Position numbers and translations under genes: made by a program. From Minwuiaceae bacterium (lineage in GTDB: Bacteria; Pseudomonadota; Alphaproteobacteria; Minwuiales; Minwuiaceae): DNA of 64,000 nucleotides. The stretch is from NCBI GenBank assembly GCA_028278525.1, contig JANQEE010000044.1, forward strand, positions 124,001 through 188,000. Direction: 5' to 3'. Below, one piece after another: positions 1 through 64,000 of this stretch; within the stretch, counting starts at the first letter, position 1; each line of letters opens with the position of its first letter. The notes beneath the pieces are model-generated. The model did not search any database. It was not told where the DNA came from and saw only the letters and a list, made by a program, of their open reading frames with translations.

Positions 1-670
1 ATATACTTAGTATTACAGCGATTTCCCACGCCGTCTTGCCTTTCGCGGTCCATAGCAGGCACTCGCGTTCTCTTGGCGTCAGATGAACCTGCTCTTTCCC
101 GGCCTCCCGCGCAAGGCGTCTGCTCAAGGCGTCGTGGAAGTACAGCGCGACCATATGCAACCAATCGCCGTATTCCGTGCAAAGCGACCTGAATTCCTTC
201 GCGTCGCCTGTGCTGGTTACGCTGAGCATACTGAATTCGGCGCCAGCCCCATGGACCGGGATCGCGATACCACTTCGGATTCCGGCCGACGTGGCCTCCT
301 CGAAGAACTCGCGTTGGGCCTGTGTAATCGCCCCGACCGTCTCGTCCGCGCCCCATCGGAACGGCAGTCGTTCGTTCGAGCAGGCCGACGGTACGGGATC
401 CACCAGAATGTACTGCCGGTCCTGATAGTGGTGGAGCCAGTCGGATGGATAGTTGGAACTGAAAAAAGGCGCCGACCGCAGATCGCCGAAATTCATCCCG
501 CGATACGCGTAAAGCGGAAACCCGGAATCGCTGAGTTCCCGCTCAAGGAGCTCGCAAAGGTCGGTTGTCGACTCTGCTCCGGAAAATGCCTCGCACAACG
601 ACTCGCTACGTCGCATGGTCACTCGCAAATCGTCCGTATAGTCCCCCTTTATTGGCTTATCATACATCAT
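1..670 (-). CDS. LuxR-family quorum-sensing regulator, C-terminus cut by window edge
   Basis: This is a transcription factor that would bind an acyl-homoserine lactone and then DNA. About 223 codons are visible; family proteins are near 240, so only the last residues are missing. The N-terminal half carries the ligand-pocket signature: Trp and Tyr in DWLHHYQDRQY, the Asp of LVDPV, and a downstream PFRW tryptophan. The C-terminal part holds the start of the LuxR helix-turn-helix (LTPRERECLLWTAKGKT). The reading frame opens with two ATGs directly after an in-frame TGA; an internal ATG at 616 is an alternative start. The gene is divergent from purB. No luxI-type synthase is seen, but one could lie just outside the window. 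Confidence 0.85.
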   Translation of the reverse strand, partial: MMYDKPIKGDYTDDLRVTMRRSESLCEAFSGAESTTDLCELLERELSDSGFPLYAYRGMNFGDLRSAPFFSSNYPSDWLHHYQDRQYILVDPVPSACSNERLPFRWGADETVGAITQAQREFFEEATSAGIRSGIAIPVHGAGAEFSMLSVTSTGDAKEFRSLCTEYGDWLHMVALYFHDALSRRLAREAGKEQVHLTPRERECLLWTAKGKTAWEIAVILSI

Positions 671-973
671 TCAACATGGGCGATAAACAGTTGAAAGCGA
701 ACAACCACCAATAGGGCGTACACTGACTAAATAGTTCGAATTGTACATGCATCGATTTCATTCGGTTGTCTCCTTGAAATCTCGCAAGCCTTTGATTCTT
801 TTAAACATCGGAGACTTTGCTCACGTGATTTATGCTTCACGTTAACATGCGCTCAACCCACACGCGCCGATATGCACTTTTGACTACAATCGATGCCAAG
901 GCCGGCTTGAGGGGTCCGCGCAAAGGTGCTAGTCACAGGCCTTATCAGTTCACCACGATCACGGAACGCGGCG
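671..973. other. Intergenic region between luxR-type gene and purB
   Basis: About 300 bases of relatively AT-rich DNA between two divergent genes. It must hold both promoters, but I could not pick out a convincing -35/-10 pair, lux box or structured RNA. No coding potential was accepted here. Confidence 0.6.
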
Positions 974-2272
974 ATGATCCCTCGCTACACACGCCCTGAA
1001 ATGGCCGCCATTTGGGCGCCCGAGAACCGGTTCCGGATCTGGCTGGAGATCGAGGCGCATGCCTGCGACGCACAGGCGGAACTGGGCGTCATACCGAAGG
1101 CCGCGGCCCAGGCGGTCTGGCAGCGCGGTCGCTTCGAGGTCGAGCGCATCGACCAGATCGAAGCCGAGGTGAAGCACGACGTCATCGCGTTTTTGACCAA
1201 CCTGGCCGAGCATGTCGGGCCGGAGGCGCGTTTCGTGCATCAGGGGATGACCTCGTCGGACGTCCTGGATACCTGCCTCTCCGTCCAACTGGTTCAGGCG
1301 ACGGACATATTGTTGGCCGACATCGCAGCCCTTCTGGCGGCCCTGAAGCGCCGCGCATTGGAGCACAAGGACACGATCTGCGTTGGACGCAGCCACGGCA
1401 TTCATGCGGAACCGACGACCTTCGGCCTCAAACTGGCGACGGCCTACGCGGAATTCGACCGCTGCAAGGACCGCCTGGAGGCTGCGCGGCGGGAAATCGC
1501 AACCTGCGCCATCTCGGGCGCGGTCGGCACATTCGCGAGCATCGATCCACGCGTCGAGGCGCACGTCGCCAAAGCGCTTGGGCTTGCCGCCGAGCCAATC
1601 TCGACCCAGGTCATCCCGCGCGACCGGCACGCGATGTATTTCGCGACACTGGGCGTCATCGCCTCTTCGATCGAGCGGCTGTCGACCGAGATCCGGCATC
1701 TGCAGCGCACGGAAGTCCTGGAAGCGGAAGAATATTTTTCGGCCGGGCAAAAGGGCTCGTCGGCCATGCCGCACAAGCGCAATCCGGTGCTGACCGAGAA
1801 CCTGACCGGCCTCGCCCGACTGGTGCGCATGGCGGTCACGCCGGCGCTGGAGAACGTCGCGCTTTGGCACGAGCGCGACATCTCGCACTCGTCGGTCGAA
1901 CGGATGATCGGACCGGATGCGACCGTCACCCTGGATTTCGCGCTGAACCGGTTGGCCGGCGTGGTCGACAAGCTTGTCGTCTACCCCGACAGCATGCGCC
2001 GCAACCTCGACCGCCTGGGCGGCCTGGTCCATTCGCAACGGGTGCTGCTGGCGCTGACCCAGGCCGGCGTCAGCCGCGAGGATGCGTACCGTCTGGTTCA
2101 AAAAAGCGCGATGACCGTGTGGCAGGAGGGCGCGGACTTTCTGTCCCTGCTGAAGGCGGACCCGGAAGTGACCGCGGCGCTTGGGGACGAGGAACTGGAT
2201 GGCCTGTTCGATCTCGGCCATCACACCAGAAACGTGGATTTACTATTCCAGCGTGTGTTCGGCGACAGCTAG
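974..2272 (+). CDS. purB: Adenylosuccinate lyase
   Basis: Cytosolic lyase of the fumarase/aspartase superfamily. It removes fumarate from SAICAR and from adenylosuccinate, two steps of purine synthesis. The protein is 432 residues, the usual size of the short bacterial form. The family signature loop SSAMPHKRNP lies at residues 262-271, and the conserved GRSHGIHAEPTTFG and TSSDVLDT stretches are present. The ATG at 974 is preferred over an upstream in-frame GTG/ATG-like extension because MIPRYTRPEM is the conserved N-terminus of the family. It is separated from the purCSQL cluster by about 5 kb of unrelated genes on the opposite strand. Confidence 0.97.
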   Translation: MIPRYTRPEMAAIWAPENRFRIWLEIEAHACDAQAELGVIPKAAAQAVWQRGRFEVERIDQIEAEVKHDVIAFLTNLAEHVGPEARFVHQGMTSSDVLDTCLSVQLVQATDILLADIAALLAALKRRALEHKDTICVGRSHGIHAEPTTFGLKLATAYAEFDRCKDRLEAARREIATCAISGAVGTFASIDPRVEAHVAKALGLAAEPISTQVIPRDRHAMYFATLGVIASSIERLSTEIRHLQRTEVLEAEEYFSAGQKGSSAMPHKRNPVLTENLTGLARLVRMAVTPALENVALWHERDISHSSVERMIGPDATVTLDFALNRLAGVVDKLVVYPDSMRRNLDRLGGLVHSQRVLLALTQAGVSREDAYRLVQKSAMTVWQEGADFLSLLKADPEVTAALGDEELDGLFDLGHHTRNVDLLFQRVFGDS

Positions 2273-2321
2273 ACGCATGCTTCGCGAGGCGACTGTCCGC
2301 GGTCGCTAACGGTGGAGGCCG

Positions 2322-2543
2322 TTATTCCGGCGTAAGCGGCGCTGCGATCGCGTCGGCCGGATCGATCGTTTCCCGGCACAACGTCAGGTCCGGCCCGCCG
2401 CCATCGTCTTCTTCAGCCTCGTCGTCGGCGAAATCGCCGGCCAACCGCTGTTCTTCCGAGGTGTTAGGCAAACCGGCGGTCGGCCTCTTTATGACCGACC
2501 AGGGCGCATAGCGATCTTCGTATCTTGTAACCGTCCACGGCAT
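2322..2543 (-). CDS. Small acidic hypothetical protein
   Basis: A 73-residue protein of unknown function. The first half (MPWTVTRYEDRYAPWSVIKR) is aromatic and basic; the second half is strongly acidic with a DDEAEEDDGGG run. A Shine-Dalgarno-like AAGGAC sits about ten bases upstream of the ATG, which supports translation. It lies between the 3' end of purB and the sensor kinase gene and is transcribed toward purB. No family was recognised. Codon third positions look like the host genes, so a real gene is a little more likely than not. Confidence 0.5.
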   Translation of the reverse strand: MPWTVTRYEDRYAPWSVIKRPTAGLPNTSEEQRLAGDFADDEAEEDDGGGPDLTLCRETIDPADAIAAPLTPE

Positions 2544-2704
2544 TTACTTGGTGTCCTTAACAAACGCTTTGCTCGCTAGTTGCCCGATCCTAAGAAGCTG
2601 CGAAATCGACGATCCCGCATCTCCAATACCCGAAATACTAAGACTAAAAAGCCCGTTCCGGTGCGTCATTAATGTGTCATAAGGGCCCGCCGCGCGGGCG
2701 GAGC

Positions 2705-4213
2705 TCAGCGGGCGACCGGCAGCGAGACGATTACTCTGAGCCCGCCCCCGTTGCGGTTTTCGGCGGTCACGGAACCGCCGATCGCCTGCACGTTGCGGCG
2801 GACGACCCAAAGACCGATACCCATGTGGCCTTCGTCGACCGGCTCCGACACGACAAGCTTCGGCGCATTGACCCGCTGCGAGTAGTAGCGGTCGAAGATA
2901 CGCTCGAGATCGGTTTCCGCCACGCCCGGCCCGGTGTCCTCGACAATCAGCGACGCGGTCCGCTTATTGCGTGTCAGGGTCACGGAAACGCTGCCGCCGT
3001 CCGGCGTGAAACTGAGCGCGTTCTCCATCAGGTTTTCGACGACCGTCTCCAACAGGTCTTCTCCACCCAGGATTGTGGCGTCGGGCGTCAGGGAAACGTC
3101 GAGCGAAATCTTCCGGCGGTCGCTGATTTCGATGTAACCCGCAAGCAGACGTTGCACCATGCGCGACATGTCGATGCGGCCGCGCGGCGGATCGATCAAC
3201 TCAGCTTCCGCCTCGTCCATGCGCCTGGCGACGGACACGAGCCCGTCCAGGCGGTCGGTCGCGGCGCCGACGACCTCCAGCGCCCGCCGGCCGCGCCGGT
3301 CCTCCTCCGGCACCGCGCGCTCCAGCGGTTCCAGGCATTGACGCATAACCGCGATCGGCGTCTTGAAGGCATGCGCGTTGTCTTCCGCCGCCCGCCGGAT
3401 CGACCGGGCGGAATTCTGCAGGGCTTCCACCATGCTGTCGAATTCCTGGGCGACGCTGGTCAGTTCGGGAATGCGGTTCTGCGCCTGGAAAGACCGGGCG
3501 CTGGCGCCCGACAAGCGGATCCGCTGGGCCAGTCCGCGGAACTTGCGCAGGCTCCCCCAGACGCCGCCGAACAGGCTGAATGTCGCCAATACCATCACGC
3601 CGTAGATCACGGCCGCGGTCCGCATTTCCGGCGTCGCCCAGTAAGGCTTGCCGATCGCGCTCTCGCGGAACGCCGCGGTGGAGTGGGAGGTAACCAGGAT
3701 CCAGCAACCGGCTTCCGTCGTCAGCGGGATCATCGAGGTTACGATCTCATCGGACCCGTCCGCGTTGCGGTAGCGCAGCGCACGTTCGATGCCGCCGTCG
3801 CAGGCCGGCGCCAGTTTTTCCAGGATCCCCTGGCGAATGAACTCGCTGCGCTCGTTGGCGAGAAACGTCGCCGAGACGGCCGGCGCGGCGGCCACGTAGT
3901 AGAACCCTTTAACGCCCGCGACGTTGATCGGCCGCAGCAGAATACGGATGGTGACGTCCTCCGTCGCCAACCGGTTCAAGACGTCGCTCAGGCGGGCCGG
4001 CAGCGATTCCGCCGCTCCACCGTCCGTCGACATCAGCAGCGGCTCGACCGCCCGGCCGATCAGCCGGCCCTGTTGCTGCACGCTTTGCAGCAGCAGCTTC
4101 TGCAAGCCTTCGTGCGCTTCGCGAAACTGGAAATAGAGGATGACCGGAACGACCGCAAAGATGAGCGCCAGCACCGCCAGCTTGGTGATAATCGATCGGA
4201 ATATCACGCCCAT
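2705..4213 (-). CDS. Sensor histidine kinase (ChvG-like, HAMP-containing)
   Basis: Inner-membrane sensor kinase of 502 residues, probable partner of the regulator encoded upstream at 4377-5189. A first membrane segment spans about residues 10-28, followed by a roughly 165-residue periplasmic domain and a second membrane segment near 199-219. A HAMP-like linker follows. The phosphoacceptor is His281 in DNAHAFKTPIAV; the N box is ENLMENAL (393-400), the G1 box DTGPGV (426-431) and the G2 region GHMGIGLWVV (462-471). The H-box and pairing with a ChvI-type regulator resemble ChvG of Rhizobiales, but the periplasmic domain is shorter. The signal sensed cannot be read from sequence. Confidence 0.88.
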   Translation of the reverse strand: MGVIFRSIITKLAVLALIFAVVPVILYFQFREAHEGLQKLLLQSVQQQGRLIGRAVEPLLMSTDGGAAESLPARLSDVLNRLATEDVTIRILLRPINVAGVKGFYYVAAAPAVSATFLANERSEFIRQGILEKLAPACDGGIERALRYRNADGSDEIVTSMIPLTTEAGCWILVTSHSTAAFRESAIGKPYWATPEMRTAAVIYGVMVLATFSLFGGVWGSLRKFRGLAQRIRLSGASARSFQAQNRIPELTSVAQEFDSMVEALQNSARSIRRAAEDNAHAFKTPIAVMRQCLEPLERAVPEEDRRGRRALEVVGAATDRLDGLVSVARRMDEAEAELIDPPRGRIDMSRMVQRLLAGYIEISDRRKISLDVSLTPDATILGGEDLLETVVENLMENALSFTPDGGSVSVTLTRNKRTASLIVEDTGPGVAETDLERIFDRYYSQRVNAPKLVVSEPVDEGHMGIGLWVVRRNVQAIGGSVTAENRNGGGLRVIVSLPVAR

Positions 4214-4376
4214 GGTAAGCGCCTACGGCATGGTTCGGTCAAACACCGAGCCAACCGTTCCCCCAGAACACCGGCCCCAAATTTATATCTCCCAGCAGCT
4301 GGCCCGAGGGGCGGTCGGCCAGACGGTTTCATTCAAACAAGATTCCCACGTATCGAAAGAACGGCATTCCGCCTTG

Positions 4377-5189
4377 TCAGTCCTTACGCCAACGGTAGCC
4401 AAAACCCGGATAGTTTTCGATCTGGTCGAAGTCGTCGTCGGTTTCCTTGAACTTGCGCCGGATGCGCTTGATGAACGTCCGCACATTCACGCGGAAACCG
4501 TCGTCGCCACTGCCGGCGATGAAACCCTTGCCGTGTGCCAGATCGTAGATCTCGCGATATGAAACGTCGGTACCGGCTTTCTCCGCCATCAGCACGACAA
4601 TGCGGAACTCGGTCAGCGTCAGGTCGACGGGCTTGCCGCCCCAATGCGCCCGGTTGCTGTCGTGGCGCAGTTCCAGTTTGCCGAACACCGTGTTCTGGTG
4701 TTCCTCTTCGCCGCCGGAGGCCGACTTCTGCCCCTGCATGATCAGCGCCATGCGGCGCAGCAGGATCGACAGGCCGCGCGATTTTTCAACGAAATCGACC
4801 GCGCCTCCTTCCAGCGCCGCCTCCTCGTAAATCTCGTTGTCCAGCACGGTCAGGAAGATGGTCGGCACATCGATCGACAGGCTGCGCATCGTCCGCAACA
4901 CCTGCAAACCGTCCAGGCCCGGCATCCGCCAGTCGAGCAGCAGAACGTCCGCATCGCCGCCGCCGGCGAAATAGTCGATCGCCGACTGTCCGTCGGAGAA
5001 TTCGGTTACGCGAAAACTGTGATCGGTCAGGTTGAGGCCGAGCGACTCCCTGAAAAGGGCGTCGTCGTCCACCAGCACGACATGCGGCGGCCCCTCCGCA
5101 CCGGGCGAAACTTCGAACCCCAGTCCTTCCGGTTCAGGAATCATTTGACCGGTCGGCAAGGAGCCATGAGACACAGCGACGTTTTGCAT
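4377..5189 (-). CDS. OmpR-family response regulator (ChvI-like)
   Basis: DNA-binding regulator of 270 residues. The receiver domain spans about residues 36-155 with acidic pocket DDD (41-43), phosphoacceptor Asp86 in LLLDWRMPG, and Lys136 in the VDFVEKSRG motif that is typical of ChvI. A winged-helix output domain follows (about 170-268). It precedes the sensor kinase gene with 163 bases between. Its start overlaps the 3' end of the upstream lipoprotein gene by 56 bases; an internal ATG at 5144 would reduce that to about 11 bases and remove a poorly conserved leader, so the true start is uncertain. The pair probably controls envelope or acid responses as in relatives (inference). Confidence 0.9.
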   Translation of the reverse strand: MQNVAVSHGSLPTGQMIPEPEGLGFEVSPGAEGPPHVVLVDDDALFRESLGLNLTDHSFRVTEFSDGQSAIDYFAGGGDADVLLLDWRMPGLDGLQVLRTMRSLSIDVPTIFLTVLDNEIYEEAALEGGAVDFVEKSRGLSILLRRMALIMQGQKSASGGEEEHQNTVFGKLELRHDSNRAHWGGKPVDLTLTEFRIVVLMAEKAGTDVSYREIYDLAHGKGFIAGSGDDGFRVNVRTFIKRIRRKFKETDDDFDQIENYPGFGYRWRKD

Positions 5190-5928
5190 CGATATCCTCC
5201 GCGTCTACACCCCGTATTTCATAGAAAAGGGTGCGGTATCTTACAGTAACCATGTCTAGATAAAGGAACAGCCTTAAGGTGCAATTGTTGCCATTATATT
5301 GCCACACGCGCGCCGGCGGCTGCTCTATTCTCATGCTTGGCTCGCCAAGCAAGTAAATCGTGCCTTCCTGGTCCAGCCCGATCAACCAGCCCGGGTCCGT
5401 ACCCGGACCCTCGTCCGCGCGGTCGGGCACGGCCGCGGTTTGCGTATTGACGGTGCCGGGGCCGACCCGGTTTTCAGGCCCGGTATCCGTTTCGGTCTCC
5501 AGCGGCAAGGCGGGCGTCGGCGCGGGTTCGGCCGGCTTGGCCGCGGTGTCGGGTATTGTGGGCACCGCCGGCGGTTCCGGGTCTTTCGCCGGCTGCGGCG
5601 CGGGCGGCAGCTTGGTAATCCGGCGCGGTACGGGCAGCGGCGGCGGCTTCGGCGGGATCGGTTCGGTTTCCTCGGTATACAAACGGACCGGCGGTTCCCA
5701 CGGCGTTGCCATGGTGATATCGGCCCGTTGCAAACCCTGCTCCTCGGCCGCCAAGTCGGGCGGTTCCGTGGCCATGCAGCCCGCGACGACCGTCACGCCG
5801 GCGACCATTCCACACCGCAGCGCAAGTCGGCCGGCGACATCACGTCCCGCGTCAAGCAGCGTTAGCAGCCTGGATCCATTTGCGAGGAAATCGGTCAAGG
5901 GCCCCGCCTCGGACTCCTTCTTGGACAA
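5134..5928 (-). CDS. Proline-rich lipoprotein-like protein of unknown function
   Basis: 264 residues. A hydrophobic stretch ends in a lipobox-like VVAGC, with Cys51 as candidate lipidation site; the 40-residue N-terminal leader is long for a lipoprotein, so a shorter start is possible. A Pro/Ala/Glu-rich linker (about 60-150) with low complexity follows. The C-terminal 90 residues form a compact domain (LIGLDQEGTIYLLGEPSM, then VWQYNGNNCTLRLFLY) resembling small conserved domains in which a Cys-containing strand follows a Pro-rich linker. The gene overlaps the ChvI-like regulator and is likely cotranscribed with the two-component pair. No enzymatic motif is visible. Confidence 0.75.
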   Translation of the reverse strand: MSKKESEAGPLTDFLANGSRLLTLLDAGRDVAGRLALRCGMVAGVTVVAGCMATEPPDLAAEEQGLQRADITMATPWEPPVRLYTEETEPIPPKPPPLPVPRRITKLPPAPQPAKDPEPPAVPTIPDTAAKPAEPAPTPALPLETETDTGPENRVGPGTVNTQTAAVPDRADEGPGTDPGWLIGLDQEGTIYLLGEPSMRIEQPPARVWQYNGNNCTLRLFLYLDMVTVRYRTLFYEIRGVDAEDIDAKRRCVSWLLADRSNDS

Positions 5929-6208
5929 CAGGCCGTCAGCGCCCTCGTCATTGCCCGGCGACCGGCCACTAGCCGCATCGCATAGCCGGCCGGACGACTG
6001 GTGCGACCGGCCCGATACCGGTTCTTAGCACCAAAAAAATTAACGACTTGTAAACGATACTTAACACAGTACGACCATCAGTCCCAGCAAACTCACGCAG
6101 TCGGAACGACCGGCAAGACGGCCGGATCGAGCGTTATCGCCCGGGCCCGCCTCCCGACGGCGCCTCCGATCTGCGAAACCGGGGCCTGAGGGTCCCCTGG
6201 CCCGGTCC

Positions 6209-6523
6209 CTATTCGCTCGCGATCTGCTCGCGCGCGGTTTCCAGCAAATCCGCCATCTGGCGCCTGACCTGATGCTCGGATTGACCTTTGTCCTTCAAGT
6301 CCGCGAAGACCTTGCGGAATACGTCCTCATCGCCAGGCTCGTCGAAGTCCGCGGCGACCACCTGTTTCGCATAGGTCTCGGCGGCCTCTCCCGTCAGTTC
6401 CAGAATCTCGGCGGCCCAAAGCCCCAGCAGTTTGTTGCGCCGCGCCTGGACCTTGAACTCGGTCTCCTTGTCATGCGCGTATTTGGACTCGAATCCCTTC
6501 TCGCGCTTGTCGAAATTGCTCAT
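6209..6523 (-). CDS. F1-ATPase zeta (inhibitor) subunit, DUF1476 family
   Basis: Small alpha-helical protein of 104 residues that in alphaproteobacteria (Paracoccus) binds F1 and blocks ATP hydrolysis by ATP synthase. The diagnostic N-terminus MSNFDKREKGFESKYAHD and the RRNKLLGLWAAE stretch are both present. The ATG at 6523 is chosen over one nine codons upstream because the shorter form begins exactly at the conserved family start and has a GGAG about ten bases ahead. It stands alone, not with atp genes, which is usual for this family. Confidence 0.93.
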   Translation of the reverse strand: MSNFDKREKGFESKYAHDKETEFKVQARRNKLLGLWAAEILELTGEAAETYAKQVVAADFDEPGDEDVFRKVFADLKDKGQSEHQVRRQMADLLETAREQIASE

Positions 6524-6639
6524 GCGCCGACACTCCGTTTCCTGTGACATCCGTTACAGAAAGGGATAGCTATCGAGCCCCTTGGAATCAACCGAAACAG
6601 AGGAAAAACAGCGAAAGACCGGGATGTCGGACGATACGC

Positions 6640-7278
6640 CTATTGCTTCAGCGACGTATCGGTCCGTACGGCGGCAGCCACCTGCGCGCGCAGGTTTTCC
6701 AGCAGGCCCTCGATGCCGCGGCTGTTGATCACCGCCGCGAAATCCTGGCGCTGGGTGACCGCCATGCTGATGCCTTCGATGTGCACATCGATAATGCGGT
6801 ACTTGTCCCCGATCAGGCGGACCCGCCAATCGGCCGGGATTTCCGGGACGTTCGGCCGCGTCAGAACGGTTTTCACCAGAACGTCCTTTTTGCCCACCGC
6901 CTTGCTTTCGACGATATCGAAATCCACATCGCGGAACGGCGCGAAACGGCGCGCCGTCGTGATGACCACATATTCCTCGAACAGCGCCTGGTATTCCTGC
7001 TGTTGCTGCGGATTGGCCCGCCGCCAGAATCGGCCGAGCACGAAACGGCCGGTCACGGCGAGGTCGAAGCCTTGCCGGATCAGACGCTCCAGCTCCAGCT
7101 CGCGCTCGCCTTCCGTCCTGCTGTTGCCGGCCAGAATGGGGACCAGTTCGCCGCCAAGCTGCCCGACAAACTTCGCAGCCTCCTCCGGAACGGCAGCCGC
7201 GGCGGCCGGCCGGACATCGGACATGACGAACGACAGAATCAGCGCAACGACCGCCGCGCCGATCTTGCATTTACCCAT
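6640..7278 (-). CDS. MlaC/Ttg2D-family periplasmic phospholipid-binding protein
   Basis: 212 residues with a signal peptide (about 1-26, ending AAAA). The body matches the MlaC/toluene-tolerance Ttg2D family: QGFDLAVTGRFVLGRFWRRA, then the YQALFEEYVV helix and the DWRVRLIGDKYRIIDVHIEG strand pair followed by GISMAVTQRQDF. MlaC shuttles phospholipids between outer and inner membranes in the Mla pathway. No mlaA, mlaB, mlaD, mlaE or mlaF is adjacent, so it is a stand-alone copy. The ATG at 7278 is supported by a GGAG eight bases upstream and removes a non-signal-like extension. Confidence 0.9.
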   Translation of the reverse strand: MGKCKIGAAVVALILSFVMSDVRPAAAAAVPEEAAKFVGQLGGELVPILAGNSRTEGERELELERLIRQGFDLAVTGRFVLGRFWRRANPQQQQEYQALFEEYVVITTARRFAPFRDVDFDIVESKAVGKKDVLVKTVLTRPNVPEIPADWRVRLIGDKYRIIDVHIEGISMAVTQRQDFAAVINSRGIEGLLENLRAQVAAAVRTDTSLKQ

Positions 7279-7704
7279 CACCAGTCTCCACAAAGGCGAG
7301 CGAGTCAGGTTACTTAGCCGATCAATCCGATTCTGCCTAGCCGGAGATTGAATCGGCCCCGGAATTGACACAACACCGCCGGCCGGCGCCTGAACAGGGC
7401 GACGAAGGCACCGCAATCAAGCCCAAATTCGTTAAGGAAAGGGCCAATCCCTGTCATGTAGGGCTTAACGCCGGGGGAAAGCCCGGAAATCCCGAACATT
7501 TGAGATCCGGCCGGCCGGGCGAGCCCCGGGCGGCAGGCCCGCATCGGGCCTCTCCCAAGGGTTTCTTGCGTCCGGCTCCGGCAATGCCATATAAGCTTCT
7601 TCGTGAGTGGGCATTCCGACTGCCAGATGGTCGGCCATTCTATCCCGGCGCTTGGGCCGCGCCATGCGTCCCGCAGCCGTCTTTTGCATTTAGGGGTGAC
7701 CCCC
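7279..7704. other. Intergenic region between mlaC-type gene and purC
   Basis: About 425 bases between divergent genes. Apart from the promoter candidate at 7566-7595, I see GC-rich short palindromes (for example GGCCGGCCGGGC near 7510) but no gene. Open frames here are short and lack host-like codon use. Confidence 0.55.
7566..7595 (+). promoter_or_regulatory. Candidate sigma-70 promoter of the purCSQL cluster
   Basis: TTGCGT, 18 bases, then TATAAG, about 110 bases upstream of purC. It is the best -35/-10 match in the gap, but alphaproteobacterial promoters are degenerate and this is a by-eye call. Confidence 0.35.
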
Positions 7705-8472
7705 ATGTCCCGCCGCAGACGTGTTTACGAGGGCAAGGCGAAAGTCCTGTTCGAAGGGCCCGAACCCGGAACGCTGGTGCAATACTTCAAGGACGACGCG
7801 AGCGCTTTCAACAATCAGAAGACCGGCATTATCACCGGCAAAGGCGTGCTGAATAACCGGATCTCCGAATACCTGATGACCCGGTTGAACGATATCGGCG
7901 TGCCGACCCATTTCGTCCGCCGCCTGAACATGCGCGAGCAGTTGATCCGGGAAGTCGAGATCGTGCAGTTGGAAGTCATCGTGCGCAATGTCGCCGCCGG
8001 CTCGTTCTGCAAGCGTTTCGGCCTGACGGAAGGCGCGCCCCTGCCCCGGTCGATCGTCGAGTTCTGTTACAAGAACGACGAGCTTGGCGATCCGTTCGTC
8101 TCGGAAGAGCATATCACCGCCTTCGGGTGGGCGGCGCCGCAGGAAATCGACGACATCCTGTCGATCAGCCTTCGGGTCAACGACTTCCTGACCGGGCTGT
8201 TCCTTGGGATCGGCATTCGGCTGGTGGACTTCAAACTGGAATACGGGCGGCTCTGGGAGAACGATCAGATGCGCATCGTTCTGGCCGACGAGATCAGCCC
8301 GGACAGTTGCCGTCTGTGGGACGCGTCGACCAACGAGAAGATGGACAAGGACCGTTTCCGCCGCGACATGGGCAACGTGGAAGAAGCCTATCAGGAAGTC
8401 GCCCGGCGGCTGGGCGTCTTGCCGGGCGAAGGCCCGCGCGACGAAGTCAAAGGCCCCACCCTGGTGCACTGA
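7705..8472 (+). CDS. purC: Phosphoribosylaminoimidazole-succinocarboxamide synthase (SAICAR synthetase)
   Basis: ATP-dependent cytosolic enzyme joining CAIR and aspartate in purine synthesis. The 255 residues match the bacterial family length. Conserved stretches include YEGKAKVLF near the N-terminus, FKDDASAFN, the [14 protein letters not shown] segment, and [15 protein letters not shown]. The ATG at 7705 follows an AGGGG stretch; upstream in-frame sequence has no family similarity. It leads a tight cluster with purS, a glycolipid-binding-family gene, purQ and purL. Confidence 0.97.
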
Positions 8473-8485
8473 ACGGGACCAAGAC

Positions 8486-8728
8486 ATGAAAGCACGCGTT
8501 CACATCACCCTTAAAGACGGCGTCCTGGACCCGCAGGGCAAAGCCATTCACAACGCGCTGGGCGCGCTGGGTTTCGGCGGCGTCAACGACGTTCGCCAGG
8601 GCAAGTACATCGAGCTGGATCTGGCCGCCGCCGACCCGGAAGCGGCGCGGGCGGAAGTCGACGCAATGTGCAGCAAGCTGCTGGCCAACACCGTGATCGA
8701 GAACTACGCCATCGAGCTCGTGGAATGA
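8486..8728 (+). CDS. purS: Phosphoribosylformylglycinamidine synthase subunit PurS
   Basis: 80-residue small subunit that bridges PurL and PurQ in the three-part FGAM synthase complex. MKARVHITLKDGVLDPQGKA and GVNDVRQGKYIELDL are typical PurS stretches. It begins 13 bases after purC; its stop overlaps the next start (ATGA), suggesting translational coupling. The presence of purS fits the short PurL (733 residues) encoded downstream. Confidence 0.96.
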   Translation: MKARVHITLKDGVLDPQGKAIHNALGALGFGGVNDVRQGKYIELDLAAADPEAARAEVDAMCSKLLANTVIENYAIELVE

Positions 8729-9303
8729 ACCGCGACGTCTATTGGACGCCGCTGGACGGACCGGGTTTGGAGCATTGCAAGCTGATGGGCGCGGGCGACG
8801 TGATCGTTGCCGACAGCCAGTCGCTGCGCGTGTTCGACGGCGAAGCGATGCGGATCACTTATACGCTCAGGATGGATGCCGGCTGGCGCGTCACGGATCT
8901 GGCGCTCGGCATCGAGGGCAAAGGTGCCTGGCACCTGCAATCGGACGGCAACGGGCATTGGACCGCGGGCGGCAATGCGATCGCCGACCTGGACGGCTGT
9001 ATCGACGTCGATATCTCCGTCACGCCGTTCACCAACACGCTGCCGATTCGGCGTCTGGACCTCGCAGTCGGCGCGTCGCAGGACCTGCGGGTGGCCTACG
9101 CGAAACTACCGGACATGACCATGCAGGCGGTGGCGCAGCGCTATACATGCCTGGAAAAGAGCGAGACAGGCGGCCGTTACCGATACGAGAGCCTGACGAG
9201 CGGGGCTACGGCCGAATTGGCCGTTGACGCCGACGGGCTGGTTCTGGACTATCCGGACGCCTTCAAGCGGGCGTGGAGCGCCGAAGCAGCAACGGCGGAG
9301 TAA
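8725..9303 (+). CDS. Putative glycolipid-binding protein (PF06475-like) inside the purine cluster
   Basis: 192 residues resembling the putative glycolipid-binding family first characterised in Pseudomonas (PA1994 fold). Visible features are a WTPLDGPGLEHCKL start, WHLQSDGNGHW, a SVTPFTNTLPIRRLDL segment (the family's P-x-NTLPIRRL core) and a C-terminal YRYESL...YPDAFKRAW end. It has no signal peptide. It overlaps purS by ATGA and ends eight bases before purQ, so it is almost certainly cotranscribed with the purine genes, although no purine role is known for the family. The molecular function is unproven. Confidence 0.8.
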   Translation: MNRDVYWTPLDGPGLEHCKLMGAGDVIVADSQSLRVFDGEAMRITYTLRMDAGWRVTDLALGIEGKGAWHLQSDGNGHWTAGGNAIADLDGCIDVDISVTPFTNTLPIRRLDLAVGASQDLRVAYAKLPDMTMQAVAQRYTCLEKSETGGRYRYESLTSGATAELAVDADGLVLDYPDAFKRAWSAEAATAE

Positions 9304-9310
9304 GCAACCG

Positions 9311-9996
9311 ATGCAAGCAAGCGTAATCGTCTTCCCCGGCTCCAACTGCGATCGGGACGTCAAGGTCGCGCTCGCCGAGAGCGCCGGCCGGGAACCGACC
9401 ATGGTCTGGCACGGCGACAGCGAGTTGCCGAAAAGCGATTTGATCGTGCTGCCCGGCGGTTTCGCCTATGGCGACTACTTGAGATGCGGCGCCATCGCGG
9501 CGCATTCCCCGATCATGCGAGAGGTGGTGCGCAAGGCCGAGGGCGGGACGCCGGTGCTAGCCATCTGCAACGGTTTTCAGGTGGCGATCGAAAGCGGCCT
9601 GCTGCCCGGGGCGCTGATCTCCAACGCCAACCTCAAATACATCTGCAAGGACGTCCATCTGCGGGTCGAGAACGTGCATACCTGCTTCACCGCGGGCTAC
9701 GACGAGGACGAGGTCATTCGCATCCCGATCGCGCATCACGACGGCAACTACGTCGCCGACGACGACACGGTCGCCGAACTGGAAGACGAGAACCGCATCG
9801 TGTTCCGCTATAGCGGCCCGGACGGCACGGTCGACGATGAGGCCAACCCGAACGGGTCGCGTGGCAACATCGCCGGCATCGTCAACAAGGCCGGTAACGT
9901 ACTGGGCATGATGCCGCATCCGGAGCGGCTGTCGGACCCGGTGCACGGCGGGACCGACGGCCGGCCCATCTTCGACACCCTGGCGGGATCACTGGG

Positions 9997-10000
<4 letters not shown>
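9311..10000 (+). CDS. purQ: Phosphoribosylformylglycinamidine synthase glutaminase subunit PurQ
   Basis: 229-residue class I glutamine amidotransferase that supplies ammonia to PurL. The nucleophile is Cys86 in AICNGFQ; the catalytic His203 and Glu205 are in MPHPER. The opening [12 protein letters not shown] is diagnostic. The start follows the upstream gene by seven bases, and the TGA stop overlaps the GTG start of purL, an arrangement suiting stoichiometric subunit production. Confidence 0.97.
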
Positions 10001-12198
<2,198 letters not shown>

Positions 12199-12222
12199 AC
12201 AGAGGGCAGGGAGCGAACTGGC

Positions 12223-12459
12223 ATGCCAATGGACGCGGGCGACATCGAGCAGATGATCAAGGAGACCATTCCGGACGCCAAGGTGACCATCCAGGACCTG
12301 AGGGGCGATGGCGATCACTATGCAGCGCATGTGGTGTCATCGGCCTTCAAAGGCTTGAGCAGGGTGCAGCAGCACCAGATGGTCTACAAGGCCCTGCGTG
12401 GGAAAATGGGCGACGACCTGCACGCGCTGGCGCTGCAGACGGCGCCGCCGGCAGAGTAA
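12223..12459 (+). CDS. BolA-family protein
   Basis: 78 residues of the BolA/IbaG fold. The class signature lies in VVSSAFKGLSRVQQHQMVY, with the conserved HH-like dipeptide replaced by QQH. BolA proteins form [2Fe-2S]-bridged dimers with CGFS monothiol glutaredoxins in iron trafficking, and such a glutaredoxin is encoded 67 bases downstream. It follows purL by 24 bases and is probably read through from the purine cluster. Confidence 0.93.
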   Translation: MPMDAGDIEQMIKETIPDAKVTIQDLRGDGDHYAAHVVSSAFKGLSRVQQHQMVYKALRGKMGDDLHALALQTAPPAE

Positions 12460-12526
12460 AAGATTAGGAAATTCAGGTATATAATCGGCTCCGTCAGTGG
12501 GCCTGAACGATCGAGGACACAACAGA

Positions 12527-12862
12527 ATGAGTGACAATCCGGTATTCGAACGCATCAGCAAGGATCTGGCCGACAACGACGTGGTCCTGTTCATGAAAGG
12601 CACGCCGGTATTCCCGCAATGCGGCTTCTCCGCGGCGGTGGTCCAGGTGCTGAGCTATCTGGGCGTCAAGTTCCAGGGCATCAACGTGCTGGACGACCCG
12701 AGCCTGCGCGACGGCATCAAGCAGTTCAGCGACTGGCCGACCATTCCGCAGCTCTACGTCAAAGGCGAGTTCATCGGCGGCTGCGACATCATCCGCGAGA
12801 TGGCGGCGAACGGCGAGCTGCAGGACATGCTGGCCGAAAAGGGCATCGAGTTGGCAGCCTGA
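12527..12862 (+). CDS. grxD: Monothiol glutaredoxin, Grx4/GrxD family
   Basis: 111-residue thioredoxin-fold protein with the CGFS active site at 32-35 and the flanking KGTPVFPQCGFS and WPTIPQLYVKGEFIGGCDI segments of the family. It carries or transfers [2Fe-2S] clusters with BolA partners; the neighbouring bolA gene fits. The ATG at 12527 is chosen because the upstream ten codons are not conserved and the family begins close to the DNPVFERI helix. Confidence 0.95.
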   Translation: MSDNPVFERISKDLADNDVVLFMKGTPVFPQCGFSAAVVQVLSYLGVKFQGINVLDDPSLRDGIKQFSDWPTIPQLYVKGEFIGGCDIIREMAANGELQDMLAEKGIELAA

Positions 12863-12994
12863 GCCAGCCTGAAAGCGTATTTCTGCCAAATCGTTACAAG
12901 TCTTTATTGCAGCAACTTCTCAACCGATATTGACGCATGCCACAGCCTTCGCCGATAACCGGCGGAGGCCGTAGCATACGCGAGTGCGCCGTTC

Positions 12995-13237
12995 ATGGTA
13001 GGCGTTCGACAACCCCCTTCCCCAATCTGGCGTCTGCCGGGAACGGGCCACAATCTCGGCCCGCCGCTGGAGCCCGCCACCAACTGGCAGACCCACTGCT
13101 GGCGGCAGGCCCACAAGAAAGCCTGGAAGCAGCCGCCGGTCGAGGTCGTACGGCGGCGCATGCGCCGGGCCAAGGAACTCGGCATGACCTACCGCGAATA
13201 CACCTTGGAGATCCTGGAGCGCGGCCGGTACCTTTAG
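12995..13237 (+). CDS. Small conserved hypothetical protein
   Basis: Up to 80 residues. The C-terminal half is basic and Trp-rich (NWQTHCWRQAHKKAWKQPP) and ends in LGMTYREYTLEILERGRYL, a segment I associate with short uncharacterised alphaproteobacterial proteins. Competing frames on both strands cover the same DNA, but this one has the most protein-like composition. The start is uncertain; a later in-frame codon may be used. It stands between grxD and pspF and is convergent with pspF, the ends lying 15 bases apart. Function unknown. Confidence 0.65.
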   Translation: MVGVRQPPSPIWRLPGTGHNLGPPLEPATNWQTHCWRQAHKKAWKQPPVEVVRRRMRRAKELGMTYREYTLEILERGRYL

Positions 13238-13251
13238 GCCGTTCTCTCGCG

Positions 13252-14271
13252 TCACAGTAAATCGTGTTTTTTCAACTGGTTACGAAGCTGGTCGTAGGTC
13301 AGCGTCAAATGGTTCGCCGTCGCCTTCTGGTTATAGCGGTTGGCGACCAGCGCCCCTTCCAGGATGCGCCGTTCGAAACCGGAAACCGCGGCCCGAAAAT
13401 CCATCGGCGTGGCGCCATCGATGCCGGCATCGACAGGCTCGACATGGGCCGGCCCGGTTTTTGAGGTAGCCGGGATCGACGGCCGGTACGGGGAAGCGAA
13501 CGGATCGAACGCGATATCGGCGACCGGCTCGGACGGATCGTCAGCTCGGTAGACCGCGCGCTCGACCACGTTCTTGAGTTCCCGCACATTGCCGGGCCAG
13601 GCGTACCCGGCCAGCGCCTCCAGAGCCTCGGCGGCGAAGCCCGGAAAGGCTTCCCAACCGAGCTCGCGCGCGAAGGCACGGCCGAAATGCTCCGCCAGCA
13701 GCGGAATGTCGTCGCGGCGGTGCCGAAGCGGCGGCACGGTCAGCACGTCGAAGGCGAGCCGGTCGAGCAGGTCGTGGCGGAACCGGCCGGCATCCGCGGC
13801 GGCCGGCAGGTCGAGGTTGGTCGCGCCGATCAAGCGTACGTCGACCCGATGGGTCGCGCTGGCCCCCACCCGCTCGAACTCACCATATTCGATGACCCTG
13901 AGCACTTTTTCCTGCACCGACAGGCTGGCATTGGCGATCTCGTCCAGGAACAACGAGCCGCCGTCGGCCAATTCAAACCGGCCGGCCCGGCGCTTGACGG
14001 CCCCGGTGAAGGCGCCGGCCTCATGCCCGAACAGTTCGGTCTCCAGCAGCGTCTCGGCCAAGGCGGCGCAATTGAGCTTGATGAAGGAACGGTCCCAGCG
14101 TTGCGACAGGTAGTGCAGACGCGAGGCGATCAGCTCCTTGCCCGTGCCGCGCTCGCCGATCACCAGCACCGGCCGGTCGAGCGGCGCGACGCGCGACACC
14201 TGCCCGATCAGGTCGTGAAAGGCCTGCGACTGACCGATCGGCTGCGGCAGTTCCGGTGGCAACGCATTCAT
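13252..14271 (-). CDS. pspF: PspF, sigma-54 enhancer-binding activator of the phage-shock operon
   Basis: 339-residue AAA+ activator lacking a receiver or ligand domain, as in E. coli PspF. Walker A is GERGTGKE (39-46), the sigma-54 contact loop GAFTGA is at 86-91, Walker B ends LFLDE (107-111), and the C-terminal Fis-type helix-turn-helix ends the protein. PspA normally inhibits PspF until membrane stress titrates it away. The gene is divergent from pspA, separated by a sigma-54 promoter. The ATG at 14271 is favoured over an upstream TTG because it matches the family start. Confidence 0.95.
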   Translation of the reverse strand: MNALPPELPQPIGQSQAFHDLIGQVSRVAPLDRPVLVIGERGTGKELIASRLHYLSQRWDRSFIKLNCAALAETLLETELFGHEAGAFTGAVKRRAGRFELADGGSLFLDEIANASLSVQEKVLRVIEYGEFERVGASATHRVDVRLIGATNLDLPAAADAGRFRHDLLDRLAFDVLTVPPLRHRRDDIPLLAEHFGRAFARELGWEAFPGFAAEALEALAGYAWPGNVRELKNVVERAVYRADDPSEPVADIAFDPFASPYRPSIPATSKTGPAHVEPVDAGIDGATPMDFRAAVSGFERRILEGALVANRYNQKATANHLTLTYDQLRNQLKKHDLL

Positions 14272-14394
14272 TCGAAAAATATACTGATTATTGGTGAAAA
14301 ATACCAACTATTAGGATCTTTTTTCTTCCACACAATTGAAGCTTCAGCAGCATTATTCAAGTAATTTCAATACCTTAAGAGGATTTACCAAAAC

Positions 14395-14410
14395 TGGCAC
14401 GGCGCATGCA
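14395..14410 (+). promoter_or_regulatory. Sigma-54 (RpoN) promoter of the psp operon
   Basis: TGGCACGGCGCATGCA matches the -24/-12 consensus TGGCAC-N5-TTGCA with GG and GC elements spaced ten bases apart and one mismatch in the -12 block. It sits 61 bases upstream of the first psp ORF and about 120 bases from the pspF start, leaving room for PspF-binding sites between. Confidence 0.85.
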
Positions 14411-14470
14411 ATCAACACCAGTGTCGGCACAGAAGGTGTCGGCGAATACGGATCGGAGGATATCACTGCC

Positions 14471-14635
14471 ATGCAAGACGCCGGTTTTATCGATCGCAAG
14501 CATCGTTCCGAACGCGGGACCTGGGACAAGGTGGAACGCCTGGGCGCCGCCGCCGTCGCCTACCTGCGCGCCCGCACGAAGGAGGAGTGGCTGATCTTCC
14601 TATGCGGCCTGATGCTGGGCCTGCTGCTCGGCTGA
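14471..14635 (+). CDS. 54-residue tail-anchored membrane peptide, first gene of the psp operon
   Basis: Begins at an ATG preceded by CGGAGG at normal spacing. The N-terminal two thirds is charged (IDRKHRSERGTWDKVERLG) and the C-terminus is a single hydrophobic segment (EEWLIFLCGLMLGLLLG) that would insert in the inner membrane. It is the first ORF after the sigma-54 promoter and lies 38 bases before pspA. By position it may act in the PspA-PspB-PspC stress circuit. It differs in sequence from E. coli PspD and PspG as I remember them; the assignment to a known family is open. Confidence 0.75.
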   Translation: MQDAGFIDRKHRSERGTWDKVERLGAAAVAYLRARTKEEWLIFLCGLMLGLLLG

Positions 14636-14673
14636 CCCGGACCTGAACGCTTGACCGACGACGGAGCAAACCC

Positions 14674-15354
14674 ATGAGTATCTTTTCCAGACTGGCCGAT
14701 ATCGTGAATTCCAACGTGAGCGCCCTGCTCGACCGGGCGGAAGACCCGGAGAAAATGATCCGGCTGATGATCCAGGAGATGGAGGACACGCTGGTCGAGG
14801 TGCGCTCGACCGCCGCCCGCGCCATCGCCGACCGCAAGGAGACCGAACGCCGCCTGACCCGCCTCAGCGACGCGCAGTCGGAATGGCAGCGCAAGGCGGA
14901 ACTGGCCCTGGCCAAGGGCCGCGAAGACCTGGCGAAGGGCGCGCTGCTGGAAAAATCCAAGCTGGCCGAGACTGCCAAGGCATTGGACGAGGAGTTGGAA
15001 CGCCTGGATGTGTCGCTCGGCAAACATGCCGACGACGTGGTTAAGCTGGAGGCCAAGCTGAGCGAGGTCAAAGCCAAGCAGAAGGCCTTGCAGGCGCGGC
15101 ATTCCACGGCCTCGTCCCAGCTTAAGGTCCGGCGTCAGGTGCACGACAGCCGGATCGAGGATGCCTTCACGCGTTTCGAGCAGATGGAACGCCGGCTGGA
15201 CGCGACCGAGGGCGATGTCGAAGCCTTCGACCTCGGCAAGGGCAAGACCCTGTCCGAGGAGATCGCCGAACTGGAAGTCGAAGGCGCGATCGAAGAGGAA
15301 CTGGCTGCCCTGAAGGCGCGTGTCGCTTCGAACTCCGCCGAGAAGGACGGCTAA
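14674..15354 (+). CDS. pspA: Phage-shock protein A
   Basis: 226-residue ESCRT-III-like coiled-coil protein that inhibits PspF and, when released, polymerises on damaged inner membrane. The amphipathic N-terminus MSIFSRLADIVNSNV, the DRAEDPEKMIRLMIQEME segment and the long charged helices are typical. A short gap separates it from the upstream micropeptide gene and three bases separate it from pspB. Confidence 0.96.
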   Translation: MSIFSRLADIVNSNVSALLDRAEDPEKMIRLMIQEMEDTLVEVRSTAARAIADRKETERRLTRLSDAQSEWQRKAELALAKGREDLAKGALLEKSKLAETAKALDEELERLDVSLGKHADDVVKLEAKLSEVKAKQKALQARHSTASSQLKVRRQVHDSRIEDAFTRFEQMERRLDATEGDVEAFDLGKGKTLSEEIAELEVEGAIEEELAALKARVASNSAEKDG

Positions 15355-15357
15355 ACG

Positions 15358-15585
15358 ATGGGCTTCTTTCTATTTGTGCCGGCGGTCATTTTCCTGACCG
15401 TCGTCGCACCGATCTGGATCATCGCCCATTACGTCACCCGCTGGCGGACCGGCAAGGCCATGTCCTCCGACGAGGAGAAACTGCTGGCCGAGCTCTGGCA
15501 GACGACCGACAAGATGGAACAGCGGATTGTCACGCTTGAGCGCATCCTGGATGCGGAAGCGCCCGACTGGAGGCGTTCGGAATGA
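15358..15585 (+). CDS. pspB: Phage-shock protein B
   Basis: 75 residues: an N-terminal membrane helix (about 1-25) and a cytosolic leucine-zipper-like helix ending in RIVTLERILDAEAPDWR, the characteristic PspB C-terminus. With PspC it senses stress and binds PspA. The stop codon overlaps the pspC start (ATGA). Confidence 0.94.
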   Translation: MGFFLFVPAVIFLTVVAPIWIIAHYVTRWRTGKAMSSDEEKLLAELWQTTDKMEQRIVTLERILDAEAPDWRRSE

Positions 15586-15989
15586 GCCCCCGCGATCGAA
15601 GACATCCCCGCGAGCCAAGCCCGAACCGGCTCTACCGCGACCCGTTCAACGGCAAGCTGATGGGCGTCTGCGCCGGCATCGCCGACTATTTCGGCTTCGA
15701 CGTCTGGCCGGTCCGCTTCGCCGCCATCCTGGCGCTGATCTTCTTCACGGTGCCGACGATCATCGCCTACCTGCTGGCCGGCGCGCTGCTGGACCGCAAG
15801 CCGGCCGACATGTACGCCACCAGCGAAGAGGAAGACCTGTGGCGCGGCATCCGCAACCGGCCGGGCCAGACGGCGCGCGACGCCCGGGTGCGCTTTCACG
15901 AGATGGAGCGGCGCCTGCGCCAGATCGAAGCCTACGTGACCTCGAAGGAATTCAACCTGAACCGCGAGATCCGCGATCTGGATCGTTGA
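15582..15989 (+). CDS. pspC: Phage-shock protein C
   Basis: 135 residues. The PspC domain core is FNGKLMGVCAGIADYFG followed by a hydrophobic membrane segment (about 45-70) and a C-terminal charged helix with RDARVRFHEMERRLRQIE and a final NREIRDLDR, as in enterobacterial PspC. It partners PspB in the membrane. It is the last gene of the operon; a GC-rich hairpin follows. Confidence 0.95.
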   Translation: MSPRDRRHPREPSPNRLYRDPFNGKLMGVCAGIADYFGFDVWPVRFAAILALIFFTVPTIIAYLLAGALLDRKPADMYATSEEEDLWRGIRNRPGQTARDARVRFHEMERRLRQIEAYVTSKEFNLNREIRDLDR

Positions 15990-16014
15990 ACGACGCCGCC
16001 GCCCTCTCACCTAA

Positions 16015-16041
16015 CCTCTCCCCCGCAAGCGTGGGGAGAGG
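16015..16041. repeat. Hairpin between pspC and the VOC gene
   Basis: A 9-base perfect stem (CCTCTCCCC / GGGGAGAGG) around a 9-base loop, located between convergent genes. There is no T-tract on either side, so it may be a dispersed palindromic repeat more than a classical terminator. Confidence 0.6.
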
Positions 16042-16062
16042 GACTCTTCGGAAGCGCTGTCC

Positions 16063-16827
16063 TTAAACCAGATGCACGCGGGTGCCGCAGACCTCGATCA
16101 GATTGTCGCCGCGTAGCAGGCCACGCGCCTCCGCCGCCGCCAGCACGGCCGTGGGGTCCGTGGCGTTAAGGTCGATGGCGCCGAGGCCCCTGCCCCGGCC
16201 ATCCGCCGCCGTCACGAACCGCAGCGTGGCGTTGGTCAGGTCGATCGAGGGAGTGCCGTCCTTGTCGGCGACCGGCAGGTTCAGGATGCGCGACCAGAGC
16301 GCGGCCATGCCGGCGGGGTCTTCGCTCTGCAATTCGGCGCCGGTCATGGCATCGACCTTTTCGGTTCGGACATGGTCTTCCCATCCCGTCGCGGCCGGCT
16401 CCCACGAACAACGCGGGTCGGTGTAATCGGCGCCGGGCTCGACCGAGTCGACCGACAGCAGAATACCGCCGGTATCGGCGGGGTGGAAATGCGTCGCCCG
16501 ATAGGCGGGCCGGTCGGTCTGCCAGACGGCGCGGACGCCAAGCCCGGTGATGCGCTCGCGCTCCGCCACCGCATCCTCGCATTGCAGGATGACCATGTAG
16601 CCGCCGTCGCCATGCCGACGCTCTATATAGCGCCCCGCCGACGTACCGTCCTCAACCGGAGTCACGACCTCCAGGAAGTCGTTGCCGACCGGCAGCACGC
16701 CGTTGACCAGGCCCCATTTGGCGACGCCCGTATCGCGATGACAAACCTCCAGCCCCAGCACGGATTTCAGGTCGTCCAGCGACGGTTCCAACTCGCGGGT
16801 GACGAATGCGATTTGCCTCAGTCTCAT
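16063..16827 (-). CDS. VOC-family (glyoxalase/dioxygenase fold) protein
   Basis: 254 residues, with two apparent VOC modules: MRLRQIAFVTRELEPSLDDL opens the first with paired beta-alpha-beta-beta-beta units, and a second, shorter module lies after residue 150. Candidate metal-binding residues include a His in the YRATHFHP segment and a Glu near FLEVVTP, but the full triad cannot be assigned by eye. A good ribosome site (GGGAGGGAACAG) precedes the ATG. Likely a lyase-like or binding protein of unknown substrate. Confidence 0.82.
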   Translation of the reverse strand: MRLRQIAFVTRELEPSLDDLKSVLGLEVCHRDTGVAKWGLVNGVLPVGNDFLEVVTPVEDGTSAGRYIERRHGDGGYMVILQCEDAVAERERITGLGVRAVWQTDRPAYRATHFHPADTGGILLSVDSVEPGADYTDPRCSWEPAATGWEDHVRTEKVDAMTGAELQSEDPAGMAALWSRILNLPVADKDGTPSIDLTNATLRFVTAADGRGRGLGAIDLNATDPTAVLAAAEARGLLRGDNLIEVCGTRVHLV

Positions 16828-16862
16828 CTGTTCCCTCCCCAATCCTCTCGTAGAGTCTGCCC

Positions 16863-16888
16863 GAAAATGCGTCTGGCGACGCATTTTC
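16863..16888. repeat. Perfect hairpin in the VOC/RidA divergent region
   Basis: Eleven paired bases (GAAAATGCGTC / GACGCATTTTC) around a TGGC loop. It directly abuts the larger palindrome at 16889-16981, giving two stem-loops in tandem. Confidence 0.75.
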
Positions 16889-16981
16889 GAATGCCATGCC
16901 GGTCCTCTCCCCCGTCCCAAACACCCATAGGGTACCCTCGCGTGGGTGGTTGGGACGGGGGAGAGGGCCGGCATGGCATTC
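16889..16981. repeat. Long near-perfect inverted repeat
   Basis: Two 39-base arms (16889-16927 and 16943-16981) pair with 37 of 39 matches, separated by 15 bases whose core AGGGTACCCT is itself a palindrome. It could extrude as a cruciform or fold as a very stable RNA hairpin. It lies in the short space between divergent VOC and RidA genes, where it must also coexist with promoters. Confidence 0.85.
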
Positions 16982-17090
16982 TTGAACTGACACTTAATTC
17001 TACTTGGATCGTCGGCCACGGCCAGCGCCGCGGTTTGCCACGACGGCGCACATCGGCTACCCACGGAGAACAGCAAGACGGAGAGACATC

Positions 17091-17516
17091 GTGAGCGACG
17101 ACACCACCGAAAGAATCCGCACCAAACCGCGCGCCAACTACCCGCATGTCAGGCGGGCCGGCGATTACATCTACGTCTCCGGCACCAGCCCGCGCCAGCC
17201 GGACAATTCCATCCCCGGCGCCGCGGTCGACGAGATGGGCACCACCAACTTCGACATCGGTATGCAAACCGAGGCGGCTTTGGAAAACATTCGCCGCAAT
17301 CTTCAGGATATCGGCGCCGATCTTTCCGACCTCTGCGAACTGTCCTGCTTCCTCGTCGACATGAACGACTTCGGCGGCTTCAACCGCGTCTACAACCGGT
17401 ACTTCGACGCGGAGACCGGTCCGGCGCGCACCACCGTCGCGGTGCATCAATTGCCGCACCCGCATCTCCGCATCGAGATCAAGGCGGTCGCCTACAAGCC
17501 GGAGCGGAACGGATGA
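17091..17516 (+). CDS. RidA/YjgF-family protein, 2-aminomuconate deaminase-like
   Basis: 141 residues of the RidA fold. The GDYIYVSGTSPRQPDN opening, the long ALENIRRNLQDIGADLSDL helix and the ARTTVAVHQLPHPHLRIEIKAVA end are typical; the extra length and PHPHLRIEIK stretch resemble the 2-aminomuconate deaminase subgroup. Such proteins hydrolyse reactive imines or enamines. A GTG start is used, preceded by GGAGAG. Its stop overlaps the next gene by ATGA, so the two are likely one unit. Confidence 0.88.
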   Translation: MSDDTTERIRTKPRANYPHVRRAGDYIYVSGTSPRQPDNSIPGAAVDEMGTTNFDIGMQTEAALENIRRNLQDIGADLSDLCELSCFLVDMNDFGGFNRVYNRYFDAETGPARTTVAVHQLPHPHLRIEIKAVAYKPERNG

Positions 17517-18553
17517 CGACGACCGACCCGCTCCGCGCCGTCGCGACGCTGTACCACGCCTATTTCACCGGCCTGATCCTGACCGTGGCGAGCCGGCGCG
17601 GACCGAAGGACGCCGGCCAGTTCGTGTTCAGGACGTTCCGCCATCAGCACGAGGAAAAGTTCCTGTCGAGCCTTGAGAAGCTCGGGCTGGATGGTCTGCC
17701 CCATGCCGTGCTCGCCGCCCAGTACCACTATCTCTCCAACCGCATCGGCGGCGTGCAGGTGGAGTATATGTACGAGAGCGATGCCAAGGCCTGGGTTCGG
17801 TTCCCCCATCCGCGCTGGCTGTACGAGGGCACGGCGCTCTGCGCGGTGCCTTTGGAAGTCTCGCACGGCTTCCTGAACGGGTGGTACGCGCAAAACGGCG
17901 TCTCGCTCGGCAATCCCCGCCTCGGCTTCGTCTGCACCTCTCAGGACATGGACGGGCAGTACGGCCTGGCCGGCTATTTCCTGGAACACGATCACGATCT
18001 GACGCCGGACCAACGGCTGCGGTTCGCGCCGGGCGAGGAACCGCCGCCGTTCGATCCGGCCGCAGCGCCGCAATTGGATAGTGCCGTCTGGCCGGAGGAG
18101 CGCCTGCAAAAGGCCAACCGCAACTACGCGATGGAATACATCAAGACATCGCTGCCGCAGTTGATCGCCCTGTTCGGGCCGGCGGAAGGCGGCCATCTCG
18201 GCAACATCGCCGGCCAGCTTGTCGCCAAGCAGTTCTATCACCAAACGGCAGACCTGCTCGGCATCGCCGGCGACGACGCTGGCGCATTCGGCGCTTTCAT
18301 GCAGGCGATGGCCGAATCCCAAGGCGACAATGCCGAGGTGTCGCCTGACGGCGACGGCGTCCGTGTGCGCCAATCCGGCTGGCGCCTGATGAACGGCCGG
18401 CGGGACCTGGCCCCCGCGGTGTTCGACGCCTGGAACGGCCTCTGGCAGGGCGCGCTAAGCAGCCACAACCGGTTCCTGGCCATCGAAGTCCTGCGGCGGA
18501 TCGATTACGGCGACGATCATTTCGAATGGCGCATCCGACCGCGCGGTCGATAG
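17513..18553 (+). CDS. Conserved hypothetical protein coupled to a RidA gene
   Basis: 346 residues with no signal peptide or membrane segment. I do not recognise the family. Visible traits are an aromatic-rich first half (LYHAYFTGLILTVASRRGP, RFPHPRWLYEG) and a conserved-looking GLVCTSQD-like motif (GFVCTSQDMDGQYGLAGYFL) near residue 140. The C-terminal third ends in a MNGRRDLAPAVFDAWNGLW helix. ATGA overlap with the RidA gene suggests a joint role, perhaps in degradation of a nitrogenous aromatic or amino-acid derivative (inference only). Confidence 0.82.
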   Translation: MTTTDPLRAVATLYHAYFTGLILTVASRRGPKDAGQFVFRTFRHQHEEKFLSSLEKLGLDGLPHAVLAAQYHYLSNRIGGVQVEYMYESDAKAWVRFPHPRWLYEGTALCAVPLEVSHGFLNGWYAQNGVSLGNPRLGFVCTSQDMDGQYGLAGYFLEHDHDLTPDQRLRFAPGEEPPPFDPAAAPQLDSAVWPEERLQKANRNYAMEYIKTSLPQLIALFGPAEGGHLGNIAGQLVAKQFYHQTADLLGIAGDDAGAFGAFMQAMAESQGDNAEVSPDGDGVRVRQSGWRLMNGRRDLAPAVFDAWNGLWQGALSSHNRFLAIEVLRRIDYGDDHFEWRIRPRGR

Positions 18554-18556
18554 TGG

Positions 18557-18585
18557 AGCGGACCGGCGTAATACGCCGGTCCGCT
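18557..18585. terminator. Bidirectional terminator-like hairpin
   Basis: A perfect 13-base stem (AGCGGACCGGCGT / ACGCCGGTCCGCT) with an AAT loop lies between the convergent 17513 gene and phoD. It lacks a clear T-tract, so intrinsic termination would be weak. Confidence 0.55.
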
Positions 18586-18611
18586 GGCTCAACGCGGCCG
18601 CAACGCCGGCG

Positions 18612-20189
18612 CTACACCGGCGAGGTTGAAGGGTCCGGCGTCAGATCGGCCGTGTAGAGAACGTTGTCGTCGATGTCCTTCAGCATCACCGTCATGTCGC
18701 CCGACCGGCCATCGATCTTCACCTGTCCGAAGAACTGCAGGCCTTCGGTCGGCGGCACGTTGGTCCTGCCTTCCGGCGATTTCTGATAGCGGACCTGCGG
18801 GCCGAACGTATTGTCCATCTGGCCCGGCCCGTAGGAGCCGGCATTGATCGGGCCGGAGACGAACTCCCAGAACGGATTGAAATCACTGAACTGCGCCTGG
18901 TTCGGATCGTAATAGTGGGCCGCGGTGTAGTGCACGTCCGCGGTCAGCCAGACCGTGTTCATCACCTTGTTGCGCTTCATGAAGCCGAGGATGTCGGCGA
19001 TGTCGTGCTCGCGGCCCAGCACCGGTCCATCGCCGTTGGCGCCGTTCTCGAAGGTAAACGGCTCTGTTCGGCTGTCGTAGACCATCAGGCCGATCGGCAT
19101 GTCGGAGGCGATCACCTTCCAGGTCGCGCGGCTGGCCAGCAGTTCGCGCTTCAGCCAGCGGATCTGGTCGGGCCCCAGGAACGCCGAATCCGGGCCTGGC
19201 GCCGGCTGGCGGTTCGGCCCGTTGTCGCCGCGATAGCTCCGCATATCCAGGAAAAAGATGTCGAGCACCGGCCCGTAGGAGATCTTGCGGTAGATCCGCT
19301 CCCGGTCATGCGCGAACTGACGGGTCGGCATGAACTCGTGGAACGCCCGGTTGGCCCTGGCGGCCAGCAGCGCCACGTTCTTTTCCGTGTAGCGCTCGTC
19401 GGTCAGGATCTCGTTGGGATACCAGTTGTTGACGGTCTCGTGATCGTCCCACTGGGCGTAGAACGGCACCTCGGCATTGAAGCGGCGGACGTTCGTGTCC
19501 AGCAGGTTGTACTTGTAGTTGCCGCGAAACTCGTGCAGCGACTCGGCAACCTTCGACTTCTCTTCGATCACGACGTTCTTCCAGACGCTGCCGTCGGGCA
19601 GGGCCTGTTCCGCCTGGATCGGACCGTCCGCGTAGATCGTGTCGCCGGAGTGGATGAAGAAATCCGGTCTGTTGCGCTGCATGGTCGCGTAGCCGCGCAT
19701 GCCGCCCCAATCCAGATTGATGCCCCAACCCTGCCCGGCGGTATCGCCGGTCCAGACGAAATTGATGTCGCGGCGGTCCGCCGGCGCGGTACGGAACCGG
19801 CCGACGAACGGCTCGCTGGTCGCGCCCAGGTCGGCCAGATTTTGAAACTGCACTCGGTAGAACACGTCCTCGCCGGCGGGCAGCCCCGTCAGGTCCATCT
19901 TGGCGGCGTAGTCGGTGGCCGCCAAAGCGGCCGGGCCGACGATCCGGCGCGGATTGTTGAACGCCTCCGTCGCCGCGACCTCCAGAATCATGCGGGACGG
20001 CCGGTCGGCGCGAGCCCAGACGATACCGCTGGACGCGGTCACATCGCCGGTCTGCACGCCATGCGTGATAACCGGCCTGCCGGCCTTGGCGATTGCCGGC
20101 GCGCCGATAGCAAAAACACCCGCTGTCGCAGACATGCCCGCCAACACCGAACGCCGGCTCGGTCCATGCGCAATGATTTTCCGTGTCAT
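18612..20189 (-). CDS. phoD: PhoD-family alkaline phosphatase, Tat-exported
   Basis: 525 residues. A twin-arginine signal (SRRSVLAG, then hydrophobic run to AIAKA) sends the folded enzyme to the periplasm. A PhoD N-terminal domain (THGVQTGDVTASSGIVWARA) precedes the metallophosphatase domain: TGDTAGQGWG, HSGDTIYADG, WDDHETVNNW and the TADVHYTAAHYY motif. The enzyme hydrolyses phosphomono- or diesters, with Ca/Fe cofactors known in relatives. The ATG at 20189 places the Arg pair at the normal distance from the N-terminus. No Pho box was identified. Confidence 0.93.
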   Translation of the reverse strand: MTRKIIAHGPSRRSVLAGMSATAGVFAIGAPAIAKAGRPVITHGVQTGDVTASSGIVWARADRPSRMILEVAATEAFNNPRRIVGPAALAATDYAAKMDLTGLPAGEDVFYRVQFQNLADLGATSEPFVGRFRTAPADRRDINFVWTGDTAGQGWGINLDWGGMRGYATMQRNRPDFFIHSGDTIYADGPIQAEQALPDGSVWKNVVIEEKSKVAESLHEFRGNYKYNLLDTNVRRFNAEVPFYAQWDDHETVNNWYPNEILTDERYTEKNVALLAARANRAFHEFMPTRQFAHDRERIYRKISYGPVLDIFFLDMRSYRGDNGPNRQPAPGPDSAFLGPDQIRWLKRELLASRATWKVIASDMPIGLMVYDSRTEPFTFENGANGDGPVLGREHDIADILGFMKRNKVMNTVWLTADVHYTAAHYYDPNQAQFSDFNPFWEFVSGPINAGSYGPGQMDNTFGPQVRYQKSPEGRTNVPPTEGLQFFGQVKIDGRSGDMTVMLKDIDDNVLYTADLTPDPSTSPV

Positions 20190-20336
20190 CTGATCTGCCC
20201 CCAGAGTCCTGACCGTTTTTATGACGCCATTGCTGGCACCACGTCTTTGCAACAGCATGACCGGTGCATGATGGTCCGATGACAATCGCGTGCAACCCCA
20301 CAAAGCTGCTATCGACATCCGGGCGCCAGCGCCTAT

Positions 20337-20570
20337 ATGCGAGACATGAACGATCTACTGGCCGTAGCAAACGCCTACCGGGAGGAGCATATCCTCGGCA
20401 ACGGTCAGTTCGCCGCCACCAGGGCGGCCCGGAAAGCCTATCGGATGCGCCACCCCCGTGCGACCGAAGCGGACATCGACCTGCACGTGTCTCGCCTGAT
20501 CGCCGAGGCGGCCGAAGAATACGGCCCCTGGCTCTACGGCCGGGACGCAGCGGACGACGACGGCGAGTAG
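20337..20570 (+). CDS. Small hypothetical protein
   Basis: 77 residues, or 74 if the second ATG (20346) is used. Mostly helical and acidic at the end (GRDAADDDGE). The core LGNGQFAATRAARKAYRMRHPRATEADIDLHV has host-like codon use. No recognised family and no clear ribosome site. It is divergent from phoD and followed by dispersed repeats. Existence is plausible, function unknown. Confidence 0.5.
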   Translation: MRDMNDLLAVANAYREEHILGNGQFAATRAARKAYRMRHPRATEADIDLHVSRLIAEAAEEYGPWLYGRDAADDDGE

Positions 20571-20587
20571 TCGCATCGAGCCACACG

Positions 20588-20636
20588 GTCATCCTTCGAC
20601 AAGCTCAGGATGAGGCTTCGATATGCTCAGGACGAA
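20588..20636. repeat. Dispersed repeat related to CCTTCGACAAGCTCAGGATG
   Basis: Contains ATCCTTCGACAAGCTCAGGA, a short intergenic repeat seen in many alphaproteobacterial genomes. Related copies occur at about 48277-48309 and, inverted, near 50328-50362 in this window. Confidence 0.6.
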
Positions 20637-20650
20637 CCATCACCATAACA

Positions 20651-20718
20651 GTCATTCCGGCGAAGGCCGGAATCCAGAATGGACCGTTGTCATGGATTCC
20701 GGCCTTCGCCGGAATGAC
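20651..20718. repeat. Inverted repeat element, 26-base perfect arms
   Basis: GTCATTCCGGCGAAGGCCGG begins the left arm (20651-20676); the right arm (20693-20718) is its exact reverse complement over 26 bases, with a 16-base spacer. A rearranged copy is present at 50121-50224. The element is intergenic, just upstream of the rpsD terminator. Confidence 0.85.
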
Positions 20719-20781
20719 CCACGCAGGTAGCGGCGCATCCCAGCGTATCGAAGAACGAGGGTGGATACCGCCCAAACGAAA

Positions 20782-20806
20782 AAGGCCGCGCTAAAGGCGC
20801 GGCCTT
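20782..20806 (-). terminator. Rho-independent terminator of rpsD
   Basis: Ten-base GC-rich stem (AAGGCCGCGC / GCGCGGCCTT) with a five-base loop, followed on the minus strand by a T-run. It begins about 25 bases after the rpsD stop. Confidence 0.85.
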
Positions 20807-20830
20807 AAACCATTCCGACTTTCGCCGTCG

Positions 20831-21451
20831 TCAGGCGGAGTAGAACTCGACCACCAGGTTCGGTTCCATCTGCACCGCATACGGCACCTCGGCGAGCTTC
20901 GGCACACGCATGAAGGTGCCGCGCATCTTGGCGTAGTCGACGTCCAGATAGTCCGGCACGTCGCGCTCCGGCGAATCGACCGCTTCCAGGACCAGCGGAA
21001 GCTGGTGCGATTTCTGGCGAACCTCGATCACGTCGCCTTCGGAGACCCGGTAGCTTGGGATCGTGACCCGCCGGCCGTTGACCGAAACATGGCCGTGATT
21101 GACGAACTGGCGCGCGGCGAACACGGTCGGGACGAACTTCAAGCGGTAGACGACGGCGTCCAGCCGACGCTCCAGCAGACCGATCAGGTTCTCCGAGGTG
21201 TCGCCACGGCGGCGGACCGCCTCGTCATAGGTCCGGCGGAACTGCTTCTCGGTGACATTGCCGTAGTAACGCTTCAGCTTCTGCTTGGCCCGCAGGTGGA
21301 TACCGAAGTCCGACAGCTTGCGCCGCCGCGACGCCTGGCCGTGCTGGCCCGGGGCGTATTCCCGCTTGTTGACCGGGCTCTTCGGGCGGCCCCAAAGGTT
21401 CTCGCCGAACCGGCGGTCGGTCTTGTATTTCGCGCTGACGCGTTTGCTCAT
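20831..21451 (-). CDS. rpsD: 30S ribosomal protein S4
   Basis: 206 residues. The N-terminal [21 protein letters not shown] and YAPGQHGQ segments are typical of the alphaproteobacterial zinc-free form. The S4 RNA-binding domain spans about 95-160 ([12 protein letters not shown], then [20 protein letters not shown]). It nucleates 30S assembly by binding 16S rRNA. It is monocistronic here, with its own terminator, as is common in this class. Confidence 0.98.
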
Positions 21452-21577
21452 GATCTAAGTCGCCAAATCCATGTAAGAAAGCGCGGTCATCCTGGTGACC
21501 ACGGCAGCGGCGTAATATACCGGCGGACCCCCACCTGTCAAACCGATAAAAAGCCCCGAAACCAACGAATCTCGGTC

Positions 21578-22363
21578 TCAGGAGCCGGACCGGCTCCGTT
21601 CTCCGCGCCGGCCCGCCAGCGCCTTGATCACCCCCCTCAACGTCCGGACGTCCTGCTCCAGCAGTTGTCCGCGCTGAAAGATGTTCCGGATGTTGCGGAC
21701 CATGGCCGGACGCTTGGCTTCGACGTTGGCGAAATAGTCGCCGCCGTCCAGTTCGGCCTCCAGATGCTCGAACAGCCCGACCAGCTCCTGCTTGTTCGCC
21801 GCCCGGTTGCCGCCGTCGGCCGGATCGATATCGGGCACGTCGCTGCCAGCCGTGAACCACTCGTAACCGAGCAAGAGCACCGCCTGGGCCAGGTTTATCG
21901 AGGAAAAGCCGGGATTGGCCGGCACCGAGACCGCGGCATCGCAGAGCACCACGTCCTCGTTGTCCAGCCCGGCCCGCTCCCCACCGAACAAAAGGCCGAT
22001 GCGCTGCCGCTGCCCGGCCGCGGCCCGCAGGTCGGCCACCGCTCGGCGCGGGGTCAGGATGGGCTTAACCATATCGCGGCGGCGCGCCGTGGTCGCGAAC
22101 ACCAGGTTCAGGTCGGCGATCGCGTCCTCGGTCCGGTCGAACAGTTGAGCATTGTCCAGCACACTGTCGGCCCGGCTGGCCATCGCCCGCGCGCTTGGGT
22201 TCGGCCAGCCGTCGCGCGGCGCCACCAGTCGAAGGTCGGAGAGGCCGAAATTCATCATCGCCCGGGCCGAAGCGCCGATATTCTCGCCCATCTGCGGCCG
22301 CACCAGAACGACCACGGGTCCGTCGGCCAGTTGTGGGGTCTGGGATTTGTCGGTACCGGCCAT
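21578..22363 (-). CDS. trmJ: SPOUT-family RNA methyltransferase, TrmJ type
   Basis: 261 residues. The SpoU/TrmH methyltransferase domain is clear: VVVLVRPQMGENIGASARAM at the start, GLLFGGERAGL in the middle and the knot motif SVPANPGFSSINLAQAVLLL. A C-terminal helical extension (from about 165) fits TrmJ, which 2'-O-methylates tRNA position 32. It lies between rpsD and cimA, 18 bases from the end of cimA. Confidence 0.9.
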   Translation of the reverse strand: MAGTDKSQTPQLADGPVVVLVRPQMGENIGASARAMMNFGLSDLRLVAPRDGWPNPSARAMASRADSVLDNAQLFDRTEDAIADLNLVFATTARRRDMVKPILTPRRAVADLRAAAGQRQRIGLLFGGERAGLDNEDVVLCDAAVSVPANPGFSSINLAQAVLLLGYEWFTAGSDVPDIDPADGGNRAANKQELVGLFEHLEAELDGGDYFANVEAKRPAMVRNIRNIFQRGQLLEQDVRTLRGVIKALAGRRGERSRSGS

Positions 22364-22380
22364 TGTCGGCCTTAGAAGCG

Positions 22381-24006
22381 CTACTCGGCGGCGGCCGGGC
22401 GGGTCGCCCCCGCCGGAGCGCTTTCGCGGTAGAGCTTGTAGGTCACGCTGTCCAGCAGGGCCATGAACGACGCGTCCACGATGTTCGGCGAGACGCCGAC
22501 CGTGAACCAGCGGGCGCCCGTGGAATCGGCGCTCTCTATCAGCACCCGGGTGACCGCCTCGGTGCCGCCGTCGAAGATGCGGACCTTGTAGTCGACCAGA
22601 CGCAGGTCCTCCATCACGCCGGCATACTTGCCGAGGTCCTTGCGCAGCGCGATGTCCAGTGCGTTGACCGGGCCGTTGCCTTCGGCGACCGACAGCCGCT
22701 CGACCCCGTCGACGGTGACCTTTACCGTCGCTTCCGAGACGGTGATCAGTTCGCCGCGGGCGTTGTAGCGGCGCTCAACCATCACACGGAACCGTTCGAC
22801 CCGGAAGAAGTCGGGCACCTGACCCAGCACCCGACGAGCCATCAGCTCGAAGCTGGCGTCGGCGCCGTCGTAGGAATAGCCCTGAAACTCGCGTTCCTTG
22901 ACCTGGTCGAGGATACGGCCGACGCGCGGATCTTTGTCGTCGATCTCGATCCCGACGTCCTTCAGCCGGGCCAGGATGTTGGACCGGCCGGCCTGATCGG
23001 AGACCAGGATCTGGCGCTGGTTGCCGACCGCCTCCGGTGGCACATGCTCGTAGGTGCGCGGGTCCTTCATGACCGCGGAGACGTGCAGCCCGCCCTTATG
23101 CGCGAAGGCGTTGGCGCCGACATAGGCCGCGTGGCGGTTGGGCGCCCGATTCAGCAATTCGTCCAGCAGCCGGGACGTCGAAGTTACCTGATGCAGTTGG
23201 TCCGGCCCGACGCCGGTTTCGAACGCGTCGGCGAATTCCGGCTTCAAGGCGAAGCTCGGGATCAGGGAGATCATGTTGGCGTTGCCGCAGCGCTCGCCCA
23301 GGCCGTTCAGGGTACCCTGCACCTGGCGCGCCCCGGCGCGGACGGCGGCAAGGGTGTTGGCCACCGCGTTCTCGGTGTCGTTGTGGGTATGGATACCGAG
23401 CTTTTCGACGGGCACATGCTCGGCGACCTCGGCGACGATGCGTGATACCTCGCTCGGCAGCGTGCCGCCGTTAGTGTCGCACAACACCACCCAGCGCGCG
23501 CCGGCCTCCAAGGCCGCGCGCAGGCAGGCCAGCGCATAGTCCGGATTGGCCTTGTAGCCGTCGAAGAAATGCTCCGCGTCGAACATGGCCTCGCGCCCAC
23601 GCGCCACCACGGCGGCGATGGAATCGCCGATCACCGCGACGTTTTCCTCGCGCGGCACTTCCAATGCTACGTCAACATGGAAGTCCCAGGTCTTACCGAC
23701 CAAACAGACAGCATCGGCCTTGCCGTCCAGCACCGCGGCGAGGCCGGGGTCGTTCTCGACGCTGCGGCCGGGCCGCCGGGTCATGCCAAAGGCAACCAGT
23801 TTGGCGTTGGAGAGCTTCGGCGGATCCTGGAAGAACGCTGTGTCGCCGGGATTGGCACCCGGCCAGCCGCCTTCGACGTAATCCACGCCCAGACGGTCGA
23901 GCGCCAGCGCGATGGTGCGCTTGTCCTCGACCGAGAAGTCGACGCCCTGCGTCTGCGCCCCGTCGCGCAGCGTGGTGTCGAACAGATACAGCCGCTCCCG
24001 GCTCAT
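22381..24006 (-). CDS. cimA: Citramalate synthase
   Basis: 541 residues of the LeuA-like family, CimA subgroup. It condenses pyruvate and acetyl-CoA to (R)-citramalate, an isoleucine precursor route. The HMGL-like barrel has [21 protein letters not shown] at its N-terminus, metal-site [14 protein letters not shown] and [14 protein letters not shown]. The C-terminal LeuA-type allosteric domain begins near residue 400. The ATG at 24006 overlaps the cysS stop (ATGA), so translation is coupled to cysS. Confidence 0.93.
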
Positions 24007-25457
24007 CCTTTTAGCCTCCACGACGTCCCTTTCGGTCCGTCTTCCAGAACTACGCCCTTGTTCTCAAGGTCTTTACGAATTTCGTCAGCCCTACCGAAAT
24101 CCTTTGCTTTTCGAGCCTCTACACGCTCGGCGATAAGTCTTTCAATTGTCTCTTCAGAATATCGCCCGAATCCCTTAGCTGTCACGACTGTGCTAACTTC
24201 TCTTGCCGGCACGGCTCTATGTACGCGCACCCAAACCGCTTTCGTACGGCCTTTCTCCCAGTCTTCTCGAGAAAGCTGTAGTAGTCCCATCACCTCTCCC
24301 GCCGCGCGTAAGCTCGCCGCCGCGTCCCGGTCGCCGGCCAGGGCCTTGTCGGCCAGCGCATGCATCTCGGCGATGGCCTGCGGCGTGTTGAGGTCGTCGG
24401 ACAGAGCGGCGAACACCGACGGCGGCAGTTCGGCCGCCGCTTCGACATCGTCCACCGCCCGGTACCAGCGGTCGAGCGTGCGCTTAGCCTGGGCGACGCC
24501 GGCCTTGGTGAAGTCCAGCGGGCTGCGGTAGTGGGTCGCGATCAGGGTCAGACGCAAAGCCTCGCCGCGGAACTCCTTCAGCAGGTCGTGCACCGTGTAG
24601 AAGTTGCCGAGCGACTTCGACATCTTGTCGCCCTCGACCATCAAGAACCCGTTGTGCATCCAATAGGTGGCGAGCGCCGCGCCGTCATGGGCGCAACTGC
24701 TCTGCGCGATCTCGTTTTGATGGTGCGGGAACACCAGATCGACGCCGCCGCCGTGGATGTCGAACGTGACCCCAAGGTACTCCTTGCCCATGGCCGAGCA
24801 TTCGATGGCCCAGCCGGGCCGGCCGCGGCCCCACGGGCTGTCCCATCCCGGGGTCTCGTCGTCCGACGGCTTCCACAGCACGAAATCCATCGGATCCTTC
24901 TTATAGGGCGCGACGTCGACCCGGGCGCCGGCGATCATCTCGTCGCGGCTGCGGTTGGCGAAGTCGCCGTACGCCGGCATCGACGTCACGTCGAACAGGA
25001 CGTGACCGTCCGCCGCGTAGGCGTGGCCCTTTTCGATCAGGATCTCCGTCATCTCGATCATCTGGCGGACATGAGCGGTCGCCCGCGGCTCGACGTCGGG
25101 CGGCAGTGCGCCGAGCGCCGCCATGTCGTCCTGATAGACCTTCGCCGTGCCCTCGGTCAGTTCGCCGATGGAGACACCTTCGCGGCGCGCCCGCTCGTTG
25201 ATCTTGTCGTCGATATCCGTGATGTTGCGGACGTAGGTGACCTTCGGATAGAGCCGCCGGAGCAGCCGCACCAGCACGTCGAACACCACCACCGGCCGCG
25301 CGTTGCCGATATGCGCGTAGTCGTAGACCGTCGGTCCGCAGACATACATGCGTACATGCTGCGGGTCGATCGGCTCGAACGGCTCCTTCTGCCGCGTGGC
25401 GGTGTTGTAGACTGTCAGCGTCACGTCAAAGTCCCGGCGTAACTTGTTGGCTTTCAT
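24003..25457 (-). CDS. cysS: Cysteinyl-tRNA synthetase
   Basis: 484-residue class I synthetase. The first zinc Cys is in YVCGPTVYD (Cys40), the HIGH motif is HIGN (49-52), and KMSKSLGN is present near residue 280. The C-terminal anticodon-binding end reads [21 protein letters not shown]. Odd: roughly the last 95 codons (about 24007-24290) have distinctly lower GC and AT-ending codons (CTA, AAA, GGA, AGG) than the rest, suggesting a recombined 3' end. The ATG at 25457 is chosen over an upstream in-frame start because it precedes the conserved [14 protein letters not shown] start. Confidence 0.96.
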
Positions 25458-25674
25458 ATTGTTTACCGTGATGGACGGGTCCGGCCTCATCGCGGCGGCT
25501 AAGGCCTAGCAGGTTTTTCCGCGTTGGTCCATCGGGCGGCGCCCCTGGAACCCGCCGGCGGCGCGGCCTAAGTGTAAGGCAGGCGCGGGCAAAGCTGTGG
25601 CAACCGGTATCGTCGCGTTCCGACGCTACGGGCCGCGTGTTAGGGTTTCCCGCACGCTGAGATCCGGGATCGTC

Positions 25675-26643
25675 ATGCATCGATCGGACCTGTTTACCCG
25701 CATTTCCACGACAATCGCCGCCGTTGGGATCGTATTCGCCCTGCCGGCCGCGGCGGAGACGCTGCCGCTCGATCCGAACTCCGACCTGGTCGGCGAGGTG
25801 CGGACCCACCGGACGGTCTGGGAGGATACGTTCGCCCTGGTCGCCCGGCATAACGGCCTCGGCTATATCGAATTGGTGGCGGCAAATCCCGGCATCGACC
25901 CCTGGGTGCCCGGCAAGAACGTCGACCTCGTTCTGCCCACCGCGCACCTCCTGCCGGACACAAAGCGCAAAGGGATCGTCATCAACCTGCCGGAGCAGCG
26001 GCTCTATTACTTCATCGACGATACGGTCACGACGTTTCCGATCGGCACCGGCAAGCAGGGCTGGGAAACGCCGCTCGGCGCGACCAAACTGGTGCGCAAG
26101 CGCGCAGACCCGACCTGGACGCCGCCGGCTTCGGTCCGGGCGGAAGATCCGACGCTGCCGGCAGTGGTTCCGCCGGGGCCGGACAACCCGCTCGGCAGGC
26201 ACGCGCTTTATCTCGGCTGGCCCAGCTACCTGATCCACGGCACCAACAAGCCGTTCGGTGTCGGCCGGCGGGTCAGCCACGGCTGCATCCGGCTCTACCC
26301 GGAGGATATCGAGTACCTCTACGAGGCCGTGGCCTTGGGCGCACCAGTCGAAGTGATCGACCAGCCGATCAAACTCGGCTGGCATGGCGGCGACCTCTAT
26401 CTGGAGGCCCACCCCAACCAGCTTCAACTGATCGAGATCGAGAAGTTCGGGCGGTTCACGCCGGGGGTCGCGCCGCCGCTGGAGACCAGGATACTGAACG
26501 CAGCCCGCGACCAAGTCGCGCGGCTAGACTGGGAAACGATCCGCACCGTTCTGTTCGAACGCCGCGGGGTGCCGGTGCGGATAACCGGCAGCCGCCTCGC
26601 CACGTGGGAATGGCGTGACGAGGACGACTGGTCGGCTAGATAG
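25675..26643 (+). CDS. L,D-transpeptidase, ErfK/YbiS type
   Basis: 322 residues with a signal peptide (cleavage near AAAE, residue 29). A LysM-like segment (about 45-90) precedes the YkuD catalytic domain. The active site is HGTNKPFGVGRRVSHGCIRL (188-207) with nucleophile Cys204. ErfK/YbiS/YcfS-type enzymes attach the Lys end of Braun lipoprotein to peptidoglycan or make 3-3 cross-links. It is tail-to-tail, one base apart, with an Lpp-like lipoprotein gene, which suggests a shared job. Confidence 0.93.
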   Translation: MHRSDLFTRISTTIAAVGIVFALPAAAETLPLDPNSDLVGEVRTHRTVWEDTFALVARHNGLGYIELVAANPGIDPWVPGKNVDLVLPTAHLLPDTKRKGIVINLPEQRLYYFIDDTVTTFPIGTGKQGWETPLGATKLVRKRADPTWTPPASVRAEDPTLPAVVPPGPDNPLGRHALYLGWPSYLIHGTNKPFGVGRRVSHGCIRLYPEDIEYLYEAVALGAPVEVIDQPIKLGWHGGDLYLEAHPNQLQLIEIEKFGRFTPGVAPPLETRILNAARDQVARLDWETIRTVLFERRGVPVRITGSRLATWEWRDEDDWSAR

Positions 26644-26644
26644 C

Positions 26645-26956
26645 CTACCGTTTCTGCAAAGACGTCTGCAAAATCCGGTCGGCCTTCTCGGCAGCGGTGC
26701 TTGATGCACTGGCCGCCCTGTTGGCCGCTTGCTCGGCGGATGCCGCCGCCGCCCGCGCCGCGGCAGCATCGCGCGCCGCCTGATCGGCCTTGGCGGCCGC
26801 ATCACCGGCCGTTTGCTGGGCGCTCTGCGCCATTTCCTGGGTCCTCGCCAGTTCGGCCTTTACGCTGTCCAGGTCAGTGTTGGTGCTGCAACCGGCCAAG
26901 AGGAGAAACGGTACTGCGACGGCAGCTGTCGCGATCGTCCGACCTTTTATTTGCAT
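26645..26956 (-). CDS. Lpp/OprI-like alanine-rich outer-membrane lipoprotein
   Basis: 103 residues. Signal peptide with lipobox LLAGC (Cys23), followed by Ser-Thr-Asn. The mature part is an alanine-zipper helix with heptad spacing (AAAKADQAARDAAAARAAA region). It ends with Gln-Lys-Arg, so a Lys is the penultimate residue; Braun lipoprotein in E. coli ends in Arg-Lys and is bound through the last Lys. The gene is flanked by two YkuD-fold genes. Whether this lipoprotein is bound to the wall is inference. Confidence 0.85.
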   Translation of the reverse strand: MQIKGRTIATAAVAVPFLLLAGCSTNTDLDSVKAELARTQEMAQSAQQTAGDAAAKADQAARDAAAARAAAASAEQAANRAASASSTAAEKADRILQTSLQKR

Positions 26957-27085
26957 CGATCCAATCCTGTTGTTGACTATTGGGGAAGCGGTGCCTTGTG
27001 CACTTCTACCAAAGGGCGAAAACGGCACACCTACACTTCGCACCAGTCAACCTACCCCGGCATTGATCCTGATCAAGGAGCAAAA

Positions 27086-27622
27086 TCAGGGCAAAATGAC
27101 GATCGGCGTTCCATCGTCGACGAGCTGCCAGATCTCGTCCATCTGCGCGTTGGTTACGGCGATGCAGCCCTCGGTCCAATCGCGCAATGCGTGTGCCCAG
27201 CCGATGTCCGGTTCGTCGTTCGGCAAGCCGTGGATCATGATGGCGCCGCCGGGCGAGACGCCCTTCCGGCGGGCGCGCCTGAGGTCGGCCGGACCGGGAT
27301 AGGATACGTGGATGGAGCGATAGAAGCGGCTGTTCGGGTTACGCCAGTCCAGGACGTAGGTGCCTTCCGGCGTCCGACCGTCGCCTTCCCGGATTTTGTG
27401 GCCGACGGGGTTGCGGCCGAGCGCGATGAAGTAGGACTTTATCACCTGGCCGCCGCTGAGCAGCTCCAGCCGGCGCTTGCTCTTCGTGACCAGCACGGTG
27501 TCCGCCTTCGGCACCGTCAGCGCGACGCGCTGGATCTCGGCGGCAGACGGCGCGGCGGTAAACGAGAGCCACGCCGAGACAAACCCAACGAACGCCGAAA
27601 CAACGCTAAACCGTGTCGCCAC
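27086..27622 (-). CDS. YkuD-fold protein, YafK/DpaA-like
   Basis: 178 residues with a signal peptide (about 1-28). The YkuD domain has GRTPEGTYVLD, HGLPND (His131) and DWTEGCIAVTN with nucleophile Cys153. The WTEGCIAVTNAQMDEIW segment resembles YafK-type proteins; in E. coli that protein (DpaA/LdtF) releases Braun lipoprotein from peptidoglycan. It shares orientation with the Lpp-like gene 130 bases downstream. It could equally be a simple L,D-transpeptidase. Confidence 0.88.
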   Translation of the reverse strand: MATRFSVVSAFVGFVSAWLSFTAAPSAAEIQRVALTVPKADTVLVTKSKRRLELLSGGQVIKSYFIALGRNPVGHKIREGDGRTPEGTYVLDWRNPNSRFYRSIHVSYPGPADLRRARRKGVSPGGAIMIHGLPNDEPDIGWAHALRDWTEGCIAVTNAQMDEIWQLVDDGTPIVILP

Positions 27623-27701
27623 GGGATTCCCTCTTTCCTGTCCGAGCCTGCCCGTCCCTTCTAGGAAACAAGTTATTAAATACCGTAAACGCGGGGTGGC
27701 G

Positions 27702-29366
27702 TCACGTCCGGTCGCGGAAGCGGTTGGTGATCGGATAGCGCCGGTCGCGGCCGAAATTCTTGGCGGTGATCTTCACGCCCGGCGGCGCCTGGCGGCGCTT
27801 GTACTCGGCGATGTAGAGCAGGTGTTCAATGCGGTGCACGGTCTCTTTGTCATGGCCGCGTGCGACGATCTCCTCGACCGCCATCTCGCGCTCGACCAGA
27901 CATTCCAGAATGTCGTCCAGCGCCGGATAGGGCGGCAGGCTGTCCTGGTCGGTCTGGTCCTCGCGCAGTTCGGCGCTCGGCGCCTTGGTGATCACGTTCT
28001 CCGGCACCACCCGGCCCGCCGGCCCCAGCGCGCCGGCCGGCTTCTGCTGATTACGCCAGTTGCAGAGCTCGTAGCAGGTCATCTTGTAGACGTCCTTCAG
28101 CACCGAATAGCCGCCGCACATGTCGCCGTAGATGGTGGCGTAGCCGACCGACATTTCCGACTTGTTGCCGGTCGTCAGCACCATGTTGCCGAACTTGTTG
28201 GAGATCGCCATCAGGGTGACGCCGCGAATGCGCGACTGGATATTCTCTTCCGTGATGTCCGGCTCGCGGCCGTCGAACAGCGGGTTCAGCATTGCTTCGA
28301 ACGCGCCGACCCCCGGCACGATCGGCACCGTGTCCAGCCTGGCGCCCAAGAGTTTCGCGCCCTCGGCGGCATCGTCCAGGCTGTCCTGGCTGGTATAGCG
28401 CGACGGCATCATCACGCAATGCACCCGCTCCGGCCCCAGCGCGTCCACCGCCACGGCCGCCGACAGCGCCGAGTCGACGCCGCCGGAAAGACCCAGCACG
28501 ACGCCGGGGAAACGGTTCTTGTTCACATAGTCGCGGAGGCCCAGCACCATCGCCTGGTAGATGTTCTCGCTCCGCGCCAGCGGCGCCTCGCGCGCGCCGG
28601 TCTCGCAGACCCAGACGTCGTCGTCGCCGCGCGACCATTGGGTCATCACGATGCCAGTTTGGAAGGCCGGCATCTGCACCGCCAGGCCGCGGTCGGCGTT
28701 CAGCACGAACGACGCGCCGTCGAACACCAGCTCGTCCTGGCCGCCGACCTGGTTAAGGTAGATCAGCGGCAGGCCGGTCTCGGTCACCCGGGCGACGGCG
28801 ATATTGGTGCGGACGTCGACCTTATCGACCTCGAACGGCGAGCCGTTGGCGACCACCAGGATCTCCGCCCCGGTCTCGATCAGGCATTCCGGGACTTCCG
28901 GCGTCCAGATATCCTCGCAGATCGGCACGCCCAGGCGGACGCCGCGGAAATTGACCGGGCCGGGCAGCGGCCCGGCCTCGAACACCCGCTTCTCGTCGAA
29001 CACGCCGTAGTTCGGCAGTTCGTGCTTGGTCCGGACCGCGGCGATCTCGCCACCGTCCAGCAACAGGATTGCGTTGAAGACCTTGCCGTCCTCGGCCCAC
29101 GACGTCGGCAGCAGCATCGCCGGGCCGCCGTCGCCGGTCTCGCCCGCCAGTTGCCCGACCTCAACCTGCACCGCCTCCTGCAAGGCCGGTTTCAGCACCA
29201 GATCTTCGGGCGGATAGCCGATCAGAAAGAGTTCCGGGAATACGATCAGGTCGGCGCCGGCCTTGGCCGCCTCGGCCCGGGCCTCGCGCGCCAGGGCAGC
29301 ATTGCCGGCGACGTCGCCGACGGTCGGGTTGAGTTGCGCCAGGGCGATGGTCAGGCGGTCGGTCAT
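27702..29366 (-). CDS. nadE: Glutamine-dependent NAD+ synthetase
   Basis: 554 residues. The N-terminal nitrilase-type glutaminase domain has the Glu of FPELFLIGYPPED and the Cys of VPICEDIW. The C-terminal ATP-pyrophosphatase domain carries the P-loop GLSGGVDSALSA. It converts nicotinic acid adenine dinucleotide to NAD using glutamine. The ATG at 29366 begins MTDRLTIALAQLNPTVGD, the conserved start. A nicotinate phosphoribosyltransferase of the same salvage pathway is encoded at 39931-41097. Confidence 0.96.
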   Translation of the reverse strand: MTDRLTIALAQLNPTVGDVAGNAALAREARAEAAKAGADLIVFPELFLIGYPPEDLVLKPALQEAVQVEVGQLAGETGDGGPAMLLPTSWAEDGKVFNAILLLDGGEIAAVRTKHELPNYGVFDEKRVFEAGPLPGPVNFRGVRLGVPICEDIWTPEVPECLIETGAEILVVANGSPFEVDKVDVRTNIAVARVTETGLPLIYLNQVGGQDELVFDGASFVLNADRGLAVQMPAFQTGIVMTQWSRGDDDVWVCETGAREAPLARSENIYQAMVLGLRDYVNKNRFPGVVLGLSGGVDSALSAAVAVDALGPERVHCVMMPSRYTSQDSLDDAAEGAKLLGARLDTVPIVPGVGAFEAMLNPLFDGREPDITEENIQSRIRGVTLMAISNKFGNMVLTTGNKSEMSVGYATIYGDMCGGYSVLKDVYKMTCYELCNWRNQQKPAGALGPAGRVVPENVITKAPSAELREDQTDQDSLPPYPALDDILECLVEREMAVEEIVARGHDKETVHRIEHLLYIAEYKRRQAPPGVKITAKNFGRDRRYPITNRFRDRT

Positions 29367-29480
29367 GCAATCGGGTCCGGCAGCAGTAAATTTCGCCGCC
29401 GTATATAGCATAGCGCCCAGGCGGTCTTTATCATTTTAGCCGCCCCCGCCGGGGCCAACAAATCAGTCGGGAGGGAACGA

Positions 29481-31013
29481 ATGAACGGCAGGATCATCAG
29501 CGGCGACCGGGAGATCACCGAAACCGATCTAACGAACCGGGTGGCCCAGGCCGCCAGCGGGTTGCGCAATGCCGGCGTCGGCGAGGACGGCGCGGTCGCC
29601 ATCATCCTGCGCAACGACTTCGCTTTCTTCGAGGCCTCGATGGCCGCTGCGCTGATCGGCGCCTACGCCGTACCGATCAACTGGCACTTCAAGGCGGACG
29701 AGGCCGGCTACATCGTCCGCGACTGCGGCGCCCGCGCCGTGGTTGTCCATGCCGACCTGTTGCCGCAAGTCGCCGACGGCATTCCGGACGATGTCGCCCT
29801 GTTCGTCGTGCCGACGCCGCCCGAGGTCGCCGCCGCCTACGGCGTCGCGGAGATTCCGCCGCCGCCGGCGCGCGCCAAGGACTGGGATTCGTTCGTCGCG
29901 GCGCAGGAACCGTGGCGGGAACCCGCGCCGGGCAACCGAACCAGCATGATCTACACCTCCGGCACGACCGGCCGGCCCAAGGGCGTCCGGAGAGAGCCGG
30001 CCGGCGAAGCCGCCAACGCCCGAATGCTGGAGATGGTCGCAACCGTCATGGGCATCGCGCCGGATAGGGAGATCCGGTCGGTCGTCACCGGGCCGATGTA
30101 TCACTCGGCGCCCAACTTCTATGCGCTTTACGCGGCGCGGTGCGGCGCCACCATCTTCCTGCAGCCGCGCTTCGACGCCGAGCAACTGCTGCAACTGATC
30201 GAGGCGGAGCGGATCACCCACATCCACATGGTGCCGACCATGTTCGTCCGCCTGCTGAAACTGCCGGAAGACGTCAAAGCCAAATACGACGTCTCGTCGC
30301 TCGAATTCGTGGTGCACGCCGCGGCCCCCTGTCCGCCCGACGTAAAACGGGCGATGATCGATTGGTGGGGCCCGGTCATCAACGAGTATTACGGCGGCAC
30401 GGAGACCGGCGCCGTTACATTCCACACGGCCAAGGAAGCCCTGGCCAAGCCCGGCACGGTCGGCCGCGCCCTGCCCTGGGGCATCGCCCGGATCTACGAC
30501 GACGACGGCAAACAACTGGGCGCGGGCGAGATCGGCGAAGTGTTCCTTCGGCTGAAGGATTGGCCCGATTTCACCTACCACGGCCAGGACGAACGCCGCC
30601 GCGAAATCGAGCGCGACGGCCTGGTCAGTTGCGGCGACGTCGGCTACCTGGACGAGGACGGCTACCTGTTCCTCCGCGACCGGGCCAAGGACATGGTGAT
30701 TTCCGGCGGCGTCAACATCTACCCGGCCGAGATCGAAGCGGTGCTGATCGGCATGCCCGGCGTGCACGACTGCGCCGTGTTCGGCATTCCCAACGAGGAA
30801 TACGGCGAAGAGCTTTGCGCCTATGTGGAGCCGGAAGACGGCGCCGGCCTGACCGCCGACGACGTGCGCGGTTATCTGCGCGCCCACGTCGCCGGCTACA
30901 AGGTGCCACGCACGGTGGAGTTCCAGTCGCCGCTGCCGCGCGAGGATTCCGGCAAGATCTTCAAGCGCAAGCTACGGGAGCCGTATTGGCGGGATGCAGG
31001 GCGGCGGATTTAG
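29481..31013 (+). CDS. Acyl-CoA synthetase (AMP-forming)
   Basis: 510-residue ANL-superfamily enzyme that activates a carboxylic acid as its CoA thioester. Core motifs are MIYTSGTTGRPKGV (phosphate loop), YGGTETG (A5), and the C-terminal RDRAKDMVISGGVNIYPAEIE hinge with the catalytic Lys in DSGKIFKRKLR. The substrate cannot be read; related proteins act on medium or long fatty acids. The start has GGGAGG upstream (near 29469). No partner gene is on the same strand nearby. Confidence 0.92.
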   Translation: MNGRIISGDREITETDLTNRVAQAASGLRNAGVGEDGAVAIILRNDFAFFEASMAAALIGAYAVPINWHFKADEAGYIVRDCGARAVVVHADLLPQVADGIPDDVALFVVPTPPEVAAAYGVAEIPPPPARAKDWDSFVAAQEPWREPAPGNRTSMIYTSGTTGRPKGVRREPAGEAANARMLEMVATVMGIAPDREIRSVVTGPMYHSAPNFYALYAARCGATIFLQPRFDAEQLLQLIEAERITHIHMVPTMFVRLLKLPEDVKAKYDVSSLEFVVHAAAPCPPDVKRAMIDWWGPVINEYYGGTETGAVTFHTAKEALAKPGTVGRALPWGIARIYDDDGKQLGAGEIGEVFLRLKDWPDFTYHGQDERRREIERDGLVSCGDVGYLDEDGYLFLRDRAKDMVISGGVNIYPAEIEAVLIGMPGVHDCAVFGIPNEEYGEELCAYVEPEDGAGLTADDVRGYLRAHVAGYKVPRTVEFQSPLPREDSGKIFKRKLREPYWRDAGRRI

Positions 31014-31024
31014 GTAAACCGCGC

Positions 31025-31111
31025 CGTCATTGCGAGCGCAGCGAAGCAATCTCGAGACGCCACGTTCCGTGTTTTCCAGATCGCCGCGGCCCTGCGGGCC
31101 TCGCGATGACG
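31025..31111. repeat. Dispersed palindromic repeat, GTCATTGCGAGCGCAGCGAAG type
   Basis: CGTCATTGCGAGCGCAGCGA on the left and CTCGCGATGACG on the right form imperfect inverted ends around about 65 bases. Related half-copies lie at 50242-50301 and 51175-51234. The family is common between genes in alphaproteobacteria. Confidence 0.7.
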
Positions 31112-31133
31112 TGGAACCCGCTGCGCTCGCCAC

Positions 31134-31763
31134 TCACACCGTATAACTCGGCCGCGCCTGCATGGCCTCGTGCCAGCGCCGCAAGTTGGCCGCATCGTCG
31201 GACACCGGCACCTTGATCCACTTGCAAAAGTCGACCGCGACGGTGGCCGTGATATCCGCAAACGAGTAACGTTCGCCGCAGATGAATTCCCGGTCGGCAA
31301 GGTGGTCGTCCAGCATCGCCAGAAAGTCTTTCGTCCTCTCCGTGCCGCGCTCGATCAGGGCCGGAATCTGTTCGTAGTTGCGCGGACCCGTCAGCGCCCG
31401 CCCCGCCAGTCCCCTGGCTTTGTTGCGAAACGCCTCCTGCACGGCCATGAAGCCGTCATGCTCGACCCGCGTGTTCCATTCCAGGACCAGCGCCTTCTCA
31501 TAAGGCGTTACGCCGAGCAACGGCGGGTCCGGGAACACTTCCTCCAGATAACGCGCGATGCCGACGTTCTCGACAATCGTGCTACCGTCATCCAATTGCA
31601 GGACCGGAACAGTGCAGCGCGGGTTGATCGCCCGGAAATCCGGCTTCAGGTGCTCGCCGCCGGCAAGGTCGACGGCGACAATCTCAACCGGCGCGCCTTT
31701 CTCGGCGATGAACATCCGCGTTCGGCGCGGGCTCGGCGCGGTTTCGCAGTCGTAGAGGCGCAT
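31134..31763 (-). CDS. Glutathione S-transferase
   Basis: 209 residues with thioredoxin-like N-terminal domain (MRLYDCETAPSPRRTRMF, cis-Pro in CTVPVLQLDDGS, ENVGIARYLEE) and helical C-terminal domain with the FADITATVAVDF hydrophobic staple. It conjugates or reduces substrates with glutathione. The start overlaps the stop of the upstream hydrolase gene by one base (TGATG), so the two are translated together. The probable catalytic Ser/Cys near residue 6-11 is not decisive. Confidence 0.92.
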   Translation of the reverse strand: MRLYDCETAPSPRRTRMFIAEKGAPVEIVAVDLAGGEHLKPDFRAINPRCTVPVLQLDDGSTIVENVGIARYLEEVFPDPPLLGVTPYEKALVLEWNTRVEHDGFMAVQEAFRNKARGLAGRALTGPRNYEQIPALIERGTERTKDFLAMLDDHLADREFICGERYSFADITATVAVDFCKWIKVPVSDDAANLRRWHEAMQARPSYTV

Positions 31764-32554
31764 CACGACTGACGTGTCAGGAATGCCAGCAGCGCGTCGT
31801 TGAAGGCGTCCGGCTGCTCCAGGTTCGACAGGTGCGCCGCCGATTTCAGCACCACCAGCTCCGAACCCGCGATCTGTTCGTGGATCGCCTCGGACGCGGC
31901 GACCGGGGTTCCCGGGTCGTCCTCGCCAACCACGATGAATGTCGGGATCTTTATCGCCGACAGCCGATCCGTCAGATCCAGTTCCCGGATCGCGTGGCAG
32001 CAGCCGATGAAACCGGCCGGCGGCGTATCTCGGATCATCTCTCGGATGGGATCGACCACGTCGGCGCGCGCTTCCCTGAACGGCGGCGTGAACCAGCGGT
32101 CGATGGTGCCCTCCACCAGCGCCGCCATGCCGTCCGAACCGGCGACGCCGATCCGTTCCTCCCACGCCGGCCCGGCTTCCGCCGGGATACGGCTGGAGGT
32201 GTCGCAGAGCGACAGGCTCAGGAACAAGTCGGGATGGGACAAAGCCAGGGTCTGGCCGATCATGCCGCCCATCGAAAGCCCGACCCAATGGGTGCGCTCA
32301 ACACCCAGCGCCGCCAGCATGCGACGGACATCCGTCGCCAGCATCTCCAGGCTATAGGGTCCTTCCGGCGCTTCCGTACCGCCATGGCCGCGCGTGTCGT
32401 AGCGGATAACGCGGTACTTGTCCGTCAGCGGCGCCATCTGCGGGCCCCACATGTCCAGCGTCGCCGCCAGCGAATGGCTCATGGTCACGACCGGCGCGCC
32501 GTCCGGGCCGTCGACCTGGTAGTTGATGGAAATCCCGTTGGCGTCGATCTGCAT
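31763..32554 (-). CDS. Alpha/beta hydrolase, 3-oxoadipate enol-lactonase-like
   Basis: 263 residues. Nucleophile elbow GLSMGG near residue 93-98, oxyanion region SHSLAATLDMWGPQ, acid within VVGEDDPGTPV and catalytic His in KSAAHLSNLEQPD. The overall layout matches PcaD-like enol-lactonases, but no other beta-ketoadipate pathway gene is nearby, so the substrate is open. It forms a two-gene unit with the GST gene. Confidence 0.88.
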   Translation of the reverse strand: MQIDANGISINYQVDGPDGAPVVTMSHSLAATLDMWGPQMAPLTDKYRVIRYDTRGHGGTEAPEGPYSLEMLATDVRRMLAALGVERTHWVGLSMGGMIGQTLALSHPDLFLSLSLCDTSSRIPAEAGPAWEERIGVAGSDGMAALVEGTIDRWFTPPFREARADVVDPIREMIRDTPPAGFIGCCHAIRELDLTDRLSAIKIPTFIVVGEDDPGTPVAASEAIHEQIAGSELVVLKSAAHLSNLEQPDAFNDALLAFLTRQS

Positions 32555-32671
32555 GTCATTCCCTCCTGTTGCGCCGGCTGGCGTTGACCTGTCGCTTGAC
32601 CCATTCTAACCGTCGCAACGCCGCGAACCAGATGCGGCGGTACGAAATCCGCAACGGGAGATTTGTCCGTC

Positions 32672-33697
32672 ATGAACGCCGAGAATATCCAGGTCGCCTT
32701 GGTCAGCCGGCCCAAGGGGTGGGTGGAAGAAAACAACTTCCAGGTCCGCAACGCGCCCGTTCCGGAACCGGAGGAAGGCGATGTCCTGGTTCGCACCATC
32801 TATCTGTCCTGCGATCCCTATCTGCGCGGACTGATGTCCGCGGCCAGCGGCTATGCGGCGCAACTGCCTTTGGGCCAGCCGGTCAGGGCGCGCGCCGTCG
32901 GACAGGTCGTAAAGTCGCGGCACCCCGGCTATCGGGAAGGCGATCTGGTCTGGGGGTTTCTCGGCTGGGAAACTCATTCCCTGGCCAAGGGCGGCGCCGA
33001 GCTTTGGCCGGCCGATCCGGCGCTCGGCCCGATCTCCCACTTCATCAGCATCCTCGGCATGCCGGGCCTTACCGCCTATGTCGGCATGACAAAAATCTGC
33101 GAACCGAAAGCCGGCGAGACAGCGGTCGTTTCCGGCGCCGCCGGCGCGGTCGGTCAGATCGCCGGGCAACTTGCCAAACAGGCCGGCGCCCGCGTCGTCG
33201 GCAGCGCCGGCAGCGACGAGAAATGCGCCTACATCATCGAAGAGCTCGGTTTCGACGCCGCCTTCAACTACCGCACCGTCGCATCCGTGGGCGACGCCCT
33301 TGCCGATCATTGCAGTGCCGGCATCGACGTCTACTACGACAACGTCGGTGGCGAAACGCTCGACGCCGTGCTGTTGAAGGTCAATCCACATGCCCGCATC
33401 GCCTCCTGCGGCATGATCTCGCAATACAATCGGGAGGAAGCGGCAGGCATCCGCAACCTGTTCGCCATCGTCGGTAACCGCGTGAAGATGCAGGGTTTCG
33501 TGGTCGGCGACCATCTGGCAATGCTGTCCGACTTCCAGGTCGAGATGTCGGGCTGGTTGAAAGACGGCACGGTTACGTACAGAGAGAGCATCGTCGACGG
33601 TATCGAAAACACTCCCACCGCCTTCATCGGCATGCTGCGCGGCGACAATATCGGCAAGCGGCTGGTCAAGGTCGGCGACGACCCGACGGTCGGTTGA
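32672..33697 (+). CDS. NADP-dependent MDR oxidoreductase, CurA/prostaglandin-reductase type (copy 1)
   Basis: 341-residue zinc-free medium-chain reductase. The N-terminal catalytic domain starts with VSRPKGWVEENNF and SCDPYLRGLM; the nucleotide-binding motif is SGAAGAVGQIAGQLAK and is followed by VYYDNVGG. Such enzymes reduce the C=C bond of alpha,beta-unsaturated ketones or aldehydes. The ATG at 32672 has CGGGAG upstream. It is the first of three related genes within 4 kb. Confidence 0.92.
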   Translation: MNAENIQVALVSRPKGWVEENNFQVRNAPVPEPEEGDVLVRTIYLSCDPYLRGLMSAASGYAAQLPLGQPVRARAVGQVVKSRHPGYREGDLVWGFLGWETHSLAKGGAELWPADPALGPISHFISILGMPGLTAYVGMTKICEPKAGETAVVSGAAGAVGQIAGQLAKQAGARVVGSAGSDEKCAYIIEELGFDAAFNYRTVASVGDALADHCSAGIDVYYDNVGGETLDAVLLKVNPHARIASCGMISQYNREEAAGIRNLFAIVGNRVKMQGFVVGDHLAMLSDFQVEMSGWLKDGTVTYRESIVDGIENTPTAFIGMLRGDNIGKRLVKVGDDPTVG

Positions 33698-33727
33698 TGG
33701 ATTGACAGGGAAGCGACAGCGATCAAT

Positions 33728-33747
33728 ATTTAACCGTAGAGTTAAAT
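33728..33747. promoter_or_regulatory. Inverted repeat, ArsR-type operator candidate
   Basis: ATTTAAC-N6-GTTAAAT, a perfect 7-base dyad ending 16 bases before the AHSA1 gene. The TTAAC/GTTAA dyad resembles operators of ArsR regulators that often pair with AHSA1/SRPBCC genes, but no arsR gene is adjacent. Confidence 0.5.
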
Positions 33748-33763
33748 TTTATGACGGTTCGAT

Positions 33764-34222
33764 ATGAGCGCCATTGACGCACAAGAAGATCTGCCGGTGC
33801 TGAGGCTGACCCGACTGCTGCCGGCATCGCCGGAGCGGGTGTTCGATGCCTGGACCGACCCGAAGAGTGTGGCGGTCTGGATGTGCGCCGGCACCACGAC
33901 GGTCGCCAGCGCCGATCTGGACGTCCGTGTCGGCGGCCAATTCCGGGTTATCATGCGCGGCACGGAAAACGACCACGTGCATAGCGGCGAATATCGGGAG
34001 ATCCGGCGGCCGGACCGTCTGGTCTTCACCTGGACATCGTCCGGAACCGAAGGCAAGGAAACTCTGGTGACGCTCGACTTCGTCTCCCGCGGCCAGGGGA
34101 CCGAGCTCCGGCTGACCCACGAAATGCTGCCGAGCCAGGACGCCGCCGACAAGCACCGGGGCGGGTGGACCAGCATCCTCGACAAGCTGGCGGCGCATCT
34201 CGACGCTTCCGGCCGGTCCTAG
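33764..34222 (+). CDS. SRPBCC/AHSA1-domain protein
   Basis: 152 residues forming one START-like domain: the VLRLTRLLPASPERVFDAWTDP opening, VGGQFRVIMRG, then EYREIRRPDRLVFTW and GGWTSILDKLAAHL closing helix. Family members bind hydrophobic ligands; a precise role is unknown. It sits between two MDR oxidoreductase genes in the same direction and may be in one regulon with them. Confidence 0.9.
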   Translation: MSAIDAQEDLPVLRLTRLLPASPERVFDAWTDPKSVAVWMCAGTTTVASADLDVRVGGQFRVIMRGTENDHVHSGEYREIRRPDRLVFTWTSSGTEGKETLVTLDFVSRGQGTELRLTHEMLPSQDAADKHRGGWTSILDKLAAHLDASGRS

Positions 34223-34335
34223 TACTTATCCGCATACCTGCCGAACGGGCGACCGCAGCATCCGACGTTGCTCCTCGCGTCTAACGCGCTATGGTCAGAG
34301 CCAAGTCTAAAATGACAATGCGGGGAGCATGAACC

Positions 34336-35364
34336 ATGACCCAGACGAACACGCAGGTAATCTTCAAGAGCCGACCGGAAGGTTGGGTCAGCGAAGACAA
34401 TTTCGACATCCGCCAGAGCGAACTGCCGGCGCTGGAAGACGGCGACGTTCTGGTGCGCAACATCTACATGTCTGTCGATCCCTACATGCGCGGCCGCATG
34501 ATGGACCGCCAATCCTACGTGCCCGGCTTTCAGATCGGCGAAGTGCTGAGCGGCGGCGCCGTCGGCCAGGTCGAGCAATCCAAGAATTCGAAGTTCTCGG
34601 AAGGCGATTTCGTCACCTCCATGAACCTCGGCTGGGAGCAGTTCACCCGCGTGCCGGGCGGCGCGATGCTGATGCCGGTCGACCCGTCGATGGCGCCGCT
34701 TTCCTACTATCTCGGCGTGCTCGGCATGCCGGGCATGACCGCCTATGTCGGGCTGCTGGATATCGGCGAGCCGAAAGAGGGCGAGACCGTCCTGGTCTCG
34801 GCCGCGTCCGGCGCCGTCGGGCAGATCGTCGGCCAGATCGCCAAGCTGAAAGGCTGCCACGTGGTCGGCAGCGCGGGCGCCGACGACAAGGTCGCCTTCA
34901 TTACCGACGAACTCGGGTTCGACAGCGGTTTCAACTACAAGACCGTCGAAAGCCTCGGCAAGGCACTCGGCGAACATTGCCCGAAGGGCATCGACGTGTT
35001 CTTCGACAATGTCGGCGGCGCGATGCTGGATGCCGTGCTGGCGCGGATCAACGTCCGGGCCAGGCTGGTCGAATGCGGCATGATCTCGCAATACAACCTG
35101 ACCAAGCCGGAAGGTATCCACAACCTGATCGCCATGGTCGGCAATCGCGCCAAGATGCAGGGCTTCATCGTCTCGGACCATTTCGACCGCCTGCCCGCCT
35201 TCATCGCGGAGATGAGCGGCTGGTTGCGCGACGGCACGGTCAAGTACCGCGAAGACATCATGATGGGCGTGGAGAACGCGCCGGCCGCCTTCGTCCGCAT
35301 GCTGAAGGGCGAAAACTTCGGCAAGCAGGTGGTGCAGATCGGCGACGATCCCGCCCGTGCGTAA
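34336..35364 (+). CDS. NADP-dependent MDR oxidoreductase, CurA type (copy 2)
   Basis: 342 residues, closely similar in layout to copy 1: VIFKSRPEGWVSEDNF, SVDPYMRGRM, SAASGAVGQIVGQIAKLKG nucleotide loop, VFFDNVGG and the MISQYN segment. Likely a reductase of unsaturated carbonyl compounds. Its last eight bases overlap the GTG start of copy 3, so both are translated from one message. Confidence 0.92.
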   Translation: MTQTNTQVIFKSRPEGWVSEDNFDIRQSELPALEDGDVLVRNIYMSVDPYMRGRMMDRQSYVPGFQIGEVLSGGAVGQVEQSKNSKFSEGDFVTSMNLGWEQFTRVPGGAMLMPVDPSMAPLSYYLGVLGMPGMTAYVGLLDIGEPKEGETVLVSAASGAVGQIVGQIAKLKGCHVVGSAGADDKVAFITDELGFDSGFNYKTVESLGKALGEHCPKGIDVFFDNVGGAMLDAVLARINVRARLVECGMISQYNLTKPEGIHNLIAMVGNRAKMQGFIVSDHFDRLPAFIAEMSGWLRDGTVKYREDIMMGVENAPAAFVRMLKGENFGKQVVQIGDDPARA

Positions 35365-36364
35365 CGCCAACCGCCAGTGGGTTCTGGAGCGGTTCCCCGA
35401 GGGGATTCCGGCCGAGACAGACTGGCGCCTGGTGGAAAGCCCGGTTCCCGAACCGGGCGACCGCGAGATGCTGGTGCAAAGCCTGTATCTCTCCGTCGAC
35501 CCCTACATGCGGGGCCGGATCAGCCCGGCCAAGAACTACGCAAAGGGTGTCGATATCGGCGAGGTCATGACCGGCAGCGGTGTCGGCGAAGTGGTCCGGT
35601 CCAACCATCCGGATTTCGAACCGGGCGATATCGTCGAGAGCTTTCAGTTCGGCTGGCAGGACTTTGCGATCCTGCCAGCCGAGGGCACCCGCAAGGTCGA
35701 CCCCTCGCTCGGACCGATCCACAGCGCGCTCAGCTACCTCGGGATGCCGGGGCTGTCCGCCTACTTCGCCCTGCTCGATATCGGCCAACCGAAACCGGGC
35801 GATACGGTCGCCATATCCGCGGCATCCGGCGCAGTCGGCCAGATCGCGGGGCAGATCGCCAAGATCAAAGGCTGCCGTGCGGTTGCCATTGCCAGCTCCG
35901 ACGAAAAACTCGCCTGGTGCCGCGAACTGGGTTACGACGCCGGCATCAACTACAAAACCGCGCCGGATCTGACGGCTTCGGTTGCCGAGGCTTGTCCGAA
36001 CGGTGTCGATGTCTTCTTCGACAACACCGCCGGTCCGATCCACGACGCGGTCATGCAGAACCTAGCTCTGAAGGCGCGCGTGATTGTCTGCGGCACCGTC
36101 GCGCTCGCCGATAAGTTCGGCCAGCCCGATATCGGCCCCCGGTCGTTGCGCCAGATTCTGGTCGCGCGGGCCCGGGTCGAGGGCTTTCTGATATTCGATT
36201 TCCAGGACCGATATGAGGCCGCGCGGGAACAGATCGCGGCCTGGCACGCGGAAGGCAAGATCCGGCATCGGGAGGATATCGCCGAGGGTCTGGAGCAAAC
36301 GCCCGCCGCGTTCCTAAAGCTGTTGCGGAGCGAGAATTTCGGCAAGCAATTGGTCAAGGTTTGA
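35357..36364 (+). CDS. NADP-dependent MDR oxidoreductase, CurA type (copy 3)
   Basis: 335 residues from a GTG start inside the end of copy 2. Same family features: SVDPYMRGRI, AASGAVGQIAGQIAKIKG, VFFDNTAG. It differs in the middle: the MISQYN stretch of copies 1 and 2 is replaced by CGTVALADK, and the N-terminus lacks the SRPEGW motif, so the substrate may differ. Overlap supports operon membership. Confidence 0.92.
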   Translation: MRNANRQWVLERFPEGIPAETDWRLVESPVPEPGDREMLVQSLYLSVDPYMRGRISPAKNYAKGVDIGEVMTGSGVGEVVRSNHPDFEPGDIVESFQFGWQDFAILPAEGTRKVDPSLGPIHSALSYLGMPGLSAYFALLDIGQPKPGDTVAISAASGAVGQIAGQIAKIKGCRAVAIASSDEKLAWCRELGYDAGINYKTAPDLTASVAEACPNGVDVFFDNTAGPIHDAVMQNLALKARVIVCGTVALADKFGQPDIGPRSLRQILVARARVEGFLIFDFQDRYEAAREQIAAWHAEGKIRHREDIAEGLEQTPAAFLKLLRSENFGKQLVKV

Positions 36365-36900
36365 GACGCCGGTTGCACGTTCGCCTCTAAGTCTCCTAAA
36401 CACCGAAAATAAAGATCGATCTACGAAGACCTCCGACACCAATTCGTTCGGCGGCACTCGGATTGTTAGCAATCAAAAGCAGGGCAATACTCGGCGTACA
36501 TTGATACCAAAATCGGCCTATGCCCGTTTGACTGTCGAAATTTTTAACATGTTAACCATAGCCGACTTTACACATTTGGACTAATTCGTTGAATTCGTTG
36601 ACGAACCGTCGTCTGGCACGGGACTTGCCTGTTAATAGCCTATAACGCATGACGAACCCCGTGCTGCCACGGACGTCATGCATTTAACTCCCAATGGACC
36701 TCCAAAACCTTAGGGAGTTACTGGCCTTGCAGGCGGCCGTATGGCACCGGTCCATATTGCCCCCTAGAACCGACCATGCGATCGCTTGCGAGGCTTCCTT
36801 TTTCTCCAGCCAGAAATCCGATCACGGCGAAATTTGTGGCGTGCTCAAGCGCGTGCGGGCATGCTCCCCCGGATACCGTCCTTTGATAGTGGAGTTGGCC
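36365..36900. other. Long intergenic region with sigma-54 promoter, otherwise empty
   Basis: About 535 bases. The first 300 are AT-richer than the genes around, with a tandem ATTCGTTGA repeat near 36583-36602. An 8-base stem (TAACTCCC / GGGAGTTA) spans 36685-36720. The only strong signal is the sigma-54 promoter at 36614. A frame continuing upstream of the next gene to 36694 lacks conservation to its family and is taken as leader. Confidence 0.6.
36614..36629 (+). promoter_or_regulatory. Sigma-54 (RpoN) promoter candidate
   Basis: TGGCACGGGACTTGCC gives GG and GC elements ten bases apart and matches the -24/-12 consensus almost fully. The first gene downstream on this strand is the hydrolase-OsmC gene, about 270 bases away, so a long leader or a short untranslated RNA is implied. 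Confidence 0.75.
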
Positions 36901-38127
36901 ATGTCAAAGCCTTTGAGCGAGCGTGTAGAGTTTTCCGGCGCCCAGGGGGACAAACTGGCGGCCCGGCTCGACCGGCCGGTTGGCAAGCCTCGGGCATTTG
37001 CCCTGTTCGCCCATTGCTTCACCTGCTCGAAGGATATCTTCGCGGCCTCGCGCATCGCCCGGGCCCTGGCCGAGCGCGGTATCGCCGTGCTCCGCTTCGA
37101 CTTCACCGGCCTCGGCGCCAGCGAAGGCGAGTTCGCCAACACCAACTTCACCTCTAACGTCGACGACCTGGTTCGCGCGGCCGACTTCCTGCGGAGCGAA
37201 CACCAAGCCCCTGCCATGCTGATCGGCCATAGCCTTGGCGGGGCGGCGGTCCTGGCCGCCGCGGGCCGGGTGCCGGAGGCGGTCGCGGTGGCGACGCTGG
37301 GCGCGCCGTCCGACCCCGGCCATGTCAGCCACCTGTTCGCAGGCCATGTCGACGAGATCGAAGCCAAGGGCCAGGCGGAAGTGACGCTGGCCGGACGCAG
37401 TTTCACCATCGCCAAACAGTTCCTGGATGACATCGCGGAAAGCAAGCTGGATGCGTCGATCCGGGAGATGCGGAAGGCGCTCATGGTCATGCACTCGCCG
37501 ATCGACGATACGGTCGGCATAGAGAACGCCGGCCACATATTTACCGCCGCCCGGCATCCGAAAAGCTTCACCTCGCTCGACAAGGCCGACCATTTGCTGA
37601 GCCGGCGGGAAGACGCCGAATATGCCGCCGAGGTTCTGGCTGCCTGGGCCAGCCGCTATCTGCCGCCGCTGCCGGCCGAGGATCTGCCGAAGGCGGACCA
37701 GGACGAAGTCGTGGTGACCGAAACCGGCGAGACCCGCTTCCAGCAGGCCATTCTTGCCGGCCCGCACCGGCTGACCGCCGACGAACCGCCATCTGTCGGC
37801 GGCGGGGATACCGGCCCGACGCCCTACGGGCTGCTGATGGCGGCGCTCGGCGCCTGCACCACGATGACGCTCAGGATGTACGCCAACCGCAAGAAGCTGC
37901 CGTTGGAGAAAGCGACCGTTCGCCTGCGCCACAACAAAATCCATGCGCAGGATTGCGAACACTGCGAGACGGAGTCCGGCAAGATCGACCGGATCACCCG
38001 TGAGTTGGAAATCGAAGGCCCGCTCGAGGCGGAGCAGCGTCAGCGTCTGTTGGAGATCGCCGACATGTGCCCGGTGCACCGGACATTGCATTCCGAGGTT
38101 TTAATAGAAACCGAGTTGAAGGACTGA
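36901..38127 (+). CDS. Bifunctional alpha/beta hydrolase-OsmC fusion protein
   Basis: 408 residues. The N-terminal hydrolase (about 1-255) has the nucleophile motif GHSLGG and a catalytic His in DKADHLLSR. The C-terminal OsmC domain (about 270-405) carries VGGGDTGPTPYGLLMAALGACTTMT with the first redox Cys and CPVHRTL with the second. OsmC proteins reduce organic hydroperoxides with two cysteines; the fusion is a known architecture. The ATG at 36901 has GGAG six bases upstream. A sigma-54 promoter lies 270 bases upstream. Confidence 0.93.
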   Translation: MSKPLSERVEFSGAQGDKLAARLDRPVGKPRAFALFAHCFTCSKDIFAASRIARALAERGIAVLRFDFTGLGASEGEFANTNFTSNVDDLVRAADFLRSEHQAPAMLIGHSLGGAAVLAAAGRVPEAVAVATLGAPSDPGHVSHLFAGHVDEIEAKGQAEVTLAGRSFTIAKQFLDDIAESKLDASIREMRKALMVMHSPIDDTVGIENAGHIFTAARHPKSFTSLDKADHLLSRREDAEYAAEVLAAWASRYLPPLPAEDLPKADQDEVVVTETGETRFQQAILAGPHRLTADEPPSVGGGDTGPTPYGLLMAALGACTTMTLRMYANRKKLPLEKATVRLRHNKIHAQDCEHCETESGKIDRITRELEIEGPLEAEQRQRLLEIADMCPVHRTLHSEVLIETELKD

Positions 38128-38131
38128 CGCG

Positions 38132-38908
38132 CTATTTGCGTTCCTGCTCGCGCGTTTTGGACAGAAAGCTACGGACCGAACTCAGCACGTCCTTGATCGA
38201 GTTCAGTTCCCGCTCGTGCCGCTCGCTCTCGTGGCGCTGGGAGCGCACGGCCTGTTCGATCTGCAAATAGATCGCGTCCGACGACGGTATGCGCTTGACC
38301 ATCGCCTCGTTCATATCGGCAAACCGGTTCATCAGCCGAAGGATCGTCTGGTCCTTCTCATTCGCACCGGCCTCACGCCGCACCACTTCCTCGCGCAAGT
38401 ACCGCACTTCTTCCTGAAGATGCCGCACCAGGGCGGACAATTCAGCGACACTGCCGTTGTCGGCTGGAACAGCGGGCCGCCGAACCGGCGAGTCCGGTTC
38501 GATTTCCGGCGTCACATCCACGGCGGTTTCGTAAGTCGGCAGATCGACTTCCGTGCCAAGAACGTCCTCGCCTAGATCGTCGGCGAGGTCGTCAGCCGCC
38601 GTCTCCGCATATTCCGGCATTTCCAGGTAATCGGCGAAGTCGTCCGCGTCCGCCGGCCGGATGTCGACGACATCGTCGGCCATCGCATCCAACGCTTCCA
38701 TTTCCGCCTCATCGACCGGCGGAAACGGCGACGGCTTGTCGAGAAGCACCACCCACTCGCCGCTGGCATTGCGATAGCCGTCGACGAAGCCCCGCTCCAG
38801 GGCTTTTTCGACGGACGCGATCGGCAGGCGCAGACGATTGGCGGCGGCGCTGAGATCCAGCGCTTCCTTACCTTCCGGAACGCGGTCTGGCGAGTCGGTC
38901 ATCGTCAT
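38132..38908 (-). CDS. Hypothetical protein with N-terminal HTH, acidic linker and coiled coil
   Basis: 258 residues. Residues about 17-56 look like a MerR/excisionase-like DNA-binding segment (LSAAANRLRLPIASVEKALERG, then GYRNASGEWVV). A very acidic linker (about 65-130) follows. A coiled coil occupies about 155-185 (LSALVRHLQEEVRYLREEVV) and another helix-rich stretch ends the protein. No signal peptide. It converges on the hydrolase-OsmC gene four bases apart. Possibly a DNA-associated or scaffold protein; the function is not recognised. Confidence 0.8.
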   Translation of the reverse strand: MTMTDSPDRVPEGKEALDLSAAANRLRLPIASVEKALERGFVDGYRNASGEWVVLLDKPSPFPPVDEAEMEALDAMADDVVDIRPADADDFADYLEMPEYAETAADDLADDLGEDVLGTEVDLPTYETAVDVTPEIEPDSPVRRPAVPADNGSVAELSALVRHLQEEVRYLREEVVRREAGANEKDQTILRLMNRFADMNEAMVKRIPSSDAIYLQIEQAVRSQRHESERHERELNSIKDVLSSVRSFLSKTREQERK

Positions 38909-38990
38909 CGACCGATACTCTCACAAAATCCGGCTTGCACGCCAGTCCGCAGTTCGCGTCATTGGCGTACCCCGCGCCGCCGCCGGACGT

Positions 38991-39860
38991 TTACTTGCGG
39001 CTCGGGTAGCTCGCCGCCAGGCCGAACGACGCGTCCATTTGTGAGCCGTACGGCGGTATAGGGTAGCGCAGGCCGACTTTCGAAAGGCCTTCCAGGCCCT
39101 CGATGCCGCGTGCGAACTCGTCCGGCGGCATCGCCAGCAGCATCTCGTCGTCGGCAACGCCACCGTAGCGCCGTTCCGCGTAACAGGGGATCGAGATACT
39201 GGTCTCACGCGTCTTCAACGCCCGGCCCCACGAATCGGAACAGGCGCTCTCGCCGGTGATCGTCATGTCGTAGCGGCGGTAGCGCTTCCATTGCAGTCCG
39301 TTGACGAACAGAATCGTTTGCGCCGGTGTGGCGTAGAACAGGATGATGTCAGGCGGATCCAGTCGGCCGCTGCGTAACGGCGCCACAGCCAATCCGTGAT
39401 AGCGCCCTGCGTCGACTCGCACCATCTGCGCCTGATGCTCGCGCGCCGCCTCGCGGTTCTGGAACCAGACACCGTCCATCTGCTTGCCGGAGAGATAGTC
39501 GTCGCCCGGCACGTTGAGGCCGATGATGCCGCCGCAATTGCCGCCGGGCATCGGGTTGTCGACGGTGATGCCCAGCGTGAAGCCGGCCATCCTGCTTTGC
39601 GTCACCATCTGGCAGGTGGTGAAGCGGAAGCCTTCGGTCGGCCGGCGGATGCCCGGGATCTTTTCCATCTCCGCCACATCCTCGAACAGCTTCATGCCAA
39701 TCGGGATCGTGCGGATGCGTAAGAGCTGGTTCAGCTTCTCCACCAGCACTTTCAGGTTCTCGGCGCTGACGTCGTAGCTGTCGGCTTCCGCGTTCTTCCT
39801 CGGCTTGGCCCTGGCTTTCGATTTGGGTTTCGCTTTGGTCTTGGTGGCGGCTTTCGGCAT
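38991..39860 (-). CDS. DUF169-family protein with lysine-rich N-terminal tail
   Basis: 289 residues. Residues 1-25 are nearly all Lys, Ala, Arg, Pro and Thr (MPKAATKTKAKPKSKARAKP), a flexible basic tail. The DUF169 domain follows: LLRIRTIPIGMKLFED, TTCQMVTQSR and CGGIIGLN, with conserved cysteines in FTTCQM, GGNCGG, GESACSD and IPCYAE that could bind metal or a cofactor. The function of the family is unknown. It lies 70 bases downstream of the nicotinate phosphoribosyltransferase gene in the same direction. Confidence 0.88.
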   Translation of the reverse strand: MPKAATKTKAKPKSKARAKPRKNAEADSYDVSAENLKVLVEKLNQLLRIRTIPIGMKLFEDVAEMEKIPGIRRPTEGFRFTTCQMVTQSRMAGFTLGITVDNPMPGGNCGGIIGLNVPGDDYLSGKQMDGVWFQNREAAREHQAQMVRVDAGRYHGLAVAPLRSGRLDPPDIILFYATPAQTILFVNGLQWKRYRRYDMTITGESACSDSWGRALKTRETSISIPCYAERRYGGVADDEMLLAMPPDEFARGIEGLEGLSKVGLRYPIPPYGSQMDASFGLAASYPSRK

Positions 39861-39930
39861 CTGTCCTCCCTTTGCCCCTCGTTCGGGCGACTAACGTTGG
39901 AAGGAAGTATAACCGGATCGGCCGCCGGTT

Positions 39931-41097
39931 TTAGGGCCTGCGGCGGAGCAGGAACTCGCGGCCGGTCTTGACCGACTTACGGCCGTTATATTCGATCACG
40001 TCGGCCGTCGCGTAAGTCTCGCTCCACCGGTCCGGCAGGTAGGAGCCGGTGCCGACAACGTCGATCGGCGCGTCGACAGAGGCCATCACCTTGCACTTCT
40101 CCGGGCTGAAGCCTGAGCTGGCGACGATCCTGACCTTGTCGAAGCCGGCGGCGTCCAGGCTTTCGCGCATGTGGTAGATCGCTGCGGCCGAAACGCCGGT
40201 GCCGATCAGCCAGCGCAGCTCCAGCTCGGCCCGGTACTCGCGGACCGCGTCCGGATGGTGACGCTCCAGCACCGCGTAGGAACTGGCCGGGTCCAGCCCC
40301 TCGATATAGCGGCCGCCGTGGGTGTCGAGCCGGACCGAGAGGCGGCCGTCCGCGGCTTGGTCGGGAAAGCGGCGGCAAACCTCCAGGGCGTCCGTGACCT
40401 CCTGGCCGTAATAGTCGACCAGCACGGTGACCGGCTCGCCGGGGAAGGTGTCGACGAACATTTCGGCGGCGCGCACGGTGGAGCCGGCATAGCCGATCAG
40501 CGCGTGCGGCATGGTGCCCATGCCGGCGGCGTTGCCGAAGAAGTGCGCCGTCTCGTCGTTGGCGTTGCCGATGAAGCCGCGGGCGCCGACGTCGCGCTGC
40601 GCCGCCTTGGAGCCGACCGAGGCCGCGTAGGCCATCATCTCCGCCATCACCGGGCCGGTGCAGTGGCGCGCGTCCATGGCGAGGAAGCCGACCGTCGGCA
40701 TCTCGCGGCACATCATATAGGCGTTGTAGGCGGCGACGCAGGCGGCGCCGAGCTTCTGGAGGTAGAGCGTCTCCAGGTCGACCAGTTGCGCCAGGCTGCC
40801 GGTCAGATAGATCAGCGGCTCGCCGGCGCCGACCCAATCGCCCTCCTGGTAGCGGAGCTCGATATCGAAGACGGTGCCACGCTCGGCCGCGACCAGTTCC
40901 AGCCAGTCGACCATCAGCTTGGGGCAGAAGATCACCGGCCGGCGCATGAACACGGCGTAGGTCACCCGCTCGTCGCCGAACTTCTCGACGATCCGCTTGG
41001 TCTTGCGGAAGTACTGGTCGGTGCGCCGGGCGATGTCGCGCTCGACTTCCGACTCCGGCCGCTCCCCGCCGCCGCCCGGCTCCGGCTTGGCGCTCAC
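39931..41097 (-). CDS. Nicotinate phosphoribosyltransferase
   Basis: 388 residues. It makes nicotinate mononucleotide from nicotinate and PRPP in NAD salvage. Family segments are DQYFRKTKRIVEKFGDERV, the DARHCTGPVMAEMMAYA and GARGFIGNANDETAHFFG regions, VDYYGQEVTDALEV, RLDTHGGRYIEG and the SSGFSPEKCKVMA loop. The GTG at 41097 is chosen: a GGAG lies upstream and it avoids overlap with the preceding aro gene, whereas an upstream ATG gives a non-conserved leader. Downstream product NadE is also encoded in this window. Confidence 0.9.
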   Translation of the reverse strand: MSAKPEPGGGGERPESEVERDIARRTDQYFRKTKRIVEKFGDERVTYAVFMRRPVIFCPKLMVDWLELVAAERGTVFDIELRYQEGDWVGAGEPLIYLTGSLAQLVDLETLYLQKLGAACVAAYNAYMMCREMPTVGFLAMDARHCTGPVMAEMMAYAASVGSKAAQRDVGARGFIGNANDETAHFFGNAAGMGTMPHALIGYAGSTVRAAEMFVDTFPGEPVTVLVDYYGQEVTDALEVCRRFPDQAADGRLSVRLDTHGGRYIEGLDPASSYAVLERHHPDAVREYRAELELRWLIGTGVSAAAIYHMRESLDAAGFDKVRIVASSGFSPEKCKVMASVDAPIDVVGTGSYLPDRWSETYATADVIEYNGRKSVKTGREFLLRRRP

Positions 41098-41113
41098 GGT
41101 CCGGCTCCGCCCG

Positions 41114-42508
41114 CTACTCGGCGGCCGTAGCCGCCTCGGCAAGCCGCGCGCCGTCCTCGCTCCGCTGCTTCTTCAGCATCTCGGCGATCAGGAAGGCGAG
41201 CTCCAGCGACTGGCTGGCGTTGAGCCGCGGGTCGCAGTGGGTGTGGTAGCGGTCGCCGAGGCCGGCATCGGTGATCGCCTGGGCGCCGCCGATGCATTCG
41301 GTCACCTCCTGGCCGGTCATCTCGAAGTGAACGCCGCCGGCGTGGGTGCCCTCGGCCTGGTGCACTTGAAAAAACTCGCGCACCTCCGCCAGGATGCGGT
41401 CGAACGGCCGGGTCTTGAAGCCGGATTCGGCCTTGATCGTGTTGCCGTGCATCGGGTCGCAGGCCCAGACCAGCTTGGCCCCTTCCCGCTCCGCCGCGCG
41501 GATCAGCGCCGGCAGGTGGTCGCCGACCTTGCCGGCACCGAAGCGGCCGATCACCGTCAGCCGGCCCGGCTCGTTCTCCGGGTTCAGCTTCTCGATCAGG
41601 CGCAGAAAGTCGTCGACCTCCAGGCTCGGGCCGGCCTTCATGCCGATCGGGTTGGCGATGCCGCGGAGATACTCGATATGCGCCTCGTCGACGGCGCGGG
41701 TCCGGTCGCCGCACCAGACGAAGTGAGCCGAGGTGTCGTACCAGGCGCCGGAGGTGGTGTCGACGCGGGTCATCGCCTCCTCGTAGCCGAGCAGCAGCGC
41801 CTCGTGGCTGGTGTAGAAGGCGACCGAGTTGACCTCGGGGGTGCGGTCGGCCGAGACGCCGCAGGCCTCCATGAAGGCGAGCGCGTCCTGGATCCGGTCG
41901 GCCATCTCGCGATAGCGGGCCCCGGCCGGGCTGTCGGCGACGAAGCCCATGTTCCAGGCGTGGACCCTGTGCAGGTCCGCGTAACCGCCCTGGGCAAACG
42001 CGCGGATCAGGTTGAGCGACGCCGCCGCCTGGCTATAGGCCTGCAGCATCCGGTCCGGGTCGGGCATCCGCTCGGCCGCCTCGAACGCCATGCCGTTGAT
42101 AATGTCGCCCCGGTAGGACGGCAGCTCCTCGTCGCCGACCGTCTCGGTCGGGGCCGAGCGCGGCTTGGCGAACTGGCCGGCCATGCGGCCCATCTTGACC
42201 ACGGGCAGCTGGGCGCCGAAGGTCAGCACCACGGCCATCTGCAACAGCACCTTGAAGGTGTCGCGGATCTTGTCCGGGTGGAACTCGGCGAAGCTCTCGG
42301 CGCAGTCGCCGCCCTGCAAAAGGAACGCCCGGCCCTCGACCACGTCGGCCAACCGGGCCTTGAGGTTCCGCGCCTCGCCGGCGAAGACCAGCGGCGGGAA
42401 GCTGCGCAGGCGGCTCTCCACGGCTGCCAAGGCCGCCGGGTCCGGATAGTCGGGCACCTGCCGGATCGGCAGGCCGCGCCATCCGTCTGGGGTCCACTTG
42501 TCCGCCAT
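41114..42508 (-). CDS. 3-deoxy-7-phosphoheptulonate synthase, class II
   Basis: 464 residues. This DAHP synthase condenses phosphoenolpyruvate and erythrose 4-phosphate in the first step of aromatic synthesis. The plant/actinobacterial class II pattern is clear: [25 protein letters not shown], the [11 protein letters not shown] motif and [15 protein letters not shown] near the end. It is followed 16 bases later by the nicotinate phosphoribosyltransferase gene. Confidence 0.96.
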
Positions 42509-42802
42509 CGTCCTGTCCTCTGTCCTCGGATCTTATTTCCGTTCTGCTACCGCCCTTTAAGCACGAACCGGCCCGTGTGCCAAGGGGCGGCCGAATCGGC
42601 CGAGGAGGCCAGGGAGGGGGGTCAGGTGGGGGGTACCAAGAAAAAGCGCGGAACGACCCCATGCACCCCGTGAATTTGGGTGGGGAGTCGGCACCGATGC
42701 GGCCGGCCGAGAGCGGGTATTTTATTGGGATTTTTGCGCTTTTTTGGCGTGTAACCGTGGGCACCGGAATCCGGGCGCGGCGCGCCGACGCCATCCCCGA
42801 GC

Positions 42803-43186
42803 CTATTTGGCCAAGCATCCCTCCGGCACCGAGACCTCGAAGCACGGCACCATCGGCACGAACGCCTGCAGCGCATTGAGAAACATCAAAAGGCCGACAA
42901 CGATCAACAGCGAGGGAGCGACGGGGAGGCCGATATCCAGATACCTGTTCCGGCCCGCAAGGTGCTTCAGAAGTTCCGCAGCGACCAGGGTGACCGCCCC
43001 CACCAACGCCGCCGCACCGAAGCGATTGATCATCGTGCCAAGCGCGGCGCGCATGACCGGCACGTCCCACAGCGAAGCCAACGCGCTCAGCGCCGCGAAC
43101 GCGCAGGCACTGCTGGCGATGACGAGATAAATCGAGACGGTCTTGAGCGTCCGCCCGATCCCCCACTTCGCGAACGCGTCCTCCAT
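42803..43186 (-). CDS. Small integral membrane protein of unknown function
   Basis: 127 residues with three predicted membrane helices (about 15-40, 52-72 and 88-112) separated by short polar loops; the N-terminal end MEDAFAKWGIGRTLK is cytosolic-like. A strong ribosome site (GGAGGTCGTC) precedes the ATG. No family recognised. It is divergent from the HigA-type gene. Confidence 0.75.
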   Translation of the reverse strand: MEDAFAKWGIGRTLKTVSIYLVIASSACAFAALSALASLWDVPVMRAALGTMINRFGAAALVGAVTLVAAELLKHLAGRNRYLDIGLPVAPSLLIVVGLLMFLNALQAFVPMVPCFEVSVPEGCLAK

Positions 43187-43229
43187 GACGACCTCCGTTC
43201 GAAACGCCTCAGGCCGCGGCTCCCGATTT

Positions 43230-43254
43230 GACGATACAATGATCGATTGTCGTC
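43230..43254. promoter_or_regulatory. Imperfect palindrome upstream of the HigA-type gene
   Basis: GACGA-TA-CAATGATCGATTG-TCGTC pairs CAAT/ATTG and GACGA/TCGTC with a two-base offset. HigA antitoxins usually bind a palindrome of this kind near their own promoter, so it is a plausible operator. Confidence 0.4.
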
Positions 43255-43330
43255 TTGCGAGGATTTAAACTAACAGGCGATGAACCCGGCAATGCTTTCA
43301 GCGATGGGGCTATGAACTAGGGATGAGGCT

Positions 43331-43651
43331 ATGACGACGCCAGGCAGCGAGTTCCTGCCGAACCCGCATCCCGGCGAGATCCTGGCCGAGGAGTTTCTGA
43401 AGCCGATGGCCCTGAGCCAGAACGCGCTGGCCCAGGCCATCCGCGTGCCGCCGCGTCGGATCAACGAGATCGTGCTGGCCAAACGCGCGGTGATCGCCGA
43501 CACCGGCCTCCGCCTCGCCCGCTATTTCGGCATCTCGGAGGGTTTCTTCCTGGGGCTGCAGGCTGATTACGAGCTGATGCAACGGCAGCGGCAGATCGAC
43601 GGGGAACTGGCGACCGATCGAGCCACGGGTGGAATGAGCCAGATCAGATGA
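43331..43651 (+). CDS. HigA-type XRE antitoxin, apparently without HigB
   Basis: 106 residues. The HigA helix-turn-helix is intact: HPGEILAEEFLKPMALSQNALAQAI, then VPPRRINEIVLAKRAV and LARYFGISEGFFLGLQADYEL. In complete systems the toxin gene precedes or follows it within a few bases. Upstream there are only about 145 bases to the divergent membrane gene, with no RelE-like frame, and downstream the next gene is unrelated. It is therefore an orphan regulator or a remnant of a toxin-antitoxin pair. Confidence 0.88.
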   Translation: MTTPGSEFLPNPHPGEILAEEFLKPMALSQNALAQAIRVPPRRINEIVLAKRAVIADTGLRLARYFGISEGFFLGLQADYELMQRQRQIDGELATDRATGGMSQIR

Positions 43652-43708
43652 CGATTGTTTTGTCTGGATCACAGAAGAATTAATCATGCTAGGGGCGAAG
43701 AATCAGCA

Positions 43709-44755
43709 ATGGAATTCACCTACAGGTCGATATACCAGCTGCAAGGTCTTTCATATCCAACCGACGCTCCTGATCTGTCAATTATAGACGATCAATCGTC
43801 AGGGATTAGTGCGTTGGTGACTTCATCTAATCTTGACAGCCATTGCGCAATCCTAGATCGCGGACTTGCGTGCGCTGTCATGACATTTAAAGCACAGCTT
43901 GACGCTGTCGACTTCGAAGTGCTTTTGGCCGAAGAAACTCAGAGGATCCAGAAGCAACGGGCGAAAGAGTTAACGACCGGAGCGTTCCTTGTCGTCGATG
44001 TGAAAGGTAGTTTGAAGATCGAAATAACGGAACCTATAAAGAGCTATGACGATTTCCTATTGTGTTGGGATGCGGTCGATAAGGATAAGATACGCGCAGC
44101 ATATGGTGAAGTACCGAAGTCTATCATGACCGCGTTATGCCTTGCTTCCGGGCAAGAATATGAGGTCCTTAAGATCACTGATGGAGTTTACCTACATCAT
44201 ACCGACGGAAGGATTCTTCATACCTACACACTAAAGGGAGGCAACGTAACCGTAATCGCGGCGAAGTCAGTAAAGAGTGACTTTATCGACACAGCCTCAA
44301 TTTATGCCCGTGCTTTGACGTCGGATCGTAACCTCTCGAAGGTTGTATCGTTGTTTTCGCAAGCGTTGGACAAAGAAAGTGATCCTCTGAAGTGCTTTAT
44401 TTCGGGATGGTCCGCTTTGGAGATTTTTGTGAACAAGGTATTCAGTCGCTATGAGAGTAGATTTCTTGATGATTTATCTAGCGGGCATAAAGCAGGTGCC
44501 GCTCAGTTCGTAGGACGAATTAGGCGTGTAATGACTGATAAATATACGCTGGTCGATAAGTTTGCGCTAATTTCGTCCTTTCTCCATCCGTCATCCGATG
44601 ACGATATCAAGCAGTTCAAAGAACTAAAGAGACTGCGAGATCGTATTTTCCATGGGGATGAGATGTCCGACATATCATTCAATAACGATACTCTGAGAAC
44701 TTTGTTGGCTAAATACCTTCGGGCGCATATCGATGACGCACCGACCACAACCTAA
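43709..44755 (+). CDS. HEPN (ApeA-like) domain protein
   Basis: 348 residues. The C-terminal third is a HEPN-type helical domain: FISGWSALEIFVNKVF (230-245) and KRLRDRIFHG (307-316), which holds the RNase motif R-x4-H (Arg310, His315). Residues 1-190 form an unrecognised mixed alpha/beta domain. HEPN proteins of the ApeA group act in phage abortive infection by cutting RNA. Lower GC than the flanks and the adjacent restriction genes support a defence role, inferred only. The ATG at 43709 is preferred over an upstream TTG. Confidence 0.78.
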   Translation: MEFTYRSIYQLQGLSYPTDAPDLSIIDDQSSGISALVTSSNLDSHCAILDRGLACAVMTFKAQLDAVDFEVLLAEETQRIQKQRAKELTTGAFLVVDVKGSLKIEITEPIKSYDDFLLCWDAVDKDKIRAAYGEVPKSIMTALCLASGQEYEVLKITDGVYLHHTDGRILHTYTLKGGNVTVIAAKSVKSDFIDTASIYARALTSDRNLSKVVSLFSQALDKESDPLKCFISGWSALEIFVNKVFSRYESRFLDDLSSGHKAGAAQFVGRIRRVMTDKYTLVDKFALISSFLHPSSDDDIKQFKELKRLRDRIFHGDEMSDISFNNDTLRTLLAKYLRAHIDDAPTTT

Positions 44756-44861
44756 TTCTGAGACGATAGTAAATCGACTGAGATTTGTCTGCTAATCAGC
44801 TGCGACCGGCTTGAATTGCCGTGCATTGGAGAGATAAACCGGGCTTGCAACTGGTGACCCG

Positions 44862-46058
44862 CTAATTCTTTGCCGATCGGGAGCGGCGATTGGGCGGCTC
44901 GTAAGTTCGGCTATCTTGTTGCTTGACGTCGCCACCAATCGAGTTTGTGAGTAGCAGTTCTAGAAAATCTTCGCCAGCAGCGGCAGATCGCTCTCCAAAT
45001 GCCGAGACAATTCCGGAAGCCAACATATCGATACGGTATCCGGTTCTTTGGGCCGCTTCGGCAAAGGCGGTTTGATACACGCGAAGCAATAACTCCGGAC
45101 CAATAGCACTACGAGTTAGCTCACGAAATGCTGCTTCACCAACAAGGACGACAGCCTGAGGTTCTGCGCTAAGTACGCCGCTCATAGAACGGTGGCCACG
45201 CAGAGTGTTCCCAATAAGGGCATCGTAGTAGACTTCTCCAGCATAATACTGTCTGAGCTGGCGGAGTTGATCACCTAAACGCTTGCCATCGCCACCCTTG
45301 GCCGAGCCAGTCTTACTCTTTACCTGATGGAACCGGATTTTCTCGCCTTCCTGTGCTGGGGGCTGAACCACATCCGACCCAGGAAACGGATTGGTATGGG
45401 GATCGATCATTTCCTGATTAAAGCCACGCGGTTCCGGAGCGCGGATATTGCCGCGCATTTCACCAATAACGTCCTCGTGAAGGTGGCCCATAAGGCCTTC
45501 AATGATCATCAAGGCTTTATGGGCAACCGTCGCCCCAATAGCCTCCTGAAAGTCCCCGCCGTAGAGTAGGGTTTGGGTGGCTGCCAAAATGTAAGGGTCA
45601 AGTACGTCGCCTGGATTACGGCCACGTTCAATGTCTTCGGCCCTGTGAGGAAATGTCCGGATAACTTCACTGACCTTGTTGGTCACACGAGTCAAAACTG
45701 CATCTGGTTGCTCGAAGGCTCGAACCAAATGCATTCGCTGAGCGAGATTGACCGCGTGAATACGTGCCGTTTGGCCGGTAATTCCGTCTTTTCTCAGTAT
45801 AGGAAGAAAACTCTGAAGCAATTCATTGAAAGGACGGTCGGAAGCGGCTTGCGCTGGTATTTCCTTGAGTTCATCCGGGACCTTCAAAGAAAGCTTCAGA
45901 TCATCGAAAACCTTAGCATTGAGAGTTGCTGCGTTAGGAAAGGCACGATCTAGGATGTTAGCCTGGGCAGCGATTAAGTTTGCTCGGACGTCCTCATTGA
46001 TCCGCTGAATCGGATTCTTCTCTGTTACGAACTTCAGGAGAGGAGACGGTTTGCTCAC
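44862..46058 (-). CDS. Probable type II restriction endonuclease, PD-(D/E)XK-like
   Basis: 398 residues. The GTG start overlaps the stop of the methyltransferase gene (GTGA). A nuclease-core signature is visible: GSDVV (227-231, with Asp229) and RFHQVKSK (242-249), giving D-x(n)-Q-x-K in place of the usual E-x-K. A long helical N-terminal half has no recognised domain. The pairing with a C5-methyltransferase and Vsr makes a cognate endonuclease the best reading. The recognition sequence is unknown. The catalytic Gln variant is known in some PD-(D/E)XK families. Confidence 0.7.
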   Translation of the reverse strand: MSKPSPLLKFVTEKNPIQRINEDVRANLIAAQANILDRAFPNAATLNAKVFDDLKLSLKVPDELKEIPAQAASDRPFNELLQSFLPILRKDGITGQTARIHAVNLAQRMHLVRAFEQPDAVLTRVTNKVSEVIRTFPHRAEDIERGRNPGDVLDPYILAATQTLLYGGDFQEAIGATVAHKALMIIEGLMGHLHEDVIGEMRGNIRAPEPRGFNQEMIDPHTNPFPGSDVVQPPAQEGEKIRFHQVKSKTGSAKGGDGKRLGDQLRQLRQYYAGEVYYDALIGNTLRGHRSMSGVLSAEPQAVVLVGEAAFRELTRSAIGPELLLRVYQTAFAEAAQRTGYRIDMLASGIVSAFGERSAAAGEDFLELLLTNSIGGDVKQQDSRTYEPPNRRSRSAKN

Positions 46059-47317
46059 GCGACTTTCGCCTGATTGGGCCGCCTTTTGTTTCGTGCCGAA
46101 GCGCGAAGCCGTTTAACCGCTTTCTCCAGCATGGCATCAAGGTCGGCGCTCCAATTCTTTGGTTCTGAGTTACTCGCTTTGTTTCGATGGAATGAGTCAC
46201 CAATTGCTTTGCCAAGTTGGACAGGGACAGCATTTCCGATCTGCATATACTGGGCGTTCATGGAACCAACGAACTGCCAATCTTCCGGAAATCCCTGAAG
46301 AGCTGCACACTCTCGAACCGAGACCGGACGGTCGGCTTCTGGATGACAAAGAGCGCTACCCTTTCGATTTGCGCGGCCAGTGATTGTCGGCGACGGTGCA
46401 TCCCATGGAAGACGCCGATAAAAACCCGTCTTGCCACCACCGGCAGCCCAAGAACCGCCCAAAGCTTCAGGCTGTAGCTCACGCGGTAGGGAACGCCAGT
46501 TACCACCTTCAGGTACTAGAGAAAAATACTGGCGAACAGCCGGGGTATATTCAGAGCCTCGGCCAGGATCTTCACGCAAGTGATATATTGCCTCACGCAC
46601 GGTTCGAAATGGCTTAAGACCAGATTCTTCCGGGCCGTGTTCGGCTTCAGGGAGCGACGGCGGCGGCCAGTCTCGGGAACCTAGCATCATAAAACGCAGC
46701 CGGTGCTGCGGTGCCCCATAATCCGCTGCATCTACCACACCAAAAACAACGTAATATCCGAGACTTCGCACGTCCTTTAAAAGTTGGCGAATAGCCGAGC
46801 CAGATAGCTCGTCCGGCTCTAACGGCAGGGCATCCTCGTCGCCTCCGTTCCAATTGGCATCATATCGCTTCAAACTCCAGTGCTTCCCTGGACGTTCAGA
46901 AATAGGGCGGTGACGCAGGGCCGCCGTGGTAAGATTGGCAACATTTTCAAGAATGAAGTGTCGGGGCCTAACCTCACCAATGAGGCGAAGGTACTCATAC
47001 ATCAAGTTGCCCCGAGCGTCAGCGAGGGACGTTCTCTTGCCGCCCGATGAGAAACTTTGACATGGTGGTCCGCCCACCATCATGTGAACTTCGCCACTAA
47101 AGTCTCGGTATGAACGGAGTTTGTCAGCCGTTAGATCGGCAATGCTTTCGTCAATGAGTTGCAGATCGGGACGGTTTGCCCGGATCGTCGCGCAGCACTT
47201 CTTATCAATTTCATTGACGAGAGTGGGAAACAGGCCGGATTGTTCAAGGCCAATGTCAAGGCCCATTGCACCCGAGAAAAATGACCAAGTTTCTAGTTCT
47301 GATCTGTTCTTAGACAT
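46055..47317 (-). CDS. DNA (cytosine-5) methyltransferase
   Basis: 420 residues with ordered C5 motifs: I FFSGAMGLDIG (13-23), IV GGPPCQSFS with catalytic Cys86, VI ENVANL (124-129), VIII QHRLR (204-208) and X IGNAVP (360-365). The target-recognition region between VIII and IX is compact (about 210-320). It methylates cytosine in a specific DNA site; the site cannot be read from sequence. It overlaps the endonuclease gene and is divergent from the Vsr gene. Confidence 0.95.
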   Translation of the reverse strand: MSKNRSELETWSFFSGAMGLDIGLEQSGLFPTLVNEIDKKCCATIRANRPDLQLIDESIADLTADKLRSYRDFSGEVHMMVGGPPCQSFSSGGKRTSLADARGNLMYEYLRLIGEVRPRHFILENVANLTTAALRHRPISERPGKHWSLKRYDANWNGGDEDALPLEPDELSGSAIRQLLKDVRSLGYYVVFGVVDAADYGAPQHRLRFMMLGSRDWPPPSLPEAEHGPEESGLKPFRTVREAIYHLREDPGRGSEYTPAVRQYFSLVPEGGNWRSLPRELQPEALGGSWAAGGGKTGFYRRLPWDAPSPTITGRANRKGSALCHPEADRPVSVRECAALQGFPEDWQFVGSMNAQYMQIGNAVPVQLGKAIGDSFHRNKASNSEPKNWSADLDAMLEKAVKRLRASARNKRRPNQAKVA

Positions 47318-47617
47318 AAAAAAGAAACTTCTTTATTCGAACTTGAGTGTGGGTGCGCATAAATCCGTATTTCCTTATGACCTCTTCCTGTTTCAGCTTC
47401 ACCCGCTGGGATCTGGAAAATGTCATGCTCTTTCCCTGCGCCATAAGAACGGCAAATTGAACTCTGACAGTCTGGCTGACTTTCGCGGTACTATACGGGC
47501 AGCCCTTGGCGAGCCCGCAGTGACGTTTGTTAGCTTATCGAATCATGATGAATAATCGTGCATCACTTCCAAATCCAGTCAACCTTGCGATGCGAAGACG
47601 TTGAGGTTTCATTACTG
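47318..47617. other. Divergent spacer between methyltransferase and Vsr genes
   Basis: About 300 bases containing a possible short ORF on the plus strand (47349-47555). It must also hold the two promoters. No binding site of a controller protein was recognised. Confidence 0.5.
47349..47555 (+). CDS. Possible small protein of unknown function upstream of vsr
   Basis: Reading from a GTG gives 68 residues (GAHKSVFPYDLFLFQLHPLG at the start; it ends FVSLSNHDE). Composition looks protein-like, but no family, no convincing ribosome site and no partner was found. The same frame runs without a stop into the methyltransferase gene on the other strand, so part of it may be a chance opening. Tentative. 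Confidence 0.28.
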   Translation: MGAHKSVFPYDLFLFQLHPLGSGKCHALSLRHKNGKLNSDSLADFRGTIRAALGEPAVTFVSLSNHDE

Positions 47618-48022
47618 ATGGATCGTTTGACCCCAGAGCAACGAAGCCGAAACATGAGCCGGATTCGGGGCAAAAATACCAAACCCGAAATGGCGGTTCG
47701 GCAAACCGCACACAGAATGGGTTTTCGCTACCGTCTTCACCGTCGAGATCTACCAGGCTCGCCTGATCTTGTGTTTCCCAGTCGCCGAAAGGTGATTTTT
47801 GTACATGGTTGTTTCTGGCATGGGCATAGCTGCAGAGTGGCACATGTACCACGTACACGGACAGAGTATTGGACTGCAAAGATCGAAAGAAATCGCACCC
47901 GCGACAAATCCAACATACGAGAACTAACATGTCGCGGTTGGAAAACTCTCGTAATTTGGGAATGTGAGACAAGGGATCAGGACGTGCTCACGTCAAAGAT
48001 CGAGGCATTTCTGACAGGTTAG
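47618..48022 (+). CDS. vsr: Very short patch repair (Vsr) mismatch endonuclease
   Basis: 134 residues. It nicks beside T:G mismatches that arise when 5-methylcytosine deaminates, so it guards the sites made by the neighbouring C5 methyltransferase. MDRLTPEQRSRNMSRIRGKN opens the family; the active site has Asp50 in GSPDLVF and His63, Trp67 and His68 in VHGCFWHGH, each one residue before the E. coli numbering. The ATG at 47618 has GAGG about ten bases ahead. Confidence 0.95.
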   Translation: MDRLTPEQRSRNMSRIRGKNTKPEMAVRQTAHRMGFRYRLHRRDLPGSPDLVFPSRRKVIFVHGCFWHGHSCRVAHVPRTRTEYWTAKIERNRTRDKSNIRELTCRGWKTLVIWECETRDQDVLTSKIEAFLTG

Positions 48023-48349
48023 CTCCATGGATTATCGACGATCGTCATTTACTTTCCGTGGAATACATGCAGCGCTAGAATGAGTATTATTTAGTGGCCA
48101 GTGCTATGTGACCTCTTTCGAGCAGATCTAGCTCGAGCACTTGTGAACTTTCGATGACGTTGCAGCGCGAACCACCTTAAGGGCGACAGTACGAGATTCC
48201 TCAAAATTCGCGTTGGACGCGTAGCTTGTTCATCGGGTCGGGATCCAATGATGCTGGGGCGTGGTGCGTTGAGCGCCCTGTTCCTTGTCCTTCGACAAAC
48301 TCAGGGTAAGAACGTTCGGGACGCCGAAAGATGGGCAACCGGGCCGCCC
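48023..48349. other. Right junction of the island and repeat-containing spacer
   Basis: About 325 bases: the first 150 still AT-rich, the rest returning to host composition. It includes a CCTTCGACAAACTCAGGGTAA repeat copy (about 48277-48309). No gene, tRNA or attachment site was recognised. Confidence 0.5.
48277..48309. repeat. Dispersed repeat copy, CTTCGACAAACTCAGGGTAA type
   Basis: Related to the copy at 20588-20636 with a few base changes. It sits at the right flank of the low-GC island, just downstream of the OpgG-type gene. Confidence 0.5.
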
Positions 48350-49927
48350 TCAAGCTGAAGGATGGTACTGGTAGAACCACGCCTCCGTCAGCGGCTTCCC
48401 GTCCAGTTCCAAATGACACCGCAACTCCACCGGCTCCCCGCCTTCGACCGTCAGGTCGAAGGTGGCGAACCAGCGGGGGGTGTACCAGACGGGGCGGGCG
48501 CGGGTTAGGGTGAGGTGGCCGCGGGTGGTTTCGGCGATGACGTCGGGTTTTGCGGCGTAGGGGATCTTGGCCAGGCTGGGGCCGTCGAATTCTATGACGA
48601 ATTTTACCACGCCTTCGGGGCGGGGCTTGCCGGCTTCGCCGCCGCGGCCTATGCGGGTGGCGACGCATCTGGCGAGGGCGGTTGTGGGGAAGAAGGGTTC
48701 GAACTCCAGCCAGTGGAGGCGGTAGCGGTAGGTTAGTTCGTCGCCCGCATTTGTCGGGCGGTCGGAGAGCCAGTAGGCGGCGATGTTGTCGTGGATCTCG
48801 TCGTCGGTCGGGATCTCGACCAGTTGCACGGCGCCCGGGCCCCAGTCGCCGAGGGGCTGCACCCAGCAGCTCGGGCGGCGGTGGTAGCTGACGCCGTCGA
48901 GGTAGTGGTCGTAGTTGCGGTCGCGCTGGGACAGGCCGAAACCCCGCGGGTTTTCATCCGCGAAGGACGAGATTGAAATCTGCGGCGGGTTGTTGAGGGG
49001 GCGCCAGATGTGGCGGCCCTCCCCGGTCCACATGGCGAGGCCGTCGGAGTCGTGCACCTCCGGCCGCCAGTCGGTCAGCCGCTGGTCGCCGTACTCGCCG
49101 AACCAGAACATCGAGGTGAGCGGCGCGATGCCGAGGCGGGCGATGGCGCGGCGGGGATAGAGGCGCTTGTCGATCTCGACAATGACGCCGCGGGTGCGGG
49201 TGAGTTGGAAGCGGTAGGCGCCGGTGATGCTGGGGCCGTTCAGGAGGGCGTAGACGGTCTGCGGGTCGCCTTCGTTCGCCGCCGGTTCCAGCCAGAAATG
49301 GGTGAAGTCGGGGAACTCCTCCGGCTTCGGGTCGCCGACATTCAGCGCGATGCCGCGGGCCGAGAGGCCGACCTGGCCGAGCGAGCCGACGGTGCGGAAA
49401 TAGGACGCGCCAACGAAGGTGGCCCAGGGCTCGCGGTCCCGCCAGTCCGAGAGGTTGCGGGACTCGTAGAGCCAGAAGCCGGCGAAGGCGGAGGCGTCGG
49501 TCGGGATTTCGCGCGCCGGGCTGTCCGGCGGCACGGTGAACATGTCAGGGGAATAGAGGACTTCCCTGGCCTCGCCGCCGTCGACCGCGTGCAAGCGCAC
49601 GGTCTTCGGGAACCAGCGGCCGAGATGGACGAAGGTGACGGGATAGGCGCCGCCGCTCTCGCCCCAGAGCGCCTGATCCTCTAAGCGGAACTTGAGCTTG
49701 CCGTGGGCGTCGTAGTCGATCCGTTGCACCGCCTCCGGCGCGGGGCGCGGGGGCTCGACGTAGTCGCGGGTGGACAAGGTGCGGGCGTGATCGATCAGCC
49801 AGTCCCAACTGAAGGGGCGCGCGGGACCGAGGCGCGGGCCGGGCTCGGTCTGGGGATAAGCGGCGCCGGGCGGTAGGGCGAGCAGCGCGCCGAGCGCGAG
49901 CAGCGATTGGCGGCGGGTCATACGCAC
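48350..49927 (-). CDS. Glucan biosynthesis protein, OpgG/OpgD (MdoG/MdoD) family
   Basis: 525 residues. Twin-arginine-like signal MTRRQSLLALGALLAL at the N-terminus (OpgD in E. coli uses Tat). The MdoG domain follows: IDYDAHGKLKFR, PVTFVHLGRWFP, SYFRTVGSLGQVGLSARG, EFPDFTHFWLEP, MFWFGEYGD and SYHRRPSCWVQPLGDWG. These proteins shape periplasmic osmoregulated glucan backbones. The partner glucosyltransferase opgH is not in the window. Two in-frame ATGs (49927 and 49921) are both possible. Confidence 0.93.
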   Translation of the reverse strand: MRMTRRQSLLALGALLALPPGAAYPQTEPGPRLGPARPFSWDWLIDHARTLSTRDYVEPPRPAPEAVQRIDYDAHGKLKFRLEDQALWGESGGAYPVTFVHLGRWFPKTVRLHAVDGGEAREVLYSPDMFTVPPDSPAREIPTDASAFAGFWLYESRNLSDWRDREPWATFVGASYFRTVGSLGQVGLSARGIALNVGDPKPEEFPDFTHFWLEPAANEGDPQTVYALLNGPSITGAYRFQLTRTRGVIVEIDKRLYPRRAIARLGIAPLTSMFWFGEYGDQRLTDWRPEVHDSDGLAMWTGEGRHIWRPLNNPPQISISSFADENPRGFGLSQRDRNYDHYLDGVSYHRRPSCWVQPLGDWGPGAVQLVEIPTDDEIHDNIAAYWLSDRPTNAGDELTYRYRLHWLEFEPFFPTTALARCVATRIGRGGEAGKPRPEGVVKFVIEFDGPSLAKIPYAAKPDVIAETTRGHLTLTRARPVWYTPRWFATFDLTVEGGEPVELRCHLELDGKPLTEAWFYQYHPSA

Positions 49928-50029
49928 GATCAGGCACCTCGGGGATGAACGACGGTAGGCGTTGGCCGTTTAGCTAAGACGGCTTCAACCGACGGGCAAG
50001 TGGCGCGGCTGAGTCATTGTTGTGACGGG

Positions 50030-50067
50030 AAGGATTCCTCTGTTTGGGCCTGGCCGGCCCTCGCCCC
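50030..50067. repeat. Direct repeat R1, left copy
   Basis: 38 bases matching 51097-51134 at 35 of 38 positions (core TGTTTGGGCCTGGCCGGCCC). Together with R2 it flanks the 50607-51092 ORF. Confidence 0.8.
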
Positions 50068-50120
50068 CACCCGACCGCCCAGGAGTCTTTTGTGGAGGCT
50101 CGGCCGGCCCGCGCACCCCG

Positions 50121-50224
50121 GTCATTCCGGCCCTTCGACGCCGCCTTGCGGCGGCGCTCAGGATAAACCATGGCCGGAATCCATAACGACGGTTGATCTG
50201 GATTCCGGCCTTCGCCGGAATGAC
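50121..50224. repeat. Inverted element disrupted by a second repeat
   Basis: The right arm (50199-50224) is identical to the right arm at 20693-20718. The left arm is split: GTCATTCCGG at 50121-50130 and GGCCGGAATCCA at 50172-50183, with 41 bases between replacing CGAA. The inserted part contains its own hairpin (CGCCGC / GCGGCG) and a CCCTTCGAC...CTCAGGAT repeat. Confidence 0.8.
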
Positions 50225-50241
50225 GACGGTGGTCGGGGCGT

Positions 50242-50301
50242 GGCGATCTCGTGACGACGGAGCGCGGTATGCCGAGATTGCTTCGCTTCGCTCGCATTGA
50301 C
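50242..50301. repeat. Direct repeat R2, left copy
   Basis: 60 bases matching 51175-51234 at 55 of 60 positions, containing GCCGAGATTGCTTCGCTTCG. It belongs to the same family as the palindromic repeat at 31025-31111. Confidence 0.8.
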
Positions 50302-50606
50302 GACGGTGGTATTGGCTCGCCTTGAGCCTCCTCATCGCGAGCTTGTCGAGGGACGAAGGACGACCGTCGGCCGGGCCGGCACCCAATCCCATCACGAAAC
50401 CGTGAGGCGCAGGTATGCAGGGGCCGGATGCGGATATGCCGATTTGAATAGTGGTAAGAGTCACTTGCGGCGACACGGGTCTGACACAGGATCTAGTCAT
50501 TATAGCCTGTCGCGGTTCGCAGGAGCGCGCCGGGCCGCGCTTCGACAGAGGGGGAGTCGACTTGACCGCTGCGTTCCCGTATGGTTGCCGCAAGACAAGT
50601 AAAACA

Positions 50607-51092
50607 ATGATATTTCGGGTTGTGTCAGGGGTTGTGGGGGCCTCTAGATCGCCGCGCGAGGGCGACGTGGAGGTGGAGTCCGTCCGCGGCGCGCCCGCCT
50701 TTGCCAGCCACTACGAAGACGGCGACACCCTGATCTATCAGCTGGAGTCCGGCACCCGGTTCGAGATCGGGATCGGCCGATACCGTGCGGCGCAAACGTC
50801 GATCCAGCGCGTCACCGTGCTGCGGTCGTCGAACTGGGGGCGCAAGGTCGACTTTACCGGCGCCTGCCGGATCTACCCGACCACCATCCCACAGCGCGGC
50901 TACTTAAGAATGATCCCGTTCGGGGAGACCGTCGCCGTGCTGACCGAGCGGCTCAGGCTCGCCCTCAATGCGGCGCGGCACGGCGGACATGACGCCGCCG
51001 CCTGGACGCCGCCGCCCCTGCCGCCGACGCAGGACAGCCTGCTGCGGCCGAGCCGGGTGCGGACGAGAAGCGGGCGGCGGACGGAGGATTAG
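50607..51092 (+). CDS. Isolated phage-tail-like hypothetical protein flanked by repeats
   Basis: 161 residues. The central part (YEDGDTLIYQLESGTRFEIG, then RVTVLRSSNWGRKVDFTG) matches the short tandem beta motif common in phage tail-fibre or tail-associated proteins, where an element reading like Y-x-x-x-x-G-x-x-W-E-x-G is followed by R-x-T-V-L-x-S-S-N. The C-terminal 45 residues are Pro/Arg rich. No other phage gene is near. Repeats R1 and R2 lie on both sides. The start at 50607 is tentative; an upstream frame extension is not conserved. Confidence 0.55.
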   Translation: MIFRVVSGVVGASRSPREGDVEVESVRGAPAFASHYEDGDTLIYQLESGTRFEIGIGRYRAAQTSIQRVTVLRSSNWGRKVDFTGACRIYPTTIPQRGYLRMIPFGETVAVLTERLRLALNAARHGGHDAAAWTPPPLPPTQDSLLRPSRVRTRSGRRTED

Positions 51093-51096
51093 CGGT

Positions 51097-51134
51097 AGGG
51101 ATTCCTTTGTTTGGGCCTGGCCGGCCCGCGCCCC
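51097..51134. repeat. Direct repeat R1, right copy
   Basis: 35 of 38 bases match the copy at 50030-50067. It starts four bases after the stop of the phage-tail-like ORF. Confidence 0.8.
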
Positions 51135-51174
51135 GTCATCGCGAGGCCCACTCGAAACTCAACATGGGCGCCGC

Positions 51175-51234
51175 GGCGATCTCGTGAAGACCGAGCACGG
51201 CATGCCGAGATTGCTTCGCTTCGCTCGCAATGAC
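51175..51234. repeat. Direct repeat R2, right copy
   Basis: 55 of 60 bases match the copy at 50242-50301, lying 40 bases after R1 here compared with 174 bases in the left copy. Confidence 0.8.
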
Positions 51235-51263
51235 AGCGGTGACGCCGGCCGGCCTGCCCCCCG

Positions 51264-51797
51264 CTACACCCAGATCTGCAGCACGTAGTCGTAGACCCCC
51301 TCCCCGTTCACCATGTCGACCCTCTGCTGCCGGATGCGGAGCCCGTCGCTTGTGCGGCGGAGGTGGTGGCGATAGGTGCCGGCGAAGTGGCGCGAGGCGT
51401 CGCGGCGGAACTCCATCATGTGGAAGCGCGAGCGGGCGACGATCTCGCCCTTCTTCTTGTCGTCCTGCTCGATCACCACGTTGGAGACCAGGTGGCTGGT
51501 GCCCCAGGCCGGCGCCTGCGACCAGGCGTGCGGGTGGCCGACGCGGGTCATGCGCACGGTCATCAGGTCGCGGTCTTCGTAGAAGATCGAGGGCACGCCC
51601 TCGCCCGTGGTCTGGTCCGGCGTCGCCGGCATCCAGTAATGGCCGTCGGCCGTGAACAGGTCGATGAAGTCGGCCCACTGTTTGGCGTCGAGGATTTCGG
51701 CCTGGCGGTAGAGGAACTGCTCCACCTCGCGCTGGGTGTCGACGCCGTTGGTTTTCGCGGTGGCCTTCTTCTTGGTCTTTGTTTTCTCCTTGGCCAT
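51264..51797 (-). CDS. Aromatic-ring-hydroxylating dioxygenase, small (beta) subunit
   Basis: 177 residues of the SnoaL-like/NTF2 fold typical of Rieske dioxygenase beta subunits: REVEQFLYRQAEILDAKQWADFIDLFTADGHYWMPA, the TVRMTRVGHPHAWSQAP stretch and HHLRRTSDGLRIRQQRVDMV. Residues 1-17 form a Lys/Thr/Ala-rich basic tail unlike usual beta subunits. It lies two bases from the large-subunit stop in the same operon. Confidence 0.9.
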   Translation of the reverse strand: MAKEKTKTKKKATAKTNGVDTQREVEQFLYRQAEILDAKQWADFIDLFTADGHYWMPATPDQTTGEGVPSIFYEDRDLMTVRMTRVGHPHAWSQAPAWGTSHLVSNVVIEQDDKKKGEIVARSRFHMMEFRRDASRHFAGTYRHHLRRTSDGLRIRQQRVDMVNGEGVYDYVLQIWV

Positions 51798-51799
51798 GA

Positions 51800-53110
51800 T
51801 CACGCCCCCGCCATCATGTCGGACCAGGCGCGGAACTGGTTGCGCATGGGCGCCTCGCTGGTGCCGAAGCGGGATTTGATGACGCCCTCGTCGTCGTCGT
51901 CCTGACCGGCGTTGCGGTGGAAGCTGACCCAGTCGCCGCCGTCCGACGCCAGGCCCTGGTGGCACTTCCAGAAGTTCTCCAGGTCGTCGGCATTGACCAT
52001 GGTGGCCGGCGAATTGACGAGGTTGTAGTAGCCGAGCGCGCGGCGGTAGATCGCCTCCGGCGCGCCCTTGAGGCGGAAGTGCCAGATCTCGGTGAGCGTC
52101 CGGTCGACCGAGAGCGGGCGCACGGCGCGGAGCTGCTGCAACGGCGACTGCACCGAGAGGCCCGGATAGAGCAGGACGTGGTGGATATTGACGGAGAGGA
52201 TCTCTTCCGTCCGGTCCTTGCCGTAGTGCTTGCGCATCACCTTCTCGTATTCGAGGGTGTCCGGGTCGGTCGGACGGAGGCCCATGTAACCCTGCAAGAT
52301 GCAATGGCCGTTCGGGTAATTGACGGTCTGCACCTGATCCCACTTGGAGAGCGGCGTGGTGAAGGCCGAGAGGTAGTGGTAGTCGAGCGGCGCCTTGCCG
52401 GACCGTTTGGCAATGTCTTTCTCGACGATCTGGGCGGCGCGGCCGGCGGATTCATGGGTGATCGACGGGTGCAGAGCGTCGAGCTGGTTCTCCAGGAAGA
52501 TCTTCCAGTTGGACTTCTGCACGACGCGGAAGCAGGTCGGCACCACCTCCACCTCGCCCTTGGGCGCGCGGTCGCACATGTCGTCGAAGGCGACCTTGGC
52601 GTCGCCGAGGAATTCCTCCAGCGTCTCGCCGTCTTCCGCCAGGCTTACGAAGACGAAGCCGCGGTAGGAGCCGACGCGGGCGGCCCGCTTGATGTTGCAG
52701 TCCGGGTTGTCGGTGGAGAAGCGCGTGCCCTCGTAGCCCTGGGGCAGCGGGATGGAGCGGACCTGGCCGTCGGTCTCGAACTGCCAGCCGTGGTAGGAGC
52801 AGATGAAGGCCTTGCCGGCATTGCCGTGGCGGTCGCCGCAAAGCATGGCGCCGCGGTGCGGGCAGCGGTTGTACAGCACGCTGATCGAGCGGTCCTTGTT
52901 CCGGACCATGATCATCGGCTGGCGGCCGATCTGCACGGTGTAGTAGTCGCCGGGCTTCGGCACCTGCGACTCGTGGCCGGCATAGATCCAGGTCTTGTGG
53001 AAGATGTGGTCCATCTCCCGCTCGAAGATCGCGGGGTCGGCATAGACGCTGCGGTGCACCCGGTCCGGCTCGACCAGCCCGGCCAGCCCGCCGTTCTTCT
53101 TGCGCGGCAT
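51800..53110 (-). CDS. Aromatic-ring-hydroxylating dioxygenase, large (alpha) subunit
   Basis: 436 residues. The Rieske [2Fe-2S] ligands are Cys83, His85, Cys104 and His107 (CPHRG...CSYHGW). The mononuclear iron site is Asp211, His214 and His219 in ENQLDALHPSITH. It hydroxylates an aromatic or related substrate with electrons from a reductase that is not encoded nearby. The substrate is unknown. The ATG at 53110 has GAGGA seven bases upstream; frame opening beyond it is antisense to the LysR gene. Confidence 0.94.
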   Translation of the reverse strand: MPRKKNGGLAGLVEPDRVHRSVYADPAIFEREMDHIFHKTWIYAGHESQVPKPGDYYTVQIGRQPMIMVRNKDRSISVLYNRCPHRGAMLCGDRHGNAGKAFICSYHGWQFETDGQVRSIPLPQGYEGTRFSTDNPDCNIKRAARVGSYRGFVFVSLAEDGETLEEFLGDAKVAFDDMCDRAPKGEVEVVPTCFRVVQKSNWKIFLENQLDALHPSITHESAGRAAQIVEKDIAKRSGKAPLDYHYLSAFTTPLSKWDQVQTVNYPNGHCILQGYMGLRPTDPDTLEYEKVMRKHYGKDRTEEILSVNIHHVLLYPGLSVQSPLQQLRAVRPLSVDRTLTEIWHFRLKGAPEAIYRRALGYYNLVNSPATMVNADDLENFWKCHQGLASDGGDWVSFHRNAGQDDDDEGVIKSRFGTSEAPMRNQFRAWSDMMAGA

Positions 53111-53204
53111 GTTTGTCCTCCTCTGTTTGTTGGGAAAACGATACTGGCCGCGACCCCAACCTTCAAATACCCTTATCGGCCATTTCCATATCCAGGAGTT
53201 ATGG

Positions 53205-54173
53205 ATGGTCGATTCCGACCCGCTCTTCCGCCGCGCCGGCGGCCCCATCATGGACCTCCGCCAGATCCAGCATTTCCTGGCCGCGGTGGAGCACGGCAAC
53301 CTGACGCGGGCGGCGGCGGCCCTGCAGATCTCGCAGCCGGCCTTGAGCAAGTCCATCCGGCAGTTGGAGCGGCGGCTGGATGTCAGGCTGCTGGAGCGCG
53401 GCCGGTTCGGGGTGAGCCCGACGCCGTTCGGGGAGACGCTGGTCGCCCACGGCAAGGCGATCGCCGCGGAACTCCGCCACGCGGAAAGCGAGATCGACGC
53501 GCTGCGCGGCGCCCAGCGCGGCCACGTGGTGATGGGCTGCGGGCCGAGCGAGGCGACGCGGCTGCTGCCGCTGGCCTTGGCCGACCTGCTGGCGCAGAAC
53601 CCGGAGATCCGAACCACCGTGCATTACGGATTGAACGAGGCGCTGATGCCGTGGGTCCGCCAGGGCGACGTGGACTTCGCGCTGTCGTCGGTGCCGGCGA
53701 GCCCGACCGACCCGGAGCTTGCGCATGACAGGCTCTACGAGGACGCGGCGTCGATCGTCGCCCGGGCCGAGCATCCGCTGGCGAACAAGCGCAGGATCGG
53801 CGCCGCCGACCTGGCCGGATACAACTGGGTGCTGGCGCGGCGGCAGGAGCTGGAGCGGCGCGCCGTCGACGACTATTTCCGGGCCGAAGGCCTGCCGCTG
53901 CCGGAAGCGACCATCGAGACGACCTCGACCGTGCTGATGAAGTCGGTAGTGTCGCAGACCGACTTCCTGACCCTGCTGCCGCGCGACCTGATCTATTGGG
54001 AGGAGCATAGCGGCAACCTGGTGTCGCTGCCGGTCGCCGGCCTGAAATGGACCCGCTTCGTCGGGATTACGAGACGCCGGCGCGGGACCTTGAGCCCGGC
54101 CAGCCGCGCCCTGATCGAGGCGATCCGGCGGACCGCTGCCGGACTGGGCCAGGCCGCCGCGCCACATCTTTAA
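53205..54173 (+). CDS. LysR-family regulator, probable controller of the dioxygenase operon
   Basis: 322 residues. N-terminal winged helix-turn-helix: MDLRQIQHFLAAVEHGNLTRAAAALQ with SQPALSKSIRQLERRLDVRLLERG. The substrate-binding half spans about 105-310. The start at 53205 follows AGGAG by seven bases; an internal ATG at 53250 begins the canonical MDLRQI and is an alternative. It is divergent from the dioxygenase genes with under 100 bases between, the classic LysR target layout. Confidence 0.93.
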   Translation: MVDSDPLFRRAGGPIMDLRQIQHFLAAVEHGNLTRAAAALQISQPALSKSIRQLERRLDVRLLERGRFGVSPTPFGETLVAHGKAIAAELRHAESEIDALRGAQRGHVVMGCGPSEATRLLPLALADLLAQNPEIRTTVHYGLNEALMPWVRQGDVDFALSSVPASPTDPELAHDRLYEDAASIVARAEHPLANKRRIGAADLAGYNWVLARRQELERRAVDDYFRAEGLPLPEATIETTSTVLMKSVVSQTDFLTLLPRDLIYWEEHSGNLVSLPVAGLKWTRFVGITRRRRGTLSPASRALIEAIRRTAAGLGQAAAPHL

Positions 54174-54266
54174 TAATTACGCAATTTGTTTAGATATTTA
54201 TTAATTAGAATTGCATAGCTTGCGCCTCGCGGCCTGTCCGGCCCCTTCATTTTCGAGGAAGGCTCC

Positions 54267-56327
54267 ATGTCAGCGTGGTTCGAGAACACCTCCATTACCG
54301 GCCGGATGCTGCTGGGCCTGACGGCGCCGGTCGTCGGCCTGCTGATCTTCGCCAGCCTCTCGATGATCGAGAAACTCGGCGACTCGCGCGAACTGTCCCG
54401 GGTGGCCGACTTGGCCGCGCTGGCGCCGAAGGTGAGCGCCCTGGTGCATGAAATGCAGAAGGAACGGGGCCGGTCGGCGGGCTTCATCGGCTCGAAAGGC
54501 CGGACCTTCGCCGACATCCTGCCGACGCAGCGGGCGGACACCGACGCCAAGCGGGCGGAGATGAACGCGGCGTTCGAGGCCTTCGATTTCGACGCCTATC
54601 CGGGCTCGCTCCGGCACGCCGCCGACGAGGCGCTCGCCAGGCTGGCCAAGCTGGAGGAAATGCGCCGGGGCGTCGACCGCTTCTCGCTGACCGTGCCGCA
54701 GATGGCCAAGTACTACACCGGCACCATCATGGCGCTGCTGGCCATCGTCGAGGACATGCTACGCGACAGCAGCGACGACAAGGTGAGCAAGGAGATCTCC
54801 AGCTATATCAGCTTCCTGCAGGGCAAGGAGCGCGCCGGCCGCGAACGGGCGATGGGCGCCGCCGGCTTCGGGTCGGGCCAATTCAAGCCGAAGATCTACA
54901 ACAACTTCGTGCGGCTGATCGGGGCGCAGGACCTGTTCTTCGGCAATTTCCGGCTGCTGGCCGAGCAAGAGGAAGTCGAATTCTACGAACAGACCATGAC
55001 CGGCAAGGCGGTGGACGAGGTCGCGCGCCTGCGCGACATCGCGATCAAGTCGCCGCAGACCGGCACGCTCGGCGGGATCACCGGCGGCCAATGGTTCAAG
55101 ACGATCACCGACAAGATCAACCTGATGAAGGTCGTTGAGGACCACGTCGCCGCCCACCTGAAGGGTGTCGCCACCGCGCGGCAGCAGGCGGCCTGGCGCA
55201 CGTTCATGATCAGCGCCGCAACGGCGCTCGGGCTGCTGGTCGTCACCGCGCTGCTGGTGACGGCCATCGTGCGGTCGATTACCGGGCCGGTCGGCCGGCT
55301 GACCGATGTCATGCACAAGCTCGCCGCCGGCGACAAGAGCGTCATCGTTTTCGGCGCGAACCGCGGCGACGAGATCGGCGCGATGGCCAAGGCCGTCGAG
55401 GTGTTCAAGACCAACGCCGTCGAAATGGAGCGCATGGAGCGCCGGCAGGCCGAGGAAAAGGCCGAAGCCGAGCGGCGCCGCAAACAGGAGCTGCATCAAC
55501 TGGCGGACTCCTTCGAAGCGTCGGTCCAGAGCGTGGTCGACAGCGTCACCACGTCCGCCAAGGACATGGAGGGCGCGGCGCGCGGCCTGACCGGCACGGC
55601 GCAACAGACATCGAGCCAGTCGTCGGACATGGCGGCGGCGTCGCGGCAGGCCACGTCGAACGTGCAGACCGTGGCCAGCGCGGCCGAAGAGCTGTCCGCG
55701 TCGGTCAAGGAAATCGGCCGCCAGGTCTCGGAATCCGCTTCCATCGCCGGCGGCGCGGTGGACGAAGCCGACCAGCTCGGCCGGCAGATGCAGGTGCTGG
55801 CGGAGAACTCCCAGCGCATCGGCGAGGTGGTCAGCCTGATCAACGATATCGCCGAACAGACCAACCTGCTGGCGCTCAACGCGACAATCGAGGCGGCCCG
55901 CGCCGGCGACGCCGGCAAGGGCTTCGCCGTCGTCGCCTCCGAGGTGAAGAACCTGGCGACCCAGACGGCCAAGGCGACCGGCGAGATCGCCGACCAGGTC
56001 GGCTCCATTCAGGACGCGACCGGCAACGCCGTCGTCGCGATCGACGGCATTGCCGGCACGATCCGGAAGATCAGCGACATCGCGTCGGATATCGCCTCGT
56101 CGGTCCAGGAGCAGGGCACGGCGACCGGCGAGATCAGTTCCAGCGTCCAGGAAGCGGCGCGCGGCACCCAGCAGGTCGACGCGACCATCGCCGACGTCAA
56201 CAAGGGCGCCGGCGAAACCGGCAACGCCGCCACCGAACTGCTGACCGCGGCCCAGGAGCTGACGCGGCAGTCGTCGGGCCTGACGTCGGAGGTCGAGAGC
56301 TTCCTGGCCAAAGTGCGCGCGGCCTGA
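54267..56327 (+). CDS. Methyl-accepting chemotaxis protein with NIT (nitrate/nitrite) sensor domain
   Basis: 686 residues. Membrane segment near 12-32; NIT-type helical periplasmic domain about 45-300 ([40 protein letters not shown]); second membrane segment about 312-333; HAMP 334-386; signalling domain about 440-686 with the hairpin tip around [23 protein letters not shown]-like sequence ([20 protein letters not shown]). The cytoplasmic tip is what CheA/CheW contact. No che genes are adjacent. The NIT assignment rests on the ERGRSAGF and [10 protein letters not shown] motifs. Confidence 0.93.
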
Positions 56328-56374
56328 TCAGACGCCGGCGACTGCCGCCGAATGATTCACGGCCACGGCTTCTC

Positions 56375-57388
56375 CTAGCCGCGGTACCGCGATGGGGAAA
56401 CGCCGAAGGCGCGTTTGAAGGCGGTGGCGAAGTTGGCGGTGCTGGTGTAGCCGGCAAGGAACGTCGCCTGGCCGATGGTCGCGCCGTCGCGGAGCATGGC
56501 GTCGCGGGCGAGTTCCAGCTTTCGGTGCCGTATGTACTCGACCACCGTTCTGCCCGTGAGCGGCTTGAAGACGCGCTGGAGGGTGCTGATGCTCATCCCC
56601 GCCTCGGCGGCGATCTCGGCCAGACTGGCCGCTTCCGGCAGGTGCGACTCGATCAGGTCGCGCGCCAGGCGGGCCCGCCGGGCGTCACGGCGGGAGACGG
56701 CGATTTCGCGGTTGTCGTTCAAGCTCGCCTCCGCGGAGCCGCCGGACAGGCTCTGCAGCGCCTCGGCAAGGATCGCGATCGCGGCGCTTTCCGTCCGCAG
56801 GGCCTGGACGAACGGCGGGGCGTCGTCGGGTTCCACGATGCGCCTCGCCAGCCGAACCGCGCGGGCGGACGGCGCCCAGGGCCGGATCGCGAGGGCGCGT
56901 CCGCAGAAGCGTTCCACCGCGCCGGTCTCGCTTTCCAAGCCACCGACCGAGGCCTGTAGCCAATCCATGTCGACGGAGATGTTGACCTTGCGCTGCAGGG
57001 TTCCCCGGCCGAGACGCGGCCTGAGCCTGCCGGGCCGGCTGTGCGACCAGACGCAGCCGTCGGGCCTCCCCGCTTCGCTGACGCCGTGGGCGATGGGCAT
57101 TCCGTCCAGGTTACCGTCAATACGACCGGCCAGAACCAGGGAAACGGTGAGCGACGGCGGCAGCAGGATCTCCGTCGACAGATCGTGCAGGGCCAGCAGG
57201 TTGGTCGAATGAATGCTCAAGCCCCGGCGGGCCGGAAACAGGCTGAAACGCCCCTTGAGCACGACGTCGCGGCGCGACTCGCAGGGCGCTTCGAAGGCAT
57301 AGTCCTTACCGACATGGCGGGTCAGGTCGCCGAGATCCTCTCCGGTGATCATCCCCTCACGCGTCGCTTCCGCCAGCGTCCGCCCCAT
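56375..57388 (-). CDS. AraC-family regulator, PchR-like
   Basis: 337 residues. The C-terminal AraC domain (about 235-337) has two helix-turn-helix units: SLAEIAAEAGMSISTLQRVF and IGQATFLAGYTSTANFATAF. The N-terminal effector domain resembles PchR-type regulators that sense ferric siderophore. GGAGG upstream supports the ATG. It is divergent from the TonB receptor gene, so it likely controls the siderophore operon. Confidence 0.9.
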   Translation of the reverse strand: MGRTLAEATREGMITGEDLGDLTRHVGKDYAFEAPCESRRDVVLKGRFSLFPARRGLSIHSTNLLALHDLSTEILLPPSLTVSLVLAGRIDGNLDGMPIAHGVSEAGRPDGCVWSHSRPGRLRPRLGRGTLQRKVNISVDMDWLQASVGGLESETGAVERFCGRALAIRPWAPSARAVRLARRIVEPDDAPPFVQALRTESAAIAILAEALQSLSGGSAEASLNDNREIAVSRRDARRARLARDLIESHLPEAASLAEIAAEAGMSISTLQRVFKPLTGRTVVEYIRHRKLELARDAMLRDGATIGQATFLAGYTSTANFATAFKRAFGVSPSRYRG

Positions 57389-57502
57389 CCTCGACCTCCG
57401 CGCCCCGCCTGCATCACAGAAAAACCACGACCTTTACGTGTTCCAGGACTCGGAAACGGTCGGATCTGGCGTTTTCACAAACGAGTTTGAAGATACTGCA
57501 AA

Positions 57503-57517
57503 CGATAATTAGTCTCA
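57503..57517. promoter_or_regulatory. Fur-box candidate before the siderophore receptor
   Basis: CGATAATTAGTCTCA matches the 7-1-7 Fur consensus TGATAATNATTATCA at 11 of 14 defined positions, 83 bases upstream of the receptor ATG. Alphaproteobacteria may use Irr or RirA instead, so the regulator is open. Confidence 0.4.
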
Positions 57518-57599
57518 ACTAGCGAGATGCCGATGATACCGTGCCGGCAGTTTCGGAGGCCGCCTCCGACTTTCGTCGTCCTTACGGTGTTACGGATCC

Positions 57600-59774
57600 A
57601 TGTTGACTTACAAAACGGCTTTTGCCGACCACAAGACAAGAAGCGCGGCCCGGCCGCATCCCGCCATTGCCGGCCTTGCCGTCGCCTGCGCCCTCGCCTG
57701 CCCGGCCGGCAGCGCCAATGCCCAAGCGGTCAAACTGGATACGATCACCGTCGAAGCGGAACGCGCCAAAGATGCGCAGACGGAAGGCAGCGGCAGCTAC
57801 GCAACGGATATCACGACAGCCGGTTCGAAGACGCCGACCGAGATCCGGGACATTCCGCAGACGGTGACGGTCGTTACCAAGCAGCAGATGGAAGACCAGA
57901 ACCTTAACAGCCTGGAACGGGCGCTGGACTGGACCCCCGGGGTCACGGTCGCCACCGGCGACCTGTTCAGCGGCAGCTTCTACGCGCGCGGGCACGAGAT
58001 TTTCAAATATTCCGTGGACGGCGCGGTGCGGCCCCTGCTCAGCCTGTACGGGACGGCGCCGGACCTGAGCTTTTTCGACCGGATCGAGGTACTGTCGGGT
58101 CCCTCCACCCTGTTCGGCGGTTCCGGCGAACCCAGCGCGATCATCAACCTTGGCCGCAAGCGCGCCCGGAAGGAACTGGCGTTCCAGGGCGCCGCGCTTG
58201 CGGGCACGGACCGCCTGTACCGGGGCGAGGCCGACGTCACCGGCGCGGTCAACGAGAGCGGCAGCCTGCGCGGGCGCGCCGTCGCCTTTATCGAGTCGTC
58301 GGAGTCGTTCGTCGACGTGGTCGACCAGAAGAAGCGCGGCGTCTACGGCACGACCGAATTCGACCTGACCGAAAGCACGACCCTGTCGGTCGGCTCCCTG
58401 TACGAGAAGTCGGAAGTGACACGGTTCAGCGGCCTGCCGGCCTTCACCGACGGCGAGCTTCTGGACGTACCGCGCTCGACCTATATCGGCGCCGATTTCA
58501 ACGATTTCGACCGCGACGCGATCGACGCCTTCGCCGAGATCGAGCACCGGTTCGACTTTGGCGGACTGGTTCGGGCGCATGGCCGGTACTGGACGCTGGA
58601 CGCCGACAATCTCAGCGTCCTGCCGATCAGCGGCGTCGACCGCGCAACCGGCGACTTCGACGTTTTCCTGTTCGCCCGCGATTTCAACGAAGACGACTAC
58701 TGGATCGACGGCAGCTTCACGCAGCCGTTCCACCTGGTCGGCCTGAAAAGCGAGGTCACGGCCGGCGCCGACTATCGCCGGTCCCGCCAGAAAATGCGGC
58801 AGCAGTTCGTTTTCGGCTTTCCGACGCAGAATATCGCCAATCCGGATTCCAACCTGCCGGAGCCGGACGTCACCTTCCCTGGCGTCGGACCCGGTTTCAA
58901 CCTGAACAGCGAGACGACCATCGAAGAGTATGGCGGCTTCGTTCAGGGAAAAGTGGAGTTGATCGACGGGCTGACGGCGATCCTGGGTGGCCGCCTCTCC
59001 TACTTCGATACGAAAGTCAGAGATACGGGCCGCGGCACGTCCAACGCGAACCACGTCGACGACGAATTTACGCCCTACGCGGGACTGACCTACGACATCA
59101 CAGAGACCCTGACCGCTTACGCGAGCTATACGGAGATCTTCCAGCCGCAGGACGGCGTGACGATCGACGCATCGAGCCTGGAGCCCAGGGAAGGCACCCA
59201 GTACGAGGTCGGGCTCAAGGGGTCGTTCCTGAACGGCATGTTGAACGCGCAGGCAGCGGTCTATTACCTGAAGGACGAAGACCGGGCCATCGACGACCCG
59301 GACAATGTCGGCTTCCAGATCAACGCCGGGGAGGTCGAAACCGTCGGCTTCGAAGCGCAGGTCGCGGGCAAGCCGTTGCCGGAAGTCGACCTGATCGCCA
59401 GCTACGCCTACACCGACACGGAGATCGAAGAAGACCCGACGGAAGAGTTCGGCGAGATAACGCCGGAACACGCCTTCGCCCTATGGACCAAATACAGCAT
59501 TCTGACCGGGGGTTTCCGGGGCTTGAGCTTTGGCGCCGGCGTGCGGGCGTTCAGCAGCATTTTCTCCGTCAGCAACGGCATCCGGATCAGAGCGGACGAA
59601 TACGCGGTCGTCGACGCACAGATCGGCTATGCGATCACGCCGAATTTCATGGCCACGCTGACAGTCGGCAACCTGTTCGACAAGACCTACTACCAGCGGG
59701 TCAACGAGGTATCTCGGGGCAACTTTTACGGCGAACCGCGCTTCGCGATCCTGAAAGTCTCGGCAAAGTTCTAA
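57600..59774 (+). CDS. TonB-dependent siderophore receptor
   Basis: 724 residues. Signal peptide ends near NAQA (residue 42). The plug domain contains IRDIPQTVTVVTKQQMEDQ and the LERALDWTPGVTV motif; DRIEVLSGPSTLFGGSGEPSA is the diagnostic siderophore-receptor plug loop. The barrel ends in aromatic Phe (VSAKF), as expected for outer-membrane assembly. No STN signalling extension. It leads the uptake operon: binding protein, permease and ATPase follow with short gaps. Confidence 0.95.
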   Translation: MLTYKTAFADHKTRSAARPHPAIAGLAVACALACPAGSANAQAVKLDTITVEAERAKDAQTEGSGSYATDITTAGSKTPTEIRDIPQTVTVVTKQQMEDQNLNSLERALDWTPGVTVATGDLFSGSFYARGHEIFKYSVDGAVRPLLSLYGTAPDLSFFDRIEVLSGPSTLFGGSGEPSAIINLGRKRARKELAFQGAALAGTDRLYRGEADVTGAVNESGSLRGRAVAFIESSESFVDVVDQKKRGVYGTTEFDLTESTTLSVGSLYEKSEVTRFSGLPAFTDGELLDVPRSTYIGADFNDFDRDAIDAFAEIEHRFDFGGLVRAHGRYWTLDADNLSVLPISGVDRATGDFDVFLFARDFNEDDYWIDGSFTQPFHLVGLKSEVTAGADYRRSRQKMRQQFVFGFPTQNIANPDSNLPEPDVTFPGVGPGFNLNSETTIEEYGGFVQGKVELIDGLTAILGGRLSYFDTKVRDTGRGTSNANHVDDEFTPYAGLTYDITETLTAYASYTEIFQPQDGVTIDASSLEPREGTQYEVGLKGSFLNGMLNAQAAVYYLKDEDRAIDDPDNVGFQINAGEVETVGFEAQVAGKPLPEVDLIASYAYTDTEIEEDPTEEFGEITPEHAFALWTKYSILTGGFRGLSFGAGVRAFSSIFSVSNGIRIRADEYAVVDAQIGYAITPNFMATLTVGNLFDKTYYQRVNEVSRGNFYGEPRFAILKVSAKF

Positions 59775-59789
59775 GGCGTAGCGAGAACC

Positions 59790-60923
59790 ATGGTCGCCAG
59801 ATTAAAACGACTCTTGCCGGCGCTGGTCGCGCTTATCTCCGCCGGGATGGCGCCGGAGGCCGGCGCGGCCATCGAGGTGACGGACGTCGCCGGCCGGACC
59901 ATCACCCTGGAAGAGCCGGCGCGGCGCATCGTGCTGGGCGAAGGCCGGTTCCTGGCGGCTCTCGGGATCCTTGACCGCGAGCGTCCGTTAAGCCGGGTCG
60001 TCGGTATGCTGAACGAGTTCAAACGGCTGGACCTCGCCGGATACGCGAGCTTCGCGCGCCGGTTTCCGGAAATCGACGACGTGCCGGTCTTCGGCCAGAC
60101 GTCCGAGGCAAGCGTCAGCGTCGAGAAGATCATCGCACTGGCGCCGGATGTCGCGGTGTTCGGGGTGCGCGGGCATGGGCCCGGCAAACGTTCCGATCAC
60201 GTGATCCGGGTAATGGAGGCGGCCGGCGTCGCAATCGTGTTCGTCGACTTTCGCATCGACCCGCTGGTCAACACGCCGGCGAGTATCGAGGTCCTCGGCC
60301 GCGTCCTGGGCCGCGAACAGCAGGCCGCGGCCTTCGTCGCGTTCTATCGGGCGCAGTTGGAGAAGGTCGCGAAGGGCCTTTCCGACTTCAGCGGCGAACG
60401 GCCGACGGTGCTGCTGGAGGCGCTGGTCGGCCTGCGCGAGGAATGCTGCTTCACCATGGCCGACGGCATGATGGGCCGCTTCGTCGACTTTGCCGGCGGA
60501 CATAACATCGCCAAAGACGTGGTGCCCGGCATTGCCGGCGACCTGAACCTGGAATACGTGCTGTCGACGCAGCCGGACTTCTATATCGGCACAGCGATCG
60601 GGTCGGCCGCCGGCGCGGAAAAAAAGCCGGAACGCATCATCCTGGGCGCGGACGTAGACGCGGAGACGGCGCGGGCGTCGCTGCGGCGCGCCCTGGCGCG
60701 GCGCGGCATCGAGACGCTGGACGCCGCGAAACCCGGCCGCGCGTTCGCCATCTGGCATCACTTCTACAACTCGCCGCTCAATGTTTACGCGGTGCAGGCG
60801 ATGGCGAAGTGGCTGCATCCGGAGCGCTTCCCGGACCTGGACCCGGACGCGACGCTGAAGACGCTGTTCCGGCGGTTCCAGCCCTACCCGCTCTCGGGCA
60901 CCTACGCAATCGGACTGGAGTGA
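59790..60923 (+). CDS. Iron-siderophore ABC transporter substrate-binding protein
   Basis: 377 residues. Signal peptide about 1-27 (AGA end), no lipobox. VTDVAGRTITLEEPARRIVLG opens the FepB/BtuF-type periplasmic binding fold; ALAPDVAVFGVRG and IVFVDFRIDPLVNTPASIEVLG are lobe segments. It collects ferric siderophore in the periplasm for the adjacent permease. The start is 15 bases after the receptor stop. Confidence 0.93.
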   Translation: MVARLKRLLPALVALISAGMAPEAGAAIEVTDVAGRTITLEEPARRIVLGEGRFLAALGILDRERPLSRVVGMLNEFKRLDLAGYASFARRFPEIDDVPVFGQTSEASVSVEKIIALAPDVAVFGVRGHGPGKRSDHVIRVMEAAGVAIVFVDFRIDPLVNTPASIEVLGRVLGREQQAAAFVAFYRAQLEKVAKGLSDFSGERPTVLLEALVGLREECCFTMADGMMGRFVDFAGGHNIAKDVVPGIAGDLNLEYVLSTQPDFYIGTAIGSAAGAEKKPERIILGADVDAETARASLRRALARRGIETLDAAKPGRAFAIWHHFYNSPLNVYAVQAMAKWLHPERFPDLDPDATLKTLFRRFQPYPLSGTYAIGLE

Positions 60924-60932
60924 TCGCGGCGG

Positions 60933-62006
60933 ATGAACGACAAGACGGCTACGCCGCCGAGCGCCGACATCCGGCCCCTGGCCGACCGTTACCGGCGATT
61001 TATGCTGCGCCGGGTCTTCTGGCTGGCGGCGCTGAGCGGGGCGCTGGCCGTCTCGTTCCTGGCGGACGTCGCGACCGGGCCGGCGGCGCTGCCGATCTCG
61101 ACGATCCTGGCCGGCCTGATGGACCGGGACACGCTCGACCTTGCGCAGAGCGTCATCCTGTGGGACGTGCGCCTGCCCTACGCCGCCATGGCCATCGCGG
61201 TCGGCGCGGCGCTCGGCCTCGCCGGCGCCGAAGTGCAGACGGTTCTGAACAACCCGCTGGCCAGCCCGTTCACGCTGGGCGTCCTGGCAGCGGCCACCCT
61301 GGGCGCGGCCGTCGCCATCGTGTTCGATCTGAACCTGTTCGGCGTCGGGCGGAACTACACCATATCGGGCGCGGCCTTTCTGTTCGCGGTCGCCTCCATC
61401 CTGGTCGTCCAGGCGCTGTCGAAGACCTACGGCGCGGGCGCGGACACCGTCGTCCTGTTCGGCATCGCCATGGTGTTCGCCCTGAACGCGCTGGTCGCGC
61501 TGATCCAGTTCATGGCCGACAGCGACAGCCTGCAGCAGGTGGTGTTCTGGACCATGGGCAGCCTGGCGCGGGCGACATGGGACAAGATCGCGATCGTCGT
61601 TGCGGTGTTTTCGGTTTGCCTGCCGCTGTCGATGCGCCAGGTCTGGAAGATGACCGCGCTGCGCGGCGGCGAAGATCAGGCCAAGAGCTTCGGCATTGCG
61701 GTCGACCGGCTGCGGCTTGTCACCCTGTTGCGGGTCAGCCTGCTGGCGGCGGTGGCCGTCGCCTTCGTCGGCACCATCGGCTTCATCGGTCTGGTCGGGC
61801 CGCATATCGCCCGGCTGGCGCTGGGCGAGGATCATCGCTTCTTCCTGCCGGGCAGTGCCCTTGCCGGCGCGCTGGTGCTGTCGCTCGCCTCCATCGCCAG
61901 CAAGTCGATCGTGCCCGGGCTGATCCTGCCGGTGGGAATCGTCACCGCACTGGTCGGCATCCCGCTGTTCATGGCGCTGGTTCTGACCCAGCGGAGGCGA
62001 CCGTGA
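60933..62006 (+). CDS. FecCD-family ABC transporter permease
   Basis: 357 residues with about ten membrane segments. LGLAGAEVQTVLNNPLASPFTLGV is the conserved FecCD loop near residues 90-115, and FVGTIGFIGLVGPHIARLALGEDHRFFLPGS is the coupling region that meets the ATPase. Its TGA overlaps the GTG start of the ATPase gene. It forms the channel for ferric siderophore import. Confidence 0.95.
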   Translation: MNDKTATPPSADIRPLADRYRRFMLRRVFWLAALSGALAVSFLADVATGPAALPISTILAGLMDRDTLDLAQSVILWDVRLPYAAMAIAVGAALGLAGAEVQTVLNNPLASPFTLGVLAAATLGAAVAIVFDLNLFGVGRNYTISGAAFLFAVASILVVQALSKTYGAGADTVVLFGIAMVFALNALVALIQFMADSDSLQQVVFWTMGSLARATWDKIAIVVAVFSVCLPLSMRQVWKMTALRGGEDQAKSFGIAVDRLRLVTLLRVSLLAAVAVAFVGTIGFIGLVGPHIARLALGEDHRFFLPGSALAGALVLSLASIASKSIVPGLILPVGIVTALVGIPLFMALVLTQRRRP

Positions 62007-62791
62007 CAGACGGCCTGTCCCTGCAGCGCGTGACCGTCCGCTACCGCGACAAGACGGCGCTGCAGGGTTTAAGCGTTCCGGACATCCCGCCCGGCACGCT
62101 GGTCGCCATCATCGGACCGAACGCGGCCGGCAAATCGACGCTGCTGCGGGCGATCGCCGGCCTGCATCCGGCCGAGGGGCTTGTCGCGCTGGACAGCGTG
62201 CCGCTCACCGGACCGGTTCGGGACAGGAACCCGCAGACGCTCGGCTACCTGCCGCAGTCGCTGCCGCAGGGCAGCCGGCTGGTCGCCTATGAAGCGGTCT
62301 TAAGCGCCTGCCGGGCCATCCGGTCCGATTTCTCGCGCCGGCAGGCCGAACAAGCCATCGACGCGGTGTTCGACGTTCTGGCCCTCACAGACCTGGCGCT
62401 GCGGCGCCTCGACGAATTGTCCGGCGGGCAGCGGCAGTTGGTCGGGCTGGCCCAGGTGCTCGTACGCAAGCCGCCGCTTCTGCTGCTGGACGAACCGACC
62501 AGCGCGCTGGACTTGCACTGGCAGCTGAACGTGTTGGAGACCGTGCGCGAGATCGTTCGGCGCGATAGGGCCATCTGCCTGGCGGCGATGCACGACATCA
62601 ACCTGGCGCTTCGGTTCGCCGACCTAGTCGTGGTTCTGGAGGGCGGCCGGGCGCTCGCCGCCGGTCCGCCCGGCGACGTTATGAGCGCCGATCTGCTTCG
62701 CCAAGCGTACGGCGTTCTGGGGCGCATCGAACACTGTTCCAAGGGCCTGCCGATCGTCCTGAGCGATCGCGCGCTCCGGCCCGATGTTTGA
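62003..62791 (+). CDS. Iron-siderophore ABC transporter ATP-binding protein
   Basis: 262 residues. Walker A GPNAAGKST (38-46), signature LSGGQRQLVGLAQ, Walker B LLLLDEPTSALD and the switch His in AMHDINLAL are all present. It energises the FecCD permease. GTG start coupled to the permease stop (GTGA). Confidence 0.96.
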   Translation: MTDGLSLQRVTVRYRDKTALQGLSVPDIPPGTLVAIIGPNAAGKSTLLRAIAGLHPAEGLVALDSVPLTGPVRDRNPQTLGYLPQSLPQGSRLVAYEAVLSACRAIRSDFSRRQAEQAIDAVFDVLALTDLALRRLDELSGGQRQLVGLAQVLVRKPPLLLLDEPTSALDLHWQLNVLETVREIVRRDRAICLAAMHDINLALRFADLVVVLEGGRALAAGPPGDVMSADLLRQAYGVLGRIEHCSKGLPIVLSDRALRPDV

Positions 62792-62833
62792 GCCCGCAAT
62801 CGGTTTTCCGGGAAACGTTTGAGAGGCAATCGG

Positions 62834-63118
62834 ATGGTCACGTCGGAAGCGAGGGTCGCAACGCCGAACGCAGCGAAATACATGGTCCAACTGTGCAAAC
62901 ACTTTCGCCACAAGGTGGCCGTGGAATACGACGCCCATCGGGCGCGGGTGGACTTTCCGTTCGGCGTTTGCCGGATGACCGCGGACGCGGAAGAACTGGT
63001 CATGCGTTGCGAAGTCGACAACGACGACCTTGCCCGCCGAATGGAAGCCGTTCTGGAACAGCATCTGGCGAAGTTTGCCTGGCGGGAAAAACCAACGGTC
63101 GCCTGGCGGGCACCGTAA
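62834..63118 (+). CDS. DUF2218-family protein
   Basis: 94 residues. The ATPNAAKYMVQLCKHFRHKVAVEY start and VDFPFGVCRMTADAEEL core match DUF2218, a family often found beside siderophore or heme uptake genes; its function is unknown. It follows the ATPase gene by 42 bases in the same direction and probably ends the operon. Confidence 0.88.
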   Translation: MVTSEARVATPNAAKYMVQLCKHFRHKVAVEYDAHRARVDFPFGVCRMTADAEELVMRCEVDNDDLARRMEAVLEQHLAKFAWREKPTVAWRAP

Positions 63119-63156
63119 ATAGCCGGAAGTCGACCGGACGCCCTCGGCTGTCTCAG

Positions 63157-63795
63157 CTAGAGCCGATCCGCGTTGCGGACGGCGAATTCGAGCACGCGGT
63201 GCTTTCCTTCCAGGCCGAGCTCGCGCGCAATCCGGGCGCGGTGGTTCTGCACGGTGCGGAAGCTGACGCCCATCAGGCGGGCGATCTCCTTGCTGGTCTT
63301 GTAGCCGCCCAGATGCTTCAGCACCTCGCGCTGGGTCGGCGTCAGCCGGCGGATCAGGGCCTGGTCGCCGCCGTCGATGGGCGGCAGCTCCGGCGGCGTC
63401 GCGGTGACGAACGCAGGGCTCACGTACCGGCCGCGATGGGCGGCGGCTGCCAGGCAGAGCGGCAGTTCGTCGAGCGCGCTGCTTTTCAGCAGATAGCCGC
63501 AGACGCCCAATTCCAGGGCGCGCTCGAGAAACGCGGTGTCCGGATAGTTGGTGATCACGACCAGCGCCACGGCCGGCATATTGGCCTGGGCCCAGGCGGC
63601 GACGTCGAGGCCGTTCTTGCCGGGCATGGCGACGTCGACGATGGCGATGTCCGGCCGCTCGCGCCGGATCGCGTCGATGGCGGCGTCGCCGTCGGACGCC
63701 TCGGCCACCACGGTGACGCCGCCGATCGCCTGCAGCGCATCGATCAGCCCGCGCCTCAGCAGCGGGTGGTCGTCGGCAATGACGATCCGGCTCAT
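63157..63795 (-). CDS. NarL/LuxR-family response regulator
   Basis: 212 residues. Receiver domain (about 1-120) with ADDHPLLRRGL, phosphoacceptor Asp54 in AIVDVAMPG and the conserved Lys near residue 104. GerE-type helix-turn-helix: LTPTQREVLKHLGGYKTSKEIARLMGVSFRTVQNH at the C-terminus. Its start overlaps the stop of the upstream kinase (ATGA), and the two are cotranscribed. Confidence 0.95.
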   Translation of the reverse strand: MSRIVIADDHPLLRRGLIDALQAIGGVTVVAEASDGDAAIDAIRRERPDIAIVDVAMPGKNGLDVAAWAQANMPAVALVVITNYPDTAFLERALELGVCGYLLKSSALDELPLCLAAAAHRGRYVSPAFVTATPPELPPIDGGDQALIRRLTPTQREVLKHLGGYKTSKEIARLMGVSFRTVQNHRARIARELGLEGKHRVLEFAVRNADRL

Positions 63796-64000
63796 GCCCC
63801 GGTTCCGTCAACGGGCAGCGAGACGGAAATTCGGGTGCCGCTGCCGGGGCGGGTGTCGACGGCGAGCTCGCCGTTCAGCAAACGCACCCGCTCGTCGATG
63901 CCGATCAGCCCGAGATGACCGTCGACGCTTCGGCCGCTCTCGAAGCCTTTGCCATCGTCGCCGACCTCGAGGCAGAGCCTGTCGCCTTCGCGGCGGAGCG
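63792..64000 (-). CDS. Sensor histidine kinase, C-terminal fragment cut by window edge
   Basis: About 69 codons are visible, running out of the window. They contain the HATPase core: LEVGDDGKGF (G1 box) and the HLGLIGIDERVRLLNGEL helix, ending SVSLPVDGTGA. The layout fits NarX/DegS-type (HisKA_3) kinases, the usual partners of NarL regulators. The sensor part lies beyond the window. Confidence 0.9.
   Translation of the reverse strand, partial: LRREGDRLCLEVGDDGKGFESGRSVDGHLGLIGIDERVRLLNGELAVDTRPGSGTRISVSLPVDGTGA

Follow-up and report, generated by a model that had tools for sequence, protein, structure and literature searches.

The Psp system, through which bacteria respond to membrane stress, has been widely studied, and its PspA is a bacterial relative of ESCRT-III. 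To the question of how PspA finds damaged membrane, a conserved micropeptide encoded first in the operon adds a testable component. In the window (the whole 64 kb stretch of DNA analysed here), a short ORF of 54 residues, termed P54, lies between pspF and pspA. Is this ORF a gene, does it belong to the psp operon, and what might its product do at the membrane?

The psp operon and its promoter

The window contains a divergent pspF activator, a sigma-54 promoter and pspA-pspB-pspC, which together characterize a classical PspFABC system. The features are as follows.

13252..14271, minus strand: pspF, divergent sigma-54 activator (NCBIfam TIGR02974, 491 bits against a cut-off of 443.6)
14395..14409, plus strand: sigma-54 (RpoN) -24/-12 promoter, TGGCACGGCGCATGC (window sequence and same place in relatives)
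14455..14460, plus strand: Shine-Dalgarno sequence GGAGGA, 10 nt before the ATG (sequence)
14471..14635, plus strand: P54, small ORF of 54 aa, predicted tail-anchored membrane peptide, MQDAGFIDRKHRSERGTWDKVERLGAAAVAYLRARTKEEWLIFLCGLMLGLLLG (family profile, in-frame selection, codon usage)
14588..14632, plus strand: 15-codon hydrophobic tail of P54, W40-G54, with a small-xxx-small motif, ending at the stop (near-invariant length in the family)
14674..15354, plus strand: pspA (NCBIfam TIGR02977, 283 bits)
15358..15585, plus strand: pspB (PF06667, 104 bits)
15582..15989, plus strand: pspC (NCBIfam TIGR02978, 130 bits)

The promoter box TGGCACGGCGCATGC differs from the consensus TGGCACRNNNNTTGCW at one position and ends exactly 61 nt before the ATG at 14471, and a transcript start is expected near 14421. 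The source genome has an RpoN gene. A first-pass annotation of this DNA had described a near-consensus RpoN promoter 61 bases before a well-initiated ORF preceding pspA; the box at 14395-14409, the GGAGGA and the ATG at 14471 bear this out. Taken alone, the box is weak evidence, because the core pattern TGGCACN6TGC is expected 0.48 times by chance in 64 kb and occurs twice in the window. It becomes strong in context because relatives carry the same box at the same place. The stop codon of P54 lies 38 nt before the start of pspA, and the best explanation of the arrangement is that P54 heads an operon under PspF/sigma-54 control, P54-pspA-pspB-pspC.

Elsewhere in the window, a second near-consensus sigma-54 site, TGGCACGGGACTTGC (36614-36628, plus strand), may be a chance occurrence; the ORF that follows after about 270 nt (likely start 36901) resembles an alpha/beta-hydrolase fused to an OsmC domain. 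Between pspF and the psp promoter, an inverted repeat at 14291-14307, TTGGTgaaaaatACCAA, is a possible PspF site. The candidate PspF enhancer palindrome TAGCGAnnnTCGCTA has no exact copy in the window. It is found upstream of psp promoters in nine loci, some of which are the same genome repeated, and several alphaproteobacterial loci have TAGCGAnnnTCGCTA where the window has TTGGTgaaaaatACCAA.

P54 is a real gene

The base composition of P54 by codon position (GC 0.70/0.44/0.83) resembles that of pspA, and its codon log-odds are +33 bits in frame versus -45 and -58 bits in the other forward frames. Among 44 distinct coding sequences from a wider sampling, pN/pS pooled over pairs of related members is 0.23 in frame versus 2.09 and 2.02 in the shifted frames; in the pairwise values, picking pairs by amino-acid identity pulls the ratio somewhat downward. 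A family profile built without the window sequence scores P54 at 40.3 bits (E 7e-11), and the best of 5000 shuffles preserving the composition of the hydrophobic tail reaches 14.9 bits. The P54 ORF is a real gene under purifying selection. A spurious ORF, as its shortness and its lack of a Pfam or NCBIfam family might suggest, is hardly credible in the face of in-frame selection, positional conservation and the profile scores against shuffles.

Relatives of P54 lie beside pspA

The P54 family is defined here by location between pspF and pspA, by a C-terminal tail motif, and by a sigma-54 box upstream with none between the peptide and pspA. When the single P54 sequence was searched against 60 genomes, matches were weak; the three best non-self matches (E 0.004, 0.007 and 0.018) each lay directly between pspF and pspA. 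The first family profile, made from five seed peptides and run over 385 alphaproteobacterial genomes, gave ten matches at E < 1e-5, five of them the seeds and five non-seed sequences, all about 900 bp before pspB. With a 38-sequence profile, the same 385 genomes yielded 14 strong members (E <= 5e-10), which are themselves represented in that profile; without exception, they occupy the position between pspF and pspA. The next match anywhere (E 7e-4) falls inside long unrelated frames. In family-level searches covering three families, 53 of 82, 7 of 17 and 3 of 10 genomes contained members, and at every member locus examined the peptide gene adjoins pspA. One member (L037, genome G048) belongs to Hyphomicrobiales bacterium UR115.

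In a scan of 398 genomes across the phylum, every strong match came from an alphaproteobacterium and lay next to pspA. The scan also gave four weak matches (E 9e-5 to 3e-3), which had no pspA nearby and were taken as chance. A plasmid collection queried with one family member gave no match. The first-pass annotation had proposed a search for homologues between pspF and pspA and had let its reading stand or fall with conservation of the ORF in relatives; several families of Alphaproteobacteria do contain strong relatives, and all of those examined occupy that location.

The promoter is placed in the same way across these relatives. With one exception, every lineage has members with a sigma-54 box ahead of the small ORF; in the exception, family f146, a pattern search found none. 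The distance from box to peptide is 26-64 nt in most members, but family f30 and genome G106 have 194-247 nt. In no member searched does a sigma-54 box lie between the peptide gene and pspA. Operons lacking P54 have short pspF-pspA gaps, and the box, where found, stands 48-81 nt before pspA. Because the box precedes the peptide when the peptide is present and directly precedes pspA when it is not, P54 appears to lie within the transcribed unit by design.

In f30, a further small ORF lies between box and peptide (L145 1289-1501 and L233 1268-1438, in the operon reading direction), and its stop overlaps the start of the peptide. The L145 copy weakly resembles DUF1127 (E 0.012, below cut-off). 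In Salmonella, the DUF1127 protein YjiS co-purified with PspA (PMC11707872).

A patchy distribution

P54 is patchy rather than general in alphaproteobacterial psp operons. A pspB gene is present in 42 of the 385 alphaproteobacterial genomes, and the peptide in 14 of these 42. Even within the same family as the window, genome G001 (L187) has a psp operon without P54, and its PspA falls in a different part of the PspA tree. Core Psp function does not need P54, since the gene is absent from about two-thirds of alphaproteobacterial pspB operons, this same-family operon included.

On the PspA tree, peptide-bearing operons form several clusters, with about eight gains or losses, at least six of which are forced by well supported branches; none of 500 shuffles reaches so few changes. 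A single origin of P54 on this tree was rejected because the distribution needs about eight gains or losses. Its history is either that of an old gene with repeated loss or one of transfer along with the operon.

Anatomy and predicted topology

Family peptides are 43-68 residues long and consist of a charged N-terminus, variable in length and sequence, followed by a nearly fixed tail. The segment before the tail often has a basic, amphipathic character (Y-L-R/S/A-x-R), with a modest amphipathicity score (mean z 1.1). Median net charge ahead of the tail is +3, and some members have a net charge of zero or below. The tail follows the pattern W-x-x-F-x-A-G-x-x-x-G-x-x-L-G. Its length, counted from W to the C-terminus, is 15 residues in all of the 39 distinct peptides except one, which has 14; the W and the small-xxx-small spacing are present in all 39. 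P54 itself carries the tail by which the family is recognized, W-x2-[FL]-x-small-small-x3-small with 14-15 residues up to the stop. Fifteen residues flush with the C-terminus are too short for a comfortable span of the bilayer.

An AlphaFold2 model of moderate confidence predicts two helices separated by a break, at residues 4-33 and 38-53; its mean pLDDT is 69, and the tail is the best-scoring part (83-86). By the positive-inside rule, P54 would be an N-in tail anchor. The earlier description of a tail-anchored peptide with a charged cytosolic part agrees with the hydrophobic C-terminal tail and the positive median charge before it, the cytosolic face being the part that we infer.

P54 matches nothing in the databases searched

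P54 had no match in Pfam or NCBIfam at E <= 10, none of 38 family members matched the PspD, PspG or LiaI models of Pfam, and the family gave nothing above chance against PADLOC profiles and PDB sequences. The P54 family is new to Pfam, NCBIfam, PADLOC and PDB as searched. Where they were word-searched, two large comparative Psp studies (PMC9239133 and PMC11237479) made no mention of such a gene; an earlier listing is possible. The first-pass view that the peptide is neither PspD nor PspG fits the lack of any Pfam or NCBIfam match, and its suggestion of an undescribed Psp-circuit component gains support from absence from databases, psp-only location and conservation. P54 is probably an overlooked part of the membrane-stress (phage-shock) response.

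Other small ORFs in the same slot

Other lineages have unrelated small ORFs at this position. In five gammaproteobacterial loci (L043, L052, L057, L060 and L079), the pspF-pspA gap holds a lipoprotein-like ORF of about 70-75 aa with a SHOCT-like helix-pair end, in most cases with a sigma-54 box upstream; the L052 ORF matches SHOCT at E 1.8e-5, below cut-off. Halieaceae-type loci (L067, L080, L084 and L099) have an unrelated hydrophobic ORF of 59-61 aa upstream of pspA, and sphingomonad loci (L135, L170, L173, L098 and L108) an unrelated ORF of 51-61 residues with an N-terminal hydrophobic segment. Operons related to the sphingomonad ones (L235, L243 and L250) have several PspB-like genes after pspC. 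The unrelated ORFs in the same slot make P54 more than one odd ORF and lend support to a recurrent design in which a small envelope partner is made ahead of PspA. They suggest that producing a small membrane partner immediately ahead of PspA may be a general design.

What P54 may do

Coding, purifying selection, the exclusive pspF-P54-pspA location and the upstream promoter were computed, and from them we infer a molecular role. The favored reading, rated slightly better than even, is that P54 is an inner-membrane accessory protein co-induced with PspA and working with PspA, PspB and PspC at damaged membrane. Under membrane stress, P54 would be produced together with PspA, with its charged amphipathic N-terminal part on the cytosolic face of the inner membrane. 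The 15-residue AGxxxG tail would insert and pack against another helix, whether its own, that of PspB or that of PspC. There P54 might assist PspA or the PspA-PspBC complex in engaging damaged membrane, as an additional docking or effector subunit comparable to LiaI. Counting against docking are the absence of P54 from about two-thirds of alphaproteobacterial pspB operons, the modest amphipathicity, the zero or negative charge of some members, the moderate confidence of the model and the fact that PspB and PspC already give membrane docking.

An unlikely but serious alternative casts P54 as a stress effector working on the membrane alone, for example through changes in lipid packing or ion leakage, co-induced with PspA, PspB and PspC and unbound to them; such a mode has been proposed for PspG or other small membrane proteins induced by stress. 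Its very small size, variable N-terminus and conserved hydrophobic tail would suit this role, as would the unrelated small hydrophobic ORFs of sphingomonads and Gammaproteobacteria in the same promoter-proximal slot, as if any would do. However, a free-standing effector might be expected away from psp operons, where the P54 family shows no sign.

Quite improbable is a role in feedback, with P54 tuning the release of PspF, for example by holding PspA or PspBC in an inhibitory or signalling state. A promoter-proximal gene would be made first on induction, and PspB and PspC are regulators themselves, but no sequence feature of P54 suggests binding to PspF or PspA, and its frequent gain or loss (on the PspA tree 8 changes, six or more of them forced) came without loss of PspF. 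It is likewise improbable that the tail itself senses membrane thinning or packing stress, inserting or oligomerising via AGxxxG only in damaged membrane and there nucleating assembly of PspA; if true, P54 would give this branch of the Psp response a stress sensor of its own.

A cis-acting leader, in which translation of the ORF and not its product controls pspA expression, is very improbable: P54 is promoter-proximal and close to pspA in the window, but its conserved amino-acid sequence, low pN/pS and fixed-length hydrophobic tail argue against such a leader, as does a spacing to pspA that ranges from 12 to 180 nt across the family.

Comparison with known systems

As an accessory protein working alongside PspA, P54 would have several small membrane proteins for comparison. 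Like PspB, an inner-membrane Psp protein of about 75 aa with a single helix, encoded in the same operon, P54 is short with one predicted membrane segment; however, the helix of PspB is N-terminal whereas that of P54 is C-terminal, and the sequences are unrelated. The enterobacterial PspD and PspG are, like P54, small proteins of the Psp regulon whose function is unclear. Unlike P54, which precedes pspA and matches neither profile, PspD has its gene after PspC, and the gene for PspG lies elsewhere. According to one comparative study (PMC11237479), Gammaproteobacteria are the only group in which PspD occurs with the operon.

The LiaI protein of the Bacillus liaIH operon differs from P54 in control, being under LiaRS rather than sigma-54 and PspF. 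It also differs in build, with a LiaI/LiaF-TM domain and several membrane helices where P54 has a single 15-residue C-terminal tail and no Pfam or NCBIfam match; PMC11237479 places LiaI in the LiaI-LiaF-TM domain family. LiaI is nevertheless a small membrane protein whose stress operon also encodes a PspA homologue, LiaH, which it anchors; both are co-expressed from liaIH (PMC9239133). Similarly, the small membrane proteins YdjG and YdjH bring B. subtilis PspA to the membrane (PMC8581546). In role, and not as a homologue or member, P54 may be likened most closely to LiaI and YdjG/YdjH.
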